Positions 1 to 64,000 of a stretch of 64,000 bases of DNA are shown in pieces (within the stretch, counting starts at the first letter, position 1; each line of letters begins with the position of its first letter). The translations under genes were made by a program, and so were the position numbers. This DNA comes from Halocatena salina. Lineage in GTDB: Archaea; Halobacteriota; Halobacteria; Halobacteriales; Haloarculaceae. The DNA is taken from positions 2,108,001-2,172,000 of the forward strand of contig NZ_CP096019.1 in NCBI RefSeq assembly GCF_023115355.1, read 5' to 3'. The notes beneath the pieces are model-generated. The model saw only the letters and a program-made list of their open reading frames with translations, had not been told where the DNA came from and did no database searches.

Positions 1-2
1 TG

Positions 3-899
3 AACGAACTGCTCACCGAGGCTGGTTTCAGTGACACTGGCGGCAAGGGTCGGGACGTATGGCTCGCGCTCGGGGTCGCAAGCGATACGGAGTACACCGT
101 CGTCCACGACGCGGACGTCGAAACGTACTCACACGGCCACGTCAACCGGCTGTTGTTCCCGCTCGAACGAGACTATTCGTTCGTCAAGGGGTATTACGCG
201 CGTATCGAGCGAAACCGGTTGTACGGACGGCTGTTTCGACTCTTCTATGCGCCGCTCATTCGTGCGCTGTCTCAGCTGTCTGGAGCTCCGATCGTTTCGT
301 ATCTCGATGCGTTCCGGTACGCGCTGGCCGGAGAGATGGCGATGACGGCTCGACTTGCGCGTCGGTTGCGGGTGCCTCCCGGTTGGGGATTGGAAGTCGG
401 GGCACTGGGCACCGCGTTCGAGCACGCCGGATTCGAGGGCACTGCCCAGATCGATCTCGGTGTTCACAAACACGACCACCGATCGGTCGATGGTCCACAC
501 GGACTGGGCGACATGAGCGTCGATGTCGGTGCGTCGCTGTTTTCGGTGCTGGAAGCCGACGGGGTCACTTTCGACTACGAATCGCTACGGGAGCAGTACC
601 AGGAAGCAGCAGACAGGCTCATCGATCAGTATGCCACAGATGCAGCGTTCAATGGATTGGACTACGACAGTGAGTCAGAACGCGACCAGATCGATGCGTA
701 TCTACCAGCAGTGACCTCCCCGACAGCCGACGCTCGTCTACCCGCGTGGACGGACACTCCGATCGACTCAGCGGCGGTCCGAACCGCCTCACAGGACGAT
801 ATCGCTGATCTCGTCGACGCTGGCGCGAGCATGTCGGCGCATCGTTATAGCAACGGTGATGTTGATGCCGACCGCATCGATCTCGACACCGACAGATGA
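3..899 (+). CDS. Glucosyl-3-phosphoglycerate synthase-like glycosyltransferase (5' partial)
   Basis: The reading frame is open from the left edge, so the N-terminus lies outside the window and 298 codons are visible. Near the visible start is the run KGRDVWLAL followed by VVHDADVET, the DxD metal and nucleotide-sugar binding motif of GT-A fold family 81 enzymes, which make glucosyl- or mannosyl-3-phosphoglycerate for compatible solutes. The rest is the helical C-terminal part of that family, with an H-K-H-D-H cluster about half-way. The last 40 residues are acidic and variable. The stop codon overlaps the next start (ATGA), so the two genes are probably co-transcribed. The exact sugar donor cannot be told from sequence. 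Confidence 0.75.
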   Translation, partial: NELLTEAGFSDTGGKGRDVWLALGVASDTEYTVVHDADVETYSHGHVNRLLFPLERDYSFVKGYYARIERNRLYGRLFRLFYAPLIRALSQLSGAPIVSYLDAFRYALAGEMAMTARLARRLRVPPGWGLEVGALGTAFEHAGFEGTAQIDLGVHKHDHRSVDGPHGLGDMSVDVGASLFSVLEADGVTFDYESLREQYQEAADRLIDQYATDAAFNGLDYDSESERDQIDAYLPAVTSPTADARLPAWTDTPIDSAAVRTASQDDIADLVDAGASMSAHRYSNGDVDADRIDLDTDR

Positions 900-1339
900 C
901 GCTCGAACTCTCTGCCGATGAACTCGCTGGAATCGTCGACCTGTTTGGCGTCCTCACACGGAACGAGCTCAACGACGCCCTCGTAGAACTCGCGTTCAAA
1001 CGCGGCGAGGATCCACCTAATGGGGCGCTCATCGACAGCGCCGTCACGTCCTACCACCTCGTGGAGTGCGAGGGCGGGCTAGCAGTCGGCCCGACGGCCT
1101 TTCCGGTGATTCCACCCGGGGCGACCGACCTCCCTCACATCATGTCGATCGAGCCCCGGTCGATCGATCGGGAACAACTGGCTCAATCGGTCGAGAAACG
1201 GTTTCGCGGGGAGACGGCGCGCGCCGTTGCTGGCGGTGACGACCGTCGAATCGCCCATTTTCGGGACGTGAGCTACGATCTCGAAGCGTGGGGGGCGGTC
1301 GATCTGGGACAGGTCCGGAACCGGCTACCCGAGCAGTGA
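896..1339 (+). CDS. Conserved haloarchaeal protein, DUF7109-like
   Basis: A 147-residue soluble protein that starts inside the stop codon of the upstream glycosyltransferase gene (ATGA), which points to translational coupling. The N-terminus (LSADELAGIVDLFGVLTR) is the recognisable signature of a small haloarchaeal family without known function, named DUF7109 from memory. Predicted helices dominate the first half; a beta-rich middle (LVVGP.AFPVIPPGA type) precedes a helical C-terminus rich in Arg and Glu. No catalytic motif, zinc site or membrane segment is visible. Its role in solute synthesis is only suggested by position. Confidence 0.65.
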   Translation: MTLELSADELAGIVDLFGVLTRNELNDALVELAFKRGEDPPNGALIDSAVTSYHLVECEGGLAVGPTAFPVIPPGATDLPHIMSIEPRSIDREQLAQSVEKRFRGETARAVAGGDDRRIAHFRDVSYDLEAWGAVDLGQVRNRLPEQ

Positions 1340-1430
1340 TCCGTTCGAGAGCCGGGTGTGACACATCCGGAATGCGAGCAGATTCAGCACTCACCGCGAA
1401 AGATAAATCCATTGGATGAGTGATGTATGC

Positions 1431-2030
1431 ATGGACTTGGCACGAGTCGGTGACCACGATCCGATCGTGGTGTGTACCGAGGAGCGCGAAGCGGCGGTGC
1501 TCGTCCCGGTCATCGCGCTGGATGGGAGTCCGGAGCTGTTGTTCACCGAACGCGCTGCCTATCTCAGCGAGCATCCCGGACAGATGAGTTTTCCCGGCGG
1601 TGGGCGGGAATCCTACGACTCATCACTCCGAGAAACGGCCCTCAGAGAGGCCCACGAAGAGATCGGTCTCCGACAGACGGAAGCGGACGTGATCGGTCAG
1701 CTCGATTGTATACGAACGGTCACCCGGTACTCGGTGTGCCCTCACGTGGCTCGAATTCCGGATCGGACGTATCTCCCCGACGAGCGCGAAGTGGCCGAGA
1801 TCGTTCGACTCTCGATCGACGCGCTCACTGACTACTCCAACTACGACTCCGAACGGCGTGATCATCCCTACTATGGAGACATCCGGCTCCATTACTTCCG
1901 CGTGAACGGATACACCGTCTGGGGCGCGACTGCCCGAATTCTCGTGCAGTTCCTTGAACTCGTTACCGACTGGGAACGTCCACCCGAACCCGACCGCCGC
2001 GTCGATCCTGACGCCGAATTTCCGGTGTGA
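1431..2030 (+). CDS. NUDIX hydrolase, CoA pyrophosphatase type
   Basis: The family signature GQMSFPGGG is followed by the NUDIX box ending REAHEEIGL at about residues 50-80, which binds the metals and hydrolyses the pyrophosphate. The preceding LLFTERAAYLSEHPGQ matches the NudL/CoAse subgroup, which cleaves coenzyme A to phosphopantetheine and 3',5'-ADP. The substrate is therefore a family-level inference. Two starts are possible, 1416 and 1431. I prefer 1431 because an AGATAAAT element at about 1401-1408 sits about 27 bp before it, fitting a leaderless mRNA. It stands alone, convergent with the methyltransferase gene that ends 20 bp downstream. Confidence 0.85.
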   Translation: MDLARVGDHDPIVVCTEEREAAVLVPVIALDGSPELLFTERAAYLSEHPGQMSFPGGGRESYDSSLRETALREAHEEIGLRQTEADVIGQLDCIRTVTRYSVCPHVARIPDRTYLPDEREVAEIVRLSIDALTDYSNYDSERRDHPYYGDIRLHYFRVNGYTVWGATARILVQFLELVTDWERPPEPDRRVDPDAEFPV

Positions 2031-2049
2031 TCCGACGGGAACAGGTTTG

Positions 2050-2721
2050 TTACGGTTCGGAGTTCCTGAACACGTGACAGTACGTGTGATCGTAGCCGTA
2101 GCCAAAGCGTCCGTCCCGTCCGATCGGGCTCTCACCCTCCCACGTGACGACGACCTCACCCTCGAACTCGAAGACGTTCGACACCCGATCGGCGATGTCC
2201 CACGCGAGCGGCGTCACCGTTCCGTCGTGTTTCATGTTCGCGACGTCGACGACGACGTGCCCACCGGGGGCCAGCACGGACCCAAGACGGGTGAACGCCG
2301 TTTCGATGTCCGCGAGGTACTCTTCGTACGTACTCCGACCCGCGTAGTTCTCGAACGGGTTCTCCTCCATCGTCTGCGTCATGAACGGCGGCGAGGTGAA
2401 ACAGCACTCACACGGTGGGAACCACGACGGCTCCAGATCGAGGACTGATCCGTGTCGGACGTGCGTCGGCGTCGAGATCCGGTCTTGGATGTGGGCAACG
2501 CGGTCGGCCTCGTATTCGATCCCGAACGGCACGCGATCGAGATGTTCGGCCACCGTGAGTGTCGTCCCGTATCCGGCGAAGATGTCGATCACCCGATCGC
2601 CGGGATCGGTGAACGCCTTGACGAAATGGGCCACGAGGGCGTCGGGCGTTCGAACCTCGTTCACGTATTCATCCGGTAGTTCCTCGCGGTGGCCGTATTC
2701 GAGGGCGAGATACGTGTCCAT
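2050..2721 (-). CDS. Orphan amino-DNA methyltransferase (N4-cytosine/N6-adenine type)
   Basis: A 223-residue enzyme with the S-adenosylmethionine motif IDIFAGYGTT at about residues 44-53 and the catalytic motif TSPPF at about 110-114. SPP followed by an aromatic residue is typical of N4-cytosine or N6-adenine DNA methylases. No restriction endonuclease gene lies nearby, so it is an orphan modification enzyme. Haloarchaea widely carry an orphan CTAG N4-cytosine methylase (Zim); this protein is a plausible candidate by size and motif order, but that is inference. The ATG at 2721 is chosen over an upstream TTG because a TTTACTA box lies about 25 bp before it. Confidence 0.8.
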   Translation of the reverse strand: MDTYLALEYGHREELPDEYVNEVRTPDALVAHFVKAFTDPGDRVIDIFAGYGTTLTVAEHLDRVPFGIEYEADRVAHIQDRISTPTHVRHGSVLDLEPSWFPPCECCFTSPPFMTQTMEENPFENYAGRSTYEEYLADIETAFTRLGSVLAPGGHVVVDVANMKHDGTVTPLAWDIADRVSNVFEFEGEVVVTWEGESPIGRDGRFGYGYDHTYCHVFRNSEP

Positions 2722-2890
2722 GTGGCTGTGTACGTGCAATCAATAGTAAATATGCTGATGGATAAGTCACGGCCGACAGCACCGTAACGCTCGCCCGGAA
2801 CGTCACGCTTTTGCGCCGTCCGAGCTAGGTGTCGGTATGGTCGTTTTCACGGCTGATCGTGTTCCGCATCGTCTGTAATCTCATTTCGAA

Positions 2891-2897
2891 GGAGGTG
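2891..2897 (+). promoter_or_regulatory. Strong Shine-Dalgarno before GTG start at 2903
   Basis: GGAGGTG lies 5 bases before a GTG start codon. Such a full Shine-Dalgarno is uncommon among the mostly leaderless genes of this window and it decides the GTG start of the downstream gene. Confidence 0.75.
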
Positions 2898-2902
2898 GTA
2901 TC

Positions 2903-3703
2903 GTGACGACACAACAGTCCCAACAGCCGTTCGCTCGCGTCGGCTTCGATGCGATAGCGCTGAAGCCCACCGAGTGTGACGTGACCCGCGTCGATGATCT
3001 CTCCGTCGACACGGTGGTGATCGATTATGAGGGCCGTGAGCATCTCCCGAGCGCGGACGAACTCCGTGCGCTTGCCGACCGAGGCTCCGTCTATCTCACG
3101 ACGCCCGTCCGCGCCGACGGGTTCGATCCGCTCGGGGACGACTCGCTGGTCGAGTGGATTCCAGCGGACGTGGGGCGCATCTTCGTCGCCGGACACGCAG
3201 CGTATCTGAGCGACACGGAGCAGCGCCGAGCGGTCGCGCCGCGTCTCCGGGAAGCTCTCGATTCGGCAACTGCTCTTCGACCGTGGGTCGGCACTGCGGG
3301 CATCAAGCGGATCGCGCTTGCGGCCGGTGGTGTTCAGTACGAACTGCTCACCCAAGAGACACGTCCATCGATTCGAGCGCTGCGGGCGGCCGGTTACGAT
3401 GGTGATGTTTCGGTGTATGCCCCGACCGTTCTTTCGAGCGAAGAAGACGAGATTCTCGACGCAGTTGGTGGATACGTCGCTCGCCGCCGCACGGTTCGAA
3501 AGTCGTTGGCCGAACGGTCGGACGAGCCGGCAACCGACCGCCACGCGAGGGGGGCAGTTCGTGACCGCCTTCTCACTGCAGCTCAGGAGTTCGCGCTCGT
3601 TGGAGACCGAAAGACGATCCGTCAGCGGATCGATGCGCTCTATGCGGCTGGAGTCGATACGGTCGTCGGCTATCCAGCCGCCGGACTCGACGGACTGGAC
3701 TGA
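2903..3703 (+). CDS. Uncharacterised haloarchaeal protein, luciferase-like C-terminus
   Basis: A 266-residue acidic protein with no signal peptide or membrane segment. The C-terminal stretch FALVGDRKTIRQRIDALYAA followed by GVDTVVGYPA resembles the last beta-alpha units of luciferase-like (F420-dependent) TIM barrels. The N-terminal half repeats short beta-strands ending in VYLTTPVRADGF and RIFVAGHAAYL. It probably belongs to a Halobacteria-specific DUF family, and I do not recognise a function. The GTG start is fixed by a strong Shine-Dalgarno. Its 3' end overlaps the convergent hsp20 gene by 34 bp, so antisense transcripts may pair there. Confidence 0.7.
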   Translation: MTTQQSQQPFARVGFDAIALKPTECDVTRVDDLSVDTVVIDYEGREHLPSADELRALADRGSVYLTTPVRADGFDPLGDDSLVEWIPADVGRIFVAGHAAYLSDTEQRRAVAPRLREALDSATALRPWVGTAGIKRIALAAGGVQYELLTQETRPSIRALRAAGYDGDVSVYAPTVLSSEEDEILDAVGGYVARRRTVRKSLAERSDEPATDRHARGAVRDRLLTAAQEFALVGDRKTIRQRIDALYAAGVDTVVGYPAAGLDGLD

Positions 3704-4146
3704 TCATCGTCGGTGTCCGTCTCGCTGTCGTCTTCACTGGCCGTTTCGATCCGGATCGGCTCCGCCGCCGATCCCGGTTCGGTTTTCGGGATTCGAATCC
3801 GGAGCGTCCCCGAGGACGTGAGCGTCGCCGACGCTGCCGCCGCATCGACGGACGACGACGGCAGGGACACTGACCCGGAACGACGCAGTCCCCGACCGCG
3901 CAACAGCAGATCGATCGATTCGTCGAGATCGCGCGTTCGATGGAGTTTGACCTGAAGCTCCGTTTCGACCAGTCGCACGTCGATGTCCTCGGCTGCCACG
4001 CCAGGCGCGTCGAACTCCGCGAGGTAGCTCTTCTCGCTTTCTAGCAGATCGACCGACAGCGGCGTACGCTCTTGGAGTTGGCTCGTCGCACGACCGACCC
4101 CCGCCAACACCGTCCGTTCGATGCGTTCGCCAAGTCTCCGTAACAT
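3670..4146 (-). CDS. Hsp20/alpha-crystallin family small heat-shock protein
   Basis: A 158-residue protein. The central part (about residues 40-120) has the alpha-crystallin pattern: FDAPGVAAEDIDVRLVETEL, then a second strand pair and the closing GTLRIRIPK, where the usual A.x.nGvL core is replaced by TLTSSGTLRIRIP. Such proteins are oligomeric holdases that keep unfolding proteins soluble. The C-terminus is a low-complexity acidic tail of Asp, Ser and Thr typical of halophiles. The protein is variable for the family, so it is likely a diverged Hsp20 rather than the main heat-inducible one. The 3' end overlaps the convergent neighbour by 34 bp. Confidence 0.75.
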   Translation of the reverse strand: MLRRLGERIERTVLAGVGRATSQLQERTPLSVDLLESEKSYLAEFDAPGVAAEDIDVRLVETELQVKLHRTRDLDESIDLLLRGRGLRRSGSVSLPSSSVDAAAASATLTSSGTLRIRIPKTEPGSAAEPIRIETASEDDSETDTDDDQSSPSSPAAG

Positions 4147-4192
4147 ATCTTACAGTATGGTGCGCGCGCGTTTATCGATTTGGTATGATCTA

Positions 4193-4348
4193 TCAAACGA
4201 CGATCTCTTCCAGCGTATCAGAACGACAGTACGGACAGACGAAATCGCCGACAGTCGTTTCCTCATTCATATCGTAAGTGTAGTGTAATTCTACCATGTC
4301 TAGTTCACACTCCCCGTTCGTGCATTTGGCTTCAACTGTTTCTGGCAT
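4193..4348 (-). CDS. Small zinc-binding protein (DUF7559-like)
   Basis: A 51-residue protein. Four cysteines in two pairs, CTNGEC near residue 9 and CPYC near residue 38, make a probable zinc ribbon. The start MPETVEAKC and the core LHYTYDM are characteristic of a short haloarchaeal family that I place as DUF7559 from memory. I chose this internal ATG because the upstream 25 codons are AT-rich and lack family similarity. Function is unknown; many such mini-proteins in haloarchaea are zinc-finger regulators or ribosome-associated. Confidence 0.75.
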   Translation of the reverse strand: MPETVEAKCTNGECELDMVELHYTYDMNEETTVGDFVCPYCRSDTLEEIVV

Positions 4349-4550
4349 ACCATTGGCTACACTGCCAGCACTAATCAATATCGTGGCCGTCAGAATATCA
4401 CCACACCTGTTTTGATTCACCAATACTATCTATCGTTTATTTACATATTGTATACCATTTATTAAAGATTATAATTCAATTACTTTCTATCACAGCAACA
4501 TTCGTCGTGGTCGGCGGGTAGATTATGGTTCTGGTCGAAGAGATGAACAT

Positions 4551-5630
4551 ATGAGCAACCTTCTCGTGTACGGTTCGTACGGTTACACCGGTCGCCTCGT
4601 GGTTGCGACCGCGATGGAACGGGGGATAGAGCCAGTACTCGCCGGACGGAATCTCTCCGAACTGGAGGCACAAGCGTCGGAGTGGGGACTCACATACCGG
4701 ACGTTCGATCTCCAGCGCCCCGAGATCGTCAAACAGCAGTTGTCGACGGTCGACGTCGTTCTCAACTGCGCTGGCCCGTTCGTTCACACTCACGAGCCAC
4801 TCCTCGATGCGTGTTTGGAAACGGACACGGATTATCTGGACATCACGGGTGAGATCGAAGTGTTCGAATCGATCGCCGCTCGTGATGAGCAGGCCACTGA
4901 CGCCGGTGTGACCGTCCTTCCGGGGGTGGGTTTCGACGTGGTTCCCTCGGACTGTCTCGCCGTTCACCTCCACGATGCAGTTTCACAGCCATCGAAGCTC
5001 GCCCTCGGGTTCGAGAGCCTCGGCACTCCGTCCCCGGGCACCGCCCGAACCATGATCGATGGAATGCTTTCGGGTGGGGCCATTCGCACGGACGGAGAGA
5101 TACGAACCGTTCCAGCGGGATGGAATGCCCGAACGATCGATTTCGGATCGGGGGAACGGACGGCGGTCACGATCCCGTGGGGCGACGTTTCTACGGCGTA
5201 TCACTCGACAGGAGTTCCGAACATCGAGTTTTACATGGCGTTGCCATCGTGGGCCATCCGTGGAACCCAGCTTACTCGGTATCTGCGTCCGGTGATGAAC
5301 ACGCCTCCGGTCAAAAGCGGTCTCGAATCGCTCGTCGACCGGCTGATCGACGGACCGAGTGCGGAACAACGCCGGTACGGGGAGACCCGGCTCTGGGGAG
5401 AAGTGACTGACGAGGAGAGTGGAAAGACGCGTGTCGCGCGCCTCAGAACCCCGAACGGATACGCGTTGACCGCCAAAACGGCAGTCGAGAGTGTGGTGCG
5501 CACGCTCGATGGTGAGCCAGCAGACGGATTCCAAACGCCCGCTACCGCGTTCGGTCCGGAGTACGTTATGGAGTTCGACGATGTCGTCAGACGCGACGCG
5601 ATGGTCCCTCGGTCGGCGCAGGTTCAGTAG
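4551..5630 (+). CDS. Saccharopine dehydrogenase-like / trans-acting enoyl reductase family oxidoreductase
   Basis: A 359-residue protein. The N-terminus LLVYGSYGYTGRLVVATAME is a Rossmann NAD(P)-binding fold with the GxxGxTG motif of the saccharopine dehydrogenase-like family; VVLNCAGPF and LDITGEIEVF follow in the conserved order. Bacterial relatives include trans-acting enoyl reductases, and archaeal members have no assigned substrate. No lysine pathway genes are near, so saccharopine itself is unlikely. It sits alone after an AT-rich spacer and converges on pabC, ending 6 bp inside its 3' end. Confidence 0.8.
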   Translation: MSNLLVYGSYGYTGRLVVATAMERGIEPVLAGRNLSELEAQASEWGLTYRTFDLQRPEIVKQQLSTVDVVLNCAGPFVHTHEPLLDACLETDTDYLDITGEIEVFESIAARDEQATDAGVTVLPGVGFDVVPSDCLAVHLHDAVSQPSKLALGFESLGTPSPGTARTMIDGMLSGGAIRTDGEIRTVPAGWNARTIDFGSGERTAVTIPWGDVSTAYHSTGVPNIEFYMALPSWAIRGTQLTRYLRPVMNTPPVKSGLESLVDRLIDGPSAEQRRYGETRLWGEVTDEESGKTRVARLRTPNGYALTAKTAVESVVRTLDGEPADGFQTPATAFGPEYVMEFDDVVRRDAMVPRSAQVQ

Positions 5631-6490
5631 TACCGTTCGACGATACCGTCGTACAGCCGCGCGAGCAGGTTCGTTATCGGCCCGTCTCCGACATCGATCC
5701 CGTCGATCCGCTCGATCGGTCGGAGTTCCCACGTCGTGTTCGTGAGAAACGCCTCGTCGGCCGATCGAACGTCATCGAGCGTGTACCGGCCGGTTTCGAC
5801 CGGAAACGTCTCATCTTCAGCGAGTTCGAGAACGATGTTCCGGGTGATACCCGGTAGGATCGTCCCTTCCCGTGGCGTTTTGAGCGTGCCTCCCTCGACG
5901 AAAAAGAGATTGCTCGTTGCCCCCTCGGCGACGTAGCCGTCAGCGTCTCGGAGCAGTGCTTCGTCGGGCTGGTAGCTGTCGGTCGCTGCGCGTCGGAGTT
6001 CGACTCGGGCGAGGATTCCATTGAGATAGTTGTGGGTCTTCGCGTCGACCGGCACCGCGTCGTCGGGAATCCGGCGGGTTCCTACCGACTGAACGGTCGC
6101 GTACTCTTCCCAGACGGAGGTCCCGTCTCGGCCACTCCGCGGGAGTTCCTTGACGACGACGACGACAGTCGGATCGACCTCGTGACCGGGCGTCAGCTTT
6201 CCCGGTTGGACCCCCCGCGTCACCGATACTCGGACGTAGGCGTCAGCGAGACCGTTCGCTTCGAGCGTAGCATCGATCCGTTCACCGAGATCGTCAGGCA
6301 CCGCGTCGGCCATTCCGAGCGTCTCACAGGTGGTTGTCAGCCGCTGTCGGTGGGCCGTCCACGCGAACAGTTCTCCTCCGTAGGCCCGTATCGTTTCGAA
6401 TGCCCCATCCCCGTACCGAAATCCGCGATCGCGCACGCTCACCGTCGCGTCCTCGCTGGCGACCAGTTTCCCGTTTACGTGATAGTACAT
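5624..6490 (-). CDS. pabC: Aminodeoxychorismate lyase / class IV aminotransferase
   Basis: A 288-residue fold-type IV PLP enzyme. MYYHVNGKLV, then DRGFRYGDGAFETIRAY at about residues 25-41, is the family start; the PLP lysine lies in AKTHNYLNGI, and EGATSNLFFV plus LPGITR are the other conserved blocks. In this operon position behind pabB and pabA it should release pyruvate from 4-amino-4-deoxychorismate to give p-aminobenzoate for folate or pterin cofactors. Branched-chain aminotransferases share the fold, so the substrate rests on context. The start overlaps the end of pabA by 16 bp. Confidence 0.88.
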   Translation of the reverse strand: MYYHVNGKLVASEDATVSVRDRGFRYGDGAFETIRAYGGELFAWTAHRQRLTTTCETLGMADAVPDDLGERIDATLEANGLADAYVRVSVTRGVQPGKLTPGHEVDPTVVVVVKELPRSGRDGTSVWEEYATVQSVGTRRIPDDAVPVDAKTHNYLNGILARVELRRAATDSYQPDEALLRDADGYVAEGATSNLFFVEGGTLKTPREGTILPGITRNIVLELAEDETFPVETGRYTLDDVRSADEAFLTNTTWELRPIERIDGIDVGDGPITNLLARLYDGIVERYY

Positions 6491-7092
6491 GGGTTCGACT
6501 CCAGACAGATCCGACAGAACGTTTCGATCATCCGGTATCCCGCGTCGGTCAGGATGCTCTCCGGATGGAACTGGACGCCTGCGTGTGGTTTGTCGCGGTG
6601 TCGGACGCCCATGACGACGTGACCGTCGTCGGTGCGAGCGGTCTCGATCAGACAGGCCGGAAGCTCGTCGGTCACGGCGAGCGAGTGGTACCGTCCGACT
6701 TCGATCCGCTCGGGAAGTCCAGCAAACACGCCCATCCCGTCGTGTTTGATTGTCGAGGGTTTCCCATGAACGACAGCACGCGCGTGATCTACACTCACTC
6801 CAGCGGCAGCGCACAGCGCTTGGTGACCCAAACAGACGCCCAGTGTCGGATAGGACAACTCGCCGAACACGGGCATGGAGACGCCTGCCTCCTCGGGTGT
6901 TCCCGGCCCCGGTGACACGACGATGCCGTCGGGATCGAGCGTCTGAATGCCGGCACTGTCGATCTCGTCGTTGCGGCGCACGACGACCGACTTCTCGTTT
7001 CCTTCGTCGGGATCGATCACAGCAAGCGACGTCCCGACGTACTGGACGAGGTTGTAAACGAACGAATCGTAGTTGTCGATCACGAGAATCAT
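6475..7092 (-). CDS. pabA: Aminodeoxychorismate/anthranilate synthase glutamine amidotransferase subunit
   Basis: A class I glutamine amidotransferase. MILVIDNYDSFVYNLVQY is the typical start; the nucleophile elbow is GVCLGHQAL (catalytic Cys), and the His-Glu pair sits in GVQFHPESIL. It supplies ammonia to the PabB subunit. I prefer the ATG at 7092. A GTG at 7122 overlaps the pabB stop as GTGA and would add ten residues, so it remains possible. Its place between pabB and pabC favours the p-aminobenzoate role over tryptophan synthesis. Confidence 0.9.
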   Translation of the reverse strand: MILVIDNYDSFVYNLVQYVGTSLAVIDPDEGNEKSVVVRRNDEIDSAGIQTLDPDGIVVSPGPGTPEEAGVSMPVFGELSYPTLGVCLGHQALCAAAGVSVDHARAVVHGKPSTIKHDGMGVFAGLPERIEVGRYHSLAVTDELPACLIETARTDDGHVVMGVRHRDKPHAGVQFHPESILTDAGYRMIETFCRICLESNPCTIT

Positions 7093-7118
7093 CGTTGTAA
7101 CGTCATCGGTGTAGTCGT

Positions 7119-8576
7119 TCACTGGACGGTGAATCTGTGTGTCGAATCGATCGCTTCATCGATTGCGGCGATCAACGCGCGGGCTTTCGCCAGCGTTTCC
7201 TCGTACTCGCGTTCGGGGTCCGAGTCGTGGACGACGCCCGCGCCGACGCGGAGGTGGTACTCCGTTTCATGCCGGACGAGCGTCCGGATGACGATGTTCA
7301 GCGTCGCTCGCCCATCGAAGCCGAACGCCCCGATGCTTCCCGTGTACGGTCCCCTGCGGGTCGCTTCTACGTCGTCGATGATCGCCATCGTCGTGGGTTT
7401 GGGTGCCCCGGTGATCGTTCCTCCCGGAAACACCGCTGCGATCGCGTCCGCCAGATCGCAGTCCTCACGGAGTCGGCCGTCGACGACCGACACGAGGTGC
7501 ATCACTTCAGAATACTTATCAATTCGTCGGTAGTCGCTCACGGTAACGCTGCCGTACTCGCTCACCTTGCCGAGATCGTTGCGTTCGAGATCCACGAGCA
7601 TCGCGTGTTCAGCCCGCTCTTTCTCGTCCGATCGGAGTTCGGCTTCGAGCGCTCGGTCTTCCGCCGGTGTTTCACCGCGCGGCCGGGTACCGGCGATCGG
7701 TTCCGTTCGCAGCCGATCACCCTCTCGCTCTAATAGGAGTTCCGGGCTTGCACTCACGAGATCACAGCTTGGGAATTCGAGCAGCCCTGAATACGGTGCC
7801 GGGTTGACACGCCGGAGTGCGGCGTACGTCTCGACCGGATGGACGATCGCAGGTGCGGACAACCGTTGTGAAACGTTCGCTTGGAACGTTTCACCCTCTC
7901 GCACGTGTTCTTTGACTCGTTCGACGCGCTCTGTGAACGCTGCCCGTCCGCAGTCGCTTTCGAACTTGGTGGTGGGTGTCTCCGATCGAACTGGTGGCGA
8001 TTCGACCGTCGGATCACCCGTCTCGATCGCTCGTATGAGTTCGAGCGCCCGGCTTCGCCCGCGGCGGTAGGCAGCTTCGGGCCGTTCGTCGGGTCCAACG
8101 TGTGGGCAGGCCGTGACACGCAGCTCGGATGGCTTCCCGTCGTCAGTCGTCCACGCCGCCACCCGATCGTAAACGCCGATTTCGAGCCGCGGGAGTTGAC
8201 GATCGTCAGTCGTACTCGTCGGAATCGATTCGAGTTCACGGGCGATATCGTAGGACAGCCAGCCGAACGCCCCACACGGATACGGAATCTCACAGTCCCC
8301 CCGAACGAGTGTTTCCTCCTCGAGTCGGTCGACGAGCGTTTCGAGTGCGCCCGATCGGCCGGAGCCGACAGTCACCTGATCGATCGGATCGACGGCGAAA
8401 TAACCCCAGCCGTCCTGCCCGCCCGTCGTTTCCAAATACACCCCACAATCGCCGTCACGGGCACGGCGATAGGCGAGAAACGGATCATCGACGGACACAC
8501 GGACTTCGACCGGGACACGCACGTCCGGCCGCGCGGATCGACGGAACGCCGCTCGATCGGTCACGACTGTACTCAT
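7119..8576 (-). CDS. pabB: Aminodeoxychorismate synthase component I
   Basis: A 485-residue chorismate-binding enzyme. [35 protein letters not shown] and [12 protein letters not shown] mark the active-site region in residues about 290-460. It joins ammonia from PabA to chorismate. The N-terminal half is the usual sheet domain with [12 protein letters not shown]. PabB and TrpE are hard to separate by sequence; gene order aroE-HhH-pabB-pabA-pabC supports the p-aminobenzoate branch. The start overlaps the stop of the upstream HhH gene by one base, so the genes form one transcription unit. Confidence 0.88.
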
Positions 8577-9190
8577 TACCGATGCTCTGCGCGACCCACC
8601 CAGCGCTCGATCCGCTTGGCGGAGATGTCGGTCTCGCCGGCGATCGCCTCCGGATCGGCCGCCGCAAGTTCGTCTACCGTCTCGATCCCCGCTTCACCCA
8701 ATCGTTCGGCGTACGTGGTTCCCACGCCCTTGATCACATCGACCGGTTCGGACTCGACCACTTCGGCGGTCGAGGCTCCATTGGTTTCCGAGGGTGATCC
8801 GCCGTCGTCGGTTTGCGGTTCAGTATCCTCAGTTTCCGGTTCGTTGTTATCCGTTTCTGGCTGGGTGCTATCCGTTTCTGGTTCAGTGTCCTTCGTTTTC
8901 GATTCAGCTTCGACAGCTGTGGCCGCCTCCGTTTCACCGTCGTCCGTGTGGTTCGCGGAGATGTCCGTGTCTGTCTCGGCTTTTTCCACGTTGGGAACCC
9001 TCGTGGAGTCGGTTTCGGATGGAGCGCCGGTCGGTTCGGCGTCGGATTTCTTGTCAACTGTCCCGTTACCACTAGGGTCGGAACTGTTCGATTCGTACGA
9101 TGAAACGTCGGACGTAGCAGTTGTGTCCGCGGGTTTCGATTCTTCGTTTCCCATATTGAGAATCGATTTGATCTTATCGAGCAGGTTCAT
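8576..9190 (-). CDS. Acidic helix-hairpin-helix protein in the aro/pab operon
   Basis: A 204-residue protein in three parts: a short amphipathic start ([15 protein letters not shown]), about 110 residues of low-complexity Thr/Asp/Glu repeats of the PETD type, and a C-terminal helix-hairpin-helix pair ([19 protein letters not shown], then [13 protein letters not shown]). The HhH part resembles DUF4332/RecA-tail DNA-binding hairpins. It lies between aroE and pabB with no gap to pabB. What a DNA- or protein-binding hairpin does in a shikimate/p-aminobenzoate operon is unknown. The repeat linker differs in composition from its neighbours. Confidence 0.8.
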
Positions 9191-9253
9191 GGGCGGTGAT
9201 AGTGAGTCGCAGTACTTAAAGACGCACCTGATCCGTCGCGTTCGCTTTCGACG

Positions 9254-10045
9254 CTACAACTCTGATCGGAGTGCGTCGTTCATGGCATCGATCGGTGCGT
9301 CGTGGCCGGTCCAGTGTTCGAACGCCGCCGCACCCTGATAAAGCAACATCCATCCGCCGTCGATAGTCGTCGCGCCGATAGCGGCTGCCTCTCTGAGAAG
9401 CCGCGTTTCGAGCGGCGTGTACACCGCATCCAGTACCGCGAGATCCGAGTGGAGTGCCGCCGCTGGGACCGGTGTGGCGTCTTCGTCCATCCCGACGCTC
9501 GTGGCGTTAACGAGCACGTCGGCGTCGGAAAGCAGCTCCGGCAGCGAGCTGAGATCGTGGCCCGAGGCGTCCGGCACCGCTCGGGCGAGTTCGTGTGCCC
9601 GTTCGGCTGTTCGGTTGGCTATTCGTACGGCCATACCCGCATCCGCGAGACCGAACGCGACGGCACGCCCGGCCCCGCCCGCACCGACGACGACAGCCGT
9701 CCCGGACAACGTCACGTCGTGAGCACGTAACGCCCGGACTGCTCCCACGGCGTCGGTGTTGTAACCGGTGTTAGTGGTGAGATCGATCGTGTTGACCGCT
9801 CCGATGCGGGCAGCGAGGGGATCGGGGTCGACGACCGAGAGCACGTCCTGTTTGAACGGGATCGTGACGTTGAACCCCTCGATACCCAGCGCTTGCGCCC
9901 CCCTAATCGCGCGTTCGAGCGCGTCCGGGTCGGGTTCGAACGTGACGTATCGCGCGTCCATTCCGAGGGTCTCGTAGGCGCGCTCGTGCATGGGCGGCGA
10001 CAGTGAATGGCCAACCGGGTTGCCGATGAGTCCGAAGACGTTCAT
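9254..10045 (-). CDS. aroE: Shikimate dehydrogenase
   Basis: A 263-residue enzyme with [14 protein letters not shown] at the N-terminus (shikimate-binding Ser pair), NVTIPFKQD (catalytic Lys), [17 protein letters not shown] (NADP-binding loop) and the NRTAERA motif typical of NADPH users. It reduces 3-dehydroshikimate to shikimate in aromatic synthesis. It is the first gene of the minus-strand operon that continues with the HhH protein and pabB-pabA-pabC, linking the main aromatic route to p-aminobenzoate. Confidence 0.95.
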
Positions 10046-10128
10046 AGCCCGGGTTCACGCTGGGCGGACATTAGCTAGCCGGTCTCTCGTCTCGATGGGC
10101 TTTACTCGTGTGACCGCCGACTGTGGGT

Positions 10129-11484
10129 GTGATCGGAATCGTTCTCAGCCGAGCCGACCGTGCGAGTGTCCACATCGGTGAGCAGCTCCGTACGCTCGAA
10201 TCGTGGCGCGAGGAGCACGACGCCTCGCGGTCGGACGCCGACGGTGGTGGAACGGTGTACCGGCTCGACGGAGTCGAACTCCGGGAATTCGAGGAGTTAC
10301 ACCTCCATCTCGACGGCGTCGACAGCGTGTTTTCCGATATCGATCTGCTGGTCTTTGCCTCTCGACACGCTGGCGAGACGGGACCACTGCTGACCGCCCA
10401 TCCCACCGGGAACTTCGGCCCGGCCGAGTTCGGTGGGCACGATCGATCGTTAGCACAGGCCGCACCCAACGCCCAGTCGACGGTGCTCGCCGCACTCACC
10501 GAACACGCTCCCGACGGATACGACGTCGGACTGGAAGGAACCCACCACGGTCCGACCGAACTCACGACTCCCTCCCTGTTCGTGGAACTTGGAAGCGACG
10601 AACGACAATGGAACGATCCCGAGGGTGCGCAAGCCGTCGCACGGGCCATCCTCGCGTTGCGATCGGTCGATCCGAACGCCGAGAAAACGCTCGTCGGATT
10701 CGGAGGTGGCCATTACGTCCCTCGGTTCGAGCGCGTCGTTCGAGACACCGAGTGGTCCGTGGGCCACGTCGGCGTCGACTGGGCGCTTGCGGCGATGGGA
10801 GCACCCGAGAAGCACCGTTCGGTCCTCAAACGGGCGTTCGAACGCAGCGGAACGACCTACGCACTGGTCGAGGACGATCCAGCACTCGAACGAACGATCG
10901 AGGAACTCGGCTACCGGACCGTCAGTGAAACGTGGGTGCGAGAAACCGATGGCATACCGCTTGCCCTCGTGAACCACCTCGAACGGTCCGTTCGCCCCAT
11001 CACGGACGGTCTCAGGTTCGGTGATCGCTGTCCATCGACCGATGCCGTCTCCGGCGAGTTTGATCCTACCGACCACGACGAACTGTCACGAATCGAGATC
11101 CCTGCCGATCTCCTCGCGGCAGCGAACGGGATCAACCACGAGCGAACCCTCTCGATGGTTCGTTCTCGCGCTGTCGCCGTCACCACGACAGAAAACGGGA
11201 CGAAACTCGACCGTATCGTCGTCCTTCCCTCGACGGTAGATCGAAACCACCTTACGGAAGCGTTCATAACGATTCTCCAACGTAAATACGACGTCGAACG
11301 CGACGGGGAAAATGTCATTGCCCATGAAGACGCGTTTTCCCCTACTTTGGCGCGACAGTACGGTGTTCCAGAAGGTCCGGCGTTCGGACGACTCTCGAAC
11401 GGTCAGACCGTCGAGATCGACGATACGATCATAACACCGGCCGACGTTCGTGAACGAAAGACGCATATGTTTTCATCTATATGA
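10129..11484 (+). CDS. dtdA: D-aminoacyl-tRNA deacylase, archaeal type
   Basis: A 451-residue protein. The haloarchaeal DtdA start (M)[19 protein letters not shown] and the central [31 protein letters not shown] and [11 protein letters not shown] blocks are present; the first about 270 residues correspond to the catalytic DtdA domain, followed by a haloarchaeal C-terminal extension. The enzyme frees tRNAs mischarged with D-amino acids. The GTG at 10129 fits the family N-terminus better than the GTG at 10123. It diverges from aroE across an 80-bp gap. Confidence 0.9.
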
Positions 11485-11551
11485 TTGTCTGACACACGTC
11501 ATACCGGTGGCGAAAGATAGTTATCCGACGTTGCTGTTATCCAACGCACGT

Positions 11552-12733
11552 ATGGACTCGATCATCGAGGACGCGATCAACGAGGCCGAGGGTGAGCCGG
11601 AGGCCGGAGGGAACAACTCCCAGCAGGAGAACGGGTCCGAGGTTGATGGAACTGCAACCGAGGCCACCACTGCCGCCACGTCCGGTACGATGACCGATGA
11701 CGAGCTCGCGGATATTGTTAGCGAATTAGAAACTAATATCGCGGTTTTTGGGTGTGGTGGGGCCGGTGGCAACACCGTCACCCGGATGGCAGAAGAGGGT
11801 ATCCACGGCGCGACCCTCATTGCCACCAACACTGACGCTCAACACCTCTCAGAACAGGTGACTGCGGACTCGAAGATCCTCATTGGTCGCAAGCAAACCG
11901 GCGGTCGTGGTGCTGGTTCCGTTCCTCAGATCGGTGAGCAGGCCGCCCTTGAGAACAAAGACGACATCGATGCCGCCATCGGGAATTCGGATATGGTTTT
12001 CATCACCGCAGGACTCGGCGGTGGAACGGGGACGGGATCGGCACCAGTTGTCGCGGAAGCCGCTCAGGAGGCCGGTGCGCTCACCATCGCGGTCGTTACC
12101 ATTCCCTTTACGGCGGAGGGCAAGCGCCGTCGGTCGAACGCCGACGCCGGGTTGGAACGGCTGCGATCGGTCGCCGATACGGTCATCGTCATTCCGAACG
12201 ACCGTCTGCTCGAATACGCGCCGAACCTACCACTTCAAGACGCGTTCAAGATCTGTGATCGCGTGTTGATGCGCTCGGTGAAAGGGATGACCGAACTCAT
12301 CACCAAACCGGGCCTCGTAAACGTGGATTTTGCCGACGTGAAAGCGATCATGGAAAACGGTGGGGTGGCAATGATCGGACTCGGCGAATCCGAATCGGAG
12401 AACAAGGCGCGCGATTCGATCCGGTCTGCGCTTCGCTCGCCGCTACTCGACGTGGAGTTTTCGAATGCCACCAGCGCACTCATCAACGTCGTTGGCGGTC
12501 CCGGTATGAGCATCGAGGAAGCGGAAGGCGTCGTAGAAGAGATCTACGAGCGCATCGACAACGATGCCCGTATCATCTGGGGTGCATCGGTCGATACCGA
12601 GTTCGAACAGCGAATGGAAACGATGGTCGTCGTGACCGGCGTGGAATCTCCCCAAATTTACGGTCGGAGTGAAGCCGACCGAGAAGCCCGGTCTCGGTCG
12701 TCGACCACTGACTCCATCGACTACATCGAATAG
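11552..12733 (+). CDS. ftsZ2: Cell division protein FtsZ2
   Basis: A 393-residue tubulin-family GTPase. After an acidic, disordered N-terminal 50 residues, the fold starts at [15 protein letters not shown]; the tubulin signature is [12 protein letters not shown], and the T7 loop [10 protein letters not shown] is intact, so GTP hydrolysis should work. The long acidic N-extension and short C-tail match haloarchaeal FtsZ2, which drives ring constriction, whereas FtsZ1 (second copy at 18273) organises the ring. The start at 11552 is supported by [15 protein letters not shown]. The gene precedes secE-nusG, the usual haloarchaeal order. Confidence 0.95.
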
Positions 12734-12845
12734 ACGCTGTCGTCCTCGATCGGGTCATCATTCTCTTTCTCGGTCTCGTTCGATCGTGTTCTGCTCGGGT
12801 AGCGCGGTAGAAAGATAGAAAAACGACCATCCGTAAGATCCGATC

Positions 12846-13019
12846 ATGAACATCCCAACAGATCTCTCCTCGTACATTCGGGTGCTCAAGCTCGCTAGCA
12901 CCCCAGATCGAGACGAGTTTACTCAAATATCGCTCGTCGCAGGTGCGGGGATCATGCTCGTCGGACTTCTCGGATTCGTCATCTTCGTCATCATGCAGTT
13001 CCTTCCAGGTGGTGTCTGA
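12846..13019 (+). CDS. secE: Preprotein translocase subunit SecE/Sec61-gamma
   Basis: A 57-residue protein. The cytosolic N-terminus (SSYIRVLKLASTPDRDEFTQ) is the conserved amphipathic SecE helix, followed by one hydrophobic segment (about residues 33-53). It clamps the SecY channel. The stop codon overlaps the nusG start (TGATG), the universal archaeal secE-nusG arrangement. Confidence 0.95.
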   Translation: MNIPTDLSSYIRVLKLASTPDRDEFTQISLVAGAGIMLVGLLGFVIFVIMQFLPGGV

Positions 13020-13456
13020 TGTCGATTTACGCTGTCAAAACGACTGCGAGTCAGGAGCGCACCGTTGCCGACATGATCATGAACCGCGAGGAATCGTCGG
13101 TCCACGCGGCGCTCGCGCCTGATTCGCTCACAAGCTACGTGATGGTCGAGGCTGAAGATGCCAGCGTGTTCGATCGTATCCTCGATGAGATCCCCCACGC
13201 CCGGGGGCTGGTCGAAGGTGAATCCTCGATCGTGGAGGTCGAACATTTCCTGTCGCCCAAACCCGACGTCGAGGGGATCGCGGAAGGCGACATCGTGGAG
13301 CTCATTGCAGGACCGTTCAAAGGCGAGAAAGCGCAGGTCCAGCGCATCGACGAAAGCAAGGATCAAGTTACTGTCGAGCTGTATGAGGCGACAGTCCCGA
13401 TTCCGGTGACTGTCCGTGGCGATCAGATTCGTGTCCTCGATAGCGAGGATCGGTAG
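13019..13456 (+). CDS. nusG: Transcription elongation factor NusG/Spt5
   Basis: A 145-residue protein with the NGN domain (SIYAVKTTASQERTVADMI to about residue 85) and a KOW domain starting at EGDIVELIAGPFKGEKAQ. It joins RNA polymerase through Spt4 contact and stimulates elongation. It overlaps the secE stop by one base, so the two are translationally coupled. Confidence 0.96.
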   Translation: MSIYAVKTTASQERTVADMIMNREESSVHAALAPDSLTSYVMVEAEDASVFDRILDEIPHARGLVEGESSIVEVEHFLSPKPDVEGIAEGDIVELIAGPFKGEKAQVQRIDESKDQVTVELYEATVPIPVTVRGDQIRVLDSEDR

Positions 13457-13536
13457 CTACGACGTTCGACGTCGGTTCGTCACTGTTCGAATGGAACGGC
13501 ATCGTTATCAATCGACTGTGAGTATTCGCCATCGTG

Positions 13537-14301
13537 ATGGGACGAGAGGTCGGGGAGGGCGTACGTATCGATATGCACGTGAAGGTTTTGGACGAGTCGA
13601 TCGTCGAGCGAGCCAAAGTTCGTGGCCTTGATGCGATCGTCTACGCACCACATTTTACTCGTCTCCCGGCCATCCAAGCGAAAGCAGAGGCGTTCTCCGA
13701 TGAGGAACTCACCGTTTTTCCCGCCCGGGAGATCTTCACGGGCGCCTGGCACGACCGAAAACACGTCCTTGCTGTCGGATTGACGGAGTCAGTTCCGGAT
13801 TTCATTACTCTTTCCGGGGTCATGGCGGAGCTTCATCGCCAAGAAGCAGCGGTGTTGGCTCCACATCCGGAGTTTCTCACCGTCAGCCTCGACGTCACAG
13901 ATATCCGCCAGTACGACGTTCACGCAGTCGAAACGTACAATCCGAAACATCTGACCATCCACAACGAACGCGCCCAGACGATCGCCAGTGAAACCGGTCT
14001 CCCCGGATTTGCTTCCTCGTACGCCCATCTCCCCGGAACGATCGGAGAGACGTGGACCACCTTCGAGGAGCCGATCGACGATGTCGACGACCTCGCGGCG
14101 GCGTTGAAAGACCACGCACCGCGTCGAACGTTCCACCGATCGGGGTTCGAGCACGACGTTCGGTGTGGGATCGAATTCGCTCATCTCCTGTACGAGAACA
14201 CCTGGAGCAAGATCGACCGGACGCTTCTCTCTGGGACCGAACCGACACACCCCGGACACATCGCCTACGAGGATCGGTTCGAGGATGTCCGCGTCTACTG
14301 A
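13537..14301 (+). CDS. PHP domain phosphoesterase-like protein
   Basis: A protein of about 254 residues. PHP motifs are visible in order: VRIDMHVKV (first metal motif, with one canonical His missing), DAIVYAPHF, FPAREIFTG (Glu ligand), VLAPHPEFL and VETYNPKH, then SSYAHLPGTIG, where the usual S-D-x-H is changed. It is thus a somewhat degenerate metal-dependent PHP hydrolase, probably acting on a phosphoester, with no known substrate. The start is GTG 13534 or ATG 13537. It follows nusG by 80 bp and converges with the membrane hydrolase gene. Confidence 0.8.
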   Translation: MGREVGEGVRIDMHVKVLDESIVERAKVRGLDAIVYAPHFTRLPAIQAKAEAFSDEELTVFPAREIFTGAWHDRKHVLAVGLTESVPDFITLSGVMAELHRQEAAVLAPHPEFLTVSLDVTDIRQYDVHAVETYNPKHLTIHNERAQTIASETGLPGFASSYAHLPGTIGETWTTFEEPIDDVDDLAAALKDHAPRRTFHRSGFEHDVRCGIEFAHLLYENTWSKIDRTLLSGTEPTHPGHIAYEDRFEDVRVY

Positions 14302-14314
14302 GCTGTCTGGTCGA

Positions 14315-14791
14315 TCACGCGGGTAACGGCGTCAACGGCCACCCGTACCATCCGAGACCATACACGATGGCTGATCCCACGAGCAGCTCGCTTCCCGTGA
14401 TGAACAACGTAACGAGGTTCGTGTACTCACTTTTGGTTGCCACGCCGGTCGGAAACCCATACTCCTGTGTGTAGGGATAGAACAGCGCGATACCCCGTTT
14501 ACTACCGACCATATCCAGCACGTAGTGGGTCAACACGCCGATCCAGACGTAGTGGAGGTTGCTGAAAACTGCCGGAAATGCGATGAACAGTCCCAACACA
14601 GGTAGGTTGTGTAGCGTCTTCCGATGACGGCCGAACTCCGTGTCGATGTCCGGAACCAACGCCCCGAGCGTGATCGGCACTGCTACCGCCACGATGGTTC
14701 TGAGCGTGCCGACGTCTCCCGCTGGTGCGAGGATGAACCCGACACCGACACCGAGCAACAATCCGTTGAGTACGTGTCCGCGCTTGTTCAT
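14315..14791 (-). CDS. Membrane-bound metal-dependent hydrolase, YdjM/DUF457 family
   Basis: A 158-residue protein with four to five hydrophobic segments. GALVPDIDTEFGRHRKTLHN and LTHYVLDMVGSKRGIALFYP are the metal-binding blocks of the YdjM/YfhO-like inner-membrane hydrolase family (His and Asp ligands in membrane-spanning helices). I start at MNKRGHVLNGLLLG because the upstream 39 codons read through a repeat-like, Arg/Glu-rich segment that looks like a transposon relic. Substrate is unknown; relatives are linked to DNA-damage responses and membrane lipid turnover. Confidence 0.8.
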   Translation of the reverse strand: MNKRGHVLNGLLLGVGVGFILAPAGDVGTLRTIVAVAVPITLGALVPDIDTEFGRHRKTLHNLPVLGLFIAFPAVFSNLHYVWIGVLTHYVLDMVGSKRGIALFYPYTQEYGFPTGVATKSEYTNLVTLFITGSELLVGSAIVYGLGWYGWPLTPLPA

Positions 14792-15264
14792 AACTGGTTG
14801 AATTTCGAACCAGCGCAGAAACAGTTTCCGTTTCCCGTTCCGAGCGACTGTATCTCCTCCCCGCCGCTCGCTGCGCTCGCGGTTAAGGAAGGGGCTTAGC
14901 GCCCTCAATCAAAGCTAAAATCACGGGATGCGTCGGTCCTGTGCTATTCAGGAAATACACTGTTAAGTGTTTTAGTCTATGAAATATCCACATGAAACTA
15001 CCACTAATACATATAAGTAAATGGATATTGACTCTCACCAAGTATCATTTGTCTGTAAGAAATGGATGCTGGAACACCCTATTGATCGGTTCTATCCACC
15101 ATCTCCAGAATTGGAACTATGTTCGTTCCTAACCCATACTATCTGGAAATGTCACTGCGGCGACGTCGATCAGGCGTGCCGTAGCCGGGGGTCGCTTCTC
15201 GTCTTGGGGATCTGTTCCCGATCGAATAGTTGTAGCCGTCGACACGCACCGGATCGGTTGTTAT
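14792..15264. other. Gene-free, partly AT-rich stretch
   Basis: About 470 bp without a convincing gene. The left part (about 14850-14930) holds a hairpin-rich, IS200/IS605-like end. The middle (about 14935-15140) is AT-rich compared with its surroundings and contains an 84-codon open frame at 15021-15275 with no recognisable domain. It may be the remains of foreign DNA. Confidence 0.5.
14850..14930 (-). repeat. Possible IS200/IS605 (tnpB) 3'-end relic
   Basis: Read on the minus strand, CCCCTTCCTTAACC, a GCGAGCGCAGCGAGCGG hairpin and a closing CGGGGAGGAG follow each other. This layout resembles the 3' terminal structure behind haloarchaeal tnpB genes (compare 60747-60816). No tnpB coding remnant is visible here, so the assignment is tentative. 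Confidence 0.35.
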
Positions 15265-16806
15265 TCAGTTGGTGAAAAACTGCCACGCACCCACACCGCC
15301 GCCTGCGACGGTAGTTACCACGCCAAAGCCCGGTCCGTCAGTGACAGTTGTGTTGGTTCGGTTCGGTTCCGGCCGTGGCGTCGTTTCGTCCGGTCGTTGG
15401 GTTGTCCCGTCGTGTTTCTGGGTCGTCGTGTCCGGTGTATTGAGGGTCGTCTCGATTCGGTCGTCTGTTTGCTCGGTGTCTGACTGTGGCGTTTGTGTCT
15501 TCGTCTGGGTTTCGGTCCCTTCCATCACGACCAGACTATCGCCGCTGAGATACACCCGCCCCCCGGCAACGGCGTCCAACCAATACCCGGCGATCCACGG
15601 TTCTTCGACTCCTTGTTTCCAGACGATCGACCCATCGCTCGGCTGGAGTGCGGCACCCCCGATGTACAACAGCCCCCCCACGCGGGCCATGCCGCGAGCT
15701 GGAATCGGCTTTGCGGGTGGTTCTTCCGGAGGGATCGGTGGTTGGGGTATAGTCGCCCGCCAGGCTTCGCTCCCGTCGGTTCGATCGAGGGCGATGACGT
15801 CGGCGTCTTCGTTCATGGATACGTACAGCCGTTCCATGTCTACTGTACCGATATCCACCTTGACGTCCCCGCTGTAGGACGTTTTCCACTGCTCGTCTCC
15901 CGACGCTGCCTCGAGCGCGATGATCGTCGCTCCCGGTTCGGTGCTTTCGCTCACGAACAGGGTGCTATCCGACACCATCGCCACCGAGAGGTCTTTCACG
16001 CGAGGGAGTGCTTCCCAGACGAGATCACCGGTAGCCGCGTCGTAGGCGTTGACGCCGTTGGCTGGCGCAATGAACACCGATCCATCGGCGACGATTGACG
16101 GGGAATTGTCCCACGATTCCACCTCTATGGACTGGCGCCAACGCACGGACCCATCGTTTGCGTCGAGTGCATACACGAATCGGCCCTTGCCACCGCCGAG
16201 ATCCGGACCACGCACGAAAAGCGACCCATCGACCGCTGTCGTTGTGGAAAACATACCGGCTACCGGCGCATCACGTCGCCACAGTTTGTCGCCGGTTTCC
16301 GCATCGACCGCGACCACCGCTGTGTGCTCTGTGCGGTATATGTTCTCCGAATCGTAGGCACCGATGCGAACCGGTGCGTACACGACCCCGTCCATCACCG
16401 TAGCACTCTCGATGGCTGCCGCTGGAGTATCGGAGAATTCTCTGTCGGGGATTTCGGCCCTGAACTCCCACAGCTCCGTCCCGTCCTCTGCATCGAGTGC
16501 GCCCAGCGAACCATCAGTGACGTACACCGTCCCGTCGACGACCGCTTTCACACTCACATCACTATGGTACCCACCAGCGCCACCTTCCCACGCGACCGAA
16601 ACGTCCCCAGTCGGCCCGACGCCGCCCCTGTTGAAAGCGGTAGAAGCCGCGTTCCCAGTAGGGTGGGTCCAGTGCTCTTCGCCCGTCGGTTCCGACTGCG
16701 CCCGTATCGGATCGCTCGTCCCGAGTGTCACACCGGTACCAACGACGGCGGCAGCCGCTCCGGAAAGAAACGATCGTCGGTTGATTGATATCCTTTGTAA
16801 TTTCAT
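15265..16806 (-). CDS. Exported PQQ-like beta-propeller protein with Tat signal and PGF-type tail
   Basis: A 513-residue surface protein. Residues 9-37 are a twin-arginine signal (NRRSFLSGAAAAVVG). Residues about 55-420 hold repeated PQQ-like blades (DAEDGTELWEF, DAETGDKLWRR, DANDGSVRWRQ and others), as in BamB-type propellers. Next comes a Thr/Gln/Asp-rich linker (about 430-490), a probable glycosylated stalk, and the end DGPGFGVVTTVAGGGVGAWQ, which resembles a PGF-CTERM sorting signal with a short hydrophobic stretch but lacks the usual terminal Arg cluster. It is probably anchored at the cell surface. No catalytic residues are visible and the ligand is unknown. Confidence 0.85.
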   Translation of the reverse strand: MKLQRISINRRSFLSGAAAAVVGTGVTLGTSDPIRAQSEPTGEEHWTHPTGNAASTAFNRGGVGPTGDVSVAWEGGAGGYHSDVSVKAVVDGTVYVTDGSLGALDAEDGTELWEFRAEIPDREFSDTPAAAIESATVMDGVVYAPVRIGAYDSENIYRTEHTAVVAVDAETGDKLWRRDAPVAGMFSTTTAVDGSLFVRGPDLGGGKGRFVYALDANDGSVRWRQSIEVESWDNSPSIVADGSVFIAPANGVNAYDAATGDLVWEALPRVKDLSVAMVSDSTLFVSESTEPGATIIALEAASGDEQWKTSYSGDVKVDIGTVDMERLYVSMNEDADVIALDRTDGSEAWRATIPQPPIPPEEPPAKPIPARGMARVGGLLYIGGAALQPSDGSIVWKQGVEEPWIAGYWLDAVAGGRVYLSGDSLVVMEGTETQTKTQTPQSDTEQTDDRIETTLNTPDTTTQKHDGTTQRPDETTPRPEPNRTNTTVTDGPGFGVVTTVAGGGVGAWQFFTN

Positions 16807-16885
16807 CGATAAAAACCGATTATTGGGGGTCTAGAATATGCTTTCTGGCCACTCGTCGATCCCCCCGCTCGCTTTGCTCGCGGGG

Positions 16886-16915
16886 ACGGGGGACAAGTCG
16901 ATCTACAGTCGACTG
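16886..16915 (-). repeat. Partial copy of tRNA-Tyr (anticodon arm and variable region)
   Basis: Thirty bases are identical to 17090-17119 inside the tRNA-Tyr gene, covering the anticodon arm. Flanking bases diverge on both sides. This is consistent with a scar left by recombination at the tRNA. Confidence 0.8.
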
Positions 16916-16935
16916 TGAATCGCTAGAAGAATGAG

Positions 16936-16956
16936 TCCGCTCTCCCCGATTTGAAC
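16936..16956 (-). repeat. Partial copy of tRNA-Tyr 3' end (att-like)
   Basis: Twenty-one bases are identical to 17071-17091, the 3' acceptor and T-arm part of tRNA-Tyr. Duplication of a tRNA 3' end is what integrase-type insertion at a tRNA gene leaves behind. No integrase gene is present in this window. Confidence 0.75.
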
Positions 16957-17070
16957 CGCGTCAGACGGTCACTCCCTCCGTTCGCGCTGCGACTGACTGG
17001 CTCAAATCGGATCGAGACGATTTGACCCCTCATCACGCTCGCTCCGCTCACGGATTCGGAAACAAAGAAA

Positions 17071-17144
17071 TCCGCTCTCCCCGATTTGAACGGGGGACAA
17101 GTCGATCTACAGTCGACTGCTCTGCCAGACTGAGCTAAGAGCGG
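17071..17144 (-). tRNA. tRNA-Tyr (anticodon GUA)
   Basis: On the minus strand a full cloverleaf can be drawn: acceptor CCGCTCT pairs with AGAGCGG followed by discriminator A; D-arm AGCTCAGTCTGGCAGAGC; anticodon stem GTCGA/TCGAC with loop CTGTAGA, giving anticodon GTA; and T-arm CCCCGTTCAAATCGGGG. No intron is seen and CCA is not encoded. Confidence 0.97.
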
Positions 17145-17274
17145 TCACTCTTTCGTATGTGCATTCATCATTTAACGCTTTCTGTTCAGAATGATCTCGT
17201 CCGTATCCCGTGTCCCCGACAGCTGTCTGACGCTGCACGAACGTTGATATGGATCGGCAATCAACTCTTCTCCG

Positions 17275-17826
17275 ATGAGCAAGATCACGTTTCGCGCTGA
17301 CGACGAACTGATCGCGCAGTTGGAGGAGTTCGAAGCCTCCAAAAGCGCGATCATGCGCGAAGCGCTTCGTACCTATCTCAACACGCATATGAGCGACTCC
17401 GAACCGTCGGACCTCCCAGTAGAATTTGAGGACGAACGCTGGGTGGATCACGTGATCCGAGAGCGTGTGGACGAACTCATCAGCGAACGAGAGGATGGGA
17501 CGTTTACACGGTCCGAACCCAAAGATATCAACGTGAACATCTCTGTCGAGGGGGAGCCACAGACAGCTGTCACCGACGAATCCCCTGCGGATTCTGAGCG
17601 GTGTAAGACGCACACCTCAACGTCGACGGATACAGCGACAGAACGAACTCAGTGCTCTCATTGTGGCGAGACACACCCCGAATCACACGTGTACTGTCCG
17701 AATTGCGGAGAAAAATCCACTCAAGACGATGTCTGTGAGTGCGGAGCTGATATTGACACGAAATGGTCGTTTTGCCCCGTTTGCGGCCGTCGTACCCCAT
17801 CTGAGACTGATCTCGAACGATCGTAG
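17275..17826 (+). CDS. cdrL: Ribbon-helix-helix plus double zinc ribbon regulator (CdrL-like)
   Basis: A 183-residue protein. Residues 1-45 (SKITFRADDELIAQLEEFEA, then SKSAIMREALRTYL) form a ribbon-helix-helix DNA-binding domain. An acidic linker follows. The C-terminus carries zinc-ribbon pairs CSHCG, CPNCG, CECG and CPVCG. In haloarchaea a long RHH protein directly upstream of the cdrS-ftsZ1 operon has been named CdrL and regulates that operon; the name here rests on that context. The downstream promoter carries clear inverted repeats that could be its operator, and one half-site GTAAGACG also occurs inside this gene (17603-17610). Confidence 0.85.
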   Translation: MSKITFRADDELIAQLEEFEASKSAIMREALRTYLNTHMSDSEPSDLPVEFEDERWVDHVIRERVDELISEREDGTFTRSEPKDINVNISVEGEPQTAVTDESPADSERCKTHTSTSTDTATERTQCSHCGETHPESHVYCPNCGEKSTQDDVCECGADIDTKWSFCPVCGRRTPSETDLERS

Positions 17827-17934
17827 TTTGTGATGCTCGTTATGAACGCCTGTATACGCTATAAATCCCCGCGACACGCCCCGAAAGGTCCATCTATGAT
17901 ATTGTATCCATTGATGTCATACATGGGGCAAAGA

Positions 17935-17941
17935 TTTATTA
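17935..17941 (+). promoter_or_regulatory. TATA-like element of the cdrS-ftsZ1 operon
   Basis: TTTATTA lies about 26 bp before the first inverted repeat and about 150 bp before the cdrS start. It is the best archaeal TATA candidate in the intergenic region and implies a long 5' leader containing both operator candidates. Confidence 0.5.
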
Positions 17942-17966
17942 CACCGGCGAGTATGAACACACCTGC

Positions 17967-17984
17967 GTAAGACGACCGTCTTAC
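17967..17984. promoter_or_regulatory. Perfect inverted repeat, candidate RHH operator 1
   Basis: GTAAGACG-AC-CGTCTTAC: 8-bp perfect arms with a 2-bp spacer. It lies close to the expected transcription start. The same arm sequence returns at 18034-18041 and 18065-18072, which argues for a specific binding site of CdrL or CdrS. Confidence 0.7.
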
Positions 17985-18033
17985 ACGGCTGCGCATGCGT
18001 GATGATACGGCCGCATTCGGGCGGTTTCGCCGT

Positions 18034-18072
18034 GTAAGACGCAAGGCGGACTATCGCCCATACTCGTCTTAC
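18034..18072. promoter_or_regulatory. Second GTAAGACG inverted repeat, candidate RHH operator 2
   Basis: GTAAGACG (18034-18041) and CGTCTTAC (18065-18072) repeat the arms of the first site in the same arrangement with a 23-bp spacer. The right arm ends 18 bp before the cdrS start codon. Confidence 0.65.
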
Positions 18073-18090
18073 CGGAAAAAGGGGAAAACC

Positions 18091-18270
18091 ATGGAGCGTG
18101 TGACACTACGGATTCCAAAACAACAGATCGAAGCAGTCGAACAACTGGTCGAGACGGGAGAATTTCCCAATCGGAGCGAGGCGATTCGATCGGCTGTTCG
18201 AGACATGATTAACGAAGAGAACACAGAGCGTCAGCGACGGGAGAGCAAGCGTCAGTGGGCGCGTGTCTGA
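18091..18270 (+). CDS. cdrS: Ribbon-helix-helix cell division regulator CdrS
   Basis: A 59-residue protein. [20 protein letters not shown], then [17 protein letters not shown], is a complete MetJ/Arc/CopG ribbon-helix-helix fold, followed by a basic tail. The start is set by this domain and by the gap of only 2 bp to ftsZ1. In Halobacterium salinarum and Haloferax volcanii the orthologue in this position, CdrS, is co-transcribed with ftsZ1 and controls division genes including ftsZ2. Dimeric binding to the inverted repeats upstream is expected but not proven here. Confidence 0.92.
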
Positions 18271-18272
18271 CG

Positions 18273-19436
18273 ATGCAAGAACTCGTCAACGACGCGCTCG
18301 AACACGCCGAAGACGAACAACGCAAAGCAGCTAACGCGGACAACATCGACGAGTTTGGCGATCCTCGTATTGTGGTCGTCGGTGCTGGCGGTGCTGGCAA
18401 CAACACCGTCAACCGGCTTTACAACATCGGCGTTGACGGCGCTGACACGGTTGCGATCAACACGGACAAACAACATCTCCAGATGATCGAAGCCGACACG
18501 AAAGTACTCGTCGGGAAGACGCTGACCCAAGGTCTCGGTGCTGGCGGTGATCCCTCAATGGGAGAGCGGGCGACCGAGATGGCACGGGGAACGATCAAAG
18601 ACGTGCTTTCGGGTGCCGATCTCGTGTTCGTTACGGCTGGCATGGGCGGCGGAACGGGAACGGGTGCTGCACCCGTCATTTCAAAAATCGCAAAAGAACT
18701 TGGAGCGATCGTCGTCGGCATGGTTTCGACCCCGTTCAACGTCGAGCGGGCGCGAACCGTGAAAGCCGAAGAAGGACTCGAACAACTCCGCAACGAGGCG
18801 GATTCGATCATCGTTTTAGACAACAATCGATTGCTCGATTACGTTCCGAACCTTCCGATCGGCAAGGCATTTTCCGTAATGGATCAGATCATCGCCGAGA
18901 CGGTCAAGGGGATCTCAGAGACGATCACCCAACCGTCGCTCATCAACCTCGATTACGCGGACATGACCGCCATCATGGGACAAGGGGGCGTTGCGGTCAT
19001 GCTCGTTGGAGAAACACAAGACAAGAACAAAACCGAAGAGGTCGTTCGAGACGCGATGAGCCATCCTCTTCTCGATGTCGATTACCGGGGAGCGACGGGA
19101 GGATTGGTCCACATCACTGGCGGTCCCGATCTCACGCTCAAAGAGGCCGAAGGGATTGCCCAACGGATCACCGAGCGACTCGAGGCCGATGCAAACGTCA
19201 TTTGGGGCGCACGAATCCAACAGGAGTACAAGGGCAAAGTTCGCGTAATGGCGATCATGACGGGCGTACAGAGCGCACAAATTCTCGGCCCGACGACTCA
19301 AAAGCAGGCAGACGCTTCTCGCCGTGCAGCACTTGATCGGGTAGACACCGAGTCGGAAGCTAACTACGGTAGTGCCCAGTCCGATGGCGGACAGGATTCT
19401 GTTGAAACTAACAACGGTCTCGACGTTATTAGATAA
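18273..19436 (+). CDS. ftsZ1: Cell division protein FtsZ1
   Basis: A 387-residue tubulin-family GTPase. [18 protein letters not shown] starts the nucleotide-binding domain, [12 protein letters not shown] is the tubulin signature, and [10 protein letters not shown] is the T7 loop. The C-tail is short and ends in a disordered Asp/Ser-rich stretch. It begins 2 bp after cdrS, so they share an mRNA. It is distinct from ftsZ2 at 11552; haloarchaea need both, FtsZ1 as scaffold and FtsZ2 for constriction. Confidence 0.96.
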
Positions 19437-19561
19437 ATGATGGAGTAATGGTCGGTGAGGCCACCGTTTGCGACATTAATTTTCATTATATGCTAGATAT
19501 ATACTATACCTATCCAAGTATCATGGTATGTTATGAATCGCTTCGTCCCACCGGTGTGATT

Positions 19562-20551
19562 TCAGGCTGCGTGGATCGATTCGACGAGTTGGCATTTTCG
19601 GCAGAGGCGGTTAGTCGTCGCCGCGCCACACCGTTCGCAGTCGGTGGTGTCGGGTAAGGAGTCCTGCCGATACTGTTCAGCAGCGATCTCGGCGAGGTCT
19701 TCGTAGCCAGCCATAATGGAGTGGCGCGTGCCCGGATGGTTCTCTTCGAGTTCGAGCAAGAGCTGTTGTATCTCGCCGCGATACGCCTCGCTCGCGTGGG
19801 GACATTCGGCCATGTGAACGGGGAGATCCTCAAGGTGTGCGAACAGCGCGATCTCTTTTTCGGGAACGTCTCGGAGTGGTTTCGCGCGGGGGACGAACGT
19901 CTCGTTTTCGGTGCGTGGTTGCCGGTCGTCGCCGCTGGTCTCCTCGAACGGCCCGAGGCTGGCATCGAAGTGTTTTGCGATCTGTGTGACATCGCCCTCA
20001 AGAACGTTCATGAGCGCGGTTTGGGCTTCGTCGTCGAGGTTGTGACCCGTGAGAAGTTTATCCGCCCCGTACTCTTTGGCGTACCGAGTGAGGATATCCC
20101 GACGGAACACACCACAGTACGCACAGGGAGCCATGTTTTCCGGATCCGTTTCGGCCACCTCGTCCATCCTGAGATCGAATTCCTCCTCGTAGGCGACGAT
20201 TTCGTGGCGGATCTCCATGTTTTCGGTCAGTTCGATACACGCATCGACCGACGCGTCCCGGTATCCCTCGATTCCTTCATGGATCGTGAGCGCGAGGAGT
20301 TCGATCCGTGGATCGTTGGCGAACGTCTCATAAAGTAGGCGTGTAAGAACGACACTGTCTTTCCCGCCGGAGAGACCGATCACCCACGTCTCGGGATCCT
20401 CGGGTGTCGCCTCCGAGCTAACGAGCGCATCCTCTCGAATCCGTCGTCTGACGCGCTTTTCGACCGAGCGAATGAAATGGTCCTCACAGAGATGCAGCCC
20501 GGAGTACTCGGCGTGTAGGACCGCCGGCTCCCCGCATTTATCGCACTCCAT
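19562..20551 (-). CDS. ncsA: tRNA 2-thiolation adenylase NcsA (TtuA/Ctu1 family)
   Basis: A 329-residue protein. An N-terminal zinc finger (CDKCGEPAV, CEDHF) leads into the PP-loop GLSGGKDSVVL at about residues 58-68, then APCAYCGVFRRD with the catalytic and cluster cysteines, GHNLDDEAQT, and a C-terminal zinc finger (CERCGAAT, CRKC). It adenylates U34 of Lys, Glu and Gln tRNAs for 2-thiolation with a ubiquitin-like SAMP as sulphur carrier. All catalytic cysteines are present. Confidence 0.93.
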   Translation of the reverse strand: MECDKCGEPAVLHAEYSGLHLCEDHFIRSVEKRVRRRIREDALVSSEATPEDPETWVIGLSGGKDSVVLTRLLYETFANDPRIELLALTIHEGIEGYRDASVDACIELTENMEIRHEIVAYEEEFDLRMDEVAETDPENMAPCAYCGVFRRDILTRYAKEYGADKLLTGHNLDDEAQTALMNVLEGDVTQIAKHFDASLGPFEETSGDDRQPRTENETFVPRAKPLRDVPEKEIALFAHLEDLPVHMAECPHASEAYRGEIQQLLLELEENHPGTRHSIMAGYEDLAEIAAEQYRQDSLPDTTDCERCGAATTNRLCRKCQLVESIHAA

Positions 20552-20612
20552 ACGCGGACTTACGGACTTGGGAAAATAACGCTGTTGTGACTAGCCTTCC
20601 GAACGCTGGATA

Positions 20613-21572
20613 TTAGCGCAGTCGGTCCGCTCGGTCGTTCGTGAACTGCGCCAGCTCGGATCGGGTCGGTAGCCCTTCGATGTCACCGGTAACGGTGGTC
20701 GCAAGCGCGCCAACCGCGGTGGCGCGATCGGTCGCACGATGGGGAGATAACCCATCGAGCCGTCCGGAGAGATAGCCTGCGGCGAACCCATCGCCAGCAC
20801 CGATGGGATCGACGACGCGGTCGACTTCGTAGGCACCGACCCGTTGGGCGACGGAATCCGACGCGACGAACGCCCCATCGGCACCGAGCTTGACGATCAC
20901 TTCCGTTGCTCCCAGTGCACGGAACTCCTCGGCGATGGTTTCTGGGTCTTCGGTGTCGAGCAACACCTCACCCTCTTCGATACCGGGCAGAACGACATCA
21001 CACTCCTCGATTAGTGGGAGAAGCGTTTCACGCATTTCCGCTGGATCCCAGAGTTTGAATCGGAGGTTCGGATCGAAGGAGACGGTCAGATCGTGCTGGT
21101 TGGCTCGGTGAATGGCATCTTGGATGAGCTTCTGACAGGAGTCACTCAACGCTGGTGTGATCCCCGTCAAATGGAGGTATTTCGCGTCGGCGAGGGCGTC
21201 ATCCGGTAAGTCGTCCGGCGTCATCCGACTCGCCGCAGAGTCATCCCGGTAGTAGAAGACACCGCTTTCGCCCAGTTCACGGCGTTCTTTGAACATGATT
21301 CCGGTGGGAGCTTTCGAATCGAACGTGACGTACTGGGTGTCGACGCCTGCGCCCCGGATCGTATCACGGACGTACTGCCCGTGGGGGTCCGCTCCGAGTC
21401 GACTCACCCATGCCGCCTGATGCTCTAAGCGCGCGAGTCCGATCGCCACGTTGCTTTCGGCCCCTCCGATCCGCTTTCTGAAATCCATGGTGTGGCGCAA
21501 CGGGCCGGATTCGTGTGGATTCAACAACACCATCGTCTCCCCGAGCGTAAGTACGTCTGTCTGGGTCTCCAT
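20613..21572 (-). CDS. kdgK: 2-keto-3-deoxygluconate kinase
   Basis: A 319-residue PfkB-family sugar kinase. The family start LTLGETMVLLNP, the substrate-lid region RIGGAESNVAIGLARL, and the catalytic end VVDPIGAGDGFAAGYLSGRL (Asp base in GAGD) are present. It phosphorylates 2-keto-3-deoxygluconate in the semi-phosphorylated Entner-Doudoroff route used by haloarchaea. It is divergent from trmB, a sugar-metabolism regulator, and a TrmB-type site lies in its promoter. Confidence 0.92.
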   Translation of the reverse strand: METQTDVLTLGETMVLLNPHESGPLRHTMDFRKRIGGAESNVAIGLARLEHQAAWVSRLGADPHGQYVRDTIRGAGVDTQYVTFDSKAPTGIMFKERRELGESGVFYYRDDSAASRMTPDDLPDDALADAKYLHLTGITPALSDSCQKLIQDAIHRANQHDLTVSFDPNLRFKLWDPAEMRETLLPLIEECDVVLPGIEEGEVLLDTEDPETIAEEFRALGATEVIVKLGADGAFVASDSVAQRVGAYEVDRVVDPIGAGDGFAAGYLSGRLDGLSPHRATDRATAVGALATTVTGDIEGLPTRSELAQFTNDRADRLR

Positions 21573-21600
21573 CGTGTGTCAGTCCGTTCTCGGAAGATAC

Positions 21601-21616
21601 CACTCATACAACAGTA
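21601..21616 (-). promoter_or_regulatory. TrmB-type operator upstream of kdgK
   Basis: On the minus strand the sequence is TACT-GTTGTAT-GAGTG, close to the published haloarchaeal TrmB motif TACT-N7/8-GAGTA. It is 29-44 bp before the kdgK start and overlaps its TATA region. This suggests glucose-responsive control of kdgK. Confidence 0.6.
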
Positions 21617-21737
21617 AATACTTTCGTTTCGTTCGGCCACTGACCACGGAACGATTCGATATCCACCAGTAGAGTAATGTTTCTACCAACGAACGGTGTG
21701 ATAGGCTCGGTGGGCCGACACAATTGATTTCCGAATT

Positions 21738-21763
21738 ATGATGAATTACTTCATCATTCAGTA
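21738..21763 (+). promoter_or_regulatory. Palindrome and TrmB-like site upstream of trmB
   Basis: ATGATGAA-TTAC-TTCATCAT is a perfect palindrome (21738-21757). Overlapping it is TACT-N8-CAGTA (21747-21763), which differs by one base from the TrmB consensus. It lies 34-59 bp before the trmB start, which suits autoregulation. Confidence 0.55.
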
Positions 21764-21796
21764 AATATTTTATTCGTTGATCGAAAATAGCCGGTA

Positions 21797-22846
21797 ATGG
21801 ATTCGGACGATCTTCGGCACCGGATGGAGCGCGTCGGTGACCGATTTGATTTCGGGGAATACGAGATCGAGGCGTATCTGGCGGTGCTTGACCACGGTGA
21901 ACTGACGGCGAGTGAAATCGCTGAGCACACCTCTATCCCTCAGCCTCGGGTGTACGATACGGTGCGAAAATTGAGCGACCGGGGGATGGTCGAACTGCGC
22001 GAATCCCGACCGATGCGGGTCGTGGCGCTCGATCCCGACGAAGTCTTTCCGACGATTCAAGCTTCGCTTGAGGAGATGGTTGATGGGTTGGCCGACCGCT
22101 ACACCACGCCGTCGCGTGAGACTGAAGCGGTATCACTGGTAAAGTCCCGCCCGAGTATCCTTCGGTATTTAGAGACGGTGATCGAAAGCGCGGAGTACGA
22201 ACTCGTGCTCTCGCTCACGCCGGAGCTGTTGTCCCGGTATGAAGATCTGTTGTCGGAGGTGTGTGAGACGGGTGTCGCCGTCGAACTGCTCGTGACGCCT
22301 GCGGCCTCGGCACCATCGCCTGAGGAGTACGATTACACGCAGGTTTCGACGAGTGCACGGGCGCGACGGGGGATAACGACGCCGGTAATGGCCGTCGCAG
22401 ACGGGACGCGATCGGTGTACGCCACCCAAAGCGCGCTCACGAGCGACACCGAGCATTACGGCGTCATCTTCAACCGGTCGGCGCTGGGCTTTCTCGTCAC
22501 TGGCTTTTACAACACGGTGTTGTGGACGACGGCCACACCCCTCACTGAGGACGGTCACGAACGACCGTTTCCCCGTCGATACGCGTCCATTCGCCGCTGT
22601 CTGAAGGATCTCAGCGATCTCGACCGGGAGTTTTACGCCCACGTCGAGGGTCGAGACGTCAAAACCGGCGACAGTCGGACCGTACACGGTACCATCGCCG
22701 ACGTTGCCGTCGAACCAACCGGTGAGGTCGCTACACTCACACTCGACGCCGACGACGGTTCGGTTACGGTGGGTGGGCGAGTCGCCGCGCTCGAAGACAT
22801 CGAAGCCCACGAGATTCACATCGACACCAAACCGATCACGCGATAA
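21797..22846 (+). CDS. trmB: TrmB-family sugar-responsive transcription regulator
   Basis: A 349-residue protein. Residues about 15-80 are a winged helix (EIEAYLAVLDHGELTASEIA, then IPQPRVYDTVRKLSDRGMVE), the TrmB DNA-binding signature. The middle is a PLD-like TrmB domain (VIESAEYELVLSLTPELL) and the C-terminal 100 residues are the sugar-binding beta domain. In Halobacterium, TrmB switches glycolytic and gluconeogenic genes. Position head-to-head with kdgK and the two operator-like sites support that role here. Confidence 0.9.
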   Translation: MDSDDLRHRMERVGDRFDFGEYEIEAYLAVLDHGELTASEIAEHTSIPQPRVYDTVRKLSDRGMVELRESRPMRVVALDPDEVFPTIQASLEEMVDGLADRYTTPSRETEAVSLVKSRPSILRYLETVIESAEYELVLSLTPELLSRYEDLLSEVCETGVAVELLVTPAASAPSPEEYDYTQVSTSARARRGITTPVMAVADGTRSVYATQSALTSDTEHYGVIFNRSALGFLVTGFYNTVLWTTATPLTEDGHERPFPRRYASIRRCLKDLSDLDREFYAHVEGRDVKTGDSRTVHGTIADVAVEPTGEVATLTLDADDGSVTVGGRVAALEDIEAHEIHIDTKPITR

Positions 22847-22910
22847 AACCGTCTCCGCAGGGTACACCGAGGCCCACGATGATTTACGTGCGCCAGCCGA
22901 GGAATCCACC

Positions 22911-24134
22911 ATGAATCGCTACAACAGCCTCTACCGGCTGTACGACGAGTTCGACACCGCAACGCTTCGAGAGTACCAGACGCTCGTGGATCTCTTTCCA
23001 GCGCTCGGATCGCGTGTCGCGTTGGAACTCTGGCAGGAAATCAGCGACGAACTCGACCAAAATCGCAGGGCAATCCGCCGAGCGTTTCCAGCCGGCGAGA
23101 CGTTCGCCGACATCGCTGCCCATGCCTCGCGGGATGAGGCGTTTACGGCGTTGGATCTCAACACCAAGTACGGCCAGGCAGTGAACGTCCTGGTGTTGGA
23201 CGTTGACGAGACGCTCCGGTCGGCGGGTCGTACTGACAACGAGATCCCCCGCGAAACGCTGTATCTGCTCACCCAACTTCAAGAGGAGGGGATTCCGGTC
23301 GTCATCTGTACCGGTCAGACCCTAGAGAACGTTAAGGGGTTCATCACCCAGGGATTGGGCAATGAGACCGTCCATTCCGGGCGATTGAGCGTTGTTTACG
23401 AGGCGGGTAACGGTGTGTTCACTCCCGGGTACGGGGAAGACACGAAGACGCTGCTGTATGAGGGATTGGACGAAGAGATCAGAGCCGTGTTCGACGGCGT
23501 GCGATCGGGAGCGCTTTCGGACGCGCCCGAGCCGATCAAGCGCGGCTGTCACCTCCAAGGCAACGAGTTCAACATCACGCTCAAGCCGAATTTTCAGACG
23601 GGGAGCGACCGAGCGGTGTCGGTGATCGACGATGCGTTGTGTCACCTCCTCGATCTGCTCGCTGAGACCGTCGACAGCGTCGACGAGAAGATGACACGTG
23701 CGTACTACGCGGCCCGTGATCCCGAAATCCGGGGAGTGCTCGAACGCCATGGCGGTGTTCCTGAGGTCGATCCCTCGACCCTCCCCGAAACGGCCGAATC
23801 GATCTTCGAGCGGATCGACATCGCCTATTACAAGGGTGACGCCGCCGAAATGGGGAGCCTAGAGTTAGACAAACCGGCTGGTGTTCGAACGGCGTTCGAC
23901 GTGCTCGGTCTCGATGATCCGTTCGCGCTCGTGATGGGGGATTCGAAAAGCGATCTCCGCGTCATGGAGTGGGTCGAAGCCAACGACTGTGGGATCGCTG
24001 CCGCGCCGGACCACGCCTCTCGCGTCGTCTCCGAGCATGTTCTTAGCACGGACGAACTCGTGTTCGAGCGCAACGACAGCGCCTCCATGTTGCGGATCGT
24101 CTACGCTCTCAACCGGATCGCAGGGATCGATTAA
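22911..24134 (+). CDS. HAD-superfamily hydrolase
   Basis: A 407-residue protein. After about 95 helical residues comes HAD motif I, VLVLDVDETLRS (nucleophile and acid Asp), motif II VVICTGQTLENV, and motif IV VMGDSKSDLRVMEWVEA near residue 340; a Cof-type cap lies between. It is probably a phosphatase, possibly of a sugar phosphate, given the neighbouring trmB and kdgK. The start at 22911 is favoured by MNRYNSLYRLYDEFDT; the frame upstream overlaps trmB. Its end overlaps the convergent VOC gene by 4 bp. Confidence 0.8.
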   Translation: MNRYNSLYRLYDEFDTATLREYQTLVDLFPALGSRVALELWQEISDELDQNRRAIRRAFPAGETFADIAAHASRDEAFTALDLNTKYGQAVNVLVLDVDETLRSAGRTDNEIPRETLYLLTQLQEEGIPVVICTGQTLENVKGFITQGLGNETVHSGRLSVVYEAGNGVFTPGYGEDTKTLLYEGLDEEIRAVFDGVRSGALSDAPEPIKRGCHLQGNEFNITLKPNFQTGSDRAVSVIDDALCHLLDLLAETVDSVDEKMTRAYYAARDPEIRGVLERHGGVPEVDPSTLPETAESIFERIDIAYYKGDAAEMGSLELDKPAGVRTAFDVLGLDDPFALVMGDSKSDLRVMEWVEANDCGIAAAPDHASRVVSEHVLSTDELVFERNDSASMLRIVYALNRIAGID

Positions 24135-24883
24135 GGTTCTAAGATCTCGATCTCGTGGCTGTCGTTCGTTTTCGTGAACGCGTACCGGTTGTCACAGCTT
24201 TCGGGATCGCGGTAGTTCTCGGCGTGGCGTTCCATGAGTGTCTTCCAATCGTCCTGAAGATCGTCCGCGCGGACGGCAAGATGGCCCCACGCATCGCCCA
24301 ACTCGTAGCTGCTCCCGTCGTAGTTGTACGTGAGTTCCACCGACATCGCTTGTTCGGCAGCGTCTGGCTTCATGAAATACAGCGCGAAATCCTCGTTCTC
24401 CGAGCGACGAACCAGATCGTAATCGAGCTTTCGTGAATACCACCCGATCGCGGCGTCAGCGTCCTCGACGCGCACCATCGTGTGATCCAATCCCCAGCGA
24501 GCGCCCTGCTCGCGCTCGACGATCTCGATCTCGTGGCCGTCGGGATCTTTCACGAACGCGTACTGCCCGCCACAGGAGTCGGGATCTCGATAGTCTTCGA
24601 CGCCTTCGTCCATCAACTGCTCGTAGGCGTCGTACACGTCGTCGACGCGCACCGCAATGTGGCCCCACGCATCCCCCATCTCATACGTTCGGTCGTCGTG
24701 GTTGTACGTGAGTTCTAGCTTCGCCTCCTCCTCGTGGCGGTCGGGCGGCGCGAGATACACGTTGGTGAACGTATCGGCCTCCCACCGGCCCGTTTCCTCG
24801 TATCCGAGATGAGTGTTGTACCAATCGAGGGAGGTGTCTAGATCTTCGACGCGCATCATCACGTGATCGAGTACGCCGGTCAT
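24131..24883 (-). CDS. Duplicated VOC/glyoxalase I-like protein
   Basis: A 250-residue protein made of two glyoxalase folds in tandem: residues 1-120 (LDHVMMRVEDLDTSLDWYNT to DPDGHEIEIVE) and 130-250 (LDHTMVRVEDADAAIGWYSR to NDSHEIEILE). Each has the His and Glu metal ligands of lactoylglutathione lyase. It may remove methylglyoxal, using a thiol cofactor other than glutathione, since haloarchaea use gamma-glutamylcysteine. The duplicated form could be a fused active dimer. The start was placed at MTGVLDHVMM. Confidence 0.82.
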   Translation of the reverse strand: MTGVLDHVMMRVEDLDTSLDWYNTHLGYEETGRWEADTFTNVYLAPPDRHEEEAKLELTYNHDDRTYEMGDAWGHIAVRVDDVYDAYEQLMDEGVEDYRDPDSCGGQYAFVKDPDGHEIEIVEREQGARWGLDHTMVRVEDADAAIGWYSRKLDYDLVRRSENEDFALYFMKPDAAEQAMSVELTYNYDGSSYELGDAWGHLAVRADDLQDDWKTLMERHAENYRDPESCDNRYAFTKTNDSHEIEILEP

Positions 24884-25126
24884 ACCAGCAGGTATTGGCG
24901 GCAAGAATAAAAAGCGTTGTAAAGTCTGAAGCTGACTTCATACGCTCTCGAACGGGAACCGATGACGGAGCGTTCTGCCAGCCCATCGATTGGTCGACAT
25001 CGGATCAGGACTGTTCGAGTCGTTCCGATGGGAATTACCGTCTCTGTAGGACGGACCGATGACAGTGATTTTACCGACTATAATCCATAAAACATAACAT
25101 TATGGGAATGAGATCGCCGGACACTG

Positions 25127-26581
25127 ATGGCTGATAGATCAGCAATGGACGATCAAGCTGGAAGCGATCCTGACGGGACTCAACAGACCGGCTGGCTGGC
25201 GAGCTACTTCGGGTTCGATAAGCACGGCACGACGCTCACACGGGAGCTTTTGGCCGGACTCACGACGTTTCTGACGATGTCGTACGTCGTGGTCGTGAAT
25301 CCGGCTGTGTTAGCGGGAGAGTCGGGCGAGAAGCCCGGCATCGTCCTCAACGGCTACACACCGGGCGAGGTCCGCCAGATGCTAGCTGTAGTCACGATTC
25401 TCGTGGCCGCGATAGCCATCCTCGTGATGGCGTTCTATGCGAACAGACCGTTCGCCCAAGCCCCTGGATTGGGACTCAACGCCTTTTTCGCCTACACGGT
25501 GGTCGGTGCCATGGGTGTCCCTTGGGAAACAGCGTTGGCTGCCGTCGTGACGGAGGGCGTTCTGTTCATCCTGTTAACGCTCGTCGGTGCTCGAAAGTAC
25601 ATCGTTCGATTGTTCCCTACTCCGGTAAAGTTCTCCGTCGGGACAGGTATCGGTCTCTTTTTGGCGGTCATTGGGTTGCAGGAGATGCACGTGGTGGTTG
25701 ACGATTCCGCAACCCTCGTCACTCTCGGTAACATCGCGTCCGATCCGATCGCACTCCTGTCGGTACTTGGACTAGTCTTCACTCTTATGTTGCATGTGAG
25801 ACGAGTCAAAGGAGCCATCATCATCGGGATCCTCACGACGACCTTCGCGGGCTATGGCGCTGAAATGGTTGGACTCGTCGGATCGGGTACCCTCACGCCA
25901 AAAATCCCCAACCCGACGTACGATATCACGCCGCTTTTGGGCGCGTTCGTCGATGGGTTCGGGAACGTGGATGCCTTCGCGTTCTCGTTGATCGTGTTCA
26001 CGTTCTTCTTCGTGGATTTTTTCGACACGGCTGGGACGATCACCGGCGTCTCACAGATGGCCGGCTTCCTTGATGAGGACGGGAACCTGCCGGATATCGA
26101 CAAGCCGTTGATGGCCGACGCGGTCGGAACGACGGTCGGAGGTATGCTCGGTTCCTCGACGGTGACGACGTACATCGAGTCCGCGACGGGCGTTCAGGAA
26201 GGCGGTCGAACGGGACTCACGGCACTCGTCGTCGGTGTGCTGTTGTTGGTCTCGCTAGCGATCGTCCCCTTGGCGGCGGCAATACCGCTGTACGCCTCCC
26301 ACATCGCGCTGGTGGTGGTCGCGCTGATGTTGCTTCGGAACGTGACCGCGATCAACTGGGATCAACTATCACACTCCGTCCCGGCCGGAATGTCCATCAT
26401 CATCATGCCGCTAACGTACTCGATCGCCTATGGCATCGCAGCGGCGATCATCATCTATCCCGCAATGAAAGTGGCAGAAGGCCAATGGAGAGACGTTCAC
26501 GCGGGGCAGTGGGCGCTCGCCGCCGTGTTCGTCGTCTACTTCGCCGTCCGGACGAGTGGTGTACTGCAAACGGTCGTGTAA
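25127..26581 (+). CDS. NCS2-family purine permease (AzgA/PbuG-like)
   Basis: A 484-residue membrane protein with about 12 hydrophobic segments. Signature blocks are TRELLAGLTTFLTMSYVVVV, QAPGLGLNAFFAYTVVG, FDTAGTITGVSQ and LGSSTVTTYIESATGVQEGG, all diagnostic of the AzgA-like adenine/guanine/hypoxanthine transporters (proton-coupled). No nucleobase catabolism genes are adjacent, so uptake specificity is inferred from family. An internal ATG at 25145 is an alternative start. Confidence 0.9.
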   Translation: MADRSAMDDQAGSDPDGTQQTGWLASYFGFDKHGTTLTRELLAGLTTFLTMSYVVVVNPAVLAGESGEKPGIVLNGYTPGEVRQMLAVVTILVAAIAILVMAFYANRPFAQAPGLGLNAFFAYTVVGAMGVPWETALAAVVTEGVLFILLTLVGARKYIVRLFPTPVKFSVGTGIGLFLAVIGLQEMHVVVDDSATLVTLGNIASDPIALLSVLGLVFTLMLHVRRVKGAIIIGILTTTFAGYGAEMVGLVGSGTLTPKIPNPTYDITPLLGAFVDGFGNVDAFAFSLIVFTFFFVDFFDTAGTITGVSQMAGFLDEDGNLPDIDKPLMADAVGTTVGGMLGSSTVTTYIESATGVQEGGRTGLTALVVGVLLLVSLAIVPLAAAIPLYASHIALVVVALMLLRNVTAINWDQLSHSVPAGMSIIIMPLTYSIAYGIAAAIIIYPAMKVAEGQWRDVHAGQWALAAVFVVYFAVRTSGVLQTVV

Positions 26582-26709
26582 GCACGCCAACCGCGCTCTC
26601 CAGCGATTCCATCGCTATATAATCCTATTTACTCCATTCAGATATCGATAGGAAAGTTACTTATACGTCATGTTAATTTTCATGACGTTGGAGTTGGTTA
26701 TCGCTATCA

Positions 26710-27618
26710 ATGCCTGCAACCGTGTACGCTATTGCTGGTGGGAAGGGGGGTGTCGGAAAGACGACGACTGCAGTTAATCTCGGTGCAACACTTCGAGCGA
26801 CCGGTCGAGTCGTCGGACTTATCGATGCCGATCTTGCGATGTCCGACTTACAGGGACTCTTGGGTTTCTCCCACGAACCAACCGTCCACGAAGTGCTCGC
26901 GGATACGGCATCGATCGCGGAATCGTGTATCAAGCACGTGGTGAACGATGATGGTTCCGGCCGTCTCGATATCTATCCCGGCTCCCCGTCCCTTGAGGAC
27001 TATGGGAACGCGGATCCGGACCGGCTCGAAGACGTGGTCAAGTCTCTGGCTCCGGATTACGATTCGCTCATCCTCGATACGGGTACCGGACTCACTCGGG
27101 ACACAGCGATTCCGTTGAAGCTCGCCGATCAAACCATCGTCGTTACGACACCTACTGAAGTCGCCGTTGTCGACGCCCGGAAGACGATCCGCTTTGCAAA
27201 CCGACTCGGTGGCACGATCAAAGGAGCAGTCGTTTCCCGGACTTGCAACGGTCTCACTGATGGAGAGGTAACAAATAGAATGAACGTATCGCAGATGACG
27301 ACGATCCCCCCATTCGACGCCTTTCCGCGGGACGTTTTGCGGGCGTATCGCCAGTTAGCCGTTCGACTTCTCGATGGCACGGACACAACAGATCGCGTTC
27401 AGAACTGCCCTGCGATGGTTCTCACGCCGGTTGTCCTCACCGAGACCGAAGTCGACGCTGGCGGAGTCGGTGGAACCGCCGGACGGACTCGTGCTCCCCA
27501 CCCACCGGAGGAGTCCACCGATGCGGATCAGTCACCAGACACCGATGACACGCTGGACGACACCGAAGAGACTGCATCGGACGACGTTCCGGGATGGTTT
27601 ACGGGAATGGTGAAGTGA
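26710..27618 (+). CDS. MinD/ParA-family ATPase
   Basis: A 302-residue protein. The deviant Walker A GGKGGVGKTTTAVNL at the N-terminus, IDADLAMSDLQGLL, DSLILDTGTGL (Walker B region) and VTTPTEVAVVDARKT define a MinD-type switch ATPase. Unlike bacterial MinD, the C-terminus is a long acidic Thr/Asp tail with no obvious amphipathic membrane-targeting helix. Haloarchaea have several MinD paralogues that position surface structures rather than the Z-ring; which one this is cannot be told. It is monocistronic and converges with the TIGR04206 gene, 11 bp away. Confidence 0.88.
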   Translation: MPATVYAIAGGKGGVGKTTTAVNLGATLRATGRVVGLIDADLAMSDLQGLLGFSHEPTVHEVLADTASIAESCIKHVVNDDGSGRLDIYPGSPSLEDYGNADPDRLEDVVKSLAPDYDSLILDTGTGLTRDTAIPLKLADQTIVVTTPTEVAVVDARKTIRFANRLGGTIKGAVVSRTCNGLTDGEVTNRMNVSQMTTIPPFDAFPRDVLRAYRQLAVRLLDGTDTTDRVQNCPAMVLTPVVLTETEVDAGGVGGTAGRTRAPHPPEESTDADQSPDTDDTLDDTEETASDDVPGWFTGMVK

Positions 27619-27629
27619 ACATTCAGCGA

Positions 27630-28055
27630 TCAACTGGGTGAACTCACGAGCGGCCAGTACACCCACCACGCCACGACGACCATGAGCACGACGCCCACGG
27701 GCAGCGCCAGATACCCCATTCGACGGGTGCCCCCCGCGAGCAGCGGAAGTTGGCTCACAGCTGTCACGACCAACAGCCCGGTGGTCAACCGGACGTCCTC
27801 GATTCCGAATACGCCCCCGACGGCGCTCACGAGCGCCCCCGCATACAGCACCACGCCGATCGGCCACGCACGGAGGAACGGCGCGACCTGTCCGCCTGTG
27901 AACCGTAGATACTCGTGAACCAAAACCAGATGTCCGGACTCCACCCCGACCAACCCGAACGGGAACACGAGCGTCACACTCTGTGGAGCCGTGATCACTG
28001 TCCACGGGAGCACTCCCAGCACCACAACGACCATCACCCGCTGTCGCGGGTTCAT
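27630..28055 (-). CDS. Haloarchaeal membrane protein, TIGR04206 family
   Basis: A 141-residue protein with four hydrophobic segments and little else. The start MNPRQRVMVVVVLGVLPWTV and the VFPFGLV block match a haloarchaea-only family (TIGR04206) without known function. Its start codon overlaps the end of drg by 4 bp, which suggests coupled expression with the ribosome-associated GTPase. Confidence 0.75.
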   Translation of the reverse strand: MNPRQRVMVVVVLGVLPWTVITAPQSVTLVFPFGLVGVESGHLVLVHEYLRFTGGQVAPFLRAWPIGVVLYAGALVSAVGGVFGIEDVRLTTGLLVVTAVSQLPLLAGGTRRMGYLALPVGVVLMVVVAWWVYWPLVSSPS

Positions 28056-29161
28056 CGCCGGACGATGAGGCGCAACACGTCCTCGTCTTCGAGTTCGTGG
28101 TCCAACCCTACCTGTTGCTCGTCGTGTTTCGCACTCGGACCGGACACGCGAGCGAAACGGAATCGGTCGTGGAAGTCACCGCCGAGTTTTTCACACGCAT
28201 CCTCGACAGTGTCGCCCGCTCGAAGAACGAGCGGCTCCTCGTAATCGACGCCACGCCCGGGTTTGTCCATATACACACGGATCAGCCCGATCGTCTCATA
28301 AATGGACTCTTTCAAGCTCTCAAGTCCCTTCTCTTCTTGCGCACTGATGAAGATGGTCTCTTCAGGATCGAGTCCGTGCTCGCGCAGCTCCTTGTTGACG
28401 GTGTCGAGATAGTCGCGATCGATGAGATCAGCCTTGTTGACCGCGACGAGCGAGGGAAGATAGATCCGATTGTCCATCAACCCGTCGATCAGCTGATCCA
28501 CGGAGATTTCCTCGCGTAACGTTACGTCAGCGTTGACGTAGCCGTGTTCGCGGAGCATCTCCGCGATCGTCGACTCGTCGAGTCCGACGTCACCGCTAGT
28601 GGTCACGTTGATACCGCCTTTGTGTTTTTTCGTGATGCTCATGCTCGGCGGCTGCTGATCGAGACGGATCTTGTTCGCGTACAGCTCCCCGCTGAGACGA
28701 GCGTACTGTTCGATCTCGAACACCGACAGCACGTACAACACCAGATCGGCGGTCCGAACGACAGACAACACCTCTTTGCCACCACCCCGACCGCCAGCTG
28801 CCCCCTCGATCAGCCCTGGAACATCGAGCAACTGGATGTTGGCCCCCCTGTATTCGAGCATACCCGGATTCACATCGAGCGTGGTGAATTCGTACGAGCC
28901 AGTTTCGCTGTCCGCGTTCGTGAGTGCGTTGAGCAACGTCGATTTCCCCACACTCGGAAATCCGACGAGGGCAACCGTTGCATCTCCGGTTTTTTCGACG
29001 GCGTATCCTTCACCGCCACCGGCAGACGAACGGTTTTCAAGCGTCTCCTTTTTCTGTGCGAGCTTAGATTTCAGACGGCCGATGTGGGCCTCGGTAGATT
29101 TGTTGTACGGAGTGTTGGCTATTTCTGCTTCAAGCTCCTCGATCTCCTCCTCAAGACCCAT
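28052..29161 (-). CDS. drg: DRG-family GTP-binding protein
   Basis: A 369-residue GTPase. An N-terminal helical segment (LEEEIEELEAEIANTPYNKS) precedes the G domain with G1 GFPSVGKST, G3 DVPGLIEG and G4 NKAD in the order of the OBG/DRG branch. The C-terminal TGS domain runs from about 290 (RVYMDKPGRGVDYEEPLVL). DRG proteins associate with ribosomes and aid translation. Both domains are complete. Confidence 0.95.
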   Translation of the reverse strand: MGLEEEIEELEAEIANTPYNKSTEAHIGRLKSKLAQKKETLENRSSAGGGEGYAVEKTGDATVALVGFPSVGKSTLLNALTNADSETGSYEFTTLDVNPGMLEYRGANIQLLDVPGLIEGAAGGRGGGKEVLSVVRTADLVLYVLSVFEIEQYARLSGELYANKIRLDQQPPSMSITKKHKGGINVTTSGDVGLDESTIAEMLREHGYVNADVTLREEISVDQLIDGLMDNRIYLPSLVAVNKADLIDRDYLDTVNKELREHGLDPEETIFISAQEEKGLESLKESIYETIGLIRVYMDKPGRGVDYEEPLVLRAGDTVEDACEKLGGDFHDRFRFARVSGPSAKHDEQQVGLDHELEDEDVLRLIVRR

Positions 29162-29307
29162 CAGCTACCGATCCGAGATGAACGGCGAAAAAACTGTTCG
29201 TTGGCCCTGGCGTCGATCGCACACCAGCATCCGCTCGAATCGCCGTTTCTGTGATAATCGCTGTCGATGTCCGTGTTCACACACTCCGATTGGCAAATAA
29301 TTACACT

Positions 29308-29334
29308 AATATATAGTTTAGCAAGCTATATATT
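29308..29334. promoter_or_regulatory. 9-bp inverted repeat before the symporter gene
   Basis: AATATATAG (29308-29316) and CTATATATT (29326-29334) are perfect arms around a 9-bp spacer. They end 15 bp before the symporter start and overlap the likely TATA region, so they suit a repressor site. Confidence 0.5.
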
Positions 29335-29349
29335 TCGGATACTGTAATT

Positions 29350-30633
29350 ATGGCGTGTATGGCAACTACTATCTCACAGCTGTGGCAGCGATATCGATCC
29401 GTACAGCTCGTCTACCGGATCGCAGCTGCCTTCGTGTTGGGATCGGTCGTTGGGCTTCTCGTCGGACAGCGAGCCACGGTGCTACAACCGCTCGGTGACT
29501 TGTTCGTTCGACTGTTGAAGATGATCATCGTTCCGATCGTCGTCTTCACGATCGTGATGGCCTCTCGGCAGCTTTCGCCGTCGAACCTCGGAAAGATCGG
29601 GAGCCAAGTGGTCGTCGTGTATCTGTTGACCACGTCGATCGCTATCGCCGTTGGACTGCTCGTCAGCAATTTCTTGGATCCCGGCGTCGGATTACAGCTT
29701 GCCGAGGGTTCCGTCTCCCCCGAGGAAGCACCCCCGCTGACAGAGGTGTTGTTGGGTGTCGTTCCCGAGAATCCGATCGGCGCGATGGCCGAGGGGAACA
29801 TTCTCGGCGTGATCACCTTCTCGTTGGTGTTCGGAATCGGTATGACGGCCGTCCGTGAAGAGGTCGAGGAAGGATCCGACGTCCACAACGGGATCGAGAT
29901 GCTGTTCGACATCATCGAAGCAGGTGCGGAAGTGATGTTCAAGGTCGTGTGGGGTGTCATGGAGTACGGCGTCATCGGCGTGTTCGCGTTGATGGCTGCG
30001 CTGTTTGGCCAGACCGGGGCAGGAGCGATCGTAGACCTGCTCATGCTCGTGGCGACGCTCACAGCGGCGGTCGGGATACAGATCGGAGTGGTTTATCTGC
30101 TGCTCATCGTGACCTTGCTGCTCGGCCAGTCGCCGCTTGCCTTCCTCCGTGGTTGCAAGGACGCAATGCTCACCGCGCTCAGCATTCGCTCGTCTACAGG
30201 CACGCTTCCAGTGACGATGTCTAACGCTGACGAAAATCTAAAGATCAATGAAGGTATCTACAGCTTCTCGCTGCCCCTCGGAGCGACGATCAACATGGAT
30301 GGGACGGCGATGTATCTCGGTATCGCGGCCATCTTCACCGCAAACATCGTCGATGTCCATCTGACGATCGCTCAACAGCTGAGCATCCTGCTCACGGCTC
30401 TGTTAGCTAGTGTCGGAACGGCTGGCGTCCCCGGTGCGAGCCTCGTTATGATGTCCGTGGTGTTTTCTCAGGTCGGTCTCCCGCTCTCGGCGGTCGCAAT
30501 GATTGCTGGTATCGATCCGCTGCTCGACCGCCTCCGAACGATGAACAACATTACCGGCGATCTCGCCGTCACGGCACTTGTGGCGAAGTGGAACGACGCG
30601 ATCGATCTGTCGAGTGGTGCGTGGGACTCCTGA
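29350..30633 (+). CDS. Dicarboxylate/amino acid:cation symporter (DAACS family)
   Basis: A 427-residue transporter with about eight hydrophobic segments and two re-entrant loops. IRSSTGTLPVTMSNAD is the first hairpin motif, NMDGTAMYLGIAAIF the conserved NMDGT sodium and substrate site, and the last helix is RLRTMNNITGDLAVTALVAK. This is the GltP/GltPh-like fold that imports glutamate, aspartate or C4-dicarboxylates with sodium. The exact substrate is uncertain. A 9-bp inverted repeat lies just upstream. Confidence 0.93.
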   Translation: MACMATTISQLWQRYRSVQLVYRIAAAFVLGSVVGLLVGQRATVLQPLGDLFVRLLKMIIVPIVVFTIVMASRQLSPSNLGKIGSQVVVVYLLTTSIAIAVGLLVSNFLDPGVGLQLAEGSVSPEEAPPLTEVLLGVVPENPIGAMAEGNILGVITFSLVFGIGMTAVREEVEEGSDVHNGIEMLFDIIEAGAEVMFKVVWGVMEYGVIGVFALMAALFGQTGAGAIVDLLMLVATLTAAVGIQIGVVYLLLIVTLLLGQSPLAFLRGCKDAMLTALSIRSSTGTLPVTMSNADENLKINEGIYSFSLPLGATINMDGTAMYLGIAAIFTANIVDVHLTIAQQLSILLTALLASVGTAGVPGASLVMMSVVFSQVGLPLSAVAMIAGIDPLLDRLRTMNNITGDLAVTALVAKWNDAIDLSSGAWDS

Positions 30634-30787
30634 CTTGCCCGAACCCCAACGATACGGCGTGTTGTCGTGTTCTATCTCGAAGTGCTTTTATCGTGTGAAC
30701 GCCTACCATCGGTCCTACATAACCCAATGTCGGCCGGAATATACACAGTCGGAATGGAGTCAAGATTAGGCCGCCTATCATCCGAAA

Positions 30788-30805
30788 GATTCACTTTAGT
30801 GAATC
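30788..30805. promoter_or_regulatory. Perfect 8-bp palindrome
   Basis: GATTCACT-TT-AGTGAATC lies 155 bp after the symporter and 96 bp before the small upstream ORF of the L11 cluster. It could be a terminator hairpin or an operator; there is no clear T-run. Confidence 0.4.
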
Positions 30806-30900
30806 CAGAAACATTCCAATAGTGATTGAACCCTCCGATATCGACGACCGATCGAACGCCGTATGGATAACCGTTCACGCAACGAGGACAGCCCGGAACG

Positions 30901-31101
30901 ATGATCGACATAGATAGCTTTCGTGACAGCACACAGATCATTCTGCCGACAGAAACGTTAGCGGGTCTCCGTTCGGAACTCAACCGACGGTTCGTGCTTT
31001 CGTTCGTCGAAGAAGAGACAAAAACGCGGATCATCGGCAGTCCGGTAGAGATTCGGGAGGCAAGCGACTGGCTTACTCGGCAGGGTGTGGCGGTCGCATG
31101 A
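30901..31101 (+). CDS. Small conserved hypothetical protein upstream of rpl11
   Basis: A 66-residue protein (pattern IDSFRDSTQIILPTETLAG ... RRFVLSFVEEE ... ASDWLTRQGVAVA). It looks like a small alpha/beta fold, with a strand pair in the middle and a C-terminal helix. I do not recognise the family. It precedes the ribosomal L11 gene by 170 bp. The stop codon lies at the start of a four-unit ATGAAA repeat. Confidence 0.6.
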   Translation: MIDIDSFRDSTQIILPTETLAGLRSELNRRFVLSFVEEETKTRIIGSPVEIREASDWLTRQGVAVA

Positions 31102-31121
31102 AAATGAAAATGAAAATGAAA
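31098..31121. repeat. ATGAAA hexanucleotide tandem repeat (4 units)
   Basis: Four perfect ATGAAA units overlap the stop codon of the small ORF. Slippage here could change the C-terminus of that protein. Confidence 0.85.
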
Positions 31122-31273
31122 AGCCGGTCCGTTAAGCACACGCGATATTCGTATGTTGGTTCGTGTGTCCTCCTCGGTTCATGAACTCGCTGTAACCCTG
31201 TCTGTCGAATTATCGATGTCTTGGAGAATCCTTCTTGGCAAGGTTTAAACCGACAAAGGCGGTGGTTCAGGGT

Positions 31274-31759
31274 ATGGCTGGAACGATCGAGGTACTCGTC
31301 GCCGGTGGGCAGGCAACGCCTGGCCAACCCCTTGGCCCGGAGCTTGGCCCGACACCGGTCGACGTACAAGCAGTCGTCAGCGACATCAACAACCAGACTG
31401 AGGCGTTCGACGGAACCGAGGTCCCCGTTACTGTCTCCTATGAGGACGATGGTAGTTTCGAGATCGATGTCGGTGTCCCACCGACGGCGGCACTGATCAA
31501 AGACGAACTCGACTTCGAAACCGGAAGCGGTCGTCCACAATCGGAGTTCGTCGCCGACATTTCCGTCGAACAGTTAAAACAGATCGCGGAGCAAAAACAG
31601 TCGGATCTGTTGGCGTACGACACCAAAAGCGCGGCCAAGGAGATCGCGGGTACGTGTGTCTCGCTCGGCGTCACCGTCGATGGAGAGAACGCTCGAACGT
31701 TCAAACAACGCCTCGATGACGGTGAGTACGACGACCGCTTCGAGACGGCTAGCGCGTAA
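31274..31759 (+). CDS. rpl11: 50S ribosomal protein L11 (uL11)
   Basis: A 161-residue protein. TIEVLVAGGQATPGQPLGPE is the conserved N-terminal domain with the proline-rich linker, and KEIAGTCVSLGVTVDG the RNA-binding C-terminal domain that contacts 23S rRNA in the GTPase centre. The start was set at MAGTIEVL, since upstream codons are not conserved. It has its own transcription unit, followed by a separate promoter and the L1-L10-L12 operon. Confidence 0.97.
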   Translation: MAGTIEVLVAGGQATPGQPLGPELGPTPVDVQAVVSDINNQTEAFDGTEVPVTVSYEDDGSFEIDVGVPPTAALIKDELDFETGSGRPQSEFVADISVEQLKQIAEQKQSDLLAYDTKSAAKEIAGTCVSLGVTVDGENARTFKQRLDDGEYDDRFETASA

Positions 31760-31875
31760 CCGTAGTCCTTCGATCGCTCCGTCTCGGTCGTCTGCGCCGT
31801 GGATGTCCACTTCGACGTGCTTAAGTTCGTGATCGTAGTGGATAGAAGTGAGGCAGGTTACGCGCCTGTTTCACG

Positions 31876-31907
31876 CCGTAGCAGCCACTGGCGGACTACG
31901 GAGGTGA
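31876..31907 (+). promoter_or_regulatory. L1 autoregulatory leader hairpin with ribosome-binding site
   Basis: CCGTAG (31876-31881) pairs with CTACGG (31896-31901) around the loop CAGCCACTGGCGGA. The Shine-Dalgarno GGAGGTGA (31900-31907) begins in the 3' arm, just before the rpl1 ATG. Archaeal L1 represses its own mRNA by binding a copy of its 23S rRNA site, and a leader mimic has been described for Halobacterium. The position here fits, but the L1 contact itself is inferred. Confidence 0.65.
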
Positions 31908-31910
31908 ACA

Positions 31911-32549
31911 ATGGCAAATCAGGAATTAGAGAACGCAGTTTCTCGCGCGATCGAGGAAGCTCCACCGCGGAATTTCCGCGAATCGGTAGACCTCGCTATT
32001 AATCTGCGCGATCTGGATCTTAATGACCCGAACAACCGCGTCGACGAAGGTGTCGTTCTTCCGCGCGGAACGGGACAAGAGACTCGTATCGTCGTGTTCG
32101 CTGAGGGCGAAACAGCCCTTCGTGCCGAAGACGTTGCCGATGAGGTACTCGACAACGACGAGTTGTCAGATCTCGGTGACGATACTGACGCCGCGAAGGA
32201 CCTCGCCAGCGAGACGGATTTCTTCGTCGCGGAGGCGAGCATGATGCAGGATATCGGTCGGTATCTCGGGACCGTGCTCGGTCCACGAGGGAAGATGCCG
32301 ACGCCGCTTCAACCCGACGACGACGTCGTCGAAGTCGTGGATCGGATGAAAAACACCGTCCAGCTTCGTAGCGGCGAGCGGCGCACGTTCCACACCCTCG
32401 TCGGATCCGCAGAGATGGACCCCGACGATATCGCTGACAACATCGACGTGATCATCCGTCGGTTGGAGGCGGACTTGGAGAAAGGCCCACTCAACATCGA
32501 TTCGATCTACGTGAAAACGACGATGGGCCCCTCGATGGAGGTGGCCTGA
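31911..32549 (+). CDS. rpl1: 50S ribosomal protein L1 (uL1)
   Basis: A 212-residue two-domain protein. The RNA-binding motif [19 protein letters not shown] lies at about residues 122-140, and [17 protein letters not shown] and [12 protein letters not shown] close domain I. It forms the mobile L1 stalk that releases deacylated tRNA. It is first in the L1-L10-L12 operon, behind a leader hairpin that probably mediates self-repression. Confidence 0.97.
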
Positions 32550-32550
32550 A

Positions 32551-33597
32551 ATGTCCGCTGAACCCAAACACCAAACGGACGTCATTCCGGAGTGGAAACG
32601 CGAAGAGGTCGATGCGCTAGCGGCGCTCATCGAGCGCTATGAAAGCATCGGCGTCGTGAACATCGCGGGTATTCCGAGCAAGCAACTCCAGCAGATGCGC
32701 CGTGATCTCCACGGCAGTGCCGAACTCCGCGTCAGCCGGAACACGCTGATCAGCCGAGCGCTCGATGAGAGCGACGGCGGATTCGAGGAGCTGACCGATC
32801 TCGTGAGCGGACAGGTCGGTCTCATCGGCACTAACGACAACCCGTTTGGACTGTACAAAGAACTCGAGGCGTCGAAAACGCCCGCACCGATCAATCCGGG
32901 CGAGGTCGCGCCCAACGACATCGTGATCCCCGAAGGCGATACGGGTATCGACCCGGGACCGTTCGTAGGCGAGTTACAGCAAGTGGGTGCCAACGCTCGC
33001 ATCGACAGCGGTTCCATTCAGGTCCTCGAAGATTCGACGGTTCTCGATGCCGGCGAGGAAGTGAGCGCTCAGCTCGCAAACGTGTTGAACGAACTCGGCA
33101 TCGAGCCGAAAGAGGTCGGTCTCGACCTACAGGGAGTCTATTCGGAGGGCGTATTCTTCGAGCCCGAAGAGCTGGCGATCGATGTCGAGGAGTACCGTGC
33201 CGACGTACAGGCGGCTGTCGCTGCCGGACGCAATCTCTCGGTCAACGCCGTCTACCCGACGGCCAGAACCGCGGACGCGCTGGTCTCGAAGGCGAGCAAC
33301 GAGGCGCGCAGCCTCGGCCTGTTCGCTGCGATCGAAAGTCCCGACATCGCGGACGATCTCGTCTCGAAGGCCGACGCACAGATGCGTGCGCTTGCCGCAG
33401 CCATCGACGACGAGGAGGCGCTCCCTGAGGAGTTGCGTGGCGTCGATGCGCCTACGGCTACCGAGCCGGCTGAATCCGACGAGGAGTCCCAGGACGAAGC
33501 CGAAGCCGAGGCCGAGGCCGAAGACGAGAGCGATGCCGACGACACCGATGACGACGACGATGGTGGTGCCGAAGGACTCGGCGCGATGTTTGGATAG
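32551..33597 (+). CDS. rpl10: 50S ribosomal stalk protein L10/P0 (uL10)
   Basis: A 348-residue protein. The N-terminal rRNA-binding domain runs from [20 protein letters not shown] to about 110, then the archaeal insertion domain, and L12-binding helices (about 230-290). The last 45 residues are acidic Glu/Ala/Asp repeats ending GLGAMFG, the same tail type as L12. It starts one base after the L1 stop and anchors the L12 dimers. Confidence 0.97.
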
Positions 33598-33638
33598 CGG
33601 ATCGAATCACGACTAACCAACCTATCAACAAACACAAC

Positions 33639-33974
33639 ATGGAGTACATTTACGCAGCACTCATCTTGAACGAATCGGACGAAGAGATCACCGAAGACAA
33701 CGTCACCGACGTACTCGACGCCGCGAACGTGGATGTCGAGGAATCTCGCGTCAAGGCACTCATCGCCGCGCTCGAGGATGTCGACATCGAGGAGGCAGTC
33801 GAGCAGGCGGCTGCCGTCCCGGCAGGCGGTGCAGGTGCAGCCGGTGGGGCCGAGGCCGAAGCCGAGGAAGCCGAAGAAGCCGAGGAAGCCGAAGAAGACG
33901 AGGCAGCCGAAGAAGCCGAGGAAGAGGAGGACGACGAGGCCAGCGGTGAGGGTCTCGGGCAACTGTTCGGCTGA
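33639..33974 (+). CDS. rpl12: 50S ribosomal stalk protein L12/P1
   Basis: A 111-residue P1-type protein. YIYAALILNESDEEITEDNV and VEESRVKALIAALEDVDIEE form the dimerisation domain; a Gly/Ala hinge (VPAGGAGAAGGAEAEAEE) and an acidic tail ending GLGQLFG follow. The tail recruits elongation factors. The acidic part is a DNA-level repeat of GAAGCCGAGGAA-like units. Confidence 0.97.
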   Translation: MEYIYAALILNESDEEITEDNVTDVLDAANVDVEESRVKALIAALEDVDIEEAVEQAAAVPAGGAGAAGGAEAEAEEAEEAEEAEEDEAAEEAEEEEDDEASGEGLGQLFG

Positions 33975-34057
33975 ATCGGATCGACAACGCAGCGGCCTTT
34001 TTGTCACGATGGTGTGATGACGAACGTTTAGGTCCGAGACCGCACCGAGCGATTCTA

Positions 34058-35293
34058 ATGGTGGTGGATACCGTAGTGGTCGCCCCGGACCGAACGACTG
34101 CGCTGCTAGCGTTCGTGGCAGCGGGGTGTGCGTTCGGGATTGTAAGCGGTCTCGTGCCCGGCTTGCACGCGAACAACATGGCGTTTCTGTTGGCGGCGAT
34201 TGCGCCCTCGATTCCCGGATCGCCCCCGATCGTCGGGGCTGCGATGGTGGCCGCGGGCGTCGTCCACACGTTTCTCGATATCGCACCGACGCTTGCACTC
34301 GGAGTTCCGGATCCAGCAATGGCCGTGAGTGCACTTCCGGGCCACCGGCTCGTGTTGGAGGGTCGGGGGGAAGAGGCGCTGTGTCTGTCGGCGCTGGGAA
34401 GTGGGCTGGCGGTGGTGCTTGCGGTTCCGCTGGCAGTTCCGCTCACGGCGGTAATGGTGGCCGCAGACCCCGTTATCACTACCTATCGGTCGCTCCTCCT
34501 CGGGGTGATCGTACTGGCGTTGCTCGGGACTGAACGAACGCGCCGGGGGATCGGTGGTGGCGCACTCGTGTTCGCAGCGAGCGCCGGTTTGGGTCTGGTC
34601 GCGTTGGACCTTCCGACGAATCCGCCACTAGCGGTTGGAAGCGTTCTCACACCGCTGTTCACGGGATTGTTCGGCGCGCCAGTACTGATCGACGCCATGG
34701 ACGGAAACGGGATCCCCGAACAACAGGATGCGACCGTCACTCTCTCACATCGGGCCGTCGGTCGTCTCGGTGGTGTCGGAACGCTGTGTGGGGCGGTCGT
34801 CGGTTACATTCCCGGTGTTTCGAGCGCCATCGCCGCAACACTCGCCTTGGTTTCTGTTCCCGGTCGATACGGCGCGCGGGGGTTCATCGTGGCCACGAGT
34901 GGCGTTAACACTGCCAATACGATTTTCGCACTGTTCGCTCTCGTTTCGCTCGGGACGCCCAGAACCGGCGTATTAGTCGCACTCGAACGAGCGAACGTTC
35001 CGATCGACCTTCCCCTCCTGCTCGCCGCAGTCGTGATCGCGGCTGTCATCGGGTTTTCTGCCGTGATTCTGTTTGGCGACGTGTATCTCCGGGTCGTCGG
35101 AGCGATCGACTACACGGCGCTTTCGATCGGTGTACTCGGACTGTTGTGTCTCATTTCGTATTTATTCGCCGGTCTTATGGGTATCGGGGTGTTCGCCGCG
35201 AGCACCGTCGTTGGACTGTTTCCGGTGTGGCTCAACGTCCAACGCGCCCATTTGATGGGTGTGTTGTTGGGACCGCTGATCCTCGGACTGTAG
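34058..35293 (+). CDS. TctA-family transporter (DUF112, tripartite tricarboxylate type)
   Basis: An integral membrane protein of about 411 residues. FGIVSGLVPGLHANNMAFLL is the conserved first repeat of TctA permeases, and GYIPGVSSAIAATLAL the second, a glycine- and proline-rich copy; about 10 further hydrophobic helices follow. No TctB or TctC-type binding protein is adjacent, which is usual for the archaeal stand-alone form. Substrate is unknown, probably an organic acid. The start ATG follows a TTG-initiated extension that I discard. Confidence 0.85.
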   Translation: MVVDTVVVAPDRTTALLAFVAAGCAFGIVSGLVPGLHANNMAFLLAAIAPSIPGSPPIVGAAMVAAGVVHTFLDIAPTLALGVPDPAMAVSALPGHRLVLEGRGEEALCLSALGSGLAVVLAVPLAVPLTAVMVAADPVITTYRSLLLGVIVLALLGTERTRRGIGGGALVFAASAGLGLVALDLPTNPPLAVGSVLTPLFTGLFGAPVLIDAMDGNGIPEQQDATVTLSHRAVGRLGGVGTLCGAVVGYIPGVSSAIAATLALVSVPGRYGARGFIVATSGVNTANTIFALFALVSLGTPRTGVLVALERANVPIDLPLLLAAVVIAAVIGFSAVILFGDVYLRVVGAIDYTALSIGVLGLLCLISYLFAGLMGIGVFAASTVVGLFPVWLNVQRAHLMGVLLGPLILGL

Positions 35294-35956
35294 TCACGCC
35301 GGATGTTCGAGTCCCTCAAGCAGCCGATCGATCCGCTGTTGCTCTTCGAGATCGTCGGGATGAACGGCGATCACAGTGATGTAATCGTCTTCATGGGCAA
35401 ACGATGCGACGTGGATGGTTACCGGTACCGATACCTCCTCGACGACCTGTGCGGTCGCCGTGTAGGTCGAAACCGTGCGTTCCTCGCCGAGCACCGACGC
35501 AGTGCGGTTGCCATCGAACTCGGGCGTATCGACGCCCTCGTACGTTCCGAGCAGCTCCTCGATGAGCTGGTTGTTTGACCAGTCACCGATCGGGTTCATA
35601 GACTGGCCGCCGATCTCGGCTTTCGGCGTCGAAAGCACTACGAACCGGGTGACAGAGACCTCTGTCCCGGCAAGATCGGTGTTTCGTTCGTATTCGCGCA
35701 TGTGACTCGTGGCTTCGACTGATCGTTCCTGATCGGCGACGCTCACCGAATTGTTGAACGTGGGCGACTCGTTGCGAGCGAGTTCGTACTCGGTCGAACT
35801 CAACGCGTCATCGCTCACGTCGACTGGCTCCGACTCGACCGAATACGGCTCTTCACCGGTGAGAACGTCGAGACAGCCGCTCGTTGCGAGCAGGCAAACA
35901 AGGAGAAGCGTGATCGTGGTTTTTGACGTCGGAATCGAATCTCGTATCATAGTCAT
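35294..35956 (-). CDS. Haloarchaeal lipoprotein, DUF6517-like
   Basis: A protein of about 220 residues. The N-terminus has a hydrophobic stretch (ITLLLVCLLATSGCLDVLTG) with lipobox ATSGC, so it is likely a membrane-anchored lipoprotein with a cysteine anchor. The mature part is acidic and beta-rich, with no catalytic motif. The family (DUF6517, from memory) is specific to haloarchaea. ATG 35956 and 35950 are both plausible starts. Its 3' end converges on the TctA gene with no gap. Confidence 0.75.
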   Translation of the reverse strand: MTMIRDSIPTSKTTITLLLVCLLATSGCLDVLTGEEPYSVESEPVDVSDDALSSTEYELARNESPTFNNSVSVADQERSVEATSHMREYERNTDLAGTEVSVTRFVVLSTPKAEIGGQSMNPIGDWSNNQLIEELLGTYEGVDTPEFDGNRTASVLGEERTVSTYTATAQVVEEVSVPVTIHVASFAHEDDYITVIAVHPDDLEEQQRIDRLLEGLEHPA

Positions 35957-36126
35957 GAATCGGGTTTCGGTCGCCTCCGATGGCTCGCTGTTCCCAGCAC
36001 TAGTCCCTGAAGTCACGACGAGCGTGACCATCGAGACGGTGGTCGGAGCTCATCAGATGGTGAGTATGGTAACGATGCTATCGAGCTGGTTAATAACTTG
36101 TGGCCGAACGATGTTATCCGTACGTA

Positions 36127-37617
36127 TCACGCATCCGGGAGCCGAAACTCGGGCCCATCGTCGGTGTCCTCGACTTCGACACCGAGTTCCGTAAGCGAAT
36201 CGCGGAGTGCATCAGCGCGCTCGTAGTTGCCGTTGGCGCGTTCTTCCTCGCGGAGTTCGAGGACAAGCTCGATCGCTTCTGCAGCGACGGTAACGCTTCC
36301 CTCGGTGTCGTCCTCGAACGCGAGTCCGAGCACGTGGCCACCGAGGCACTCGAACGCGTCGACTGCGGCTTTGAGGCCCGTGTAGTCGTATTCGCTGTCG
36401 TCCGTGTGGCGGTTGACGGCCGTGGCGATGTCGAGCAACGCAGTAAGTGCCTCTCGGGTGTTGAAATCGTCGTCCATCGCCGACTCGAACGATTCGGTTG
36501 CATCATCAACGGCAGTACGGAGCTGCTCGTCGTCGACCGTTGCTAGGGCCTCAGCGCTGTCGAGCGCGTCGACTGCACGGTCGTAGGCTCGTTCGAGACG
36601 GTCCCACCGTTCGGTTGCCTCATGCAGCGTTGCGTCAGAAAACGTCTGCCGGCTGTTGTAAGCGGTCGACAACAAGAACGTGCGGACGCTGTTCGTGCCG
36701 ACCGATTCGATCGCTTCCCGAACGGTCGAGAAGTTTCCGAGACTTGAACTCATCTTCTCTTCGCCGGTGTCTAGCAGCCGAACGTGTAGCCAGTAGCGCG
36801 CGAACTGCTCGCCGGTCGCCGCCTCACTCTGGGCGATCTCGTTTTCGTGGTGGGGAAACACGAGGTCCTGTCCACCCATGTGGATGTCGATGGTCTCGTC
36901 GAGATGGCTCATCGACATTGCCGAGCACTCGATGTGCCACCCCGGTCGGCCTTCGCCCCACGGCGAGTCCCACGTACGACTGGTTTTGGCTGCCGTTTCG
37001 GCGTCATGTGCGTCCTCATGACGGTGTGATTCGACCTCATCGGGCGTGACACCTCCTGCCTTCCAGAGCGCGAAATCAGTCGGGTGGCGCTTTTCTGCCC
37101 GTTCGTCCTCTGGGCCTTGGGCTTGTAACTCCTCGATCGACTGGTTCGAGAGCGCCCCATAGTCGTCAAAGCGCGTCGTGTCGAAGTACACTGATCCGTT
37201 GGATTCGTAGGCGTATCCCCGATCGATCAGTGTTTCGATCAGCTCGACGATCTCCGGGACGTGCTCGCTCACCCGGGGGTACACCTCCGTCCGCTTGAGA
37301 TTGAGTGACCGCATGTCCTCGATCGTGCGCTCGGTGTAGGTTTGGGCGACCGCTTTCTCCGTCTCACCGAGATCGTTCTCACCGACGCGGGCGACGATCT
37401 TCTCGTTCACGTCGGTGAAGTTCTCTACGTGACGCACGTTGTACCCCCGGTAGGAGAGCCACCGGTCGACAACGTCGGCGTGAACCCACAACCGTGCGTG
37501 CCCGAGATGGGCAGGGTCGGACGTGGTGAGTCCACAGACGTACAGGAGCACAGTGTCGTCTTCCGACTCGAACGCCTCTTGCTCGCCCGTTAATGTGTTC
37601 GATACACGTATCGTCAT
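36127..37617 (-). CDS. cysS: Cysteinyl-tRNA synthetase
   Basis: A 496-residue class I synthetase. [16 protein letters not shown] carries the HIGH-equivalent GHAR; the zinc ligands include the Cys of LYVCGLT and Cys/His residues of HIECSAMS, and [10 protein letters not shown] is the KMSKS-type loop. The C-terminal DALR-like helices close the protein. The catalytic set is complete. Confidence 0.97.
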
Positions 37618-37945
37618 TACATGCCGGTACCACAGGGGGGCCTTTCAAGCCGTCGGAGCCGTGGGGCTTGTTCTGCTAGCAGGTTTTGTTCGACCGCGAG
37701 AGTGGGGCGTTCAAATCGAGAGAACAGGTCGTATCGTAGACTGCCAACTATCCCACCCTGCGGTACGGGACGTCAAGGAAATCGTGGATTTCTCGAATCC
37801 AGCAAATCGCGGAGCGATTTGCGTGACCCCATCTCGAATTATACTGATTCGTACTCTCCACGACATCAGTCCTCGTCGTGGATGGAAAATCGACTCGTGC
37901 CAACCAGAACGAAGGCGATAACCCTACTCCGTTCGTAGCCGAGGT
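37618..37945. other. Intergenic region with an IS-like hairpin
   Basis: About 330 bp between cysS and cbiX contain no gene. It holds GAAATC-GTG-GATTTC and, next to it, a perfect 9-bp stem GCAAATCGC-GGA-GCGATTTGC (37802-37822). The block 37789-37830 is shared with 60637-60680, next to a tnpB relic. Confidence 0.6.
37789..37830. repeat. Dispersed hairpin element, copy 1
   Basis: TTTCTCGAATCCAGCAAATC and the following CGATTTGCGTGACCCC recur at 60637-60680 with a few changes. Both copies fold around the same AAATCG/CGATTT stem. The second copy sits beside a tnpB relic, so both may be ends of an IS200/IS605-derived miniature element. Confidence 0.5.
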
Positions 37946-38866
37946 ATGTCTCGCGTCCACGCCCGATCCGGCACCGACACCAAACAGGCGTTGGTCATCG
38001 TCGCCCACGGCTCGCATCTGAATCCGGATTCGAGTGCGCCGACGTTCGCTCACGCCGACACCATCCGGGAATCGGGGGCGTTCGACGTGGTTCGAGAGAC
38101 GTTCTGGAAGGAAGAGCCGTCAGTTCGTGAGGTTCTCCGTATCGTTGAGGCCGATGAGGTGTTCGTGGTTCCGTTGTTTATCAGCGAGGGGTATTTCACC
38201 GAGCAGGTGATCCCGCGCGAGCTTCGTCTCGATGGATGGGACGTCTCGGCGTGGGAGTCAGACGGCACCAGCGCCGACCACGCCACCTACGAGGCGGCTG
38301 ACACCGGGACGACGGTGCATTATTGTGGTCCTGTCGGCACACACGATTCGATGGCCGACGTCATCATCCAGCGCGCTCGGAGCGTGACGGACGATCCGAC
38401 CGTCGGACCGGGCTTTGGGTTGGCTGTCGTCGGCCATGGCACGGAACGCAACGAGAACAGCGCGAAGGCGATCCACTATCACGCCGATCGCATCCGTGAG
38501 CAACACGATTTCGAGGAAGTCCGGGCACTGTTCATGGATGAATCCCCGGAAGTTGACGATATCACCGATCATTTCGAGAGCGAAGACGTCGTGGTCGTTC
38601 CCTTGTTCGTCGCTGACGGCTTTCACACACAGGAGGACATCCCGGCGGATATGGGCCTTCCAACCGACGGTCCCGGTGAGTACCCCGTTCCGGGGACAGT
38701 CGGGGAGACCCGAATCTGGTACTCCGGGGCCGTGGGGACGGAACCGTTGTTGGCCGACGCGATCCTCGAACGGGCGAGCGATGCCGGAGCAGAGATCAGC
38801 GACGCGATCGAACGGGTACGACGATCGACCCGTGAGACCCGCGATGTCGTCGTCGGAGAGCCGTGA
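37946..38866 (+). CDS. cbiX: Sirohydrochlorin cobaltochelatase/ferrochelatase CbiX
   Basis: A 306-residue protein with two chelatase halves. VIVAHGSHLNPDSSAPTF opens the first (metal-binding His), and LAVVGHGTERNENSAKAI the second; a C-terminal helical extension follows. It inserts cobalt (or iron) into sirohydrochlorin. The neighbouring DR2241-family gene supports a cobalamin role. A mini-ORF lies between them. Confidence 0.9.
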   Translation: MSRVHARSGTDTKQALVIVAHGSHLNPDSSAPTFAHADTIRESGAFDVVRETFWKEEPSVREVLRIVEADEVFVVPLFISEGYFTEQVIPRELRLDGWDVSAWESDGTSADHATYEAADTGTTVHYCGPVGTHDSMADVIIQRARSVTDDPTVGPGFGLAVVGHGTERNENSAKAIHYHADRIREQHDFEEVRALFMDESPEVDDITDHFESEDVVVVPLFVADGFHTQEDIPADMGLPTDGPGEYPVPGTVGETRIWYSGAVGTEPLLADAILERASDAGAEISDAIERVRRSTRETRDVVVGEP

Positions 38867-38913
38867 GCGATCCGGATCGTGGCTGTTTACCCCGCTCAGG
38901 ACGGAGTGAACGT

Positions 38914-38991
38914 ATGGAACGACATCCACGACGACGATCACGATGGGTGTGTCGAGCGTGCTCTGACACCCCCATGAGGTGGGTGCTGTGA
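38914..38991 (+). CDS. Possible micro-protein between cbiX and DR2241 gene
   Basis: A 25-residue frame: basic start (MERHPRRRSRW), then VCRACSDTPMRWVL with a CxxC pair. Its TGA overlaps GTG at 38988 (GTGA), a coupling-type junction with the next gene. It has a Met start and a gene-like location, but no homologue that I can name. Confidence 0.4.
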   Translation: MERHPRRRSRWVCRACSDTPMRWVL

Positions 38992-40082
38992 CGGTCTCTC
39001 GATCCCACATCGCGGCGCTTCGAGATGCGGCCGACACCGGCGTCTCCTTTGACGGTCTCTCGGTCACTGTCGACGACGGCACCTACACGTTTGCCATCCC
39101 CGACGAACGCCATACCGGACTGGACGCTGCCGAACTGGCCGACGTTGCGACAGCCAATAACGCGTACGTTACCAACTGGTATCACTGGACACGGATCGAT
39201 CGCACGGACAGCGAACAGACGTATCTTCGGTGGCTCGAACACGCCGATGGGCTGGCCGTTCCACAACGGTATGACGCCCTTTCGGAGGGGGGACTCACCC
39301 GTCTGTGGGGAGAACTTTCCATCACGACGACGCTCGATAGAGATGAGGCTCAACGCCGATATTCGATCCGTCACGAGAACGATACGAATACGGATCGCGC
39401 GGAGTTGGCGGTGTACGACGATCCCCTTGATGCGCGCGAAATCGCGAAACACGACGACGATGGGCATTACCGACCGCTCAAAACCGCCCCGACGCTCCGG
39501 ACGGGCTGGCTGTTCGCCGACCTGAGCGGTCATGAGCTGCTCCGGACGATCGATTTCCTTTATCCCGCGACGGTTCACAACTGGTATCTCGAACGACACG
39601 GTGAACTCGACGTGTCGCATTGGCGAGAGACGGCACAGCGACAGACGGGGATCTACGATCTCATCGAGGAACTCGGCGGTGACCAACTCGAATGGCTCAC
39701 CGAAGCGTGCTGTGTGGACTCACAGTGTCTCAAGCGCCGGCAGTGGGACGAATCCGACGACGAACCGCTCGATACCCCTCGTGGTGACGGCGTGTTCCCG
39801 TGTCGAGAACCGTGCTCGCTCGTCATCGCCGTCGCCCGAAAGTTGACGCTGCTCGAACGGGAACAGCCGCGTGAATACACGTTCGAACTCACGCCAAGCG
39901 AGAAAGAGCAGTTGGAAACGCTCATCGACGCCGTGGCGGAGGGACGCACTGAGGAGATCCGGGAAGCCGACACCGATGACGGTGCGAACAGATACCGCGC
40001 CAGATATCTCCGCGCAAAACGCTTCGATGAGCACGGACGGCTCTCAGGAGTACCGACATCAGAGGACGACACCGAAAACTGA
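38988..40082 (+). CDS. DR2241-family protein, putative Fe-S protein of cobalamin synthesis
   Basis: A protein of about 364 residues. The final third contains CCVDSQCLKRRQW and FPCREPCSLVIA, four or more cysteines in the pattern of the DR2241 4Fe-4S-binding family, which in haloarchaea accompanies or is fused to CbiX. It may help deliver metal or electrons in the early corrin steps. The start is GTG at 38988 (overlapping the micro-ORF stop); GTG 38979 is an alternative adding three residues. Confidence 0.75.
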   Translation: MTVSRSHIAALRDAADTGVSFDGLSVTVDDGTYTFAIPDERHTGLDAAELADVATANNAYVTNWYHWTRIDRTDSEQTYLRWLEHADGLAVPQRYDALSEGGLTRLWGELSITTTLDRDEAQRRYSIRHENDTNTDRAELAVYDDPLDAREIAKHDDDGHYRPLKTAPTLRTGWLFADLSGHELLRTIDFLYPATVHNWYLERHGELDVSHWRETAQRQTGIYDLIEELGGDQLEWLTEACCVDSQCLKRRQWDESDDEPLDTPRGDGVFPCREPCSLVIAVARKLTLLEREQPREYTFELTPSEKEQLETLIDAVAEGRTEEIREADTDDGANRYRARYLRAKRFDEHGRLSGVPTSEDDTEN

Positions 40083-40125
40083 AACTCCCGCTGCTACTCG
40101 TCACCTCCTCGCTGCGCTTCGATCG

Positions 40126-40227
40126 TTATTCGTGCATCACGGTACCACAGTCGGCGCACATCCAGATGCCATCTGCGTGTGTTTCTTTTATGAGGTAGCT
40201 GCCACACTCCGCGCATTCGTGTATCAT
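40126..40227 (-). CDS. Small zinc-ribbon protein (33 aa)
   Basis: The frame encodes MIHECAECGSYLIKE and then GIWMCADCGTVMHE: two CxxCG knuckles, a minimal zinc ribbon. It overlaps the 3' end of the next upstream gene as ATGA. Halophile small CPxCG-like zinc proteins of this kind are widespread. It is too short for standard gene calls. No RBS is apparent, as expected for a coupled start. Confidence 0.7.
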   Translation of the reverse strand: MIHECAECGSYLIKETHADGIWMCADCGTVMHE

Positions 40228-40391
40228 TGTTCGTATGGGTGCCGCTTTCGGAGCGGATGAGGACTCCGAACTGTCTGCTTGAGGAGATCGTACTCCTCCT
40301 CTTTGATTTCTGTTAGTAACGTTACGTCTCCGGTGTGAACGTGAATGAATAGCCGTTCATCCGGACCTTGCAAAACCTCGGCGGTCGTCAT
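40224..40391 (-). CDS. Small acidic protein (55 aa), coupled to the zinc-ribbon gene
   Basis: Sequence pattern MTTAEVLQGPDERLFIHVH, then TGDVTLLTEIKEEEYDLLKQ. It has a beta-strand pair and a helix, with a basic C-terminus. The stop overlaps the start of the zinc-ribbon gene (ATGA), and its own start overlaps the stop of a 21-codon upstream frame. It has halophile codon and residue bias. I do not recognise the family. Confidence 0.6.
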   Translation of the reverse strand: MTTAEVLQGPDERLFIHVHTGDVTLLTEIKEEEYDLLKQTVRSPHPLRKRHPYEQ

Positions 40392-40453
40392 CTCTCTCCC
40401 TCGATCGTCGTTTCGTTGCTGTTGTGTCGCAAGCTGGACTCACTGTCCATCAT

Positions 40454-40750
40454 TGGTGTCTCGGTCACACCAGCAGTACCTCGACTGACATGATTGCTCC
40501 GGTCGTCTCAACACATTGCTGATGTGATCTACAACGATGTGATCTGATATCTTAAATCATACACAAACAGCAACCTCTTCCGCAAAAACGTGTTCGTACC
40601 GGTGTTTCCGTCACGATTGCACCATCGACTGTGGTGTCCTGTCGTTGGAGATCTACCGTTCACGCGTTGTTTGTTAGTGTTTTGTCACTAGTGGCTGGAT
40701 GTTTTTGTTTGATTTGCTACTTGATCGGTGGTGTTGGTTGAGGGCGGATC
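40454..40750. other. Spacer between micro-genes and CRISPR array 1
   Basis: About 300 bp with no gene that I can support. A TTTAAG TATA-like element at about 40551 may serve the micro-genes on the minus strand. The stretch ends at the degenerate, leader-distal repeat of array 1. Confidence 0.5.
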
Positions 40751-40932
40751 GTTTGGATGCCTTGGTGGCTGCTGGCACAGTTGAAAGCACTGCTCAAACC
40801 CTATGAACGCAGAAACGAACGAGTTTCAATGCCTTCGTCACCGCTGGCACAGTTGAAAGAGGTGGGTCTCTGGGCGAAGCGAAAGAGCAACGCGCGTTTC
40901 AATGCCTGAGTTGCCGCTGGCACAGTTGAAAG
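40751..40932 (-). CRISPR. CRISPR array 1 (3 repeats, 2 spacers)
   Basis: Repeats of 37 nt at 40751-40787, 40823-40859 and 40896-40932, with spacers of 35 and 36 nt. On the transcribed minus strand the unit starts CTTTCAACTGTGCCAG and ends GGCATTGAAAC, giving the AUUGAAAC 5' handle. The repeat at 40751 is degenerate (its last bases read CATCCAAAC), marking the leader-distal end. The leader is the 109 bp to the right. Confidence 0.95.
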
Positions 40933-41041
40933 AGGGGGTGAAAATCCGTGGAGAACTCCAATAAAGCTTTCTCCATCGGTCTCATCGACCGTCCTCTTCG
41001 TGGACCCCCCCTGTACACGGACGTTATAAAGGTCCACGAAG
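40933..41041 (-). promoter_or_regulatory. CRISPR leader 1
   Basis: 109 bp directly right of array 1, differing at three positions from 41976-42084. Read on the minus strand it starts with an 11-bp arm (CTTCGTGGACC), a TATA box TTTATAA (41024-41030), then GTCCGTGTACAG and the second arm GGTCCACGAAG. The TATA box lies about 90 bp before the first repeat. Confidence 0.85.
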
Positions 41042-41066
41042 GACCAGCACTACTGTCCGGATCCGG

Positions 41067-41306
41067 TCAGACGAGATCGAACTCGACGCCGTCGGTGACT
41101 GCTGTGACTACGGCATCACACAGCTGGCAGTCCGGAGCATTCACCACCTCCTCGCCTGCCGTCTCGACGCCGATGCGAAGCGAGGTCTCACAGCCACACG
41201 CCGGACATTCGTCGGTTTTGGCCCAGCAGTAGCGCAGGATCGTCTCTTCGATGTCGTTCTTGAGTACGTCGGTACCTTCAAGGTCGTTTGGATCAGAATC
41301 GAACAT
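41067..41306 (-). CDS. Small cysteine-pair protein between the CRISPR arrays
   Basis: A 79-residue acidic protein. ILRYCWAKTDECPACG and DCQLCDAVV carry four cysteines, a probable zinc site. It is on the cas strand and its stop lies 26 bp right of leader 1, the same relation that csm5 has to leader 2. ATG at 41306 (MFDSDPNDLEG) is used; a GTG at 41330 would add eight residues. No homology to known CRISPR proteins is recognised. Confidence 0.6.
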   Translation of the reverse strand: MFDSDPNDLEGTDVLKNDIEETILRYCWAKTDECPACGCETSLRIGVETAGEEVVNAPDCQLCDAVVTAVTDGVEFDLV

Positions 41307-41646
41307 GGTCTTTGCTTCAGTGGAGACCATTGTCGGGTGGTTCCAGCACCCGGCACCTACACAATCCGTGTGGGGCTTATCTCGTGTTCGGCCTCCGATC
41401 TCATCGTTGCCCCGTTATGATATAAAACTCTAGGCCATCGTGTCGATCGTGTCGTTATATTGGTTCGTTAGACCGAATCGGGGGCGATGGCTACCAGTGG
41501 CGATGGATACGTGAGCGGTCAGGTTCTCCGGTCGGATGATGGTCGTGACCGCGTGTTGATGGAACTAACGGCTGTCGGGGTGGTGTGATGCTGTTGATTT
41601 GGCTCAGTAGAATCCGGAAATCGTCGAGGGCTACGGATTTGAGCCT
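41307..41646. other. Spacer between the small zinc gene and array 2
   Basis: 340 bp. A TTTATATCATAA-like element near 41415 is a candidate promoter for the minus-strand zinc gene. A 33-codon plus-strand frame at 41487-41588 has no support. The right end shares a GAGGGC...GGAT stretch with the flank of array 1. Confidence 0.45.
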
Positions 41647-41975
41647 GTTTCAATGCCTTGGTGGCTGCTGGCACAGTTGAAAGAGGCCCGTCTGGTCCGA
41701 GAAGGCCTCAGCCAGTACAGTTTCATGCCTGACCCGCTGTTGGCACAGTTGAAAGAAAGCATAATACAGTGTATACGTCTGGATCACAATGTGTTTCAAT
41801 GCCTTCGTCGCCGCTGGCACAGTTGAAAGAGCATCCGACACGGAAAGGAATCAAGTCTTCTTGGAGTTTCAATGCCTTCGTCGCCGCTGGCACAGTTGAA
41901 AGCGTATGCTCAATTCTCGATGGACCATGAAATGTGGAGTTTCAATGCCTTCGTCGCCGCTGGCACAGTTGAAAG
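41647..41975 (-). CRISPR. CRISPR array 2 (5 repeats, 4 spacers)
   Basis: Repeats at 41647-41683, 41720-41755, 41793-41829, 41866-41902 and 41939-41975. Spacers are 36, 37, 36 and 36 nt. The second repeat is one base short and carries several changes. The leader-distal repeat (41647) shares the GGTGGCTGCTGG variant with the distal repeat of array 1. The three repeats nearest the leader are identical, as expected for recent copies. Confidence 0.97.
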
Positions 41976-42084
41976 AGGGGGTGAAAATCCGTGGAGCGAT
42001 CCAATAAAGCTTTCTCCATCGGTCTCATCGACCGTCCTCTTCGTGGACCCCCCCTGTACACGGACGTTATAAAGGTCCACGAAG
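41976..42084 (-). promoter_or_regulatory. CRISPR leader 2, overlapping the csm5 stop codon
   Basis: 109 bp almost identical to leader 1. Inverted arms are 42039-42049 and 42074-42084, with TTTATAA at 42067-42073 between them. The last five codons and the TAA of csm5 (42067-42069) lie inside the leader, so cas mRNA may read into the array and the array also has its own promoter. Confidence 0.85.
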
Positions 42085-43380
42085 CGAGGCCTCGATCCAG
42101 CCGAGGGGATAGTACTGCCACTCGGTTGAGTCATCAGTGTCCTCGCTAGGATCCGCTTCCAACCTCTGCACGCCTCGCCGCGTTTTTGGGAACTGATCTA
42201 CCTGTCTGAATGTTGGTTCGACAACCTCACCACACTCTTCACATGACAGCGTATCCGTTTCGTCGTCTTCTATAGAGAGTTCGCCACCGCAGTCCGTCTC
42301 ATTCTTGTGCGACAGCGTATCATCGACGTTCGTCAGAATCTTCGTCCTCGCGGGTAGCACTTCCATAACTGTCTTCGAATACTGACCGGTGTTTGCTCCC
42401 ACCCGGAACAGAATATCCTTCTCAGACGGATCGCTGATGAATCGCTTCAGTCGCTCCTCGTAAAAGTTATCCATTACAGTGTTCTCCGAATCAGGCCATC
42501 CGAACAAGATGCTGCGTTCTTCACTAATCACTCCCTGCTGGAAGCGCTGCAGTGCATCGATGATCGTCGCCTGAATCCTGTCTTTCGTCAACTCATCTCC
42601 GAACACGGTAACGTCTGGCTCGGCACGAGATCCGAGTAGCCGTTGTAACAATCCGATATCAACTTGAATCTCCGTCGTAAACGTCGCCTGCGTTGCAGTA
42701 TCGAGGCTCTCGGTTGGGAGCAGGAATTCGGCGTAAGTCGGAGAAAACCCCATCCACGAGGGATCGCCCGTTTCTTGTGACTCATCGTCCCGTTCCGCAG
42801 ACTTGTACCGTCTCGTGTCGATTTCACAGAGCGCAAGCGTTGGATCGGAAACCGGATGGGCGTCCCGAATCGTCACACATCGTAGCAGATCACTCTTCAA
42901 ATCGCCGCTTTCAGACCGGAACAACGCTGTGATATCTTCATCTTCGTCTACGTCTGCGATGGCTTTCTTCAGGAACGACCCTTTCGTCTTCTCATCGAGC
43001 ACCCGATAGGCCAGTGCGGTCCTGAGCCACCCCTTCAGACTCGATCCGGGGATGTACGGCGTGTTGGTCCCGTCTTTGATCGCTACCTGAACTGGACTCC
43101 CCCGAATCGACTCCGAATCGACCCACGCCCGAAGTGGATACCGCGCATACGACTCCTCGACATCGGGCAGGCCAGCCATGCTCATCTCGTCTTTCATCAC
43201 CGAGATAACGTCTTCGGCCTTGCCGGGATTGTCATCAAGGTACCGTGGTATATCGATGGCCTCCGCGTCCGCTCCATCGATCCGATACTCGTTCCCAACC
43301 TGAGTGTCGCCAGTTCCGATATGCACCGGCGATTTGACCGTCAGTTCCAAGTCGATCGTCAGTTCGTTCTCCCGCTTCAT
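42067..43380 (-). CDS. csm5: Type III-A CRISPR RAMP protein Csm5
   Basis: A 437-residue protein. LTVKSPVHIGTGDTQVGNEY is the RAMP N-terminal motif and YIPGSSLKGWLRTALAYRVL the glycine-rich Csm5/Csm3 loop. A C-terminal zinc ribbon (CGGELS, then CEECGE) is an addition. Csm5 caps the Csm complex and binds crRNA at its 3' end, helping its maturation. It overlaps the csm4 stop by 4 bp (ATGA). The C-terminal LRGPL tail is encoded in the leader of array 2. Confidence 0.88.
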   Translation of the reverse strand: MKRENELTIDLELTVKSPVHIGTGDTQVGNEYRIDGADAEAIDIPRYLDDNPGKAEDVISVMKDEMSMAGLPDVEESYARYPLRAWVDSESIRGSPVQVAIKDGTNTPYIPGSSLKGWLRTALAYRVLDEKTKGSFLKKAIADVDEDEDITALFRSESGDLKSDLLRCVTIRDAHPVSDPTLALCEIDTRRYKSAERDDESQETGDPSWMGFSPTYAEFLLPTESLDTATQATFTTEIQVDIGLLQRLLGSRAEPDVTVFGDELTKDRIQATIIDALQRFQQGVISEERSILFGWPDSENTVMDNFYEERLKRFISDPSEKDILFRVGANTGQYSKTVMEVLPARTKILTNVDDTLSHKNETDCGGELSIEDDETDTLSCEECGEVVEPTFRQVDQFPKTRRGVQRLEADPSEDTDDSTEWQYYPLGWIEASLRGPL

Positions 43381-44483
43381 TCCCGATCACCCGAAGCGAC
43401 AGCGCGCTCGTCAATGCCGACCGGCAGCGCGTAGCCGTACTGTTGGACGTTGTATTCTGGATGGTTGGCAACGATGGGATTGTACCCATACGTGTTCTTC
43501 ACGGAGGTCGTGGTTGTTCTGGAGTCACCCCCACGGCTGGCGTCAGTGAGTGTGTCACTCCCCGCTCGCTCACTTGGTTCCTGTTTTCGTGGCAGGATCG
43601 ATCCCTCCGCCAGTGTGAGCACGCGCTTTTTCCAGATGTTCTCGGGGGAGGTAAGCGAGTTCTCGACAACCCCTTTGCGCGGTTCGAGTTCGTAATATCC
43701 CTCCGAAAGAAACGGTTCCATCTCCTCTGGATGGGGAATGCACAGAGACAGCGAACAGACCCACTCATCGGTGGGTTCGGGGACATCGACGGATTCGACG
43801 CCCTTGATACGGAACTGGCCGTGTCCAATTGATGTATCGCCACCGATGCCTCGATCCTGAGCGACCGCAAGCCCATCTAAGACGAGATCTGTATCCCCAT
43901 CAACACAGACGTGAAGCCCGCCATCGTCAGGGAAAAACACGGCGTCGCGGTGAAAGAGCGAGCCGTCTGTCGAACCAGTCAGCCGGTTGACGGCGTTGCG
44001 CGTCCGTTCGACGGTCTTGAACGGCGGTTGATCTGCCACCGTACCAGCCGGAACCAACACGCTGTTTTTGCGGTCGTATCGGTCGCCATCGACGGTGAGC
44101 GTCTCATCATCGAACCCGTCCAACAGCTCCCCGTCAGTGAGCGTTCCCCGTGCGATCATCGAAAAGAGATCAGCGGGGATGTACTTGATCTTCTGCCACG
44201 CCGTGAGTGCAGCGAGGCGCTCGTTGGTCATCTCCTCACAGCCAGCTTGGAGCAGAGGGAGCCGCGGCTTCGCAAGGAGGAACGTCCGGTCATTCCCATC
44301 GAGCAGCGGAAACAGTGATGAAATCCGAAACGGCGGTTTTCCCGCCTTGAACTGTGCGAGAACGTCTTCGAGGAATTTGTTCCCGTGCAAGTCCCGAATA
44401 CCCCAGCAGATCGCTCCGAACAACGTGTCTGAATGAGGAATCTCACTGAACGGTCCGTCAGGAGAGAGTACTACTGATTTCAT
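43377..44483 (-). CDS. csm4: Type III-A CRISPR RAMP protein Csm4
   Basis: A 368-residue protein. SEIPHSDTLFGAICWGIRDL is the hallmark start of Csm4, and DRGIGGDTSIGHGQFRI the G-rich loop of the second RRM. It should hold the crRNA 5' tag (AUUGAAAC) and contact Cas10. A loop of about 40 residues near 300-340 (RKQEPSERAGSDTLTDAS) is low-complexity. It lies 6 bp after csm3 and overlaps csm5 by 4 bp. Confidence 0.88.
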   Translation of the reverse strand: MKSVVLSPDGPFSEIPHSDTLFGAICWGIRDLHGNKFLEDVLAQFKAGKPPFRISSLFPLLDGNDRTFLLAKPRLPLLQAGCEEMTNERLAALTAWQKIKYIPADLFSMIARGTLTDGELLDGFDDETLTVDGDRYDRKNSVLVPAGTVADQPPFKTVERTRNAVNRLTGSTDGSLFHRDAVFFPDDGGLHVCVDGDTDLVLDGLAVAQDRGIGGDTSIGHGQFRIKGVESVDVPEPTDEWVCSLSLCIPHPEEMEPFLSEGYYELEPRKGVVENSLTSPENIWKKRVLTLAEGSILPRKQEPSERAGSDTLTDASRGGDSRTTTTSVKNTYGYNPIVANHPEYNVQQYGYALPVGIDERAVASGDRE

Positions 44484-44489
44484 CGTCCG

Positions 44490-45245
44490 TTATACGTCCT
44501 CGAACAGTTCCCGTATCTCATCGAGCGTCATTTCGTCTCTGTCCCTCGTCTCATCGGATGCAGTCCCTCTGGAGCGGTAATCGTCGGCTGTTCGGGCGGT
44601 GTATCTCAGATCATCGAACGTTACTGATCCGTATCCCCGAGAACCACTGCCCCCGAGCCACGAATCTTCGAGCAAGGAAAGCCCCTGCTCGATGAGAGCG
44701 AGGTTGTCTAAGTCGGGCTGCCCACCATCGTCGAGATCGTACACGCCGTAGACGAATTCACAGTCGAACTCCGAATCTTTCGGAACGCGCTCGTTGCTCC
44801 GAACGTTCGCCGCCGCCGTGATCCGGTTGATCGAGTTCTCTGTTTTGATCTCCGTGTACGGAAGTACGGTGTCGAACTCCTCTTCCCATCTAATTTTGGT
44901 CTCCTCGGTCGGAAACGCGTCCCGGACGGAGAGACGAGTCGGACCAGTATTCGCGTCGATATCGGCAGGCGTGCCAAAGACGCGACAGATAGGACACGAA
45001 ACGGCGTCTGCATCCCCACACTCGTGTGTATCTCCCTCAGAATCGACTTTGCCTTCGTGCCACTCCAGCAGAGAACGCATCTTTCCTTTGAGCGAGGAAC
45101 CTGGAACGTAGGGATACCCCTCGGTCGGCTCTTTCACGACAGGGCCATCAACGCCGCCGATTTCGAGTGCCCCTTCATCACCGATGTGAAGCCCTGTTTC
45201 ACAGGTGAGCGTGCAGTTCAATTCGACGTGTCCAAGCAGTCTCAT
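44490..45245 (-). CDS. csm3: Type III-A CRISPR RAMP nuclease Csm3
   Basis: A 251-residue protein. LNCTLTCETGLHIGDEGALE starts the RAMP fold; GGVDGPVVKEP keeps the Asp expected for target-RNA cleavage, and YVPGSSLKGKMRSLLE is the classic loop. A CPIC and preceding CGD cysteine group suggest a zinc site. Csm3 repeats along the backbone and cuts target RNA every six bases. The start overlaps the csm2 stop (ATGA). Confidence 0.92.
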   Translation of the reverse strand: MRLLGHVELNCTLTCETGLHIGDEGALEIGGVDGPVVKEPTEGYPYVPGSSLKGKMRSLLEWHEGKVDSEGDTHECGDADAVSCPICRVFGTPADIDANTGPTRLSVRDAFPTEETKIRWEEEFDTVLPYTEIKTENSINRITAAANVRSNERVPKDSEFDCEFVYGVYDLDDGGQPDLDNLALIEQGLSLLEDSWLGGSGSRGYGSVTFDDLRYTARTADDYRSRGTASDETRDRDEMTLDEIRELFEDV

Positions 45246-45670
45246 TCGTCTTCGTCCTCCTTCATCGTGTCGTAGTAGTAATGGTACGCGACCGTCGCCT
45301 CCATGAGTTGAAAGAATCGCTCTAGATCGCCGTCGCCGTCCACAGCCGTCTCGATTTGACACCAGATCTCATCTTTGACCATCTCCATCCCACTGGCTTC
45401 GTTCTCATCTTCTGACTCGTTCTCTTCTTCGTTTTCTCCCTCGTTCCCCGAGCCAGCGTCACGAGCGGCCATTCGAAAGAGAAGTGGTCGGAGAAGTTTC
45501 AGCTGATCTTTTGCTTGCTCTTCGTTCTGGTTCTCGTACTCGCGTTCTGCGTCTTTGATTTGTGAATAGATCCTCCGTAACTGCGTTTTGGAAATGCCTG
45601 CGTCTGCGAAACATTCCCCGTACGATTCGCCCTTGTCGTTGATTTCGTCCGCGTTGTTCAGTGTCGTCAT
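45242..45670 (-). CDS. csm2: Type III-A CRISPR small subunit Csm2
   Basis: A 142-residue helical protein. GISKTQLRRIYSQIKDAERE and AKDQLKLLRPLLFRMAARDA are the two conserved helices of Csm2. Between residues about 72 and 95 is an acidic insert (GSGNEGENEEENESEDENEA) not needed for the fold, probably a halophilic loop. Csm2 lines the complex and contacts target RNA. It follows cas10 after 7 bp. Confidence 0.88.
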   Translation of the reverse strand: MTTLNNADEINDKGESYGECFADAGISKTQLRRIYSQIKDAEREYENQNEEQAKDQLKLLRPLLFRMAARDAGSGNEGENEEENESEDENEASGMEMVKDEIWCQIETAVDGDGDLERFFQLMEATVAYHYYYDTMKEDEDE

Positions 45671-45677
45671 GAGTCGA

Positions 45678-48134
45678 TCACCTCGTTGTCAACGCCGCCC
45701 ACGAGATCGGGACGGTGATCTGTGACAGGGATCTCACGATATCGTCTTCTAATCCGTCCTCGATCACATCCGTTAGGTCATCCTCTTGCTCTCCTGCGAC
45801 GTGCCGCGCGAGCGCGTATTTCACGGTCCACGTCCGCTTGACACCAGTCGGAACCGGTTCGGGTCCCACGCCCGCTGAATCGATGTCCTGCCCCAGTTCG
45901 AGGAGGGTGTGTAGGAACGATCGAGACAGCGTTTCGTCGGCTATCAACGTCTCTAGCTCTTGTCCGAGATCGATCAGATCTAACATGCTGGGATCGCTAT
46001 CGCTGACCCAGCTCTGGGTCTCTCCGAACAGCCATGCGGCGTTTTTCTCGCCTGCTCCATCGGGAAACGATTTCGCGCGTTCGAGTCGCTCTTCTGCGTG
46101 TTCGATCGCCCGTCCGATCGGATACTTCGGTTTCATTCGGTAGAACCCCCCACTGATGGTGAGCGTCTCCGAGCAGTACGCCGCTAACTGCGCTCGGATC
46201 TCGCGCCCGAAGTCGACTGCCTCATCCCATGGTCCGACGAAAAACAGGTCGTCACCACCCGAGAAGCCGATGTAGATCGGTGGAATGCGCTCGACACACT
46301 CCTCGTGAGGAACATCCTGTTCGTCAGTCAATCGGTAGTAGGACGCCTCATCCGGTTCGCATTCACGCCGGTGTTCGACCGTCCGCTCGTCCATCTCTTC
46401 AAGTTGCTTTTCACACTCCGAACACAGGTCGACAGCGTGCACGTAGGAACATTCCTTGGCAAGTTCGTTGAGGTAGCCCTCGAAGAACAGCGACAGCGTT
46501 CGCCCAACCGCACCGAGCCGGGCCGGGCCGTGATCCATCGCGGATGAGATCGTCTGCCCGAGGTCGTCGATGTCCATCTTCACCACGTGGTTGAACGCCT
46601 CCTCGCTTCTGGCGAGCTGGGCTTGTTCGGGGAACGACCAGACGCGACTGATGCCACCATCGTAGGGCACGGTCGTCCCGGCGGAGACGAACCCCCAAGG
46701 ATCGATCGATCCGGGGCGTTCGGTCGAGTTCACCGAGTACACTCGATCGGCCGTCCCGGCTGTGGACGCGAACTGCCAGCAGACGGGACCATCAGATAGC
46801 TCCCGACCGAACTGGAACTGGTCGTCGTCCCTGCTGTCCGGATCGGACTCGAATTCGAGCCGGAGAATCCCCGAGTCGGGGAGCTCCTTGCCGATCGCCT
46901 CCTGCGTTTCACACTCGTGACACCGGTCTTCTCCGTGAGGTTTGTCCCCGCCACAGATCTGACACGGCTCGAATCGGGGTTCGTCGTTCCATTCGTCGAT
47001 GATGGGCGTTTCATACACCGATGCGATCGATTTTCCTTTTCTGAGCTTCCGCCTGTCGCTGTCGCGTGCCACGCGTTCGAACAGCCCGTCAAACGAGTCT
47101 GCCGAGCCGTCCGCGTCGGCGCGACCCACCACGAAGCTGAGTTCTCCTGCGAACCGTTCGAACAGTTCGGTGTTGATCCCTCGTTCGAACTCTGCCAACT
47201 GCTCCGAGACGGCGTCGGTCTCCGAGTCCGTCTCGATCGGTGGTACGACCGCGTAGAACTGCCCGCCGCCGCTCCAGATCACACTCGTGCTCGGCAGCTC
47301 CATCTGCTCGAGAAACAGCGTGCTGAGGCTCTCGGTGAGCAGCCACAGCTGGGTGCTCCGGCCGCGCATGCGCTTGGCGATGTTGTCCTGAGCGTCGTCG
47401 GCGTTTTTCATCCGGTGGAGAAACGACTGAATCCCCGAGAGATCGCCTTTCACGAGCGTGAAACACGATCTCTTCCCGTCTCCGTTCGTACTCTCCGTTT
47501 CGTTCGCAATCGCTCGGATATCGCTGGCTTCGAGGTCGGATCGGCAGAGCGCGACCCCGATAGCGGCCGTCGTGCGCAGGTGGTCGTACAGCGAGAGCGC
47601 GGGCGTGTCGGGAAACGCCGGAACGCACCACGTGTACTTTTCGAGGAGGTGCACGAGCGTCTCGTAGCTGTCTCCTTGCTTGATCTCCTCGGTGAGTCTG
47701 TTCCACAGCTTTTCGTACCCAAATTCGGCCGTCTGGGAGTGGTCCCCAGCGCTTTTCGGAAACAACGTCTCCCGATCGATGGACAGCTTCGAGAGTGGAT
47801 ACGTGTCTCTGATCTCATCCTCCGAAACGGCGTTGAACACGCTTTGAAGCCGGATCGGCTTCTCGTCTGTATCGACACTCCCATGATCCGACGCGAGTTG
47901 ACTCGCTGCTCGCACCACGAGCGCCTCTCGACGAAGATCTTCCGAGATACCCCGAGGCATCGAATCAGCGTGGTGCAGTTCGACCAACCGCGCCGCCCGG
48001 TCGTCACCGATCCGCTCTCGGAGGAACGTCACCGTCTGCTCGGCGTGATCGAGATCGGGGTTAGTCCGGCTTCGGAGCCGCCCGATCTCACTGAACAGAC
48101 ACGCCAACTGGTAGGAGGGTGCTGACGCCGTCAT
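45678..48134 (-). CDS. cas10: Cas10/Csm1, type III-A large subunit with degenerate HD domain
   Basis: An 818-residue protein. Residues 1-100 align with the HD domain but read FSEIGR where active Cas10 has HDIGK, and the later AD motif is AASQLAS; the HH pair in LVELHH remains. Palm 1 begins near FTLVKGDLSGIQSFLHRM. A zinc finger (CQICGG, CHECE) lies near 400. Palm 2 has IGFSGGDDLFFVG, with GGDD at residues 626-629, so cyclic-oligoadenylate synthesis is expected. A second Cys-rich loop (CSECEKQ) occurs before it. The start overlaps the upstream effector gene by 4 bp. Confidence 0.93.
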   Translation of the reverse strand: MTASAPSYQLACLFSEIGRLRSRTNPDLDHAEQTVTFLRERIGDDRAARLVELHHADSMPRGISEDLRREALVVRAASQLASDHGSVDTDEKPIRLQSVFNAVSEDEIRDTYPLSKLSIDRETLFPKSAGDHSQTAEFGYEKLWNRLTEEIKQGDSYETLVHLLEKYTWCVPAFPDTPALSLYDHLRTTAAIGVALCRSDLEASDIRAIANETESTNGDGKRSCFTLVKGDLSGIQSFLHRMKNADDAQDNIAKRMRGRSTQLWLLTESLSTLFLEQMELPSTSVIWSGGGQFYAVVPPIETDSETDAVSEQLAEFERGINTELFERFAGELSFVVGRADADGSADSFDGLFERVARDSDRRKLRKGKSIASVYETPIIDEWNDEPRFEPCQICGGDKPHGEDRCHECETQEAIGKELPDSGILRLEFESDPDSRDDDQFQFGRELSDGPVCWQFASTAGTADRVYSVNSTERPGSIDPWGFVSAGTTVPYDGGISRVWSFPEQAQLARSEEAFNHVVKMDIDDLGQTISSAMDHGPARLGAVGRTLSLFFEGYLNELAKECSYVHAVDLCSECEKQLEEMDERTVEHRRECEPDEASYYRLTDEQDVPHEECVERIPPIYIGFSGGDDLFFVGPWDEAVDFGREIRAQLAAYCSETLTISGGFYRMKPKYPIGRAIEHAEERLERAKSFPDGAGEKNAAWLFGETQSWVSDSDPSMLDLIDLGQELETLIADETLSRSFLHTLLELGQDIDSAGVGPEPVPTGVKRTWTVKYALARHVAGEQEDDLTDVIEDGLEDDIVRSLSQITVPISWAALTTR

Positions 48135-49357
48135 ATGATTTCCGACCAGTATTCATCGTCATCGATCTTTTCGCAGAGTTCGGAGAGAGTGCTCTCGATT
48201 TTAGTGTCCGTAGGTTTGTCCTCCGTTTTGAATCCGGAGTGGGCGTACCAGTTCCGATAATTTCCGAGTTGATTCCAGAGCGAGATCGCAGCGATCTCCA
48301 TGTCGGTGTTCTTTTGCTTTTCGCGTTGCTTACCAAGCTGTTCAGTTACAGTGTCTCGAATCCCGTTATCATCGAGCCAGTTATCAAGATCTGCTCTTTC
48401 TTCCAGTATGACCCGATTGATGAACAGCTCCCTTGCACACTCAAGCGCCACCCGATATTGGCCTTTCTTGACATAAAATCTAATGATCTCCCTCTGACGA
48501 TGGATCTCATCAAAATCAAGCGATATTTCGTTCCAGTTTCGAGAACTCCCCTCGACAGCGGTTCTTTCGAGTAAATCTGAAAGCGGGTTGAGAAAGCGTT
48601 CTTCAGGACCGATAAGTTGGCCATCCTCAATCGTTTCTATCTCATTGAGAGTGGATCGAGCTGCAGTTCCAGCCTTGAGCGGTAGGCCACCATCAAGATT
48701 CTGACTAGTCCCACCAAGTCCACTCACAAAATCGTCAAGATTCGTTGGATTAATTTTATCACTACCTTTATATAGTTTCCCTTTACGCTCTTCAAGAAGC
48801 GCATGGATCGGTCGAAGCTCCCCCGTTCGTTTAAACGTATTCACCGCATGATACCACTCCATCAGCGTATGGAGATATGTCATATCAATAATCGGTGACT
48901 CCTCGTTTTTACCCTGAAACTTCCCGTAGTAGATCCGGGCGAGTTCAATGTCATCGAGCGCGTCGAGATGCATAATCGTCGTGAAAAACACCATCGGGAG
49001 CGTGCGGAATCCATACGTGATGTCAAGTACCACTCGATCTGGATCGCGCTCCCGAATCATTTCGATCAATCTTTGCATGAGCGCATCAATTTCTTCTCTA
49101 TTTTCTACATCTGATATATCTTCGAATTCGCATGGAACATTCACCTCTCCAAACGCTTGTTCCAGTTCCTCGTCGTACTCATCTGCCGCTTCCTCAGTCC
49201 TCGCAACGAGTGCACGATCGACCTCCACCAGTTCAGAGAGTGCGACCGGGCTGAATTCTGTTGAATAACTGTCATCATCAAGCGCGTAATCGGTCTCAGA
49301 ATACCCGTCTTTGCCTCCTGTCCCCATACTAGAGACGAGGAGTGTTTCCTCATTCAT
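48131..49357 (-). CDS. TM1812/Csx1-family CARF-HEPN effector
   Basis: A 408-residue protein. LLVSSMGTGGKDGYSETDY and VVLDITYGFRTLPMVFFTT are the two CARF signatures of the TM1812 family, which bind cyclic oligoadenylate made by Cas10. The C-terminal helical HEPN domain ends with RNWYAH (Arg368-x4-His373), the RNase catalytic motif. It should cut RNA when activated. It is the first gene of the csm operon and overlaps cas10 by 4 bp. A TATA-like TTTATTAA lies just upstream, shared with cas6. Confidence 0.9.
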   Translation of the reverse strand: MNEETLLVSSMGTGGKDGYSETDYALDDDSYSTEFSPVALSELVEVDRALVARTEEAADEYDEELEQAFGEVNVPCEFEDISDVENREEIDALMQRLIEMIRERDPDRVVLDITYGFRTLPMVFFTTIMHLDALDDIELARIYYGKFQGKNEESPIIDMTYLHTLMEWYHAVNTFKRTGELRPIHALLEERKGKLYKGSDKINPTNLDDFVSGLGGTSQNLDGGLPLKAGTAARSTLNEIETIEDGQLIGPEERFLNPLSDLLERTAVEGSSRNWNEISLDFDEIHRQREIIRFYVKKGQYRVALECARELFINRVILEERADLDNWLDDNGIRDTVTEQLGKQREKQKNTDMEIAAISLWNQLGNYRNWYAHSGFKTEDKPTDTKIESTLSELCEKIDDDEYWSEII

Positions 49358-49383
49358 AAGTGACCGATCAAAGGTCGATACAG

Positions 49384-49393
49384 TTAATAAATC
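49384..49393. promoter_or_regulatory. Shared AT-rich promoter core between effector and cas6
   Basis: GTTAATAAAT reads as a TATA-like element in both directions, about 20-30 bp from each start codon (49357 minus, 49413 plus). The 55-bp gap leaves room for only overlapping promoters, so the csm operon and cas6 may be co-regulated or mutually exclusive. Confidence 0.5.
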
Positions 49394-49412
49394 CTGTGGC
49401 TCACGTTACGTT

Positions 49413-50144
49413 ATGCGTTGTCTCGTGAAGCTGCGATCGACTCAACGACAATCGTACACCTCTGCCTACCATATTAAACTCCAAGGCCTTCTATACCGGA
49501 TTCTCGCGGAAGCAGGATACGAGTTCGTCCATGAAGAGAATCCATTCAAATTCGTAACCTTTTCGAACATCTTCCCACCGACAGACATGAGCGAGGGCGA
49601 TCGACGAACGTGGCTCGTCGCCAGCCCCCACGAGCATCTCATCCGGAAGTTCTCAGAGACCATCAGGGAGTACGACACCGTTTCGGTCGGTGAGCAACGG
49701 TACGTCGTCGAGTACACCTCGGAGTTCGAGATCACGCCTGAAGAGCACGCTACCGTCGAAACCGGCACGCCGATCGTGGTTCGGATCCCGGAAAGCCGGT
49801 GTGAATCGTACGGGATCGACGCAGAGTACGACGATGTGTACTGGCGATTGGAGCATCCCGAGGAGGCGTTCCAAAACGAGATCGAGCGGAATCTCGCCAC
49901 GAAATATCGACAGTACTACGACCGTGATCCCCCAGAACGTCCGTACTTCACCGATCTAATCCCGAAAAAGGAAGTGGCTATTCCATTACACTATGATGAT
50001 GAGGTGGTGCAGACGATCGCAACGACGTGGGAGTTACAGTACGACTGTCACACCCGTGCCGAACACCGGTTGATGCGCCTCGCGTACAGCGCCGGACTCG
50101 GTGAGCTGAACACGACCGGGTTCGGGTTCATCAACGACGCGTGA
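49413..50144 (+). CDS. cas6: CRISPR repeat endoribonuclease Cas6
   Basis: A 243-residue protein. SAYHIKLQGLLYRILAEAGY holds the probable catalytic His (residue 20), and the C-terminal GLGELNTTGFGFIND is the glycine-rich loop of Cas6. It processes the pre-crRNA within the repeat to leave the AUUGAAAC tag. It is divergent from the csm operon; the start at ATG 49413 fits the fold and promoter spacing. It ends directly against cdc48. Confidence 0.92.
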   Translation: MRCLVKLRSTQRQSYTSAYHIKLQGLLYRILAEAGYEFVHEENPFKFVTFSNIFPPTDMSEGDRRTWLVASPHEHLIRKFSETIREYDTVSVGEQRYVVEYTSEFEITPEEHATVETGTPIVVRIPESRCESYGIDAEYDDVYWRLEHPEEAFQNEIERNLATKYRQYYDRDPPERPYFTDLIPKKEVAIPLHYDDEVVQTIATTWELQYDCHTRAEHRLMRLAYSAGLGELNTTGFGFINDA

Positions 50145-52364
50145 TCACTGGAAGCCGATCCGCTCGCCCTGTTGTTCGACCATATCCTGACCGCCCCGGA
50201 ACCGGTCTTCGATCTGTTCGTAATACCCGCGGATGTCGTCGGTGATCGTCGGCCGCACCGACTCCATCGCCTTGCGGAAGTGGCGCATCTCGACGTCTTC
50301 AGTTTCGGGATCGTCCCGAAGCGCTTCGATGGCGGCCTCCCGACAGATGCTCTCGATGTCGCTGCCGACGTACCCGTTCGTGAGTTCCGCGAGCTCTCGG
50401 AGGCTCACGTCGGGGGCAAGCGGCGTGTCGTCGGTATGAATCTGGAAGATTTGCTTTCTGCCTTCGAGTTCTGGCTCGCCGATGTAGACCAGCCGATCGA
50501 ACCGGCCCGAACGGATGAGCGCGGGATCGATCATATCCGGCCGGTTGGTCGCAGCGATGACCATCACTTCTTCCATCTGTTCGAGTCCATCGAGTTCGGT
50601 CAGCAGTTGGTTGACCACGCGCTCGGAAACGTTGGTGCCGACCTCTCCCCCGCGGTTGGGCGCGAGACTGTCGAGTTCGTCGAAGAAGATGACCGTCGGC
50701 GAGACCTGCCGCCCTTTCCGGAACGTTTGGCGGATCGCCTTCTCCGATTCACCGACCCACTTCGAGAGGAGCTGTGGCCCGCGAACGCTGATGAAGTTGG
50801 CGTTCGTCTCGTTTGCCACCGCCTTGGCCATGAGCGTCTTACCGGTACCGGGTGGCCCGTACAGCAACACCCCCGACGGCGGGGAAATACCGAGCCGTTC
50901 GAACCGTTCGGGGCTGTTCATGGGCCATTCGATCGACTCTTGGACCTGACTTTTCGGATCGTTCAGTCCGCCCACGTCGTCCCACGTGATCTTCGGGAGT
51001 TCCACAAGCACCTCCCGCATCGCGCTGGGATCGACCTCGTTGAGCGCGCCTTGGAAATCACCGCGCTTGATGATCATCCGATCGATGAGACTCGGCGGGA
51101 TATCCTCCTCATCGAGATCGATCTCGGGAAGGTACCGCCGGAGCGCCTTCATGGCGGCCTCTTTCGTGAGCGATTCGATATCAGCTCCGACGAATCCGTG
51201 GGTCTCGTCGGCGAGCGTGCTGAGGTTCACGTCGTCCGAAAGCGGCATCCCACGGGTGTGGATCTGTAGGATCTCTTCCCGTCCGGATTCGTCGGGCACC
51301 CCGATCTCGATCTCCCGATCGAACCGACCGGGGCGGCGAAGCGCCGGATCGACGCTGTCGACGCGGTTGGTCGCGCCGATGACGATGACCTGCCCGCGCG
51401 ATTCCAACCCATCCATCATCGTCAACAGCTGGGCGACGACCCTGCGCTCGACCTCGCCGGTGACGTCCTCCCGTTTGGGAGCGATCGAGTCGAGCTCATC
51501 GATGAAGATGATGGCCGGAGACTCCTCGCTCGCGTCCTCGAAGATCTCCCGAAGTTGCTGTTCGGACTCGCCGTAGTATTTCGAGATGATTTCCGGACCG
51601 GCGATGGAGAAGAAACTCGCGGAGGTCTCGTTCGCAACGGCTTTTGCAAGCAGCGTTTTCCCCGTTCCGGGAGGCCCGTGGAGGAGTACTCCCTGTGGCG
51701 GCTCAATGCCGAGCTTTTTGAAGATCTGTGGGTGCTTCATCGGAAGCTCGACCATCTCTCGGACCCGCTGGATTTCGTTTCGGAGTCCGCCGATGTCCTC
51801 GTAGGTGATTCCAGCACCGCGGCTTTCGAACCCCGAGATCGGCTCTTCACGGAGTTCGACGTCCGTATCCTCGGTGATGAGCACCACGCCCTCGGGCTCG
51901 GTTTCGACGGCGATCAAGGGTATGGCCTGACCCGGCGAGCGCATAAACGGATGGTTCGTACTCGACATCACGGGCACGATGTCTCGCTGGGCGACCGGTC
52001 GCTTCATGATCTGGCGTTTTACCATCCCGGCCGCATCGCTGCCGAACTGCACGCTCGCTTCCTCCGGCGGCGCGAGGACCAACTGCTCGGCCTTGTTCGC
52101 TTCTGCTTTCCGGATCTTTACCCGCTCACCGATCCCAACATCGGCGTTCTGTCGAGTGAATCCGTCGATACGAACCGTATCGGTGTTCCAGTCTTGCCGG
52201 TCTGCCCGCCACACCTTTGCGGCGGTCGTATCGCTGCCCTCTATTTCGATGATGTCGCCCGGACTCAGCTTCAAATGAAGCAGTGTGTCCGGGTCGAGAC
52301 GAGCGATCCCACGTCCCGAATCATTCGGGTACGCCTTTGCCACCTCCAGTTGGACTTCATTCAT
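50145..52364 (-). CDS. cdcH: AAA ATPase Cdc48/VCP (CdcH)
   Basis: A 739-residue protein. The N-domain ([20 protein letters not shown]) is followed by D1 ([32 protein letters not shown]) and D2 ([32 protein letters not shown]) AAA modules, each with Walker A and B and an arginine finger near [17 protein letters not shown] or [17 protein letters not shown]. It unfolds substrates for the proteasome. The C-terminus is short and lacks the eukaryotic tail. Highly conserved and complete. Confidence 0.97.
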
Positions 52365-52529
52365 GGTACTGCGCGGTTAGTAGAAATCGGCCCCCCTGAG
52401 TGATAGCCCTTTTGCTCGCAGTACGGACATGAATCGGTTTGAAATCACGTTCGATCGGCATGAATTGCACTACGCGAACGTTCCAGTCGGGATCACACGG
52501 CTTTTCGTGGCGGATCACGATCGATCCGT

Positions 52530-53891
52530 ATGCAGACGCTCGCGTTCGACGGTCGGATGGGTGCCAGCGGCGATATGATTGTGGGTGCGCTGTTGGCCGT
52601 AGGAGCTGACCGCGATCTGCTCACGCGCGTCGAACACGCGCTTGCAGTCGAATACGATGTTGGAGCGACGACGAAAAACGGAATCCGATCGACGCGCGTT
52701 GTCGTCGGACGGACGGCCACTGAGCACGACGCTGGGGACGACCACAGTCACGATCACGCCCCCGATCACGATCACGAGCATGAGCACGATCATGACCATG
52801 AGCACGCCAACGATCACGTGCATGAGCACGATCACGAGCATGAGCACGCCAACGATCACGTGCATGAGCATGAGCACGCCGAGGGAGGCGGTCCGTTGCG
52901 GACCTATCCGGAGGTGACCGAGATCGTCGAATCGATGGAGCTACCGTCGTCGGTCGAGGCGACTGCGACGGCGATCTTCCGGCGACTCGGGGAGGCGGAG
53001 GCGTCGGTTCACGGCACGTCGCTCGAAGCAACCCATTTCCACGAAGTCGGCGCTGACGACGCGATCGCGGACATCGTGGGGGCAGCGCTCCTGTTCGACG
53101 ATCTCGGGGTCGAGCGCGTCGTGACGACACCGCTGTCAACCGGCGGGGGGGAGGTCTCGATGAGTCACGGTACGTATCCCGTTCCCACACCGGCAGTCGC
53201 CACTATCGCCGAACAGGCCGACTGGGCGCTGTGTGGCGGGCCTGTCGACAGTGAACTGCTCACACCGACGGGAGCTGCCATCCTCGCGGAGGTCGCCGAC
53301 GGCGTCGAGACGCTTCCGACGCTCGATATCGAACGGTCGGGATACGGCGCTGGGAGTCACGAGTTTCTCGAACATCCGAACGTGCTTCGTGCGCTCGTCG
53401 GCCGATCGCGTGGGAGGCTGATCCGAGATGATATCCGGGTACTCGAAACGAACCTCGATGACGCCACGCCCGAACTGCTCGGGGGGCTACAGGAGTCGCT
53501 TTCGGACGCTGGCGCGCGCGACGTTTCGATCCTTCCAGCCACGATGAAGAAATCCCGTCCCGGCCATCTCGTGAAGGTTATCACCAAACCCGAGGACGCC
53601 GAACGCGTCGCTCGGCGGCTGGCCGAAGAGACGGGAACGCTCGGCGTTCGAGAAACCGGTGTCGATCACCGGTTCATCGCGGACCGCTCGTTCGAAACGG
53701 CCACCGTGGAGATCGAGGGCACGACGTACGACGTGTCGGTCAAGATCGCACGCGATAGCGACGGAGTGGTGTACGACGTGAGCGCGGAGTACGACGACGC
53801 GGCAGCGGTTGCGTCGGAAACGGGACACCCAACGCGGGACGTTCTCAGACGGGCGGAAGACGCGATCGAAACGGACCGTACCGCGAGGTGA
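52530..53891 (+). CDS. larC: Nickel-pincer nucleotide cofactor synthesis protein LarC, His-rich
   Basis: A 453-residue protein. AFDGRMGASGDMIVGALLAV starts LarC, and LEATHFHEVGADDAIADIVG, STGGGEVSMSHGTYPVPTPA, METNLDD-type LETNLDDATPELLG and PATMKKSRPGHLVKV are the conserved blocks. LarC inserts nickel into the pincer cofactor of lactate racemase. Residues about 67-113 are a histidine-rich insert of alternating His with Asp and Glu, encoded by a 42-bp tandem repeat. No larA, larB or larE gene is in the window. Confidence 0.92.
   Translation: MQTLAFDGRMGASGDMIVGALLAVGADRDLLTRVEHALAVEYDVGATTKNGIRSTRVVVGRTATEHDAGDDHSHDHAPDHDHEHEHDHDHEHANDHVHEHDHEHEHANDHVHEHEHAEGGGPLRTYPEVTEIVESMELPSSVEATATAIFRRLGEAEASVHGTSLEATHFHEVGADDAIADIVGAALLFDDLGVERVVTTPLSTGGGEVSMSHGTYPVPTPAVATIAEQADWALCGGPVDSELLTPTGAAILAEVADGVETLPTLDIERSGYGAGSHEFLEHPNVLRALVGRSRGRLIRDDIRVLETNLDDATPELLGGLQESLSDAGARDVSILPATMKKSRPGHLVKVITKPEDAERVARRLAEETGTLGVRETGVDHRFIADRSFETATVEIEGTTYDVSVKIARDSDGVVYDVSAEYDDAAAVASETGHPTRDVLRRAEDAIETDRTAR
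52798..52870 (+). repeat. 42-bp tandem repeat in the His-rich region of larC
   Basis: The 31-base block starting at 52798 recurs at 52840, a period of 14 codons. Each unit encodes HANDHVHEH-type residues. Copy number may vary by slippage or recombination. Confidence 0.8.
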
Positions 53892-53900
53892 GGGTGACGG

Positions 53901-54626
53901 TCAGTCGCGGTGTCGTTCGAGCGCTTGCTCGATGCTCAGCTCACCGAGCGCTACCCGCCGTGCGAGTGCTTTGTCGATGGTCCGATCCCCGTTGCTCTGT
54001 TCGCGTGAGCGCTGTTTGATCGCTTGTAGCTCGCCCGGCGTCGGTTCGACCTCTCGGCTGTGGATCGGATCGCCCGTTATCTGGGCGATGTTGGCGGCCG
54101 CAAGCACGTCCCCCATTCCCCGCGCACCGGTACCGAGTGAGGGTGTCGTTCCCGTCTCGTCGACCAGCTCGATCGGCACGTCCGGCAGCTCATCGATGAT
54201 TCGTGTGCCCTTCAACCGTGCGCCGTCGCCGATACGAACGAGCGGATCGACCGCTCCCTCGATCTCCGTAGCGACCGTTTCTGCCACGTCGGTAAGCGGA
54301 ACGTGAAACGCCGCCACGATCATCTCGCCGGAGAACACGGCGATCCCCGGCCGATCGCCGGGATCGATACCAACGATCGTCCGTCCACTCCCGCGAAGCA
54401 CGGCAAGCGCGCGTTCGACGGCTGCCCGTGACTCCACAGCGTCGGCTCGGACGATGTCGATCCCGAGATCGTCGGACCACTCGTCCTCGCTACCAGTAAT
54501 GAGCAGCTCTGTTGCCTCCGGAAGGGGGCTTTCAGGCTCCCGAGTGGTGAACTGCACGCCCCGGTCTCGAAGCTCGTTCACCACTCCATGGTACACCTCG
54601 AAATCCGATGTGGCGACGACGATCAC
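53901..54626 (-). CDS. Conserved haloarchaeal protein with RuvC/RNase H-like motif
   Basis: A 241-residue protein. GRTIVGIDPGDRPGIAVFSG, near residue 85, looks like the first strand of RuvC/RNase H-fold nucleases (Asp in GIDPG), and DEWSDDLGIDIV, RIGDGARLKGTR and GARGMGDVLAAANIA follow. I cannot find all four acidic ligands with certainty, so activity is unproven. It ends next to radB (61 bp), suggesting a DNA-repair link. The C-terminus is a helical Arg/Glu-rich segment. Confidence 0.7.
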   Translation of the reverse strand: MIVVATSDFEVYHGVVNELRDRGVQFTTREPESPLPEATELLITGSEDEWSDDLGIDIVRADAVESRAAVERALAVLRGSGRTIVGIDPGDRPGIAVFSGEMIVAAFHVPLTDVAETVATEIEGAVDPLVRIGDGARLKGTRIIDELPDVPIELVDETGTTPSLGTGARGMGDVLAAANIAQITGDPIHSREVEPTPGELQAIKQRSREQSNGDRTIDKALARRVALGELSIEQALERHRD

Positions 54627-54686
54627 ACATCGAGTAGATGCTCGTCCGATTAAACCGTTACTGGCGTCCAGTTTCGGACGCCAGTC

Positions 54687-55424
54687 TCACGGTGTTTCGG
54701 TGGCAGCGATCCCCGTGTCAGTGATTCGGAACCGTGTGCGCTCGCCGGTGGATTTCGATCGGTGCTTTTCGAGCAGTGCCCGTCTGTTGCCACCCCGAAA
54801 CCGCTCGAGACGGATGACGGTACCAGACCAGTGCATGAGTGTGTGTCCGCCGAGCGGTTGTGCCTGTTCCGTATCGGGGTCGGTGAACACCTGATTGGTG
54901 ATGAGGACTGCGAGATCGTACCGGCGGGCGAGCGACAGCAGATGTGTGACCTGCCGGGCGACTGCTCGAAGCGCGTCGCCGTCTTCGCGTTCGGTGCGTT
55001 CGAGGCGGTAGAAGCCGGTGGCGCTGTCGAGTACGATGAGATCGACCGTTTGAGCGATCTCTTCGGCGTCCTTGACGGCCTCTTCCTGTTCTTGAAACTC
55101 GAGAGCTTCGCTAATGATCACGCGTGATGTCAGATCACCGATGTCGGGGCCGGATTCCGTTTCCGTCCGACCGTCAGCTTCGCGCGAGGAGCGATCCAGT
55201 CGCGCGTATGCCAGCTGTTCGAGCCGATCGATCGAAAGATCCTCGGTGTCGATATACAGGACGCGTTCCCCCGCAGCTGCCGTTTCGATCGTCGCCGAAA
55301 GCGCGAGATTCGTCTTCCCCGAGGCAGGCGGACCGTACAGCTGTGTGATCGCACCGCGGCCGAGACCACCACCGAGCAGATCGTCGATGGCAGAGCAGCC
55401 GGTCGTGATGGGGGTAGAACTCAC
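54687..55424 (-). CDS. radB: DNA repair and recombination protein RadB
   Basis: A 245-residue RecA-fold protein. TTGCSAIDDLLGGGLGRGAI, Walker A GPPASGKTNLAL, DLIVLDSATGFYRL (Walker B) and VLITNQVFTDPDTEQAQPLG are in the RadA/RadB order. There is no N-terminal HhH domain, which separates RadB from RadA. RadB is a recombination mediator. The protein is complete and ends 61 bp from the RuvC-like gene. Confidence 0.94.
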   Translation of the reverse strand: MSSTPITTGCSAIDDLLGGGLGRGAITQLYGPPASGKTNLALSATIETAAAGERVLYIDTEDLSIDRLEQLAYARLDRSSREADGRTETESGPDIGDLTSRVIISEALEFQEQEEAVKDAEEIAQTVDLIVLDSATGFYRLERTEREDGDALRAVARQVTHLLSLARRYDLAVLITNQVFTDPDTEQAQPLGGHTLMHWSGTVIRLERFRGGNRRALLEKHRSKSTGERTRFRITDTGIAATETP

Positions 55425-55510
55425 ACCTCTGATAGGTGAGGCTGGGTAAAAACGTCCACGGTCCGTCCGTCGGTCGTCATTCTTTTGCCCACTCGTTGCT
55501 CCGATTCACC

Positions 55511-56215
55511 ATGGCTGATTCGCGTGCGGATCTGGCCCGACGGATGGCCGGAGAGGTCGTTCTGAGCGACGATCCAGGAACCACGCTTCGCAAGTGGCGC
55601 GATGACTTTGGCGTCTCCCAAACCGCGCTCGCACAACAGCTCGATGTCTCGCCGTCCGTCGTATCCGATTACGAGAGCGGCCGTCGACAAAGCCCCGGCA
55701 TCGCGGTCGTTCGACGCATCATTGAGGCGTTGCTCGACATCGACGAGGCGAGCGGCGGCGAACACATCCACCGATACACTCGCGTGCTTTCGGCCGGGTT
55801 CGAAGGCGACGTGGTCCACGACTTGCGAGAGTATCCGACACCGACGTCGATCGAAGAGTTTCACGACACCGTCGAGGCCACGGAGCTAGTCGACGGTGAC
55901 AGAACGACGATCGCTGGCCACACCGTCATCGACTCCATCGAAGCCATTACACGGCTCTCCAGCGAGGGATTCTACCGGCTGTACGGCCAATCGACCAACC
56001 GCGTTCTCGTCTTCACCAACGTTACGCGGGGAGAATCCCCACTCGTCGCGTTGCGCGTCGTTTCACCGACGCCGACTGCCGTGGTTCTCCACGGACTTAC
56101 GTCCGAGGAACTGTGGGACCACGCGACCGCACTGGCTGCCGTTGACGGCTACTCGCTCGCGGTGACAGCGCTCGAACTGGACGAAATGCTCGAACGGCTC
56201 CGAATATCGCCGTGA
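55511..56215 (+). CDS. XRE-type HTH regulator, archaeal conserved
   Basis: A 234-residue protein. LRKWRDDFGVSQTALAQQLD and VSPSVVSDYESGRRQSPGIA at about residues 25-65 form a lambda-repressor-like helix-turn-helix. The remaining part (HIHRYTRVLSAGFEGDVVHD) belongs to an archaea-wide family with an unclear C-terminal sensor domain containing GHTVIDSIEAITRLSSEGF. The gene is divergent from radB across about 85 bp. Targets are unknown. Confidence 0.85.
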   Translation: MADSRADLARRMAGEVVLSDDPGTTLRKWRDDFGVSQTALAQQLDVSPSVVSDYESGRRQSPGIAVVRRIIEALLDIDEASGGEHIHRYTRVLSAGFEGDVVHDLREYPTPTSIEEFHDTVEATELVDGDRTTIAGHTVIDSIEAITRLSSEGFYRLYGQSTNRVLVFTNVTRGESPLVALRVVSPTPTAVVLHGLTSEELWDHATALAAVDGYSLAVTALELDEMLERLRISP

Positions 56216-56361
56216 TTGTGAAACATAACAATAACAACATGATCGCACCAACGGACATTTCAACAATATGTATGAATATTGGCGTGTGACAGACGGTACA
56301 CTATCTATCCCCAGTCGTGGAAGAGTAATGGATTTAATACCACGAATTCATGTTACACAGT

Positions 56362-57102
56362 ATGAACACTATTGATGAGGTACACATAGCGCCGCTGGGA
56401 TACGAGTACGATCGGGTGTTGGGGCCCGCGTGTCGGTACGATATTGACGTCATCTATCTCCTCGAACACGACGAACCGGTGGCGGACAAGCCGGATTACC
56501 ACGAGACGCTCAAAGAGGAACTCGTCGAGACGGGCATCGAACCCCGTTCGCGGACGGTCGATCTCATGGACGTGTACGATGTGTTGGGCGATGTCACCAC
56601 GCTGGTTTCAGAACACGCGGACGACATCGTTCGCGTCAACGTCTCAAGCGGGTCGAAACTCTCGGCGGTCGGTGCGACCATCGCGTGTATGGCGACCGAC
56701 GCGACGGCGTACTACGTCCACCCCGAAGGATACGCCCACGCCGATCGTGCCGAACGCCAAAGCTACGGGTACGTCGACGACGAAGTGCTCCCGACCTACC
56801 CGATCGAGTCCCCCACGAGGGATCAGGTGGCAGCGATGGACTTTCTTGCATCGGAATCGACCGAGATATACACGCCGAAGAAAAAGGACATCATCGAGTA
56901 CGCCGAGGAGAACGAACTCTCGTTCGTTTCGGAAAATCAACCCGCAAACGACAAGGCGAAGTTCGCCTTGCTCAACGCCAACATCATCGATCCACTCAAA
57001 GAAAATCACTACATCGAGGTGAACACGGTCGGGCGACAAAAGCAGGTCACACTTACTGATACCGGTCGGAACGCGCTGCGTGCGTTCCGACACAAGATAT
57101 GA
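56362..57102 (+). CDS. HFX_2341/DUF6293-family regulator, CARF-like N-terminus and winged helix
   Basis: A 246-residue protein. MNTIDEVHIAPLGYEYDRVL is typical of the HFX_2341 family; the N-terminal about 145 residues are Rossmann-like with RVNVSSGSKLSAVGATIACM, similar to the G-S/T-K loop of CARF domains. The C-terminal about 90 residues are a winged helix (TPKKKDIIEYAEENELSFVS, KFALLNANIIDPLKEN). So it could be a nucleotide-sensing repressor. Start ATG 56350 is an alternative. It is some distance from the CRISPR locus (6 kb) and may be unrelated to it. Confidence 0.8.
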   Translation: MNTIDEVHIAPLGYEYDRVLGPACRYDIDVIYLLEHDEPVADKPDYHETLKEELVETGIEPRSRTVDLMDVYDVLGDVTTLVSEHADDIVRVNVSSGSKLSAVGATIACMATDATAYYVHPEGYAHADRAERQSYGYVDDEVLPTYPIESPTRDQVAAMDFLASESTEIYTPKKKDIIEYAEENELSFVSENQPANDKAKFALLNANIIDPLKENHYIEVNTVGRQKQVTLTDTGRNALRAFRHKI

Positions 57103-57634
57103 GCGCTCTCTGGAGTAGCGACGACGCGTTTCCATCTCTGTTCTCCGCCATTCGACTTGCGTCCGTGTGTGATCGTTCGGAGTGACACTCGAACCCGAGG
57201 AGTCCTCGATACAACTGGGATCAATATAGATAGTAGCGATAGTATTCATGCTACCAATACCATCGATAGGATGGATAGCGATTCATGTCACGCGATAGAA
57301 TTGAACTAGTAGTGGATCCATTGTTCAGTTGATGATGCCTCAGTCGATCCCCGATCGATCGAACACGCCGTTGTGGAGATCGGCTCGTGGGCTCACAAAC
57401 ATCCGTGCGATCGGATCGGTTGCGATCCCCGCCTCTCGCTTTGGCCTTCCGTTCGTGCAGTTACCGGTCCCTCGTGTTCGGATTAGGCTGGGGCATCATC
57501 ATCACCGTTCGCTGGGAACCGTCCCCCCGTTCGGGGGACGGAGCGTGTGAGACAGAGCGTGTGAGCAATCAAATAGGAATCGTGCGCCGCCATATACGCC
57601 GTTTTTGTTTAATTCTAGGGTTGTAGTGTCTGGC
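57103..57634. other. Gene-free region with a terminator-like hairpin
   Basis: About 530 bp between the regulator and ccdA. A perfect 9-bp stem CCGTCCCCC-CGTTC-GGGGGACGG lies at 57519-57541. A 73-codon frame in this region (57329-57550) has no domain. The hairpin has no T-run, so its role is uncertain. Confidence 0.5.
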
Positions 57635-58330
57635 TCACCGAACGAGTGTAGTTGCTGGGAGGAGGCTGAGGACATCGAGAACGACCACCGAGAGATACAA
57701 CTGTCCAATGCCGGCCAGAATCATCGCCACTGCTGCGATCGTTTGGAAGTGGTCAGTAAAGTGACCGAGCTGTCGCCACACGTCGGTTCCGACCGTGGCC
57801 AGCAACGTCATTCCCACGAGCGGGAGAGCGACGGCTAGCGCGTACGCTCCGAAGATGATTGTGGCTTGAAGCGGGGGAAACGCGAGCGCTTGGGTCAGGA
57901 CACCGAGGAGGACCGGAACGACACACCCCGCTGCGGCGGCGGCGTATGCTGCGCCGAACAGGCCGAATCCGAGCACGGAGCCGGAACGTTCGGGCAGTTG
58001 AATCCGGAGTTCGGGCGCATGGCCACTGAGCAACAGCACACCGAACGCGATCAGTGCGATCCCGACGATCGGTTCGAGCAGCGGCAGATGTTGGAGCACC
58101 GTCCGCCCCAACGTGAAGCCGACCACACCGATCCCACCGAGAACGGTGAGCGCGCTCGTGGCAGCGAGAACGGCGGGGAAAACGACGCCCGTTCGTCTGG
58201 TGTCCTCGTGATGGAGGAAATAGCCGACGTATCCCGGCAAAAGCGGGAACGCACACGGTGCGAAGAAGGTGGCGATACCCCCCGTTACCGCGAACACGAG
58301 CGCACCGGTAAAAGTCGCTGAGCCGATCAT
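57635..58330 (-). CDS. ccdA: Cytochrome c-type biogenesis protein CcdA/DsbD-like
   Basis: A membrane protein of about 231 residues with six hydrophobic segments. ATFFAPCAFPLLPGYVGYFL holds the first membrane cysteine and AYAAAAAGCVVPVLLGVLTQ the second, the redox pair of CcdA. It carries electrons across the membrane to extracellular thioredoxins. The next two genes (TlpA-like and SCO) are on the same strand. Start ATG 58330 is used; GTG 58336 would add two residues. Confidence 0.9.
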   Translation of the reverse strand: MIGSATFTGALVFAVTGGIATFFAPCAFPLLPGYVGYFLHHEDTRRTGVVFPAVLAATSALTVLGGIGVVGFTLGRTVLQHLPLLEPIVGIALIAFGVLLLSGHAPELRIQLPERSGSVLGFGLFGAAYAAAAAGCVVPVLLGVLTQALAFPPLQATIIFGAYALAVALPLVGMTLLATVGTDVWRQLGHFTDHFQTIAAVAMILAGIGQLYLSVVVLDVLSLLPATTLVR

Positions 58331-58345
58331 TACCACCGGTCGGGA

Positions 58346-58909
58346 TCACCCATCGTTTCCGAGCGCGGTTTCGATGTTCGACCGGAGCGTTTCCGCCGTC
58401 GTCACTCCGTCGTGTTGCCACGTGATCGTTCCATCGGCGTCGCTGATAGCGACGTACGGCAATCGACTGGCGTTGAGCGCCGACATGAGATCGCTCTCGG
58501 GATCGAGGCCGACCGTCCAGTTGCCGCCGTGTCGCTGCCACCACTGACGGATGTCATCACGGGTGAGCGTCTCGCCGACGTGTTCGTTCGTCACGGAAAC
58601 GAACGTGACGGCCGAGTCGCCACCGTACTCTTTGGTGACTGCCGTCAACGCCTCCATCTGTTCGATGCAGGGCGCACACCACGTTGCGAACAGATCGATC
58701 ACCGTCACGGTATCGGCTGCCGGTATTCGGTTCGTTCCCGATGTGGAACCACGGGCGTCGATCGTCCTGATCTCGATCGGTAGCCCTGACCCGTCGGTGT
58801 CGGACAGCGTTCGAGTACCGAACCACGCGCTGGCACCGAGAATCCCTACACCGCTAAGCCCGGCTAACAGCTGTCGGCGACTGACGGCCCCTCCCGAGTC
58901 CGATTCCAT
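58346..58909 (-). CDS. TlpA-like thioredoxin with Tat signal
   Basis: A 187-residue protein. SRRQLLAGLSGVGILGASAW is a twin-arginine signal. The thioredoxin motif is ATWCAPCIEQM (WCxxC) and the cis-proline region is SRLPYVAISD. It should act outside the membrane as the partner of CcdA, reducing cytochrome or copper-centre cysteines. It lies 15 bp before ccdA. Confidence 0.9.
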   Translation of the reverse strand: MESDSGGAVSRRQLLAGLSGVGILGASAWFGTRTLSDTDGSGLPIEIRTIDARGSTSGTNRIPAADTVTVIDLFATWCAPCIEQMEALTAVTKEYGGDSAVTFVSVTNEHVGETLTRDDIRQWWQRHGGNWTVGLDPESDLMSALNASRLPYVAISDADGTITWQHDGVTTAETLRSNIETALGNDG

Positions 58910-58916
58910 CCGTGGC

Positions 58917-59582
58917 TCACCGTAGTTTTTTCAGATCGTCGATGATCTGCTCTGTGTTCGGAGATCTCTCTCTGTACGCCCGTTCGACGTAGCCGTCGGC
59001 GTTGGCGAGCACGACTACCATCGTATGCGTGAACATGTAACCGTCGTTGTTTTCCATCGGATCCTTTTTGAACTTCACACCAAACTTCTTTTGGATGACT
59101 TCTTTGGCGCGCTGTTCTGATTCTGGCCGAAGAAATTTCCAATTGTCCACATCAGTGGCGATATTCATCTTTTCGGTGTACGCTTCGAGCCGTTTGGCGT
59201 CGTCACGCGCCGGATCGAACGTTATCGGCACGAAGGTGACCGAATCGGCGTATCCGTTCTTGATCGAGTCCATCTGTACCTTCTGCAGAGCGCCGACGAG
59301 CAGCGGGCAGACGGTTCGACAGTGACTGAAAAAGAACGTCGTGAGAACCGGCGTATCGATTTCCCTGATCGATATCGACTTCCCGTCGGTCGGTGCCGGA
59401 ACCGTCACGTCCGGAAGCCGATCGTTCCAATTCCGATATGGGTATTTATCAGAATATTCCTCGGGCTGGTCGAGCGTCACGTTCGGATTGGGATCCAACG
59501 CACCACCGAGACAACCAGCAACTGCTCCCAATGTCCCCGTTCCGGTGACTGCGAGCGATTTGAGAACCCTCCGCCGCTTCAT
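58917..59582 (-). CDS. SCO1/SenC-family copper chaperone
   Basis: A 221-residue protein. MKRRRVLKSLAVTGTGTLGA is a Tat-type signal, and AVAGC may be a lipobox. The copper motif SHCRTVCP (CxxxC) and the conserved His in MFTHTMVVVL are complete. SCO proteins deliver copper to the CuA site of haem-copper oxidases. First gene of the SCO-TlpA-CcdA set; no oxidase subunit is nearby. Confidence 0.92.
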   Translation of the reverse strand: MKRRRVLKSLAVTGTGTLGAVAGCLGGALDPNPNVTLDQPEEYSDKYPYRNWNDRLPDVTVPAPTDGKSISIREIDTPVLTTFFFSHCRTVCPLLVGALQKVQMDSIKNGYADSVTFVPITFDPARDDAKRLEAYTEKMNIATDVDNWKFLRPESEQRAKEVIQKKFGVKFKKDPMENNDGYMFTHTMVVVLANADGYVERAYRERSPNTEQIIDDLKKLR

Positions 59583-59709
59583 ATCTCCCTAGGTGGGTCC
59601 GAGGGATAAGGCCTGTTTGGTTCGATTCACGAACGAACGAGTGGCCTCCTGCCGTTCGATGATCGCGCCAGAACGGTTACAAAAGCACTCCGAGTACAGT
59701 CGGCTGTTC

Positions 59710-60216
59710 ATGACGTTCCGCGAACAAGGGCGCGTGAGAAGTCGGCGAAACGTTCTCAAAACCGGTCTCGGAATCGCAGTCGGGGGAGGAACGATCGGAC
59801 TGGTGAGTCAGCGCGCGGCGGCTCATTTTCCCGACGAACTGGCCATCGACATCCGGCCGGGAAGCGACCGAAACCGAATCGCCGGGGGCTGTCGCGGGCT
59901 CGTTCCGGTGGCTGTGCTCCCCACGACGATCGAGACTGACGGTTCATCGACTGCTTTCGATCCGACCGAGCGGGCCGTGCGGTACCGGTTTGGTGCGCCC
60001 GACACCGTCGAGAACGGCGGGGGTACACGACCCGTCCACGATGGGCACGTTTTCGAGGCATCTGAGGGGTGCGACGCTCTCATGTTGCACTTCCGGGTCG
60101 ATGGAACGGGATTCGACAGGGATACGTCAGTTGGAAAGCTCGTGTGGGAACGCTCGGAGAACAGTGAACACGGATACGCCGGAACGGATCGAGTGACGGT
60201 CGTCGGCGATCGATAG
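59710..60216 (+). CDS. Tat-exported protein with IDIRPGS-type domain
   Basis: A protein of about 168 residues. SRRNVLKTGLGIAVGGGTIG is a twin-arginine signal. The mature part starts LAIDIRPGSDRNRIAG, then GLVPVAVLPTTIETDG, FDPTERAVRYRFGA and LMLHFRVDGTG, the pattern of a widespread extracellular beta domain found in surface and PEP-type sorted proteins. No anchor is visible, so it may be secreted. It is divergent from SCO but separated by about 125 bp. Function is unknown. Confidence 0.75.
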   Translation: MTFREQGRVRSRRNVLKTGLGIAVGGGTIGLVSQRAAAHFPDELAIDIRPGSDRNRIAGGCRGLVPVAVLPTTIETDGSSTAFDPTERAVRYRFGAPDTVENGGGTRPVHDGHVFEASEGCDALMLHFRVDGTGFDRDTSVGKLVWERSENSEHGYAGTDRVTVVGDR

Positions 60217-60230
60217 TAGACTCCCGTCGA

Positions 60231-60578
60231 TCACCGATACGCCAGGTTCATGATCCACTGGGAGAAGGCGTCGCTGTTCGGCTCTACTTCGTCGTCGGCG
60301 ACGAACGGCGACAGCATATCACCCGCCATGAGCAACGAGAAATCCAGATCTCGCGTTGCAGGCGTGAGATAGTACGTGTTGTGTCCGTTGTACACTGCAT
60401 CCTCGCGCTGAATGAGTCCCTGTTCGGCTAGCGATTCGACGATCCGACTGCCGGTTCGGGACGATACGTCGAGTTCTTTCCAGAAATCGCTTTGATGGAT
60501 TCCGCCCGTCTCGCGGATGAGCGCAAGACCTGCGCGTTCGTCATCCGAAAGGTCGTCCTCATCGGCTGTAACGCTCAT
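60231..60578 (-). CDS. Winged-helix transcription regulator
   Basis: A 115-residue protein. ERAGLALIRETGGIHQSDFW and KELDVSSRTGSRIVESLAEQ are a winged helix of the MarR/Lrp kind, and LIQREDAVYNGHNTYYLTPA is the wing. A C-terminal tail may dimerise. ATG 60578 is preferred over 60587. It is convergent with the Tat protein gene. Target unknown. Confidence 0.8.
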   Translation of the reverse strand: MSVTADEDDLSDDERAGLALIRETGGIHQSDFWKELDVSSRTGSRIVESLAEQGLIQREDAVYNGHNTYYLTPATRDLDFSLLMAGDMLSPFVADDEVEPNSDAFSQWIMNLAYR

Positions 60579-60636
60579 GATGCGCATTTGGGCTGTGGAC
60601 GGTTTAACTTAACGCAGGCGCTAGGTCCCCTCCCTA

Positions 60637-60680
60637 TTTCTCGGATCCAGCAAATCGATCCGCGATTTGCGCGATCCCGT
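60637..60680. repeat. Dispersed hairpin element, copy 2
   Basis: TTTCTCGGATCCAGCAAATC, followed by CGATTTGCGCGATCCC, matches 37789-37830 apart from a few bases. Arms GCAAATCG/CGATTTGC (60650-60657, 60663-60670) form the stem. It is 70 bp before the tnpB relic. Confidence 0.5.
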
Positions 60681-60746
60681 CATTTACGACGGGGAGGATG
60701 TCACTGCGCTACTCGGTCGCTTCGCTCCTGTGGATACATCCGTATC

Positions 60747-60816
60747 TGCCGCGTTGTGGAAGCAGGAAGTCCTACCCTCAAGCGCAAGCCGTCAGGCGAG
60801 CGGTAAGGTAGTTCAC
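60747..60816 (+). pseudogene. TnpB (IS200/IS605) C-terminal fragment with right-end structure
   Basis: The frame ending at 60806 reads RVVEAGSPTLKRKPSGER, the usual extreme C-terminus of haloarchaeal TnpB, the RNA-guided transposon nuclease. The following GGTAGTTCAC and the CTACC/GGTAG pairing resemble the element right end and guide-RNA scaffold. Nothing of the catalytic RuvC part is present, so it is a relic. Confidence 0.7.
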
Positions 60817-61017
60817 CTGCTTTGTCAACTACCGCTCTGGAGGTGGTACCGAACATTCCCGATCGATCTCCGTGTCACCGTTGTCCTCCTGCCGGAGACA
60901 TTCACTAGATACGAACCGATGGATTCATGATATGTGACTGTCTCGTCGGTGTATGGTATCTATCGGTACGAGAACGAGATACATCACAGTTCGATCCATC
61001 ACGGTTGGTGAACCGTT

Positions 61018-61956
61018 GTGAGAGGCGAACTGGATCCCCAAGTCGACGTTATTCTCGAACTCGTAAACGATTACGACATCACGCTCTCGGGGGAGGACGT
61101 TTCCGAATCGAGGCAGGAGCTCGAAACGATGATCGGTCTCGCCGGCGACGACCCGGTTTCTGTGGGTGAGGTGACGGATTTCACCATCGACGCCGAAGAC
61201 CGGAATCTACCGGCCCGAGCGTACATCCCTGAGGGGGAGGGACCGTTTCCTGTCGTCGCCTTCTTCCACGGCGGGGGGTTCGTTCTCGGAAGCGTCGATG
61301 CCTACGATAACCTCTGTCGCCTCCTCGCACAGAAATCGTCGTGTCTTGTGGTTTCGATCGAGTACCGCCTCGCGCCGGAACATCCGTGGCCAGCGGCGCT
61401 TGAAGACTGTTATGCGGCGACTCGGTGGCTCTCACGCAACGCCGACCGGTTCGGGGGTGACGGCACGCGGCTAGCGGTTGCTGGCGATAGCGCGGGTGGG
61501 AACCTTTCGGCCACAGTGTCGCTGCTCGCCCGCGATCGCGGTATGGTTGCCATCGATCGTCAGATCCTTCTCTACCCGTCGACCGCTTCTTTCGAACCCA
61601 TGGATTCACGCGCTGAGAACGCGTCGGGGTATTTCCTCACGGCCGAGGATCTCGTTTGGTTCGTCGGACATTACATCGAAGACTCGTTCGACGCGCACAA
61701 TCCGCTCGCATTCCCGCTTCAGGCGCGTGATCTCTCGGAACTGCCGCCGGCGTTCGTCCTCACGTGTGGATACGATCCGCTCCGCGACGAGGGAATCGCG
61801 TACGCCGACCGACTTCGTGATGCCGGCGTCGATGTCTCCCACACCAACTACGAGTCGATGATCCACGGCTTTCTCACCATGGAAGGAATCGTCGACCGCG
61901 CCCACGACGGTATCGAGGAGATCGCCGCCTATCTCCGGCGCGAGTTGCATCCCTAA
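61018..61956 (+). CDS. Alpha/beta hydrolase, acetyl esterase/HSL family
   Basis: A 312-residue protein. VVAFFHGGGFVLGSVDAYDN is the oxyanion-hole motif of the hormone-sensitive lipase family, VAGDSAGGNLSATVS the nucleophile elbow, and the acid and base are in GYDPLRDEG and MIHGFLTM. It should hydrolyse short acyl esters. Start GTG 61018. No operon partner is visible. Confidence 0.9.
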   Translation: MRGELDPQVDVILELVNDYDITLSGEDVSESRQELETMIGLAGDDPVSVGEVTDFTIDAEDRNLPARAYIPEGEGPFPVVAFFHGGGFVLGSVDAYDNLCRLLAQKSSCLVVSIEYRLAPEHPWPAALEDCYAATRWLSRNADRFGGDGTRLAVAGDSAGGNLSATVSLLARDRGMVAIDRQILLYPSTASFEPMDSRAENASGYFLTAEDLVWFVGHYIEDSFDAHNPLAFPLQARDLSELPPAFVLTCGYDPLRDEGIAYADRLRDAGVDVSHTNYESMIHGFLTMEGIVDRAHDGIEEIAAYLRRELHP

Positions 61957-62000
61957 CGGGTCGATCGTGTACCGACGAACAGCACACGACCTATTTCCGT

Positions 62001-62759
62001 TCAGTGCTGCCGAGACGCGAGCTGTTCGTCGATCCGTTCGAAGTCGGTTCGACAGGGAGGACCGTCCGCGAACGCATACTGATCCCGGCCGTCGCTGTCG
62101 ATACGGATGAGTGATGACGACCGAGTGCCAAAGCCGTCGCCGTGGATGCAGACGCCGAATTCGTGGTCCGACAGAGCGTTCGCGACACGCTCGTGCCACC
62201 TCTGTGCTGACTCGGCGGGTCGTGGTTGGAGGTGTTCGTAGAGTCGGCGGCCGTTTTCGGCCTGCTGGCGGCTCGCATCGGGACGGGCTGAGTGAATGGC
62301 GTACTCCGTGTCGTATCCGACGTTCATGACGACGTGGACGCCCGGTGACAGCGTGGACACTGACGGTCGCCCGTCGTATTCGATGAGAAGTGCGCTGTTC
62401 TCGTCGGCGACGAGGAGGTTGAACGCGTCGTACGTCCGGGTGTCCAACTCGCGCTCGACGGTGCGACAAGCAGCAGTCGCGTTCTGTCGTTCGAGTGCAT
62501 CACGGACGAGTAGCCCACGAGACCGCTCGCCGTCGAGATCGGCATCGACCCAACCGTTCGTGATGGCGGCCACCACCCCGTTTTCGTTGTACCCGATCCA
62601 TGTGCCACCGCTTTCCTCGTCGATCGGTGCGAGCACCTGCGGGTCCCGGTCGATGATCCGTGGTGGGTGTGACGGCCGGTCGTACAGTTCGTCTCGATTC
62701 GCCCCGAGGAGGATCGGTGTCTTCTCGAAGACTTGCCACGCGATGATGAGAGTACACAC
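62001..62759 (-). CDS. NRDE-family protein (TANGO2-like, DUF833)
   Basis: A 252-residue protein starting MCTLIIAWQ: Cys2 would become an N-terminal nucleophile after Met removal, as in Ntn hydrolases. ANRDELYDRPS and GGTWIGYNENGVVAAITN are the family motifs. The reaction is not known; the eukaryotic homologue TANGO2 is linked to haem and lipid handling. It lies 23 bp after menE on the same strand, so may be co-transcribed. Confidence 0.88.
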   Translation of the reverse strand: MCTLIIAWQVFEKTPILLGANRDELYDRPSHPPRIIDRDPQVLAPIDEESGGTWIGYNENGVVAAITNGWVDADLDGERSRGLLVRDALERQNATAACRTVERELDTRTYDAFNLLVADENSALLIEYDGRPSVSTLSPGVHVVMNVGYDTEYAIHSARPDASRQQAENGRRLYEHLQPRPAESAQRWHERVANALSDHEFGVCIHGDGFGTRSSSLIRIDSDGRDQYAFADGPPCRTDFERIDEQLASRQH

Positions 62760-62782
62760 GCCTCAACAGAGGTGACGTGGCG

Positions 62783-64000
62783 TTAAGTCGTGCGCGCCGT
62801 CAAGCGTTCGCGAACCGCTTTGCGGTCAATAGTTCCCGATGCGGTTCTCGGGATCGATCCGAATGCGATGATCCGAGGCCGCTTGTGGCTCGACAACCGG
62901 GATCGACAGTGAGCATCGATCGCCTGCTTTTTGACGGTGTCCGATCGTTCGAGCAACACGCCGATTCGTTCGCCCCACTCTTCGTCAGCAACGCCGACGA
63001 CTGCCGCGTCGGTGATCGCGGGATGATCACACAACACCCCAACGATCTCGTTGGGATCGACGGTTTCGCCGCCGGTGACGATGCGGTCGTCCACCCGTCC
63101 TTCTATCCACAGCCGGTGGTCCGTGTCGAGATAGCCGATGTCGCCGGTTCGAAACCCGTATTCACAGAACGCCGCCGCCGTCGCTTGTGGATCCTCGTAG
63201 TAGCCGGGCGTAACGGTAGGTCCGGAGACAACGATTTCCCCGCGCTCACCGGCCGGAACCGGGGTACCGCTGGAATCGACCACGGTGACAGCCGTCAGAA
63301 ACAGCGGCCGCCCGACGGTTCCGGGGGTCGCCGTCGCCTCGCTTGGCCGGGCGGTAGTGATCTGAGAGGCAGCTTCGGTCATTCCATACGTCGGACAGAC
63401 CGGGATGTTCCGATCGTCACATCGTCCGATCAGTGCTTCAGTAGCCGGTGCGCCACCGAGGAGGACGCTCCGAAGCGAGTCGGGAAGCGTCCCCGCATCG
63501 AGGAGCCGATCGAGCACGATGGGCACGAGCGAGACGCCGGTGGCTTCGTATTCCGTCAGCGCGTCGAGCAACGGTTCAGGATCCGTCGGGGCGAGCAAGA
63601 GACAGGTTCCATCGATCACTGCTCGGTAGATCGGTGCGAGTCCACCCATATGATGCACCCCGAGCGGGGAACACCACCGATCCGTCGGAAGCACGCCGAG
63701 CCGATCGGCCGAGGCGACGGCGCTCATAAAGATGTTACCGACCGTCAGTACGACGAGTTTGGGGTGTCCGGTCGTCCCCGAGGTGAACAGCATGACGAGC
63801 GGATCATCGAACTGCCACTCGTGGACGTCGATCGGTGCTTGCGGTTCCTCGGCAAGCGCCCGGATCTTTCCGCCCGAATCGACCGATCGAACGGGGACCG
63901 ACGGATCGACGGCAGTGACGAGCTGCTCGGTCGCCCGCTCACAGATGAGACAGTCGGGATCGGCGTGCTCGAACTGCTCTGTAAGCTCCGACTCGGTCCC
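62783..64000 (-). CDS. menE: o-Succinylbenzoate-CoA ligase (partial at the right edge)
   Basis: About 405 codons are visible and the N-terminus lies beyond the window. VMLFTSGTTGHPKLVVLTVG is the AMP-binding P-loop of the acyl-adenylating family, PTYGMTEAASQITTA and YLDTDHRLWIEGRVDDRIVT the core motifs, and the end PRTASGTIDRKAVRERL the C-lobe lysine. In haloarchaea this length and context fit MenE, which activates o-succinylbenzoate for menaquinone. Other acyl-CoA ligases are close relatives, so substrate assignment is inferred. Confidence 0.8.
   Translation of the reverse strand, partial: GTESELTEQFEHADPDCLICERATEQLVTAVDPSVPVRSVDSGGKIRALAEEPQAPIDVHEWQFDDPLVMLFTSGTTGHPKLVVLTVGNIFMSAVASADRLGVLPTDRWCSPLGVHHMGGLAPIYRAVIDGTCLLLAPTDPEPLLDALTEYEATGVSLVPIVLDRLLDAGTLPDSLRSVLLGGAPATEALIGRCDDRNIPVCPTYGMTEAASQITTARPSEATATPGTVGRPLFLTAVTVVDSSGTPVPAGERGEIVVSGPTVTPGYYEDPQATAAAFCEYGFRTGDIGYLDTDHRLWIEGRVDDRIVTGGETVDPNEIVGVLCDHPAITDAAVVGVADEEWGERIGVLLERSDTVKKQAIDAHCRSRLSSHKRPRIIAFGSIPRTASGTIDRKAVRERLTARTT

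Follow-up and report, generated by a model that had tools for sequence, protein, structure and literature searches.

Array and genes at the cdrS promoter

The window analysed here, a stretch of 64,000 nucleotides from Halocatena salina (contig NZ_CP096019.1, positions 2,108,001 to 2,172,000), contains cdrL, cdrS, and ftsZ2 in this order (Table 1). The match of CdrL to the family RHH_1 scored 19.9 bits, slightly below the cut-off of 20.5, and AlphaFold modelled the protein with low confidence (pTM 0.19). By cdrS sequence, Halocatena pleomorpha was the closest of the named relatives. In Haloferacaceae archaeon XH8 (CP132292.1; L062, L074), cdrS was observed near both ends of the chromosome record, which could be a leftover assembly overlap or a duplication. 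The original prediction, made from the letters of this DNA, had called the operon cdrS-ftsZ1; by synteny and the naming used in the literature, the gene 3′ of cdrS is ftsZ2, and the ftsZ1-type paralog lies elsewhere in the window.

Table 1. Coordinates of genes and sequence elements in the window.
Feature	Position	Strand	Remarks
CdrS-type site GTCTGACACACGTCATAC before ftsZ1-type gene	11487..11504	+	G000:C1:2119487-2119504; place conserved in other genomes
Second FtsZ paralog, ftsZ1-type	11711..12724	+	G000:C1:2119711-2120724; 44% identical over the aligned part
cdrL (183 aa, RHH and double zinc ribbon)	17275..17826	+	Pfam CdrL_M, DZR, and Zn_Ribbon above cut-off
Half-site C (codons tGT AAG ACG)	17603..17610	+	inside cdrL coding sequence
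Half-site U (GTCATAC)	17916..17922	-	5′ of BRE/TATA
TATA box (TTTATTA)	17935..17941	+	same offset across genomes, strongly conserved
Arm 1 of IR1	17967..17974	+	conserved across genomes
Arm 2 of IR1	17977..17984	-	N4 spacer between 7-mers in 105/122 promoters
P2, 5′ side (ACGGC)	17985..17989	+	covariation
P2, 3′ side (GCCGT)	18029..18033	+	covariation
Arm 3	18034..18041	+	
Arm 4	18065..18072	-	directly 5′ of GGGGAA and cdrS start
cdrS (59 aa, RHH protein)	18091..18270	+	NCBIfam NF058555 CdrS equivalog, 114.4 bits (cut-off 100)
ftsZ2	18273..19436	+	TIGR00065, 405.7 bits; synteny with cdrS as in PMC7439475

Two pairs of 8-bp arms are placed between the TATA box and cdrS: the palindrome IR1 (GTAAGACG-AC-CGTCTTAC; 17967-17984), with a spacer of 2 bp, and arms 3 and 4 (18034-18041 and 18065-18072), with a spacer of 23 bp. 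The original prediction had located these four arms exactly and had given both spacers correctly, together with the TATA-like box upstream and the lone half-site in cdrL; what it had missed was half-site U, the fact that the half-site in cdrL is under selection, and an RNA stem. The strongest inverted repeat is neither of the pairs named before; it joins arms 2 and 3 over a perfect 13 bp (CGTCTTACACGGC...GCCGTGTAAGACG; 17977-17989 and 18029-18041). In the window, the order of elements is C (inside cdrL, 364 bp 5′ of arm 1), U, IR1, arm 3, and arm 4, and their half-site consensus is GTAWGAC. Given the usual archaeal spacing between TATA box and start, transcription of cdrS is predicted to begin at ∼17964-17966, and IR1 would then cover ∼+3 to +20 of the transcript.

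The 8-bp arm occurred six times in the window, with 2.2 copies expected (2 of 100 shuffles reached six), and four of the six copies were clustered within 106 bp. IR1 was unique in the 4.0-Mb genome, with one exact match and none with one or two mismatches; matches with three mismatches were not above the control (55 vs 80). The sixth GTAAGACG of the window (50835-50842) lies inside a gene for a Cdc48-type ATPase (ORF 50145-52364, minus strand). Among the CdrS targets of Hfx. volcanii is a Cdc48d gene, but the copy in the window is within coding sequence and looks like chance.

Conservation of the half-sites in Halobacteria

The palindrome GTAAGAC-N1-6-GTCTTAC was detected in 286 of 292 Halobacteria genomes, vs 4 of 292 for the control pattern, nearly always as a single copy; a search before cdrS in other genomes was a check that the original prediction had proposed. 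When genomes were sampled across the phylum, the pattern was present in 51 of 53 from the class; outside the class, it was found in three of ∼240 genomes of the same phylum, which is fewer than for the control pattern. In all fetched cdrS promoters with IR1, the palindrome stood directly before cdrS and at a fixed offset from the TATA box, its half-sites being 11 bp apart, centre to centre, in 105 of 122 promoters and 9-13 bp in the rest. The spacing of arms 3 and 4 varied from 26 to 41 bp, so that this pair lacks a constant helical phasing. Five of the six genomes without exact IR1 had changes in one arm with the remainder recognisable, among them Hbt. salinarum (GTGAGAC-GGTC-GTCTTAC); in the sixth, G249, cdrS was not found. 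A second palindrome of the form GTAAGAC-N1-6-GTCTTAC was observed in four genomes (G153, G181, G259, and G271, the last with the sequence GTAAGACCGTCTTAC).

Judged by this conservation, IR1 is a real and deeply conserved site of a regulatory array, present throughout the class about once per genome, where the principal cell-division operon of these salt-loving archaea begins. That the repeats reflect chance or a coincidence of codons has a negligible probability: nothing in favour of it emerged from the comparative search, and the shuffles, the genome counts relative to the control pattern, and the uniqueness of IR1 in the genome rule out a chance origin.

A further half-site lay upstream of the promoter. 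In 111 of 122 promoters (0.8 expected), GTCWTAC or its complement was present between -75 and -45 relative to arm 1, and 94 of these U-type half-sites were positioned at -53 to -51, within one base of -52.

Half-site C is part of a protein-coding sequence. GTAAGAC occurred at its position in 74 of 92 distinct cdrL genes, when synonymous shuffling gave a mean of 11.5 and a maximum of 19. It was always in the same reading frame and in the same region of the gene, mostly encoding Arg-Lys-Thr, typically ∼320 bp 5′ of IR1, and it was the sole fully conserved stretch (2.0 bits per base) in the otherwise hypervariable linker of cdrL. The arginine codon at C was CGT in 73 of 74 Arg-Lys-Thr sites, compared with ∼20% CGT among all arginine codons; in some cdrL genes, cysteine or serine replaces the arginine before Lys-Thr, the DNA still reading GTAAGAC. 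In a subset with dissimilar linkers, C was present in 52 of 68, but other 7-mers were also common in cdrL linkers; the case for C is therefore made by codon bias and synonymous shuffle and not by the count alone. A codon coincidence is ruled out by the shuffle, and C, to judge from these comparisons, is under selection at the nucleotide level. The helical phasing between C and IR1 (relatedness ignored) was weak.

The leader RNA of cdrS

While ∼70% of haloarchaeal transcripts are leaderless (PMC8303175), the cdrS leader comprises ∼120 nt. The leaders folded better than their shuffles (mean z of -3.5; -1.7 between arms 2 and 3; control, -0.2), the z-score of the window's own leader being only -1.5; its fold joins arms 1 and 4 as well as arms 2 and 3. 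Stem P2 consists of five base pairs directly next to arms 2 and 3, and each pair shows changes in both of its positions. Its covariation score, calculated from 56 sequences thinned by similarity with phylogeny ignored, was 0.441, vs 0.184 ± 0.026 for shuffled and at most 0.191 for slid alignments. Because this stem abutting arms 2 and 3 covaries, the leader is probably a folded RNA. A search of Rfam yielded no match to the leader at E values up to 5, only the neighbouring tRNA.

The arms could, on this basis, act mainly in RNA, with a folded leader (arm 1 with 2 or 4, arm 2 with 3) controlling translation or stability of the cdrS-ftsZ2 mRNA. P2 is continuous with arms 2 and 3, the leaders fold better than shuffles, and RNA-seq and Ribo-seq in Hbt. 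salinarum, where cdrS-ftsZ2 mRNA rises without matching ribosome occupancy, point to post-transcriptional control of this operon (PMC8303175). However, the arms themselves are fixed in sequence, without paired compensating changes in the promoter comparison, and the z-score of the window's leader is modest. Furthermore, the cdrS leader RNA cannot account for U, located 5′ of the TATA box, or for C, located within cdrL, and a protein-DNA site has been published for the region upstream of cdrS. A role of the arms solely in RNA was rejected because their variation is uncompensated and U and C are outside the leader; a predominantly RNA-based function is rather improbable.

Candidate proteins reading the array

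CdrL-FLAG ChIP-seq in Hbt. salinarum had the region upstream of cdrS-ftsZ2 as its sole reproducible site (PMC7439475); in the text searched, the peak is not narrowed to a motif, and no motif, palindrome, or accessory site is mentioned. In the genome recognised as Hbt. salinarum by 100% bacteriorhodopsin identity (G051), the cdrS region contains GTAAGAC-ATCT-GTTTAC, GTGAGAC-GGTC-GTCTTAC, GTAAGAC, and GTCTTAC, which places the array in the only region occupied by CdrL in vivo. The published occupancy and the window thus agree in locus, in one site per genome, and in the presence of the array; the sequence elements are what the present analysis supplies. The class restriction of IR1 also matches that reported for CdrL.

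In operators of the Arc/CopG/MetJ type, RHH dimers occupy half-sites approximately one helical turn apart. The inverted half-sites of IR1 follow this arrangement, with mostly fixed spacing; unlike such operators, the array also has isolated distant half-sites, one of them inside the regulator's own gene. The E. coli NikR operator (GTATGA-N16-TCATAC; PMC7055735) is likewise read by an RHH protein, and GTATGA is contained in GTAWGAC, but its half-sites are 16 bp apart and bound by a tetramer that depends on nickel; neither CdrS nor CdrL gave a match to a nickel-binding domain.

In contrast to the expectation that the same repeat would precede other division genes, the ftsZ1-type gene carries GTCAGAC-N4-GTCTGAC instead. 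Upstream of ftsZ1 in 14 genomes, mostly this motif or a near variant was present, 5′ of BRE/TATA; the Halocatena site includes GTCATAC. Haloferax denitrificans has two exact copies of the motif, one before ftsZ1 and the other next to a hisB-like gene, and the Hfx. volcanii counterparts of both are published CdrS targets (PMC8406309). The motif is thus a deduced one for CdrS, which most likely reads this sister site at ftsZ1, where each half-site departs from that of IR1 by a single base. With up to one mismatch, it was also observed at several further places in ten genomes (L222-L232), above the control pattern; these are candidate CdrS targets. The CdrS sites of Hfx. volcanii resemble the array in having an RHH regulator, a symmetric motif, cell-division targets, and, for the deduced motif, a 7+4+7 architecture. 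They differ from IR1 in their deduced half-site, GTCAGAC against GTAAGAC, in a position 5′ of the promoter and not over the start of the transcript, and in number, CdrS having many targets and IR1 being one (PMC8406309). The CdrS ChIP-seq sites in Hfx. volcanii, 18 in total, do not include the cdrS promoter (PMC8406309). Since the cdrS promoter is missing from the published targets and the half-site that CdrS seems to recognise differs by one base, CdrL is favoured over CdrS, the other candidate originally named, and IR1 as a CdrS site was rejected.

IR1 is, despite this, not restricted to genomes with cdrL. Profile searches yielded no cdrL in at least 10 near-complete genomes keeping IR1; in genomes without cdrL at the locus, only weak zinc-ribbon and unrelated RHH matches were obtained, when two control genomes gave 1e-70 or better, which rejects relocation of the gene. 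IR1 was kept in 143 of 150 promoters with cdrL vs 11 of 12 without, and arm 4 in 141 of 150 vs 12 of 12. U, in contrast, was kept in 139 of 150 vs 5 of 12, and arm 3 in 111 of 150 vs 2 of 12; U was retained where the loss looks recent. This association ignores phylogeny, the losses clustering in perhaps eight lineages, but it is suggestive of U and arm 3 behaving as CdrL-linked and of IR1 and arm 4 having another user or a second role. As IR1 is intact in 11 of 12 promoters without cdrL, CdrL is not its only user, and an operator model with CdrL alone is incomplete. In several genomes without cdrL, many tRNA 3′-end-like copies were visible at its place as repeated ALPDLN/IRPPRFE reading frames, and the window itself (16939-17145) has two such copies (CTCTCCCCGATTTGAAC) near the tRNA gene beside cdrL. 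These tRNA-adjacent repeats may represent an integration hotspot behind the repeated loss of cdrL.

CdrS might instead be the main reader of IR1, by autorepression, with CdrL acting in addition at U, C, and arm 3 and both proteins sharing a loose half-site family, GT[AC][AT]GAC. IR1 and arm 4 persist without cdrL in genomes where cdrS is present, CdrS has a NikR-like strand (by its matches to NikR, whose E. coli half-site is GTATGA; PMC7055735), and the Halocatena ftsZ1-type site contains GTCATAC. The absence of its own promoter from the ChIP sites reported for CdrS and the fact that IR1 stays GTAAGAC, distinct from the deduced CdrS motif, even after cdrL loss make this unlikely. Another protein found throughout Halobacteria, such as an uncharacterised SKVNFRIP-type RHH protein, would also account for IR1 being kept without cdrL, and such proteins occur in three of these genomes; no link of this type to the locus was found, however, and the published ChIP fits CdrL, so that this is very improbable.

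The fixed place, the mostly fixed 11-bp spacing, the class-wide conservation, the one site per genome, and the published CdrL ChIP-seq (PMC7439475) together make the array a well-supported candidate operator for RHH proteins, in agreement with the original proposal. We assign a probability of roughly 60% to the array being such an operator with CdrL as the principal reader; most likely, CdrL reads it and shares IR1 with CdrS or with a function in RNA. CdrL would presumably contact GTAWGAC directly: a pair of dimers on IR1, one helical turn apart, would block initiation or promoter escape at cdrS-ftsZ2, and further CdrL bound at U, C, and arm 3 would raise the affinity through bridges or loops. 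The array DNA would be transcribed into the ∼120-nt leader, folding around P2 in continuity with arms 2 and 3, which would provide a second, post-transcriptional layer. Repression as the sign of regulation, looping, and a function of the leader are what we infer from this arrangement. Tentatively, the locus could be a dual DNA/RNA switch in which CdrL and CdrS split a one-base half-site code (cdrS-ftsZ2 vs ftsZ1), CdrL loops the C site in cdrL to the promoter, and the transcribed arms with P2 tune translation of the division operon.

Neither the array sequence nor the accessory sites were found in the available text of the CdrS and CdrL papers (PMC8406309, PMC7439475), and a search of the open-access literature for GTAAGAC with archaea gave nothing relevant. 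How archaea with an FtsZ ring dose their division proteins is poorly understood. Half-site C is evidence of an operator half-site maintained within a protein-coding gene across the class, the hypothesis of one-base specificity separates the two RHH proteins CdrL and CdrS, and the array shows precisely which bases to change in the two genetic models, Haloferax and Halobacterium.
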